Both the position numbers and the translations under genes were made by a program. A DNA stretch of 21,292 nt from a virus. Under the pieces are notes generated by a model. It saw only the letters and a program-made list of their open reading frames with translations, did not search any database and was not told where the DNA came from. The stretch lies in IMG/VR virus record IMGVR_UViG_3300025151_000366, positions 1 to 21,292 of that record; one strand, given 5' to 3'. Shown in pieces: positions 1 to 21,292 of the stretch (its first letter is position 1; each line of letters begins with the position of its first letter).

Positions 1-227
1 CTGATGCTACCACCTTGATATCTAAACCTTACACTCTTAGATGCAGAATCAGAATAGGTATTAGGATCACGCTTGACTTTGTTTTGATTGGTATCAGATA
101 ACTGCCAACCAGATGTATCAGTCGTAAAGCTAGTGTTATTGAGTAGGTTGTCCGTAGTCGTTTCTGCGTGGCTTGTTAATACCACCATGAACGACATTAT
201 GATTGACCAACAGATTATTGTTTTCAT
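1..227 (-). CDS. Exported protein, probable carbohydrate-binding/tail-associated (3' end outside window)
   Basis: An open frame of about 75 codons runs off the window edge without a stop. It starts at an ATG at 227, with an SD-like GAGGAAT five bases upstream. Its N-terminus, MKTIICWSIIMSFMVVLTSHA then ETTTDNLL, is a textbook signal peptide: one Lys, a hydrophobic core and an A-x-A-like end. The mature part has a pattern (NLLNNTSF, then SGWQLS, then a basic stretch, then SVRFRYQGGSI) resembling the start of beta-sandwich carbohydrate-binding modules placed after fibre genes in marine phages; that comparison is from memory. The first 92 bases overlap the preceding gene in another frame. The signal peptide implies transport across the host inner membrane, so a periplasmic or lysis-time role is possible. 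The function is not established. Confidence 0.72.
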   Translation of the reverse strand, partial: MKTIICWSIIMSFMVVLTSHAETTTDNLLNNTSFTTDTSGWQLSDTNQNKVKRDPNTYSDSASKSVRFRYQGGSI

Positions 228-642
228 CTAATATTCCTCGTTTACGATATTCTTTGATTGCCTCATCTCCTATCTTGCCATTGATGGGACAGGGACTGCC
301 TGCCGCTATCATTGATTTAAAGACATCTGGGTCTTGACACATTAGAGCTGTCGCACTCACACGAAGGCCTAGGGAGGCTAGGAGCTTTGCGTTCTTCCTG
401 CGAGTACATGCCTTATCTTCTATATGTGTACCAAAACTAGAATTAAATATACCTGTTCCTAATGCTCCGCTAACACTAATAATACAAACATCATTACCGC
501 TACCAATAGAAAGACTAGGACTGATTGCTGATGCTGGCGGCTGGTCTTTATAATATATATTTGATGTGCTATCTGCTGCAAAAATTTTTGTTGAGTAACT
601 TGTTGCTACTGCAATAACAAAAATTATTTTAAAAATTTTCAT
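136..642 (-). CDS. Exported four-cysteine protein of unknown function
   Basis: A 168-residue protein with a clear signal peptide (MKIFKIIFVIAVATSYSTKIFA, likely cleaved before ADST). The mature region has four cysteines at about residues 53, 79, 102 and 118, which suggests two disulfides formed in the periplasm. The core (CIISVSGALGTGIF, then DKACTRRKNAKLLASLG, then CQDPDVFKSMIAAGSPCP) matches my memory of a family of uncharacterised marine phage proteins found next to tail fibre genes. The start codon overlaps the stop of the upstream gene (TAATG). The last 31 codons overlap the next exported gene in a different frame. No enzymatic motif was seen. It could act in host envelope modification, superinfection exclusion or lysis, but nothing here decides among them. 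Confidence 0.8.
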   Translation of the reverse strand: MKIFKIIFVIAVATSYSTKIFAADSTSNIYYKDQPPASAISPSLSIGSGNDVCIISVSGALGTGIFNSSFGTHIEDKACTRRKNAKLLASLGLRVSATALMCQDPDVFKSMIAAGSPCPINGKIGDEAIKEYRKRGILDENNNLLVNHNVVHGGINKPRRNDYGQPTQ

Positions 643-944
643 TAGCCTTTAGGATATTTATCCTTGGTAACTTTGATCTGTGCTTTCCAAGCGTCAATGC
701 CATCATTGTAAATCTTATCTAGTTGTTCTTCTATAGATGGGTACTCTGCTTTTCTTTTTCTAGCATAGTCAAGATTATCATAAGCAGTAGATAACTCTGC
801 TTGTTTTGCTAGGATATCAGCTTTAGCTATGGGTGTAGTATTCCACTCAATATTATCTATATCTTCGTTTTTAACAGTACATGATGCGTTAGCATCTATA
901 GCTAGTATTGCTGATAATATATCTTTGCCTGGTTCTGTATTCAT
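642..944 (-). CDS. Tail-fibre-associated/tail assembly chaperone-like protein
   Basis: A 100-residue acidic-to-neutral protein encoded directly after the fibre (TAATG overlap at its start). The C-terminal half contains RKAEYPSIEEQLDKIYNDG followed by a Trp-Lys and KDKYPK. This signature (R-x-x-x-Y-P-x-x-x-x-Q-L-D) is one I associate with the XkdW/phage tail assembly chaperone families found beside fibre genes in many tailed phages. Residues about 45-95 are predicted to be helical by eye. The likely role is in folding or assembling the fibre, or as a small fibre subunit. The family link rests on the motif alone, without a search. Confidence 0.7.
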   Translation of the reverse strand: MNTEPGKDILSAILAIDANASCTVKNEDIDNIEWNTTPIAKADILAKQAELSTAYDNLDYARKRKAEYPSIEEQLDKIYNDGIDAWKAQIKVTKDKYPKG

Positions 945-3142
945 TATTCAAACTCCACTAAAGTTACATGTGTTCTTGTTCTATGGGTATAAGATGCATC
1001 CGTATCATTTTGTGTACGGTTTACATAGACAGTTGTTGCTCCATCTCCAGCACCAAAATAAAATTTATAACTTACTTGTGATGTTGTATTTGGACTATCT
1101 ACTATTGTACCTGTTATGGTTGTTGCTGCTCTGTTGCCATCACCATTGGTATCATAGTTACCAAACAATCCTCCTTGTCTACTACTTGCTGCTGTACCAT
1201 CTAAACCTGACACATGAGCATAACCACCACCACCTATATCTCTATACAACCTTACACGTAAACCAGCATGTTGTGCATGTTTTACTTGGGGTATAGTGAA
1301 ATGTATCATAACTTTATGTGATGTAGATGATGGAGTAATGGTATACGCAATCGTTCCAGCATGGTCTGATGTAGAATTAGTTATGCTTATTGCATATAAA
1401 GTAGCATCTGTTGCATGGGTAATTTGTTTTATCTTACCTGACGATGGGGTAGTAAATGATAACTGTCCAGAGCCATCTGTCTTTAACACTTGATTAGCAG
1501 AACCATCTGCTTGTGGATATTTTAATCCATCAATAATGACATCACCTGTACCATTAGGCGTTAGACTAATGTCATTGTTTGCACCATCAGCAATAACGAT
1601 AGAACCAGAGTTAGTACCATTATTGGTATTTAATGTTAGGTCGCCAGTACCTTGTGTTGTGATCGTAGCATTAGCATTGTTATCACCTACTTGTACTGTA
1701 TCAGCACCAAGGTTAATATCACCTGTGCCATTAGGAATAATATCAATATCAGCATTTGAGGTAGATACAATGTCTTGACCATTGACATCTAAATCACCGC
1801 CCAGTTGTGGTGAGGTATCACCTACCACTTCTGTCAATGCTGTACCTACACCTAACTCTCCTGCATCTACTTTTTTCAATGCACTATCTGTTGCATCAAA
1901 AAACATTAAGTGATCGCCTGATGCAATAGTTGTATCAGCTAAACCGCTAATGACTGATGGGTCTAGGTGTTCTTCCGATATAGCATCGTCTGCTATTTTG
2001 GCAGAAGTAATTGCATCAGCAGCAATTTTTGCAGTCGTAACTTGTAAATCTGCAATGTGTGCTGTGTCAATGCTGCCATCGGTATAGTGTTCAGAATCTA
2101 CTGCATCATCTGCTAGTTTTGCACCTGTGATTGCATCGGCTGCTATTTTCGCTGTGGTTACTTGTAGGTCTCCAATGTGTGCTGTATCTATAGAACCGTC
2201 TGTATAATGTTCTGAGTCTATCGCATCGTCTGCTATCTTTGCTCCTGTAACTGCATCAGCGTTTATCATTGCTGTTTCTACAGCGTTATTAGCAATAGTG
2301 GCTGCTCCTGTGCTGCTAATCGTAATATCGCCTGATACCGCTTTGTTATCAAAAGAATCAGAGCCATCATAAATTAGTATATGACCCGATGCTAACGAGC
2401 TAATGTTGGTATCAGTTAGTTCAGCCAATGTATCTGATGCTGCAACGCTAGCATCAACATACGCTTTGATTGATTGTTGAGTTGCCAGTTTAGTTGCTGA
2501 GTCAGACGACATATTATCTTCATCTGCTATCGTAAACCCATCAAATTGATTTAACTCTGCTGTTGTCAAAGTACAACCATCTAGTATATTTAATTCTGCT
2601 GCTGATGCGGTAACGCCTGTTAAAGCAAAAGTAGATAACTCTAATCCTGTTCCATCAGAATTATATTGTATGTGTTTGCCTGCGTTATCAGACACTGTTT
2701 CATTGTATGGTAAATACAATGGGCCTGATGTAGTAAATTCTGTGCCTGTTACTGTTCTGGTTGTTGTTGGAGAAAGCTGGATAGCTCTATCCAAGTTTTC
2801 TAATATTTGCTGTTGCCTTATTAAAATATCGTCAAACTCAGCATTTAAAGATGTTGTGCTTATTGCTGAACCTGTAGAAAAAGCTGTTGTTCTGGCATGG
2901 CCTTTGTTGCCAATAATTGTTACCTCATCTCCTGATGTAACTGCCGAACCAAAATTAACCGTTCCTGTTCCATCTGCATTTAATGATACTGAGTAATGAG
3001 TTGTTAATGTTTTTAGAGTATCTTCAACATAAACTTTTATATCTGTATCTGCCTCTACTTGAAAAGAAAACGCAAACGCTGTGCCACCTGTACTTGTGTG
3101 CTGCTGCCTTCTTGCTACATCGTTAATATCAAAAGTTGCCAT
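944..3142 (-). CDS. Tail fibre protein with T7 gp17-like N-terminus
   Basis: A 732-residue fibre. Residues about 1-125 resemble the tail-attachment domain of T7 gp17: FDINDVARRQQHTSTGG, a beta-rich stretch with KVYVED, and LNAEFDDILIRQQQILENLDRAIQL just before the shaft, where T7-type fibres have a helical joint. The middle holds repeats: two near-identical 40-residue units at 303-382 (ADDAxDSEHYTDGSIDTAHI...) followed by a partial one, typical of trimeric shafts. After that come NGTGDINLG/NGTGDVIIDG-like turns, and then a C-terminal domain from about residue 565 with SSTSHKVMIHFTIP, probably the receptor-binding head. No chaperone or sialidase motif was seen. It lies after the internal virion genes, as in T7. 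It shares its start (TAATG) with the stop of the upstream gene. Confidence 0.93.
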   Translation of the reverse strand: MATFDINDVARRQQHTSTGGTAFAFSFQVEADTDIKVYVEDTLKTLTTHYSVSLNADGTGTVNFGSAVTSGDEVTIIGNKGHARTTAFSTGSAISTTSLNAEFDDILIRQQQILENLDRAIQLSPTTTRTVTGTEFTTSGPLYLPYNETVSDNAGKHIQYNSDGTGLELSTFALTGVTASAAELNILDGCTLTTAELNQFDGFTIADEDNMSSDSATKLATQQSIKAYVDASVAASDTLAELTDTNISSLASGHILIYDGSDSFDNKAVSGDITISSTGAATIANNAVETAMINADAVTGAKIADDAIDSEHYTDGSIDTAHIGDLQVTTAKIAADAITGAKLADDAVDSEHYTDGSIDTAHIADLQVTTAKIAADAITSAKIADDAISEEHLDPSVISGLADTTIASGDHLMFFDATDSALKKVDAGELGVGTALTEVVGDTSPQLGGDLDVNGQDIVSTSNADIDIIPNGTGDINLGADTVQVGDNNANATITTQGTGDLTLNTNNGTNSGSIVIADGANNDISLTPNGTGDVIIDGLKYPQADGSANQVLKTDGSGQLSFTTPSSGKIKQITHATDATLYAISITNSTSDHAGTIAYTITPSSTSHKVMIHFTIPQVKHAQHAGLRVRLYRDIGGGGYAHVSGLDGTAASSRQGGLFGNYDTNGDGNRAATTITGTIVDSPNTTSQVSYKFYFGAGDGATTVYVNRTQNDTDASYTHRTRTHVTLVEFE
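1997..2236 (-). repeat. Two tandem 120-bp units in the tail fibre gene
   Basis: In frame, residues 303-342 and 343-382 of the fibre are two copies of a 40-residue unit beginning [IL]ADDA[IV]DSEHYTDGSID and ending AADAIT[GS]AK. The unit boundaries fall at 2236, 2116 and 1996. A third, diverging partial copy (IADDAISEEHLD) follows. At the DNA level the copies differ at many third positions, so this is an old duplication under protein-level constraint, not a recent expansion. Confidence 0.88.
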
Positions 3143-6100
3143 TATTGCCTCTTACCTGTTCGTTTAAATATCTCATCCATCTCGTCAATCCTTGCTTTTA
3201 TTTTTGGATATTTTAAAAACCATTGTTGTTTACCTGCTGTTCTATACCTACTTACTACATTTTTAAATAAAGTTATTTGTTCTCCTACTGGAGCATTTTT
3301 AAAATCATCCATCTGTATCATTTCTTTTAAAGCATTTAACAATACAGGCTCGCCCGTCTCTTCTGGGTCATTCATAAGTCTAATCATATCGTTATATTCT
3401 TCTGTACTCAAATATATTCCTCTGATTTTTCTGTCTGGCATTGGAATCCCAAACCCGTATTTCAACATAAAATCGTCAACCTCATTGAACTTTGTATTGA
3501 CAACCTTGAATGGTGATATAATTGTGCCTTCCGCTCCAGTAACATCTTCTCCCCACAAGTTTAACTTGACAGGTAATTCTCTGTTATAAAAAGGACTTTC
3601 TTTTCTCAGCTTATTTAATTCTTCGTAAACAGCTATTATTGTTTGATTAATTCCATACTCTTCATTTCTTAATTCGTCAACCTGTAATTGAGTTAAAGAT
3701 TTATCGTAAATATTTTCATCTCCTATTTTATCTAAGTATCGGCCAAAACTACCAAATGGGTTAACAATAGGCCCTGCTGTAGCTGGTATTATTTTTTTTG
3801 TTAAAAAAGAAATCATAGCATCAAGTTTGTTTTCTTCATCGCTATACTGAAACCTAGAATAAGCTGATTGAAAATCAGTAAATATAGTCATAAAAGGTTG
3901 ACTTGTTAAATAAGGAAATATTGCTGTTATATTAGCATAAGCTAATCTTATTGTTTTTTCATCCCAACCGTCAGCATCTCCCCATTGTCCAGGTTTCATT
4001 AAAAACTGAGCAGTGTCTGCTGAAATAGCAAGTAACGCACTGATCGGTTCAAACCTTGAATATGAACGGCACTCAAAATTGCCAGCATCTTGTTTTGAAC
4101 ATATTGAATATGGCTGCAAACCTTTTCTAAAAAACGCTTGTCTTTCTGCTCTACCATAAGGAGCTTGCCCTGTAATAAAGAAACCTCCTTCATCTTCCGC
4201 TCCTGAACCATAAGTTAGCATACCCCACGAACTCATAATTCCAGTGCCAGTTAACATTTTTGAATGGGCTAGCTGCATTGCTCTTTTGCCGTTTCTTCCT
4301 AGCAAATCATCTCTTATTGCTTTGCTACCAGGCATACCAGGTATAATTAATGTTGGATTTCTTTTTGCAACCTCTAAATAAATATTAGTTACTGTTTTAT
4401 AAAACGGTACAAATATTTTTAGCGAAGGATGATTTAAAACTCCTTGTAATTTTTTAAACGCTCCGTCTGGCAGCTCTTGTTGGAATGTGCCTTGCAACCC
4501 TTCTTGTTTAATTATGTTTTGATCTGCAACCGATGGATTTGTTAATACTTTAGTTGCTGCCTCTCTGGCCGCCTCTTCACTTCCCCCTGTGTTGATAATC
4601 TCATTATATCTTCTTCTTGCTAGTTGTTTTTGTGCAACAATATATAAAACACCTTTGGTCATCTCATCAGACGCAACCAAAAAAGTACCAGGTATTCTTG
4701 CGAAATGGCCGTAAGCATCTAGGGTTTTTCCCATAATATATTTTGTTTTATTGTTTGGGTCTTTCCATGATGGATGTAAAACATCTGTGCTAACAGCTCG
4801 GTTTGACCCTAAGTCTAATTTACTAGAAGATGCTCTGCCACCACTTTTTAATGTTTGTATAAAAAACTCACCACCTACTTTGTTTGCCTCTTTAAAATTA
4901 TAAACAAGCTCCATGGCCTCACTAAGCATTACGCCATCTGGGTTATTGTACCCAGGTATTTTATTTAAGCCTGCTGCTATAAATTGTTCTCCGTATCGCA
5001 AAGTGTTAAAAGTTAAATTTGACACAAAGTTAACAACATGTGTTATAGGAGATGCAAGTAAAGTGTTTACAAAAACCTCAACGCCACCGTCTACGATTTT
5101 TCTAAACATTCCTTTTCTTACCATGTCTTGTTGTTTGTCTAATGGTAAAATTAAAAATCTTTTATGATATGCAATCATGTCTGATGGATTGCCCTTGTTT
5201 AATTCTTCTATACCTTTTAAAACAGTGCTTAATTCTTCGTTGCCAAAACCGTTGTAATCTTGTTTTGCTAACGCACTAAATCTTAATTTTCTAGCTGTTT
5301 CTGACATATCTCCTGACACCCTAGAAAGAAACAAACCATAGACTCTAAAATATTTATTTGCTTTTTCTAATAGCTGTGGGTTTGTTGGGTCAGTTTCTAA
5401 ATTTTTAATAGCATTAACATATAGCTTTCTCATAACCATTGTTTCTTGTATGGCTCTGTATATTTCTACATTTCCTAAAATGTCGCCTTTTTTTCTTTTT
5501 AAAACACTTCTATATAAATCAGGTAAATTTAATTCACTGGCTAGCTTTCGGATTGTTTCATTATCTACTGTTTGGTTGCCGCCTTGTCTTGTTATTTCGT
5601 CTGCAAAACTAAACTTTACTAAATCATCTAAATTGTTAATTTCGTCAGGGTCAGTAGTTCCCAATCTTTTTAATATATCGTCTACATTACCCTCTAATTG
5701 TTCTATAGGAATTTGGTCAAAATCTTTTAAAATACCGCCTACGCTGTCATACTCAATGTTGTCAACAACATCTAGAATAACTTGCCCGTTTTTTTGCTGT
5801 ACTAAATCTCCTTCTGGTAGATTTCTTTCATCTAGCATTTCCTCTATTTTTTGTTTTTTTGCTTTAATGTTTAACTCATCAATGCTTTTGTCTTTTAAAT
5901 CATCTTGCGGCACATCTTCGCCTTTAATGTTTTTAATTGTAGATTTTTTTGTTGTTTCTGTAGTTGTTTTCTCTAGTATTTTAGAAATACCGCCTGCAAC
6001 TTGTATACCTTCTTCTGGTAAATCTGAAAAAACAGATGAGTCAAGATCAGCAGCATCTAACGGTTTGCTGTCTTGTTCTAGCTCTTCTTCTTTTGTATCT

Positions 6101-6180
6101 ACAAGAATAGACGATTCTTGATTGCCTAACAGATCGTCTGTGTTAAGATTTTTTGCTGGTGGAGTTATGTCTTTAATCAT
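3142..6180 (-). CDS. Large internal virion/DNA-ejection protein (T7 gp16 position)
   Basis: A 1012-residue protein with a disordered, acidic N-terminus (residues 1-130, rich in D, E, K, S and T) and a long helical body. A distinctive segment at about 372-388, NTLLASPITHVVNFVSN, with nearby KGMFRKIVDGG, matches a motif I associate with very large phage virion and polyvalent proteins. SETARKLRFSALAKQDYNG lies before it. There is no lytic transglycosylase signature like that of T7 gp16. Hydrophobic stretches between about 365 and 410 could associate with membrane. Position (last of four large proteins after the tail tubes, just before the fibre) and size suggest the gp16-like ejection protein that spans the envelope during genome entry. 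It overlaps the upstream gene by 8 bases. The role is inferred from context. Confidence 0.7.
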   Translation of the reverse strand: MIKDITPPAKNLNTDDLLGNQESSILVDTKEEELEQDSKPLDAADLDSSVFSDLPEEGIQVAGGISKILEKTTTETTKKSTIKNIKGEDVPQDDLKDKSIDELNIKAKKQKIEEMLDERNLPEGDLVQQKNGQVILDVVDNIEYDSVGGILKDFDQIPIEQLEGNVDDILKRLGTTDPDEINNLDDLVKFSFADEITRQGGNQTVDNETIRKLASELNLPDLYRSVLKRKKGDILGNVEIYRAIQETMVMRKLYVNAIKNLETDPTNPQLLEKANKYFRVYGLFLSRVSGDMSETARKLRFSALAKQDYNGFGNEELSTVLKGIEELNKGNPSDMIAYHKRFLILPLDKQQDMVRKGMFRKIVDGGVEVFVNTLLASPITHVVNFVSNLTFNTLRYGEQFIAAGLNKIPGYNNPDGVMLSEAMELVYNFKEANKVGGEFFIQTLKSGGRASSSKLDLGSNRAVSTDVLHPSWKDPNNKTKYIMGKTLDAYGHFARIPGTFLVASDEMTKGVLYIVAQKQLARRRYNEIINTGGSEEAAREAATKVLTNPSVADQNIIKQEGLQGTFQQELPDGAFKKLQGVLNHPSLKIFVPFYKTVTNIYLEVAKRNPTLIIPGMPGSKAIRDDLLGRNGKRAMQLAHSKMLTGTGIMSSWGMLTYGSGAEDEGGFFITGQAPYGRAERQAFFRKGLQPYSICSKQDAGNFECRSYSRFEPISALLAISADTAQFLMKPGQWGDADGWDEKTIRLAYANITAIFPYLTSQPFMTIFTDFQSAYSRFQYSDEENKLDAMISFLTKKIIPATAGPIVNPFGSFGRYLDKIGDENIYDKSLTQLQVDELRNEEYGINQTIIAVYEELNKLRKESPFYNRELPVKLNLWGEDVTGAEGTIISPFKVVNTKFNEVDDFMLKYGFGIPMPDRKIRGIYLSTEEYNDMIRLMNDPEETGEPVLLNALKEMIQMDDFKNAPVGEQITLFKNVVSRYRTAGKQQWFLKYPKIKARIDEMDEIFKRTGKRQ

Positions 6181-7912
6181 CTTTGTTCTCTTCTTTTGCT
6201 TTTAATTGTTTTGCTGTTGCTCCTAATCCAGCAACAACTGCTCCTTTAGCTAGTGTTGATTTAGTTTTGCTTGCACCTGTTTTTAAATCAACCTCAAATC
6301 TAATAATGGCAGATTTTGATTTATTTTTAAACTTCCTTATTAAATTAGAGTCCCACTCTGTTTGAGTATATTTTTTTCTTTCAGCATAAGGAATATGAGA
6401 TTTGTCAATTAGTTTATTAATTTTTCCTGGTCTTATTTGTATTTCCATTGTAGTAGAAGGGTTGTTTGGATTTACAACTTGTGCGTGATAAGACCCAATG
6501 TGAGGTTTATATTCAACATCTAGCACCTCAAAATTTTCTTTTAATTTAGGTATTATTTCATTTTCTATTTGTTTCTTTGCCTCTTTAAATGTTCCTGGAA
6601 TTAATATTCTGTGTCCTTGTAGGTCTCCCATCTCTGATGGATTTTTGTTCTTTACTGTCATTTTATCAGAAATACTTTGTTGTTTTTTTACCCTTCCAAA
6701 AGTCTCTGCTTGTTGCCCGCCAGATTCATACTTAGGATTTACTACTTTTAAATTAAATAATTCTGCTATTTTATCCTGATTAGGTTTAAAAGTTTTTTTA
6801 TGAATATCTAACAGCTCTTCTAAATTATCTGATGTGTGATATACTTTATCTTGTATGGATATTTTTAAACTATCAGTGCCGTTGTTTTTTGACGATGAAG
6901 ATAATATATTGTCAGTGTCATCAGACAATGTATCTGTTGTCTGGGACGAACCAACCTCGTCTTTTGTGCCTACAGAAAAGCTAGGCCCTTCTGCATTTGA
7001 ATCAGTATCTAGACCAGTTGTGCCATCACTTGATCTGCCATTTAAAGGACTATCAGAAGATATGTTTGAGGTTGTTGATTGAGCGTTATTTTTAGCTTTT
7101 GCTGCTAATTTTACGACTGGTACAATTAACTCCGCTAATATACCAATAGGAGAATCTCCTAAAATATTTTTAAATTTTTGTTCAGCAACGCCTGCTGCGG
7201 TAGGGTCATTGCTAACCTCACCAAGATATTCAACTATACCACCAATTATCTTGCCGCTAGTTTCTTCGTTAACATTAAAAGTGTCTTTTAAAAAAGTAGC
7301 AAAATTACCTTCATCGGCTGGAGCAACGGCTGTAACTAAAGCGGTTTCTGCTCCTAGACCTCTTAATACAATTCCTTTTAGACCTGGTATCTTTAACACA
7401 TTGTCAAACATTTTGTAGATTCCAACTCCTGGCACTAGGTACTGACTTATTGTTTCTACGATTGTGCCGTAAGTTTCATTGTCATATTTTAATACACCCG
7501 AAGTTAATTTAGTTTCAAGGTCTTTATAGTTTTGATTAAATTCCATAAAATCTTCTTCGTTTAGCACGCCTAGCTGCGTTAGGCCAAGTCCTCCTAATTC
7601 AGTTAAACTTTGACCAATATTTACAACGGCTCTTGCTGCTGCTGTGCCTGTATCTACAACTACACTAGCAGCAGTGTTTTCATCAGGACTAAATGAGCTA
7701 ACAATATCATCAAGCCTAAATCCTTCTTTAAAACTATCAAGATAAGATTTGTTAGGGTCAGCATGTTCAAAAGTTCCTGTTTGTATGTTGTATTTTTTGT
7801 TTTTACTTTTTAAATATCCTTGGCCAGGCACTACATCAAAGTCATCTTCTGAGTCATATGCCTCAATACCTCGCAATATCTCTAATGTAATGTCATCGTA
7901 TTCTTCACTCAT
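6173..7912 (-). CDS. Internal virion protein with C-terminal RelA/SpoT-like domain
   Basis: A 579-residue protein in the internal-virion block. Residues 1-60 are acidic and Tyr-rich. Residues 80-270 are helical with hydrophobic stretches (VVKLAAKAK near 265-275). Residues 280-350 are a Ser/Asp/Thr-rich linker. Residues about 355-515 then show RelA/SpoT-type motifs in order: GRVKKQQSISDKM (406-418, like the substrate-binding R-x-K...SI..KM loop), GDLQGHRILI (429-438, like D-L-x-x-x-R), YKPHIGSYHAQVV (468-480, like the G-Y-x-S-x-H region but altered), MEIQIRP (489-495, like the catalytic E-I-Q-I-R), and HIPYAERKKY (506-515, like H-x-x-Y-E-x-x-R). The Glu and Asp are kept; the guanine-stacking Tyr is uncertain. 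It overlaps both neighbours by 8 bases. It may be ejected into the host; whether it is active is unknown. Confidence 0.7.
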   Translation of the reverse strand: MSEEYDDITLEILRGIEAYDSEDDFDVVPGQGYLKSKNKKYNIQTGTFEHADPNKSYLDSFKEGFRLDDIVSSFSPDENTAASVVVDTGTAAARAVVNIGQSLTELGGLGLTQLGVLNEEDFMEFNQNYKDLETKLTSGVLKYDNETYGTIVETISQYLVPGVGIYKMFDNVLKIPGLKGIVLRGLGAETALVTAVAPADEGNFATFLKDTFNVNEETSGKIIGGIVEYLGEVSNDPTAAGVAEQKFKNILGDSPIGILAELIVPVVKLAAKAKNNAQSTTSNISSDSPLNGRSSDGTTGLDTDSNAEGPSFSVGTKDEVGSSQTTDTLSDDTDNILSSSSKNNGTDSLKISIQDKVYHTSDNLEELLDIHKKTFKPNQDKIAELFNLKVVNPKYESGGQQAETFGRVKKQQSISDKMTVKNKNPSEMGDLQGHRILIPGTFKEAKKQIENEIIPKLKENFEVLDVEYKPHIGSYHAQVVNPNNPSTTMEIQIRPGKINKLIDKSHIPYAERKKYTQTEWDSNLIRKFKNKSKSAIIRFEVDLKTGASKTKSTLAKGAVVAGLGATAKQLKAKEENKDD

Positions 7913-9869
7913 CTTCTAATGCCTTTATGTATTCGTTCAAATCTTCTATTAAATTATCTAATTGTAATTGAGTATAAGTGTGTAACTTTTCTCCTTCCCA
8001 ACTACCAATACTTTCAATCCCCAAAAAATCAAAGCCAAGTGGGTCTACAATAGGGTTTGCATTTTCTCCCGTAAATTGTTCTTGGATAATTTGCAAAGTA
8101 TCTCTAATATGAGTAACTTCTCTTACATCATTTAACGCTGCATCTATTTCAGTAACGCTTGCAGTTTCAAAACTTTTTTGTTCTTTGTAATCAGGCAAAT
8201 CGTATAAATGATTATAAGCGTCATTAAATTTTTTCTTAACCAATGATGTTCGTAAATTCTTTTTTAGTGTTGTTTTTATATTGTTTTTAATTTCTTCTTC
8301 TTTATCTTTTTCTGTTATTCCTCTAGCAAAAGCTATAATTTCATTTTTTGTAACATCTGGGTTGCTATCTACATATTCTCTAAGTTCTTCTTTTTTTTCA
8401 GCAAACTTTTTTTGTAAAGCAACTTTTGATTTTTCTCCAATGTTTATTAAACCTTGCGGCATGTAATGCAATTTTAAATGTTCTGTTGCAAAACTCATTC
8501 CATCTTTTTTGCTTGTTTTTAATTCTTTTGCGTAATCTTCAAATGTTTTTGCACTAATGTAATTATTGTTTTTTGCCTCTACTAAATCATCTAATGATAA
8601 ATCACCTAGCCTAATTCGTTCTTCAATCAGTTTTTTTTCAGTAGAGTCAATATACATACCACTGTCTATATCGCCTTGTAACTTATCATTAAATGTTTCA
8701 AACTCTGCTGCTCCCATCATTACGCTTAAATCTTTTTGTATTTGATAAACTCTTGCTAAATCTTGTTCGCTGTTTTCATTTATTTTTAGATCAATTAATT
8801 CTTCTTTTAACTCTGTTATGGTTTTTGTAAACACAATATTTTTTTCTTTTTCCATTAACTCAGTTGTTGTATTTAAACCTTTGAGCCAATTCAAAGCATC
8901 TTTTCTAATGTTTTGTTTTTCATCTTCTGGCAAAGAGTTATATATAGCTTGGCTGTCTTTATCTCCATTAAATGTACCATTTATAACGCCTTCTAATGCT
9001 GTATGCCTAAACTCTTCTGTTCTATTTTGCGGAGAATCTAACCTTGTAAATAATTTATCTTTTTTGTATTTAATTATTTTTGTATTCCAATCTTTTGTAA
9101 ATGTTGTTATTTGACTTACGGTTGCTCCTAAATCTTTCATAATAGATATTTCTTTTAACAGTTCTCTTTGTAATACTTCGTCTAAATTAACCTCAATAGT
9201 TTCTCCTGTTTTTCGGTTTATAGCTCTTACATTGTAAGAATCACCCATCCAAACTTTTAGTTTATTAGTTAAAGCGTTGTTTGCGTATGCAGCAACTGTT
9301 ATTTGCTGGCTGGTTTTGTATTCTTCTATTTTTTTTACACCAAAAGATTTTCCGTATGTAGCTTGCGTTGTATTGGTTGCATTAATAAATTTTACTCTGG
9401 TTTCAGCGTCTACGCCTTTCATTGATTCTAAATAGCCTAATTTTATATTCTGCGTAATCCCTTGGTATTCTTCTAAACTTATATTTTTTTTAATTGCATC
9501 GTTGTATACCACCGCCATTTCTTCTTCGTATTCTCTTAGCATGTGAGACGACAATACAGATAATTGCGTTTGTCTTTTTGCTTTTCCTCTAGTAGTAACA
9601 GTATTGCCACCAATTAAATCTATTTTTTCTGTGTCTGTTGAATTGGCCCATTGATCTACATTTATTGGTTCGTCTAAAGCCTCTAATGCTCCTTGTTCTG
9701 CCATCTGTTGATCGTACATTTTAAAAGCAACATCAGTAAGCTGTCCTATTCTTTGCTCTAGGTTTTTTAAATTACCAGTATATTCGTTTGTTGCTTGTGC
9801 GTTCCCTTGTGGATTAGAAACGCTAACTCCAAAAGATTGTCTGCTGTATGGTTTTATAACTCTAGCCAT
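7905..9869 (-). CDS. Internal virion protein (T7 gp15 position)
   Basis: A 654-residue, highly charged and almost wholly helical protein. The N-terminus (MARVIKPYSRQSFGVSV, then LKNLEQRIGQLTDVAFKMYDQQMAEQGALEAL) is typical of the second internal core protein of marine podoviruses, from memory. The middle and C-terminal parts contain long heptad-like K/E/L stretches, for example around residues 330-470 and 480-600. No enzymatic motif, transmembrane segment or signal peptide was seen. It lies between the gp14-like protein and the RelA/SpoT-like protein, the place of T7 gp15, so it probably forms part of the ejectosome that lines the DNA channel during infection. The start has AGAGGA upstream. 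The end overlaps the next start by 8 bases, implying translational coupling. Confidence 0.75.
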   Translation of the reverse strand: MARVIKPYSRQSFGVSVSNPQGNAQATNEYTGNLKNLEQRIGQLTDVAFKMYDQQMAEQGALEALDEPINVDQWANSTDTEKIDLIGGNTVTTRGKAKRQTQLSVLSSHMLREYEEEMAVVYNDAIKKNISLEEYQGITQNIKLGYLESMKGVDAETRVKFINATNTTQATYGKSFGVKKIEEYKTSQQITVAAYANNALTNKLKVWMGDSYNVRAINRKTGETIEVNLDEVLQRELLKEISIMKDLGATVSQITTFTKDWNTKIIKYKKDKLFTRLDSPQNRTEEFRHTALEGVINGTFNGDKDSQAIYNSLPEDEKQNIRKDALNWLKGLNTTTELMEKEKNIVFTKTITELKEELIDLKINENSEQDLARVYQIQKDLSVMMGAAEFETFNDKLQGDIDSGMYIDSTEKKLIEERIRLGDLSLDDLVEAKNNNYISAKTFEDYAKELKTSKKDGMSFATEHLKLHYMPQGLINIGEKSKVALQKKFAEKKEELREYVDSNPDVTKNEIIAFARGITEKDKEEEIKNNIKTTLKKNLRTSLVKKKFNDAYNHLYDLPDYKEQKSFETASVTEIDAALNDVREVTHIRDTLQIIQEQFTGENANPIVDPLGFDFLGIESIGSWEGEKLHTYTQLQLDNLIEDLNEYIKALEDE

Positions 9870-9872
9870 TTA

Positions 9873-10448
9873 TCATCCTCTTAAAGATTTTGGACTGCTT
9901 AAATAAGTATTACTGCTGTAACTAAACGGACTACGGTTTATACTTCCTGCACTAGGATTAAATCCTGGCGTGCCTGTACTACTTGCTCCGCCACCACTTC
10001 CAAAACCGCTCATACCAAGATTTACTGCTCCGCCAATAATTGTCATAAGTGCTGCGTTGTAACCTGCACGCTTTGCATTATCTCCTGCTATTTTTAAATT
10101 TCTATATTCAATAATGCCTAGCTTGTCATCTAAATCCGCTTGTATTGCTTGAACATTAAAATCTTCTGCTCCTAAACGATAAGCATATAATGCGTGTGTT
10201 AAAGCTGAACCAGAAGAAGGGTCTGCTCCTCCCATAGCTTTGTAAGTAAACAAAGTAGAAACATTACGATTTAAATCACGCAAAACTTTCACCCCTTTTT
10301 CTTTACTGTTAACTACAGATGTTCTAGTTCTTAATTGAGATAATTTTGCCTCGCTGTCGTAATATTTTTGTTTTGCTTTTCCTGCTTGTATTTGTGAGTA
10401 CGCTTGAAATCCTGTACCTGCTACGATTGCTGCCATTGTCCAAAACAT
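9873..10448 (-). CDS. Internal virion protein (T7 gp14-like)
   Basis: A 191-residue protein with a hydrophobic N-terminus (MFWTMAAIVAGTGFQAYSQI), a helical Lys/Gln/Ala-rich middle (AGKAKQKYYDSEAKLSQL), a central AMGGADPSSGSALTHAL motif, and a second hydrophobic stretch ending in Gly/Ser-rich sequence (AALMTIIGGAVNLGMSGFGSGG). This architecture matches the gp14-type ejection protein that inserts into the outer membrane in T7-like phages. The start at 10448 is preferred over the inner Met at 10436 because AGGAC lies eight bases upstream of it. It begins two bases after the nozzle gene's stop and ends just before the gp15-position gene. Confidence 0.82.
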   Translation of the reverse strand: MFWTMAAIVAGTGFQAYSQIQAGKAKQKYYDSEAKLSQLRTRTSVVNSKEKGVKVLRDLNRNVSTLFTYKAMGGADPSSGSALTHALYAYRLGAEDFNVQAIQADLDDKLGIIEYRNLKIAGDNAKRAGYNAALMTIIGGAVNLGMSGFGSGGGASSTGTPGFNPSAGSINRSPFSYSSNTYLSSPKSLRG

Positions 10449-10450
10449 AA

Positions 10451-12769
10451 TTATTGTCCTACGCTGACTTTATATTCAGCCGCTAAAAGTGTAAAAAATA
10501 ATGGTTGCGATTGCGTAAATGTAATCTGGCCATTCTTCGTATATCCCAAAATAGGTTTCCTCCTTTTTTGTCCTGTAAAAAACGGCAAGCCGTCTCCTAC
10601 ATTATAGGTATCACCAAGTAAAAAATCTATTTCTTTACCGTTAATTCTAAGATTCTGCGTTAAATAAACAATAGCTGTTGCGTCTACTATTCTTTTTTTA
10701 GAGGCAATAATATTGCCGCTAGCAAGTTTTGTTTCTACAGGCATTGTTTTTATTTTAGGAGTAAAATCCAATCCAGCCTCGCAATAAGTTACTGGCACAG
10801 CATCCATAGTAATTTGATTGCTGTCTACGATTTTGTCTGTTTGCATAGCATCATCTACGATTACTTTGACATTCTCTCCGTTTAAGTGTGTTAATCCAGT
10901 AAATGTTGTATTACTTGGTTTTGACCCACCGCTCAATAATACGCTTGAGTCTGTAGTCATGTCGTCATTAAAACACTCAACATTGTAAATAGTTGTATCA
11001 TTAATAACTCGTTTTACTACACAATAAATAGTGTCTACATCTACAGCAGTTCTAATGAAAGCATCAGTATTGCTAAAATTAGTAACTGTAAGTCTAGTAT
11101 TATCTGACGATGTAACCGTTAAGTTATCTTCTCCTGGCACTCTTCTAGTTACAGTAATTACGGCTGCGGATGGGTTATTAACAATAAACTTGTCGGTATC
11201 TTGAAAAGCAGTAAAGATATTATCTGCTGTAGTATTGTTGTTTGTATTAGGCCTAAACCCAAATGTGCTGTCTGGTGCTGAACTACCTGCGGTCTCCGAT
11301 GTTAAAACAATTTCGTTACCGTCATTATCAGAAAAAGTTAAAGTTGTGCCTGCTGCAATATTAGCATAATCTGATACAGTAATAGTGCATGTTTGCATGC
11401 CTGTACTAGCAAGAGATGGAGCAATAACATTTTGTCCTCTAAGAATAGAATACATAGCCATTGTGCCATCTGTGTTTACTATCATTAGTAAATCGCCATC
11501 ATCAGTGCTAGTTGCTTTACGCAAAGCCATGTCAACAGGCGTTGACAATAAATGACTGCTTAATAATGATATGTTGTTTGATATGTAAGATAATTCAACA
11601 TCACTAAATAAAAACTCTCTTAACGCTTTTCCAGAGCGTTGTATAAACAATGTGCCACTTTCTGCTCCTAGCGGTTTTATGCCTTCTAAACTGCCTCGTC
11701 TGGTGCTACCTTGCACTACAACATTGCTAGGTGTGATTGGGTCTAAGTCTGATTGAGGTAGAAAAAACTCTCCGCCTTTAGTAAATATTTGTAAGTCTCT
11801 ACCAGAGTGTAAACCAGTTATAGCGTTTACTTGCGATGTGTTTATGGTTAGATCAATCGCATCGTCATCTAATCCTTCGCCAGGATTAAAATCAAAAAAC
11901 CTAGCTACCCTAGATGCAAAAATAGTATTAGGCCTTGATTTACTGCCGCCAAAGTAAAGACGCTGTTCGTGAAATGTAACCGTTCTAGGATAGCCGTAAG
12001 TTGCTGACCACACATCTACATAGTCTGTTTCTAAAAACCAATCGCCACTAGCTATTGCGTTTGTGTTAAAAAACGGTATTTCTACTATTGCCTCAACCTC
12101 GGTTGCACTGTTAAATGCAGTTATTCTAGCTCTACCTAAACCGTTTTCTGACTCTACATAATCACCAACATTGCCTGCTGCAAAAGAATTAGCTGACGCT
12201 GTAAGTGTAATATTGCCATCAATAGCATTAGGCGTTAATGTAGCAGATGGATTTGTAGTGCTTAAACTAAAAGCATATTTAGGAATATGGTCAAAAGAAA
12301 CATTTGAAATAGTCCATGCAGTATCACTTGCTCCACGCACTAATTGTTTTGGTTGCAAATCTTCTTCTACTAAAATTAATGTATCGGCTGATTGAGCGTA
12401 ATCTAAATTAGCCAACCTTGCTGATGCTATGCCTGTTTGTAAAAAATCGTTACCCGAACCATTTATGTTTGTCAATAAAACTTTGTCTTTATAGACATAC
12501 AATTTATCGTCTACAAATAACAACATATATGATTGCGTTGTAGAAAATTCAAACGGGATAAGACGCACTCCGTTTGCTGGACTGCCTGCTGGAATAGTAT
12601 TTACAAACTGCAAGCCTGGTCGTCTGGTTACTCCGCCTTGTGGTTGTATTAATACATTTCTTGCTTTTTCAAGGCCATTGTAATATTGGTCAATATCAAT
12701 TCTGCCTCTTAATAAAGGGTCTAGTTCTCCAGTCGTGAAGTTAGTTTGCACTTGATATACTTTACTCAA
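10451..12769 (-). CDS. Tail tubular protein B (nozzle, T7 gp12-like)
   Basis: A 772-residue protein, close in size to T7 gp12. The N-terminal hallmark is present: residues 8-24 read QTNFTTGELDPLLRGRI, followed by YYNGLEKARNVLIQPQGGVTRRPGLQFV in two parts around 29-57. Later hallmarks are HEQRLYFGG (267-275) and FASRVARFFDF (284-294). Residues about 457-570 form an extra beta-rich, Thr/Asn-rich domain between the MYSILRGQ strand and FIRTAVDVDTIYCVVKR, which are normally close together. It builds the distal nozzle of the short tail. The start is TTG at 12769 with GAGG five bases upstream; no ATG lies nearby in a better context. The upstream tail tube A stop is one base away. Confidence 0.95.
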   Translation of the reverse strand: MSKVYQVQTNFTTGELDPLLRGRIDIDQYYNGLEKARNVLIQPQGGVTRRPGLQFVNTIPAGSPANGVRLIPFEFSTTQSYMLLFVDDKLYVYKDKVLLTNINGSGNDFLQTGIASARLANLDYAQSADTLILVEEDLQPKQLVRGASDTAWTISNVSFDHIPKYAFSLSTTNPSATLTPNAIDGNITLTASANSFAAGNVGDYVESENGLGRARITAFNSATEVEAIVEIPFFNTNAIASGDWFLETDYVDVWSATYGYPRTVTFHEQRLYFGGSKSRPNTIFASRVARFFDFNPGEGLDDDAIDLTINTSQVNAITGLHSGRDLQIFTKGGEFFLPQSDLDPITPSNVVVQGSTRRGSLEGIKPLGAESGTLFIQRSGKALREFLFSDVELSYISNNISLLSSHLLSTPVDMALRKATSTDDGDLLMIVNTDGTMAMYSILRGQNVIAPSLASTGMQTCTITVSDYANIAAGTTLTFSDNDGNEIVLTSETAGSSAPDSTFGFRPNTNNNTTADNIFTAFQDTDKFIVNNPSAAVITVTRRVPGEDNLTVTSSDNTRLTVTNFSNTDAFIRTAVDVDTIYCVVKRVINDTTIYNVECFNDDMTTDSSVLLSGGSKPSNTTFTGLTHLNGENVKVIVDDAMQTDKIVDSNQITMDAVPVTYCEAGLDFTPKIKTMPVETKLASGNIIASKKRIVDATAIVYLTQNLRINGKEIDFLLGDTYNVGDGLPFFTGQKRRKPILGYTKNGQITFTQSQPLFFTLLAAEYKVSVGQ

Positions 12770-12770
12770 A

Positions 12771-13406
12771 TTAACCTCTTACATCTGTTAAAGGAAAATC
12801 GTTAATTGTATAATTAGCTTTGCCTCTCCCGTCAGCGTTCATTGCTTGTCTCATATATCCTCCCCTTCCATTTTCAGGTGCAGTGCCTAATGCAACTGAC
12901 TCCCAATATTGAGCTTTTGTTACTTGATCTGTTACTGGCTCTGCTAAATGCCAAGCCATCATATAAACCAATAACTGAATAAAATAAGCTGGCATCATTC
13001 CTTCGCTTACATTTGATGTTATGTAATCAATATAAACTGTAGGCTCATCTGTGTTAATAGATGGGCCATTTTCTGTATATAAAATTTCAAACATGTTAAC
13101 AGGTAATATGCCTGTGCTTGAGGAGTTATAAACTTGAAACACATTGCCTGTTAAAGCATCACCTGGTAAATCATAACGGTATGTCCATTCGTTTATCGGT
13201 GATGTACTTGATTGCGTAAGTTCTGCTTTAGTTAATGCAAAACTCCAAGGGTACATAGATAGCGTCATATTTTTAACAGTAGAATAAACATTGTTACATA
13301 TTTTTGCCGCATCATTGCTTGTGTCGGAAAACGATGTGATAGAGTCTGCTCCTAACAAATTTAATGCCTGATTACAAATTGTAACTTTTGTATCGCCTGC
13401 TGCCAT
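12771..13406 (-). CDS. Tail tubular protein A (T7 gp11-like adaptor)
   Basis: A 211-residue protein starting MAAGDTKVTICNQALNLLG. Family hallmarks are the N-terminal I-C-N-x-A-L-x-x-L-G, the KICNNVYSTVKNMTLSMYPWSFAL segment (read as KxCxxxYxxxR/KxxxLxxxPWxFA), and the C-terminal helix leading to GRGGYMRQAM. It forms the adaptor ring between portal and nozzle. I place the start at 13406 because GGGAGA lies four bases upstream. A longer frame opening at 13454 would begin inside a stable hairpin and adds 16 residues (MWGRVRPSLHIIQGDE) that do not look like the family. It is next to the nozzle gene, as expected. Confidence 0.92.
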   Translation of the reverse strand: MAAGDTKVTICNQALNLLGADSITSFSDTSNDAAKICNNVYSTVKNMTLSMYPWSFALTKAELTQSSTSPINEWTYRYDLPGDALTGNVFQVYNSSSTGILPVNMFEILYTENGPSINTDEPTVYIDYITSNVSEGMMPAYFIQLLVYMMAWHLAEPVTDQVTKAQYWESVALGTAPENGRGGYMRQAMNADGRGKANYTINDFPLTDVRG

Positions 13407-13429
13407 CTCATCTCCCTGTATAATATGCA

Positions 13430-13449
13430 GGGAAGGGCGAACCCTCCCC
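13430..13449 (-). terminator. GC-rich UUCG-loop hairpin after the capsid genes
   Basis: On the minus strand, GGGGAGGG (13449-13442), loop TTCG (13441-13438) and CCCTTCCC (13437-13430) form an 8-bp stem with one G-U wobble. It starts 20 bases after the stop of the small capsid-linked gene and ends 23 bases before the tail tube A start. It stands out in an A+T-rich genome. No U-tract follows (TGCATATTATAC), so it may be a partial terminator or pause, or an mRNA stabiliser or processing site, not a classical intrinsic terminator. Confidence 0.5.
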
Positions 13450-13469
13450 CACAAAATAGCTACCTACTC

Positions 13470-13751
13470 TTAATCAGAGTCAGTCGCACTTATCGCTGTA
13501 CCATCACCAATATCAACAACACCTGATGCGTTGCTTACTACTGGGTGCAAGCTAAAAGTCGCAGTTCCACCAGTTGACGCATAAATGTAGATTAAATCAC
13601 CTACTTTTAACAAATCTGATGCACTATTAAAATAGCCTGACGCATCAATATCTGTTTTCGCATCGGTTGATGTATAGCTCCATATTTGGGGAGCGTTACC
13701 TGACTTACTTTGACCACCAATAGGCTGTAGTCCTGCTGCTGCGTATGCCAT
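13470..13751 (-). CDS. Small capsid-linked protein, possible decoration protein
   Basis: A 93-residue protein beginning MAYAAAGLQPIGGQSKSGN, followed by QIWSY, GYFNSASDLLKVGDLIYIYAS and an Asp/Thr/Ser-rich end. The sequence looks all-beta with no charged helix. It lies 14 bases after the capsid gene and has a perfect AGGAGG (13758-13763) upstream of its ATG, implying high expression. I recall similar small proteins directly after the capsid in many marine phages, usually of unknown function. The position and predicted fold suit a capsid decoration or stabilising protein, but no known decoration family is recognised with certainty. Confidence 0.8.
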   Translation of the reverse strand: MAYAAAGLQPIGGQSKSGNAPQIWSYTSTDAKTDIDASGYFNSASDLLKVGDLIYIYASTGGTATFSLHPVVSNASGVVDIGDGTAISATDSD

Positions 13752-13765
13752 AATTTACCTCCTGT

Positions 13766-14617
13766 TTATTCTCTACAAGTAATCTCTACTATAGCCTCAT
13801 CGTCTATAGCGACACTACCTGCACTGAACATTGAGTTAACTAAAAAGCTGGTCTTTTCAGGGATATAATTTATCTCTGTTTTTGTAGACATATTTTCTGC
13901 CATACCAACTGATGATTTATGAAAAGCATAAACCTTTCTATCTGATGAACCATCAATAGAAAGTCCGCCTTCATCTCTTGACCCGATAGTATAAAATTTA
14001 AAGCCAAGGAATGTGTCAATATCACCAGCAACCAATGCTTTAATAGCAGCATAATCACCTGAAATTGCTCTCTCATCGCCTAATAATCCAGCTAAGTTAT
14101 TAGCATGAATCACAATATGTCTATCGTCTTGAGGTACATTATTAGCATCTAACGCTTTTTTAGCTGCGATTAATTTACCAACATTTAAGTTACTAGCTGC
14201 TGCTGAACCCGATGTAACAACAGTATTAGCTACTGTTGATGGGGATGATGCAGCAACGATAGCATCAATAATAAGTTGATCTAATCTACGGCCAATAGCT
14301 TTAGAAACTACCTGTACTAATTCTTGTCTTTCGTCAAAATTAACTTTTGCTTGATGAAAAACATCTGAATATTCCGCAGCGTTGTAATCTGACATTGTGC
14401 AGTTTACTGTGCTATACGAAACATTTAATGGAACTACATCAGTTTGTGGTAAACGAACTGTTGCACTACCTTTCCCTATTTTAGGGAATTTATATGTATT
14501 GCCTTCTACATTACTTCTTAACCTTACACACTCTCTAAGTACCGACTCACCTTGATAAGCCTGATGTACTTCAGCGTCAAATAATGTAACAAAGGCGTTA
14601 GTAATTGATTGTGCCAT
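13766..14617 (-). CDS. Major capsid protein
   Basis: A 283-residue protein with the pattern of T7-type HK97-fold coat proteins lacking a long delta domain. It opens MAQSITNAFVTLFDAEVHQAYQ, then RECVRLRSNVEGNTYKFPKIGKG, then an elongated charged loop (DYNAAEYSDVFHQAKVNFDERQELVQVVSKAIGRRLDQLIIDAI), a central P-domain segment with DRHIVIHANNLAGLL, and ends with SMFSAGSVAIDDEAIVEITC. It follows the scaffold gene, with two unrelated genes in between. The ribosome binding site AAAGGAGA (14624-14631), six bases from the ATG, is among the best in the window, as expected for the most abundant virion protein. Confidence 0.93.
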   Translation of the reverse strand: MAQSITNAFVTLFDAEVHQAYQGESVLRECVRLRSNVEGNTYKFPKIGKGSATVRLPQTDVVPLNVSYSTVNCTMSDYNAAEYSDVFHQAKVNFDERQELVQVVSKAIGRRLDQLIIDAIVAASSPSTVANTVVTSGSAAASNLNVGKLIAAKKALDANNVPQDDRHIVIHANNLAGLLGDERAISGDYAAIKALVAGDIDTFLGFKFYTIGSRDEGGLSIDGSSDRKVYAFHKSSVGMAENMSTKTEINYIPEKTSFLVNSMFSAGSVAIDDEAIVEITCRE

Positions 14618-14767
14618 TACAAATCTCCTTTAATAATTTAACATTTTTGTTATCAGTTATCGCATGTGCGGCTGATGCAGTAAAGTTACTTACTACCAGA
14701 AGGCATATAAAATATGGTATCTTCAATCGCAAAGATAACCTTTTAAAAAAATAATTGCAACCTTAAA
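14618..14767 (-). promoter_or_regulatory. Capsid gene leader with strong RBS and hairpins
   Basis: This is the longest untranslated gap among the late genes. It holds AAAGGAGA at 14624-14631 and, further upstream, an inverted repeat at 14716-14740 (GGTTATCTT, 8-base loop, AAGATACC, one bulged base). The repeat directly abuts a CATAT-TTT-ATATG palindrome at 14703-14715. Weak promoter-like pairs such as TTGCAA-17-TATCTT occur, but only four of six bases match in each box, which is unremarkable in A+T-rich DNA. I see a probable 5' leader for the capsid mRNA, with a possible weak terminator or regulatory hairpin. Confidence 0.5.
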
Positions 14768-15151
14768 TTAATAATTTATATGATACCCGATATCTGGGTT
14801 AGTAGACATGAACTCTTTTTTGGCGGCTGGTTGATCCGTATAACCATCTTTATATGTATAATAGAAAACATCGTCTGGTAATTCATGTCCTTCTACAATT
14901 ACATGCCATTCTTTACCTGTTGGGGTTTTACCAATTCCATCTGGTTTGTATTCAATTACTTTATAAACAAACACTCCGTTGATAGGCTCATAATACCCAC
15001 CAAAATACCAAGCATCCTCGTCATACTCTTTTTCTCTTTCGTAATCCTCTTGCATTTCTTTAATACAGCTTTTGATATAAGAATCATACGCAGATTTGTA
15101 TTTTGATGTTTTGCTATCTTTTAAAATATATTTGTATTTATAGTCTGCCAT
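14768..15151 (-). CDS. Unknown 127-residue protein, leaderless, possible moron
   Basis: The protein starts MADYKYKYILKDSKTSKYKSAYD and is rich in Tyr, Lys, Asp and Glu, with a charged helical part (KEMQEDYEREKEYDEDAWYFGG) and a beta-like C-terminal half. I do not recognise a family. I choose the ATG at 15151 because it falls seven bases after a near-consensus -10 box, exactly where transcription should begin, so the mRNA would be leaderless; no SD exists. An in-frame TTG at 15175 would add eight residues but overlaps the second TTGACA of the promoter region. It sits between a methyltransferase and the capsid gene, outside the usual phage core order, with its own promoter. It may be an early or independently expressed host-takeover or anti-defence gene, but that is speculation. 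Confidence 0.72.
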   Translation of the reverse strand: MADYKYKYILKDSKTSKYKSAYDSYIKSCIKEMQEDYEREKEYDEDAWYFGGYYEPINGVFVYKVIEYKPDGIGKTPTGKEWHVIVEGHELPDDVFYYTYKDGYTDQPAAKKEFMSTNPDIGYHINY

Positions 15152-15157
15152 AAACAC

Positions 15158-15186
15158 ACTATAACATACTGTCAACTATTTGTCAA
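15158..15186 (-). promoter_or_regulatory. Near-consensus sigma-70 promoter (extended -10)
   Basis: On the minus strand, TTGACA (15186-15181) is followed by exactly 17 bases and TATAGT (15163-15158), preceded by TG one base away (TGTTATAGT, an extended -10). That is six of six and five of six consensus matches. The expected start of transcription is the A of the ATG at 15151. A second TTGACA (15175-15170) lies in the spacer, 11 bases after the first. The promoter sits in the short gap after the methyltransferase and would drive the 127-residue gene and probably the capsid gene behind it. Confidence 0.8.
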
Positions 15187-15204
15187 CCCTAACTTTAGAA
15201 TACA

Positions 15205-15762
15205 TTAAACTTCGTTTCCCCATACATCCCAACCTTCGGTTTTTTCTCTGGCAAAGAGTTCTATTCTTGGTAAATCTCCAAATAATAAATCAATTCGTTT
15301 TCTAACCTCATGTGGTTTTTTGCTGTGTTTTGTTCTTTCTGCTATAACTTTTTGATAAATGTTATTTATTTTTTTATATTTCAACATTTGTCCTTTAGTC
15401 CCTAATAAACATATTTCATAATTTTTCATTGTCCACGCACCTAAGTTCGCAACAGTTTTACCATTTTTAGTTATTTTTTCCCAAATAAAAACTACTGTTA
15501 CATATTTAAAACCCCAACTTTCCATAGTTTCAATGGCATCTTTTATGTGAGCATCAGTAGTCCATAAAAACAAAGCACAGTCTTTTTCTAATATATTTTT
15601 TACAGGTAAATTTTTAATCCAATTTTTACTTTGAGTTTCATAATGTTTGTTTATACTTGTAAACCTTACTCCATTGTATTTTTGCAATTCTTTACTGCTA
15701 AAAGACCAAGGCGGGTCAGCATAAATAATGTTGTATTTTTTGTCTGGAAAATTAAAAGACAC
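15205..15762 (-). CDS. MT-A70 family adenine-N6 methyltransferase
   Basis: A 185-residue protein with the catalytic DPPW motif at 16-19 (KYNIIYADPPWSF), LFLWTT at 64-69, the HSKKPHEVRKRID segment at 146-158 and the C-terminal RIELFAR...GWDVWGNE at 166-184. These are all in the order of MT-A70/IME4-like enzymes, which transfer a methyl group from S-adenosylmethionine to adenine N6. In a phage the likely target is DNA, for protection from restriction or regulation, but the sequence does not fix the substrate or site. It begins with GTG ten bases after the scaffold stop and has only a weak AGG upstream. It is placed between scaffold and capsid, where T7-type phages normally have nothing, so it looks like an acquired gene. 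Confidence 0.93.
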   Translation of the reverse strand: MSFNFPDKKYNIIYADPPWSFSSKELQKYNGVRFTSINKHYETQSKNWIKNLPVKNILEKDCALFLWTTDAHIKDAIETMESWGFKYVTVVFIWEKITKNGKTVANLGAWTMKNYEICLLGTKGQMLKYKKINNIYQKVIAERTKHSKKPHEVRKRIDLLFGDLPRIELFAREKTEGWDVWGNEV

Positions 15763-15771
15763 TAACCTAAC

Positions 15772-16581
15772 TTATGTTCTTGGCTCTTGCACACCAGGAA
15801 ATGCTTGGTTAAATTTAGCCTCAACTTCTCTTCTAAATTTTGCGTCTGTTTTATATCTTGGGTCAGACACCATATCGTATAAATCTTCTTTTGAGGTAAT
15901 TCCTTCAACATTCATTGGACTAACAGGTATTGATTGTTCGCCTGTCAAACCTCTAAGTTTGTTTAGTACACGCAAACCATTTGCTGTTGCTCCAAGTATT
16001 TCTAGCTCTTCTATATCGGCTGGCCCAAAAATACCTTTATCTACCTGTCCTTTTATCCACGCTTGATTAGCGGTAATAATTTGTTCTGCGTTAGGCCCAA
16101 GTTTTTTTACCTCTTCGTCAACATTTATCATGTCTTGCTCTTCTGATTCTTGAGCGGTTTCTTTAAACATGTTAACAAGATTATCAAAAACTTCTTGTGT
16201 TGGTTTTGCTGTTTTTGCCCAATCTACAAATTTTTTAGCTAGTGGGTCATTCTCATCTATTCCTTCTAATACATCAAGATTGTATTCATCAGGTGCTTTG
16301 TGTCCACCCATACTCATTTTTTTTAACAACTCATTGTGAGAATTAGCAAGCTCTTCAATTTTAATTCCGTTTTTTTCATCCCAATGTTTATCAGCAATAT
16401 AATCAGGTTTTTCTAAAGCCTCTTGTGCTGACTCTTCCGCTACCCCATCTAAAGCCTCGCCTACTGTTTTACGAGCAGATTCCTCTTCTATTTTGTGCGG
16501 CACTGTTTCTTGCTGATCTTGCTGAGATGTATCTTCTGTATCTATGTTTAGCAAACCTACTTCTTCTTGAATTTCACTCAT
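15772..16581 (-). CDS. Capsid assembly (scaffolding) protein
   Basis: A 269-residue acidic protein with an N-terminus rich in E, Q, D and S (residues 1-60), then KPDYIADKHWDEKNGIKIEELANSHNELLKKM at about 58-89, DEYNLDVLEGIDENDPLAKKFVDWAKTA, and a C-terminal basic, helical end (SDPRYKTDAKFRREVEAKFNQAFPG). This layout, with pI low at the N-terminus and a coat-binding basic C-terminus, is usual for T7-type scaffolds. Position after the portal and before the capsid agrees. It is expected to be in the prohead and leave on DNA packaging. It overlaps the preceding gene by 4 bases. Confidence 0.88.
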   Translation of the reverse strand: MSEIQEEVGLLNIDTEDTSQQDQQETVPHKIEEESARKTVGEALDGVAEESAQEALEKPDYIADKHWDEKNGIKIEELANSHNELLKKMSMGGHKAPDEYNLDVLEGIDENDPLAKKFVDWAKTAKPTQEVFDNLVNMFKETAQESEEQDMINVDEEVKKLGPNAEQIITANQAWIKGQVDKGIFGPADIEELEILGATANGLRVLNKLRGLTGEQSIPVSPMNVEGITSKEDLYDMVSDPRYKTDAKFRREVEAKFNQAFPGVQEPRT

Positions 16582-16841
16582 TTTTTCACCCTCTCTATGC
16601 GTTGTAAAATTTCTCTAATTATACTGTTTTGCCCTTCTCTTGCAAAACCAAAATCTGTACCAGCTCCAACAACCCATGTTGGTTGTGATAAAGTTTTATC
16701 TACTAAATAATCCAACACTTTTTTTCCTTCTGTTGTTTCAAAAGTGCGAGCAAATGCTCTATCTAATCTTTTGTTGTCATCGTCTTTTGGTGCTGCTGAT
16801 TCAAAATCAACAACATTAATACCTTCCCATCCATCATTCAT
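16578..16841 (-). CDS. Bbp19-like small phage protein
   Basis: An 87-residue protein whose middle and end (RLDRAFARTFETTEGKKVLDYL, then GAGTDFGFAREGQNSIIREIL in parts) follow a pattern I know from small phage proteins encoded between portal and scaffold, named after Bordetella phage Bbp19: an A-F-x-x-x-F-x-T-x-x-G-K-x-V-L stretch and a C-terminal R-E-G-Q/x-x-x-x-x-x-I-L/I. Its role is unknown; the position suggests a head completion or portal-associated function. It overlaps the portal gene by 8 bases and the scaffold by 4. Confidence 0.78.
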   Translation of the reverse strand: MNDGWEGINVVDFESAAPKDDDNKRLDRAFARTFETTEGKKVLDYLVDKTLSQPTWVVGAGTDFGFAREGQNSIIREILQRIERVKK

Positions 16842-18444
16842 TTACTACTTCCTCACCTGGTACTATTTGTAAACCTGTCTCTTCTGCTGGCATCTCTTCT
16901 TCTGGCATTGGCGGGCCTGCTTGTTGTTGGGCCTGCATCTGCATCATCTGCATCATTTGTTCTTGCATCACTTGTTTTTCCTCATCAGTCGTTCTTAATG
17001 TAGTAGGAATACCAAGTTTATCGCCAACATATTTAGCTATCATCTCTGGTTTTATTTCTGCCTGTCCTCCAGCTCCTAACGAGTTTGCTATTTGTGCAAA
17101 CTGCATAACATCGTTAATGTCATCAAGGTTTTGTGCTTTAGCTAAAGGAGACACAGGGGTAATTTTGATTTCTAAACCATTAACTTTTAATGGAAGGTTT
17201 ATCATGCCTTTTTCATCCATAATAGATAAAACTCTTCTAACTACAGGATTCATAGTTTCTGTTATTAATCTACCAAACGCACTACCTAAATTTTGCGACA
17301 ATTCTTTCATGCGTTCTACAATTTCTGTAGCACTACGAGCCGACATGTTGTCTGGCGGTAAACTCTCGTCTAACATAATTTTTTTAATATTCATGCGTAA
17401 ATCGTTAATAATAATTTGCGACACATTAAAATCTGCTGATCTCTGTAATGGTGCTAAACTTGCTCCTTGCGGGCCAGAGTTTCTAGCAACAGGTATGATT
17501 GCTCCTGGTGCTATTCGTACATTACTAGGATTTAATACGCCATCATCAGCAGCAGTATAAACACCGCTTATAGCTAGACTTGCATTTTTTAATACCAACT
17601 CTAAAGTTTTATTTAAAGTTTTTATATCAGGAATAGCTGTTAGTAACGGGCCTCTTCCAAAGACCTCACCAGGTACTTTCATGTATCTTGACACTACCCA
17701 TGGGTTTTCTTTTAACCTACGGAAAACCAGTTCTGTTTTTGTCTTTGGGTGAATCACATGATAACAATAGTCGCCTCTTTCAGTGTGATAAATAACGGAC
17801 TCGTATAATTCAACTAGATCAGTTTTTTTGTCATCTATCAAACGCTGCAACTCGGTAGATATAATTGCATCAGGATATTCACGCAAAATTGCCTCAGTTC
17901 TTAATTTGTATTTACGGTACACATTATCAACTGTGCCTTGCGGGCCTTCTTCTAAAGCAATCAAGTATTGAGGTACAGCAGTAAACTGAATAGGATTTAA
18001 GTCATCGCCTGCTTGAATAAGCATAACTGATGTACCTACAGCTAGGTCTAACAAAAACTCACCCATTGCTAGATCAAAATTACTTTGTTTTAGCATGGTA
18101 AACATTTGCTCTGTATATAAATCTAAAACTTGCTGCACATTGTCTTGTTCTTCTGGCGGGATATCATTGCCTGCCTCTAAACGACACCATTTTTTATATG
18201 GCGGAAATAGACCTGATTGTATTCTATTAGCAAACTTTTGTGTGCTATCTATTGCTGTAGAATCAAAGACTCGGTTCATTTTACCTTGCCCTGGTACATT
18301 TCCCTCGTAATATCCTTGGTACATGTTTCTTTGTGGCAAACCATATTCGTAGGCCTCTTCATAAACGCTACGCCATAAGTCCTTGCGAGCAAAAGCCTCT
18401 TTGTGTCTGCGGATTACTTCTTCTAAATTTAATCTATCTTTCAC
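16834..18444 (-). CDS. Portal (head-tail connector) protein
   Basis: A 536-residue protein, matching the T7 gp8 connector in size. Hallmarks are RRHKEAFARKDLWRSVYEEAYEYGLP (about 13-38), the FDSTAIDSTQKFANRIQSGLFPPYKKWCRLEAG region (about 60-92), NPWVVSRYMKVPGEVFGRGPL, DNMSARSATEIVERMKEL, and a Gln/Met-rich C-terminus (MMQMMQMQAQQQAG). It forms the dodecameric ring at the packaging vertex, through which DNA enters and leaves, and which binds the terminase and tail tube A. The start is GTG at 18444, which shares four bases (GTGA) with the stop of the upstream gene; GAGG lies about 11 bases before it. Confidence is high. Confidence 0.95.
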   Translation of the reverse strand: MKDRLNLEEVIRRHKEAFARKDLWRSVYEEAYEYGLPQRNMYQGYYEGNVPGQGKMNRVFDSTAIDSTQKFANRIQSGLFPPYKKWCRLEAGNDIPPEEQDNVQQVLDLYTEQMFTMLKQSNFDLAMGEFLLDLAVGTSVMLIQAGDDLNPIQFTAVPQYLIALEEGPQGTVDNVYRKYKLRTEAILREYPDAIISTELQRLIDDKKTDLVELYESVIYHTERGDYCYHVIHPKTKTELVFRRLKENPWVVSRYMKVPGEVFGRGPLLTAIPDIKTLNKTLELVLKNASLAISGVYTAADDGVLNPSNVRIAPGAIIPVARNSGPQGASLAPLQRSADFNVSQIIINDLRMNIKKIMLDESLPPDNMSARSATEIVERMKELSQNLGSAFGRLITETMNPVVRRVLSIMDEKGMINLPLKVNGLEIKITPVSPLAKAQNLDDINDVMQFAQIANSLGAGGQAEIKPEMIAKYVGDKLGIPTTLRTTDEEKQVMQEQMMQMMQMQAQQQAGPPMPEEEMPAEETGLQIVPGEEVVNE

Positions 18445-18695
18445 GATTTTTTATGCCTCGCTGCAAAATTTTTTGCTGATTCTTTGTTTCTAAATCCCCA
18501 TTTATTTAACGCTAGTTTTAATCTTGTAGGCCTTCCTTTTTTGTCTACAAGTGGCCCTTCAATACCAGAAAACCTAGCGGCAAAAGATACTCTTCTTGGA
18601 TTCGTGCCGCTTTTAACAGGTCGTTTTACGCCAAACTTTTTACGGCCTTTTTCGTTCAATCCTCCAGTTTTACTTTGAAATGCTTTTGCTACCAT
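18441..18695 (-). CDS. Conserved small basic phage protein
   Basis: An 84-residue, very basic protein containing GGLNEKGRKKFGVKRPVKSG, NPRRVSFAARFSGIEGP, KGRPTRLKLALNKWGF and a C-terminal SAKNFAARHKK. I recall near-identical small proteins just before the portal in many marine phages (a DUF-type family, possibly DUF6321). The function is unknown. The Arg/Lys content and location next to packaging genes are compatible with nucleic acid binding, but no known DNA-binding fold is evident. The start has no clear SD. The end overlaps the portal start by 4 bases. Confidence 0.82.
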   Translation of the reverse strand: MVAKAFQSKTGGLNEKGRKKFGVKRPVKSGTNPRRVSFAARFSGIEGPLVDKKGRPTRLKLALNKWGFRNKESAKNFAARHKKS

Positions 18696-18701
18696 AAATA
18701 A

Positions 18702-18848
18702 TTACTTTTTCTTTTTTTTCTTTTTCTTTGGAAACCCTGCTTTCATGTTAGCGTAAGCCTCGTCAGAAATTGTTGATTTAAATTTTGGCCTAGATATTCC
18801 TGCTTTTTTTCGCCTGTTTATGTTTGCGTATAATCCTGGTTTAGCCAT
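18702..18848 (-). CDS. Lysine-rich 48-residue protein
   Basis: The frame reads MAKPGLYANINRRKKAGISR, then PKFKSTISDEAYANMKAGFP, then eight lysines and a stop. It has a strong ribosome binding site, GGAGGA, seven bases before the ATG. I recall small phage proteins that begin MAKPGLYANI(N/H)xRRKAG, so this looks like a conserved family, not chance. The function is unknown. The A+T-rich lysine run produces a long T-tract on the plus strand that could be mistaken for a terminator. Confidence 0.82.
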   Translation of the reverse strand: MAKPGLYANINRRKKAGISRPKFKSTISDEAYANMKAGFPKKKKKKKK

Positions 18849-18859
18849 GAGCTATCCTC

Positions 18860-18970
18860 CTAATATTTATACTTGGATTTAACTTTTTTCATCAAAGATG
18901 TCCTCTTACGAGACGACCTCTTTTTTTCTTTGTATGATTTTTTCTTTTTTACTGAGGGCATTTTATACAT
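18860..18970 (-). CDS. Poly-basic 36-residue micro-protein
   Basis: The frame reads MYKMPSVKKKKSYKEKKRSS then RKRTSLMKKVKSKYKY and a TAG stop. About half the residues are Lys or Arg. I take the start at 18970, directly after the TAA of the upstream gene and eight bases after GAGG; the inner ATG at 18961 is the alternative. No hydrophobic core is present, so the protein is probably disordered and could bind DNA or RNA. It is followed after 11 bases by the next small gene, whose SD lies right behind its stop. Confidence 0.68.
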   Translation of the reverse strand: MYKMPSVKKKKSYKEKKRSSRKRTSLMKKVKSKYKY

Positions 18971-19045
18971 TTATTTTTCCTCAATAACGACAATGTTAGT
19001 TCTCCATTTAGGATTACGAATATAGTCTGGTCTTGTTCTGTCCAT
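18971..19045 (-). CDS. 24-residue micro-protein
   Basis: The frame reads MDRTRPDYIRNPKWRTNIVV then IEEK and a TAA stop. It begins immediately after the stop of the preceding gene (TAAATG), and the next micro-gene begins immediately after its own stop, so a chain of coupled starts is seen. Its end supplies the GAGG used by the next gene. It is too short for family assignment; the tight junctions on both sides are the main evidence that it is translated. Confidence 0.55.
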   Translation of the reverse strand: MDRTRPDYIRNPKWRTNIVVIEEK

Positions 19046-19294
19046 TTATGCTCCTAAATTTGTTTTACTGTCTCTAGGGTTTCTAACTGACGATTGCCCT
19101 AATGATGCGGTTTGTGTACCAGGCAATGTACCACTAATTAATGAACGGCCTACATTGCGGCTGTTTCTACTGCGTGATCGTCTAGTAGTTATTTTTCTGC
19201 CTTCTGGTTCAGTTTTTTTCGGTGCTTGTTGCACACCTGCTGACCCAGTTCCACCACCTGCAATCCTTCTAACTGTGTTTACTACGCCACCCAT
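19046..19294 (-). CDS. Small basic Gly/Ser/Arg-rich protein
   Basis: An 82-residue protein: MGGVVNTVRRIAGGGTGSAG, then an Arg/Ser/Asn stretch (GRKITTRRSRSRNSRNVGRS), then TLPGTQTASLGQ. It looks disordered and basic. It starts with a TAATG overlap with the previous gene and ends next to the 24-residue gene. Small basic Gly-rich proteins of this type follow the acetyltransferase in related marine phages, from memory. The function is unknown. Confidence 0.75.
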   Translation of the reverse strand: MGGVVNTVRRIAGGGTGSAGVQQAPKKTEPEGRKITTRRSRSRNSRNVGRSLISGTLPGTQTASLGQSSVRNPRDSKTNLGA

Positions 19295-19563
19295 TATGTG
19301 TACCTCTTCGTTGTTTCGTATGGATTTCTCATCACGCCATCAGTCGGGGTCATTTCGCCACCCGTAACGCCAAGTTGAGGAATAAGTCTATCTTGCGAAT
19401 ACAGTAATCTACCGCCTTGTCGCATAGAGCGTTTTTTAGCCGCTAGTTTTCTTAACTCGGATTTTTCTTTTGCCTCAACAGATGCCTCTCTTTTGGCAAG
19501 TGCCTCGTCAGCCTCAGATGTGTCTACGGTTGGTACTTTTGGTGTTTTTAAAAAACTACCCAT
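19294..19563 (-). CDS. Small conserved phage protein
   Basis: An 89-residue protein: MGSFLKTPKVPTVDTSEADE, then a charged coiled-coil-like stretch (ALAKREASVEAKEKSELRKL, AAKKRSMRQGGRLLYS) and GVTGGEMTPTDGVMRNPY. I choose the ATG at 19563 (MGSFLK) because GAGG lies ten bases upstream; an in-frame ATG at 19581 would add MRGYLN and deepen the overlap with the acetyltransferase. Proteins beginning MGSFLKxPKxP are, in my memory, typical of the interval between terminase and portal. The role is unknown; it may take part in head maturation. Confidence 0.78.
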   Translation of the reverse strand: MGSFLKTPKVPTVDTSEADEALAKREASVEAKEKSELRKLAAKKRSMRQGGRLLYSQDRLIPQLGVTGGEMTPTDGVMRNPYETTKRYT

Positions 19564-20050
19564 GTTTAAATAACCTCGCATACATTATGTAATCTTCTTT
19601 GTCTGGCCCATATTGCCGACAAACCCCCTCTTGCGTAAAGCTCATTTTTTCTATCCATTTGATAGCTCTAGCATTATTTGCTTTAACTGTACAGTGGATT
19701 CTATGTAAATTCAACTGTTTTGCTGTTGCCAACATAAACTTAAATGCTCCCTTGTGAAATTTTGTTTTGTATTTAGATAACATAATGCGATCAGGTATCA
19801 TCCATATCTCACCTACATTAGGCCATAACTGAATAACGCCAAAGCACGCCATGGGTTTACCGTCAACGCAAACCGCATAACCGTACTCACTTGCTTTGTC
19901 CATGTGATCGTAATAATCGGGAAAATCTTGTATGTTTTGCAAATCTTCTGGATGCAAGTCCATAATTTTTAACAAGTATGAACGGAACGGCACAACCTGT
20001 ATGTTGGTGTTTTCTATCTTAAATATTTTTTCCAAATCTGCGTAAGTCAT
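19556..20050 (-). CDS. GNAT-family acetyltransferase-like protein
   Basis: A 164-residue protein with the GNAT fold outline. Residues 56-76 (YGYAVCVDGKPMACFGVIQLW) and 79-85 (VGEIWMI) give the central beta strands. Residues 96-112 (KTKFHKGAFKFMLATAK) cover the acetyl-CoA pyrophosphate-binding region, though the usual R/Q-x-x-G-x-G/A is not perfect. LHRIHCTVKANNARAIKWIEKMSF (115-138) is the strong motif B. The C-terminus is the usual short strand (DYIMYARLF). Similar proteins in podoviruses are encoded near the packaging genes and are sometimes compared with T7 gp13, which is needed for virion assembly. The substrate is unknown. It has a TAATG junction with the terminase gene and an 8-base overlap with the next gene. 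Confidence 0.85.
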   Translation of the reverse strand: MTYADLEKIFKIENTNIQVVPFRSYLLKIMDLHPEDLQNIQDFPDYYDHMDKASEYGYAVCVDGKPMACFGVIQLWPNVGEIWMIPDRIMLSKYKTKFHKGAFKFMLATAKQLNLHRIHCTVKANNARAIKWIEKMSFTQEGVCRQYGPDKEDYIMYARLFKHG

Positions 20051-21292
20051 TAAAAAATATCAAAATCTGTATTTGCGGTTGCTTGTTGGTATCTTTGATT
20101 TGTGCCTCTGGTTAATTGTCTATGTTCGCCACCTCCTAGCATTAGGTACATATACGCATCGCCAACGTGTGAGTGTTGGTTTTTAAACGGAGAATCTTTG
20201 TATCTTTCGTGGCCTGCTACTTGCACTCTGCGAAAATGATAACCGCCACTTAATGCTTTTCTAGTACGCTCACATTTTGCTGCAACCAGTAATCCTGGTT
20301 TACCATCAATCAATCGGTTCATTGGCATAGCTCCTGCCTCACGCCTAACTTTAAAATCGTTACTGGCAGTCGGTCTTGCGTTCATGCCTAATGTCTTGAG
20401 ATGGTCAAACGCTGTTACTTCGTATATCTGATCTCGCTGCTGTCCTGCTGGGTCGCCAAAAATTAACACATCATACTTTGGAAATTTTGACTCTAGTTCT
20501 GATTTTAACATATGGCCAAACCGTTCTAGGCCCATGTCAAAAGTAACCAGCTCACCTAAAATAACCCAACGCCCATTCGGTAGTTTTTGTCCGAATACGG
20601 CTGCGGGAGTCAAACCAAAGTCAAGTCCGACTTGAATCGGTACAGACGGGTCAGGCTCTATGTATTCTTCGGTCATGGTAGCATCATCGTACTCTGGCAA
20701 AATGGGTTTACCTTCTTGCACATAAGTATAAATGCCTTGTGCATAGCATCTTATCCAATCTAAATTTTTTCCCAGCATAGTTTGTTCGTAATAGCCTGCG
20801 GGGAGGTTTTTAAGGTTTTCTGCTTTTGGGTTAGTCTCCCACCATTTGCCGCAACTAAATACAAAGCCGTTAGCCTCTGGATTGTCTGGCAATTCGTCTT
20901 TGGTTACCTCTAGCACACCGCCTGGTTGATTGTAAAACTTCCACGCATACTTACCTTTCATCGGCTCTTTTTCAGCAAGGTTATACCACCAATGATCGGA
21001 GTCCATTGGGTTAGTGTCCATCCAAACCCCTCGCCATGTTGGGCCACCGTCTGCTTTGGTCGGGTAACGGCCTACCCTGTGTGTTAAACCATCTACAACT
21101 GCTTTGGGTAACTCTCTGGCCTCATTGACCCAAGCTCCCGTCAATTCCATAGACAACAACTTACGCACATCTTTTGGCTGGTCTAACGCTAAAAAGATGA
21201 CTTCGCAATCTATGCCTGCCGCTCCCTCTCTGGCTGGCAACTTGATATGATGCGTTAAGGGCGGACTCCAACGCATCGCACCCCATATATTT
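20050..21292 (-). CDS. terL: Terminase large subunit (5' end outside window)
   Basis: The frame is open at the right edge (five codons, NIWGA, precede the first in-window Met at 21276), so the N-terminal ATPase part with Walker A is missing. What is visible includes the Walker-B-side segment (EVIFLALDQPKDVRKLLSMEL, WVNEARELP), the coupling motif MDTNP, and the RNase H-like nuclease with its three acidic residues: VGLDFGLTPAAVFGQ (D219 from the Met), IFGDPAGQQRD (D275) and HVGDAYMYL (D373). It cuts the concatemer and pumps DNA into the prohead through the portal. About 408 residues plus a missing part of perhaps 150-200 would agree with T7-type terminases. It precedes the portal gene, unlike T7. 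Confidence 0.95.
   Translation of the reverse strand, partial: NIWGAMRWSPPLTHHIKLPAREGAAGIDCEVIFLALDQPKDVRKLLSMELTGAWVNEARELPKAVVDGLTHRVGRYPTKADGGPTWRGVWMDTNPMDSDHWWYNLAEKEPMKGKYAWKFYNQPGGVLEVTKDELPDNPEANGFVFSCGKWWETNPKAENLKNLPAGYYEQTMLGKNLDWIRCYAQGIYTYVQEGKPILPEYDDATMTEEYIEPDPSVPIQVGLDFGLTPAAVFGQKLPNGRWVILGELVTFDMGLERFGHMLKSELESKFPKYDVLIFGDPAGQQRDQIYEVTAFDHLKTLGMNARPTASNDFKVRREAGAMPMNRLIDGKPGLLVAAKCERTRKALSGGYHFRRVQVAGHERYKDSPFKNQHSHVGDAYMYLMLGGGEHRQLTRGTNQRYQQATANTDFDIF

What the first reader, a model, noticed from the sequence alone, without database searches (positions are those of the whole stretch)
6368..6850. RelA/SpoT-type nucleotidyltransferase-like domain in an internal virion protein
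Residues about 355-515 of the 579-residue protein show, in the right order and spacing, GRVKK-x3-SISDKM, GDLQGHRILI, a GSYHAQVV segment, MEIQIRP and HIPYAERKK. These correspond to the ATP-binding basic loop, metal-binding Asp (430), substrate-proximal region, catalytic Glu (490) and C-terminal H-x-x-Y-E-x-x-R of RelA/SpoT/small alarmone synthetases (PF04607 family). The position in the ejection-protein block suggests the domain is carried in the virion and delivered with the DNA. It could make or bind (p)ppGpp-like nucleotides, pyrophosphorylate tRNA like toxSAS enzymes, or be an inactive relic. The canonical guanine-stacking Tyr is not cleanly aligned, so activity is open. Sequence motifs are seen; delivery and function are inferred.
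Basis: partly seen in the sequence, partly recalled or inferred. Interest (0 to 1): 0.78.

Follow-up and report, generated by a model that had tools for sequence, protein, structure and literature searches.

The report
Phage injection protein with swappable enzyme
A marine bacterial virus carries an alarmone-synthetase-like enzyme domain on the end of a protein that is probably injected with its DNA, and close relatives carry quite different enzymes (for example a Zeta-type kinase) in the same position, which suggests an exchangeable cargo bay for effectors that act on the host as infection starts.

Summary
The 579-aa protein (window 6173-7912, minus strand) passes Pfam RelA_SpoT (PF04607) above its curated cut-off. 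A relative at 64% identity does too, and both share every catalytic residue checked. The guanine-stacking Tyr is absent in both (Ile472).

The domain is one of several interchangeable cargos. In related marine podovirus contigs, the gene between the gp15-position and gp16-like genes keeps a ~275-residue N-terminal domain and varies behind it: RelA/SpoT, Zeta kinase, methyltransferase, DUF7178-like, possibly ART-like, unnamed, or nothing. Two contigs 98-99% identical on both flanks carry Zeta in one and RelA/SpoT in the other.

By profile comparison the N-terminal domain matches the N-terminus of the longer gp16 (internal virion protein D) of cultured pelagiphages, which lack the separate gene. 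The protein therefore looks like a split-off gp16 N-terminus that became a carrier for variable effectors. No immunity gene fits beside it.

Packaging, injection and enzyme activity are inferred, not shown. RelA/SpoT domains on phage polyvalent proteins and MuF virion toxins are already known, so this is a new variant of a known kind. The carrier, the phage group and the recent natural cargo swap appear new.

The parts
6173..7912 (-). Whole slot protein, 579 aa, between the gp15-position gene and the gp16-like gene; overlaps both neighbours by 8 bases
   Evidence: the same position in related loci
7088..7912 (-). Carrier domain, residues 1-275, conserved across slot proteins; residues 84-275 match residues 43-265 of gp16 (internal virion protein D) of cultured pelagiphages by profile
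6863..7087 (-). Ser/Thr/Asp-rich linker, residues 276-350
   Evidence: sequence; alignment with L003
6278..6862 (-). RelA/SpoT-type cargo domain, residues 351-545; GC 0.289 against 0.361 for the carrier
6377..6697 (-). PF04607 match, residues 406-512
6623..6625 (-). Asp430, expected metal ligand; identical in L003
6485..6502 (-). Acceptor loop H471-I-G-S-Y-H476: Ser and His of the SxH signature kept, guanine-stacking Tyr absent
6443..6445 (-). Glu490 of EIQIR, expected catalytic acid; identical in L003
7905..9869 (-). gp15-position internal virion protein, 654 aa (assigned by position)
9873..10448 (-). gp14-like internal virion protein, 191 aa (phrog_418)
3142..6180 (-). gp16-like internal virion protein, 1012 aa; residues 219-990 match residues 396-1181 of HTVC011P gp16

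Best explanation
The protein is the detached N-terminal part of a gp16-class ejection protein that serves as a carrier for a variable C-terminal effector. In this phage the effector is a RelA/SpoT-family pyrophosphokinase domain. The carrier is packed in the head with the gp14-, gp15- and gp16-like proteins and leaves with the DNA. The cargo then uses host ATP to pyrophosphorylate a 3'-OH in the host, either of guanine nucleotides or of the CCA end of tRNA, slowing host growth or blocking a host response in the first minutes of infection. Shown from sequence: the domain, its kept catalytic residues, the conserved carrier, the swapping of cargos, and (by profile comparison) the relation of carrier to gp16. 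Inferred: packaging, injection, entry into the cytoplasm, activity and substrate.
For: PF04607 over its cut-off in two independent contigs. All 21 signature residues kept at 64% identity, dN/dS about 0.17. Foldseek's first 16 matches to the model are all Rel/SpoT/SAS structures, though none passes E 0.001. The carrier is conserved while C-termini vary, with the slot always in the same place in the ejection block. L002 and L003 are 98-99% identical on both flanks but carry Zeta and RelA/SpoT respectively; further swaps among carriers 90-99% identical. The carrier matches pelagiphage gp16 N-termini at 97% probability, with controls at 0.1-0.7%. T7 gp14, gp15 and gp16 are ejected into the cell (PMC8954989). 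Overlaps of 8 bases on both sides leave no room for an immunity gene.
Against: No direct evidence of packaging, injection or activity. In T7 the N-terminal part of gp16 stays in the periplasm (PMC8954989), where ATP is lacking, so cytoplasmic entry of the cargo is an assumption. The guanine-stacking Tyr is missing, so the domain might bind and not catalyse. The model of the domain is weak (pLDDT 49; VIA-align Z 7.7). Only two RelA/SpoT members were found. The carrier-gp16 match rests on single-target hhalign comparisons.
Confidence: 0.6

Rival explanations
1. The cargo is a toxin in the polymorphic-toxin sense, like MuF-Apk2: it harms competing or superinfected cells and does not serve the phage's own infection.
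For: A conserved N-terminal carrier with variable C-termini that include toxin-family domains (RelA/SpoT, Zeta) is the polymorphic-toxin pattern. MuF-borne alarmone-synthetase toxins of temperate phages are known (PMC12226406, PMC5576092). Two of 16 related records carry an integrase.
Against: MuF toxins are usually followed by a small immunity gene (89%, PMC5576092), whereas this gene overlaps gp16 directly. No integrase was detected in 14 of 16 related records, some of them fragments. No MuF domain was found.
Confidence: 0.2
2. The domain is catalytically dead or altered and acts as a decoy or binder of alarmones, nucleotides or tRNA, so blunting the host stringent or defence response.
For: The acceptor-loop Tyr is missing in both members. 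Phages are under pressure from toxSAS-type defences such as CapRel (PMC9712102, listed).
Against: The metal and catalytic acids D430 and E490 and the basic ATP-site residues are all kept between sequences only 64% identical, which a pure binder would not need.
Confidence: 0.12
3. The slot protein is not packaged; it is an ordinary late or assembly protein made in the infected cell that happens to lie in the ejection block.
For: No proteomic evidence of packaging was found. Some phages have the carrier with little or no cargo (L072, L075, L098), so the cargo is dispensable.
Against: The carrier matches the N-terminus of gp16-class proteins, gp16 of T7 is ejected (PMC8954989), and the position is fixed within the ejection block.
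Confidence: 0.1

Closest known systems
Polyvalent proteins of phages (Iyer et al. 2017, PMC5512222)
   Same: Multidomain proteins predicted to be injected with DNA; RelA/SpoT modules are listed among their phage-type domains (spirochaete and epsilonproteobacterial (pro)phages); extensive domain shuffling
   Different: Here one gp16-derived carrier with one to three cargos at a fixed place between the gp15-position and gp16-like genes of marine podoviruses; cargo exchange is seen between near-identical genomes
MuF polymorphic toxins with an Apk2 (RelA/SpoT) domain (PMC12226406, PMC5576092)
   Same: Virion-associated N-terminal domain plus a C-terminal RelA/SpoT-family domain; variable C-termini
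   Different: No MuF domain, no immunity genes; syn3/syn4 signatures are of the RSH type (SxH, IR) and not the Apk2 type (GxN, YH)
toxSAS of toxin-antitoxin and defence systems (FaRel2, PhRel2, CapRel; PMC11559606)
   Same: RelA/SpoT-family NTase domain with kept catalytic acids; tRNA pyrophosphorylation is a possible activity
   Different: Fused to an ejection-protein domain, no antitoxin, guanine-stacking Tyr absent
gp16 / internal virion protein D of pelagiphages HTVC011P and EXVC020P and of T7
   Same: The carrier matches residues 43-265 of HTVC011P gp16 by profile and the window's gp16 matches residues 396-1181 of the same protein
   Different: Two genes here and one in the cultured phages; the cargo is attached to the first piece; homology to the T7 gp16 N-terminus itself was not tested
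Zeta-domain virion and phage proteins (e.g. cyanophage PSS2 minor head protein)
   Same: A Zeta kinase domain on a protein annotated as a virion component, as in the sibling slot protein of L002
   Different: A different carrier protein

Membership tests
RelA/SpoT synthetase domain (PF04607) | Profile score over the curated cut-off | tested here: met
   33.9 bits against 27; L003 34.9 bits
RelA/SpoT synthetase domain (PF04607) | Metal-binding Asp and catalytic Glu, basic ATP-site residues | tested here: met
   D430, E490, R407, K409, K417 and R435 present and identical in L003, aligned with Rel enzymes
RelA/SpoT synthetase domain (PF04607) | Guanine-stacking Tyr of the acceptor loop (canonical (p)ppGpp synthetases) | tested here: not met
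   Ile472, or a gap, at that position in both sequences; so it is not filed as a canonical (p)ppGpp synthetase
RelA/SpoT synthetase domain (PF04607) | Fold of the synthetase domain | tested here: inconclusive
   Two-sequence AlphaFold model, pLDDT 49; Rel/SpoT/SAS structures rank first, E 1.5e-3, Z 7.7
RelA/SpoT synthetase domain (PF04607) | Pyrophosphate transfer from ATP | not testable with these tools
   Needs a biochemical assay
MuF polymorphic toxin | N-terminal MuF domain | tested here: not met
   No MuF family among Pfam matches at E up to 1
MuF polymorphic toxin | Adjacent immunity gene | tested here: not met
   The gene overlaps gp16 by 8 bases; slot and gp16 genes are adjacent in the relatives too
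toxSAS toxin-antitoxin module | Antitoxin partner gene or fused antitoxin domain | tested here: not met
   Neighbours on both sides are ejection-block genes; no other Pfam domain over its cut-off in the protein
Polyvalent proteins | Several domains of disparate activity in one injected polypeptide | tested here: inconclusive
   Multidomain in this window (carrier plus RelA/SpoT) and in siblings (e.g. Zeta plus an unnamed domain in L002); injection not tested
gp16-class ejection protein | Sequence homology of the carrier to the gp16 N-terminal region | tested here: met
   hhalign 97% against gp16 residues 43-265; controls 0.1-0.7%
gp16-class ejection protein | Presence in the virion and ejection with DNA | not testable with these tools
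   Needs virion proteomics or fractionation of infected cells

The most novel reading that the evidence does not exclude
A group of uncultured marine podoviruses has split gp16 so that its N-terminal part became a dedicated, rapidly exchanged cargo carrier. Each virion injects one or more host-directed enzymes (RelA/SpoT, Zeta kinase, methyltransferase and others) before any phage gene is expressed. The RelA/SpoT version, lacking the guanine-stacking Tyr, modifies a non-canonical acceptor such as tRNA.
Probability: 0.4. Interest if true: 0.8.

Novelty: new variant of a known kind. Interest (0 to 1): 0.62.

Why it matters
It would show that the DNA-ejection machine of marine phages doubles as a modular effector-delivery device whose payload is exchanged between nearly identical phages, the pattern expected where host defences impose fast selection. 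It gives a concrete set of candidate host-takeover or anti-defence enzymes to assay, and a simple genomic rule (look between gp15 and gp16) for finding more.

Tried and rejected
Searches for more RelA/SpoT members: scans of viral contigs and genome contigs found only L003. tblastn against phages and plasmids gave nothing or only weak matches, several of them annotated GTP pyrophosphokinases. The back-translated patterns are short, so distant members may have been missed. PHROGs, NCBIfam at its cut-offs and PADLOC did not name the protein. Structure prediction from two sequences was weak and the carrier model was uninformative. Rejected: a chance motif match (two independent profile matches over the cut-off); decay to a relic (purifying selection, catalytic residues kept); a MuF toxin (no MuF domain, no immunity gene); a toxin-antitoxin module (no partner gene). 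A search for T7-type RNA polymerase was uninformative because its control rang nowhere. Searches failed on input errors.

Full report
Observation. The minus-strand ORF 6173-7912 encodes 579 residues. Pfam RelA_SpoT (PF04607) matches residues 406-512 over nearly the whole profile at 33.9 bits (curated cut-off 27, E 4e-8). The six-frame search of the record gives the same place. phmmer against solved structures puts GTP pyrophosphokinases first, weakly; a two-sequence profile raises this to E 2.6e-5 for 9s6k.

Relatives. Direct searches for the protein found nothing at first. I therefore fetched 80 loci through the neighbouring tail tubular protein B and read the gene order. Where the contig is long enough to show it, the order is tailA, tailB, gp14-like, gp15-position gene, one slot gene, gp16-like, fibre. 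The slot protein keeps an N-terminal domain of about 275 residues, recognisable in nearly all members, while total length varies from 204 to 991 aa. Two short members, L011 and L018, match the carrier profile only at chance level. Among 39 related records PF04607 rings only in that of L003.

Cargo catalogue. L003: RelA_SpoT, 34.9 bits. L002: Zeta_toxin, 59.7 bits against a cut-off of 22.3, followed by a second, unnamed domain. L010: Methyltransf_23, 29.2 bits. L062: DUF7178, 48.1 bits; L055 the same below its cut-off (all). L036 and L090 end in a stretch that matches the C-terminal part of phrog_2579; by eye it looks like an ADP-ribosyltransferase, which is my reading and not a test. Many others carry unnamed domains that recur in different combinations. 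L072, L075 and L098 have essentially no cargo. Of 46 complete slot proteins compared (near-duplicates included), two carry RelA/SpoT.

Exchange. L002 and L003 are mostly 98-99% identical through gp14 and the gp15-position gene and again from the start of gp16 onward. In between, the first ~57 codons of the slot gene are nearly identical, the rest of the carrier is about 60-65% identical in DNA, and the cargo is unrelated: Zeta in one, RelA/SpoT in the other. Several more pairs have carriers at 90-99% identity with different or absent cargo: L048/L055, L007/L010, L072/L104, L098/L109, L090/L091. Cargo replacement is therefore recurrent and recent.

What the carrier is. A profile of 43 carrier domains picked up gp16 of Pelagibacter phage HTVC011P weakly. 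Profile-profile comparison with eight gp16 proteins of marine phages gave 97% probability for a match to gp16 residues 43-265; the middle and C-terminal parts of gp16 and gp15 gave 0.1-0.7%. The gp16 of the window's group aligns to residues 396-1181 of the same protein at 100% probability, and the carrier does not match its own gp16 (0.2%). Those phages have a longer gp16 (1192-1246 aa) and no slot gene. The simplest reading is that gp16 is split here, or fused there, and that the N-terminal piece became the carrier. hhalign E-values are for single comparisons, so I rely on the contrast with the controls.

The cargo as an enzyme. The window protein and L003 are 64% identical in the domain, with dS about 1.4 (near saturation) and dN 0.24; all 21 signature residues are identical. 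This speaks against a decaying relic. The acceptor loop reads H-I-G-S-Y-H where Rel enzymes have (N)-x-Y-x-S-L-H: Ser and His are kept and the Tyr is lost. PMC12226406 reports SxH in syn3 and IR in syn4 for guanosine-type RSH enzymes, against GxN and YH for the adenosine-specific Apk2; this protein has SxH and IR. It thus resembles the RSH side, but the missing Tyr leaves the acceptor open, with tRNA a live possibility as in toxSAS (PMC11559606). The AlphaFold model from two sequences is weak (pLDDT 49.3). Its core still ranks Rel, SpoT and SAS structures first by Foldseek (best E 1.5e-3) and by VIA-align (Z 7.7 over 106 residues at 3.3 A); Z below 8 may mean only a common arrangement, so I count this as mild support.

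Mechanism. In T7, gp14, gp15 and gp16 leave the capsid and build a conduit; the C-terminal part of gp16 is placed in the cytoplasm and its N-terminal part in the periplasm (PMC8954989). A carrier related to a gp16 N-terminus is likely to be ejected, but periplasmic residence would starve a RelA/SpoT domain of ATP. Because RelA/SpoT and Zeta domains need ATP and methyltransferases need SAM (established knowledge of these families), I infer that the cargo reaches the cytoplasm; this is the weakest step. No immunity gene can fit in the window (8-base overlaps on both sides), and integrases were found in only 2 of 16 related records. This fits an effector serving the phage's own infection better than a toxin against rivals.

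Known ground. RelA/SpoT modules in phage polyvalent proteins and fused to MuF were reported by Iyer et al. 2017 (PMC5512222). MuF-Apk2 toxins from prophages have been assayed (PMC12226406; see also PMC12691689, and PMC5576092). The kind is therefore known. I found no report of this carrier, of this phage group as bearer, or of a cargo swap of this sort between near-identical phages, but the literature search covered open papers only.

Noticed in passing
window 15205-15762 (-), with 14768-15175 (-): An MT-A70-type adenine methyltransferase gene (107 bits, PF05063) and a small ORF without matches lie between the scaffold-like and major capsid genes; in L002 those two genes are only about 150 bases apart, so this looks like an insertion.
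   Followed up: partly
window 19556-20050 (-): A GNAT acetyltransferase-like protein next to the terminase gene, also matching an internal virion protein family (phrog_308).
   Followed up: partly
L002 14832-17168; also L009, L053, L059, L077, L079, L090, L091 slot proteins: A recurring cargo domain without a Pfam match (GYMVAPLKxTEI...YLDASVRIDN...IFDL; phrog_17808 in L090 and L091) appears alone or next to Zeta or other domains: a candidate new effector or accessory domain.
   Followed up: partly
L024, L030, L042, L048, L070 slot proteins: A long conserved cargo (GADMFGPKVSKFMQSLMGTSD...VPDIWFTRGFNRK) without any Pfam family over its cut-off; possibly related to the DUF7178-like cargo of L055 and L062.
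   Followed up: no
L134, L135 (from the records of L070 and L062): Tyrosine integrase genes in two related records, so part of this phage group may be temperate.
   Followed up: no
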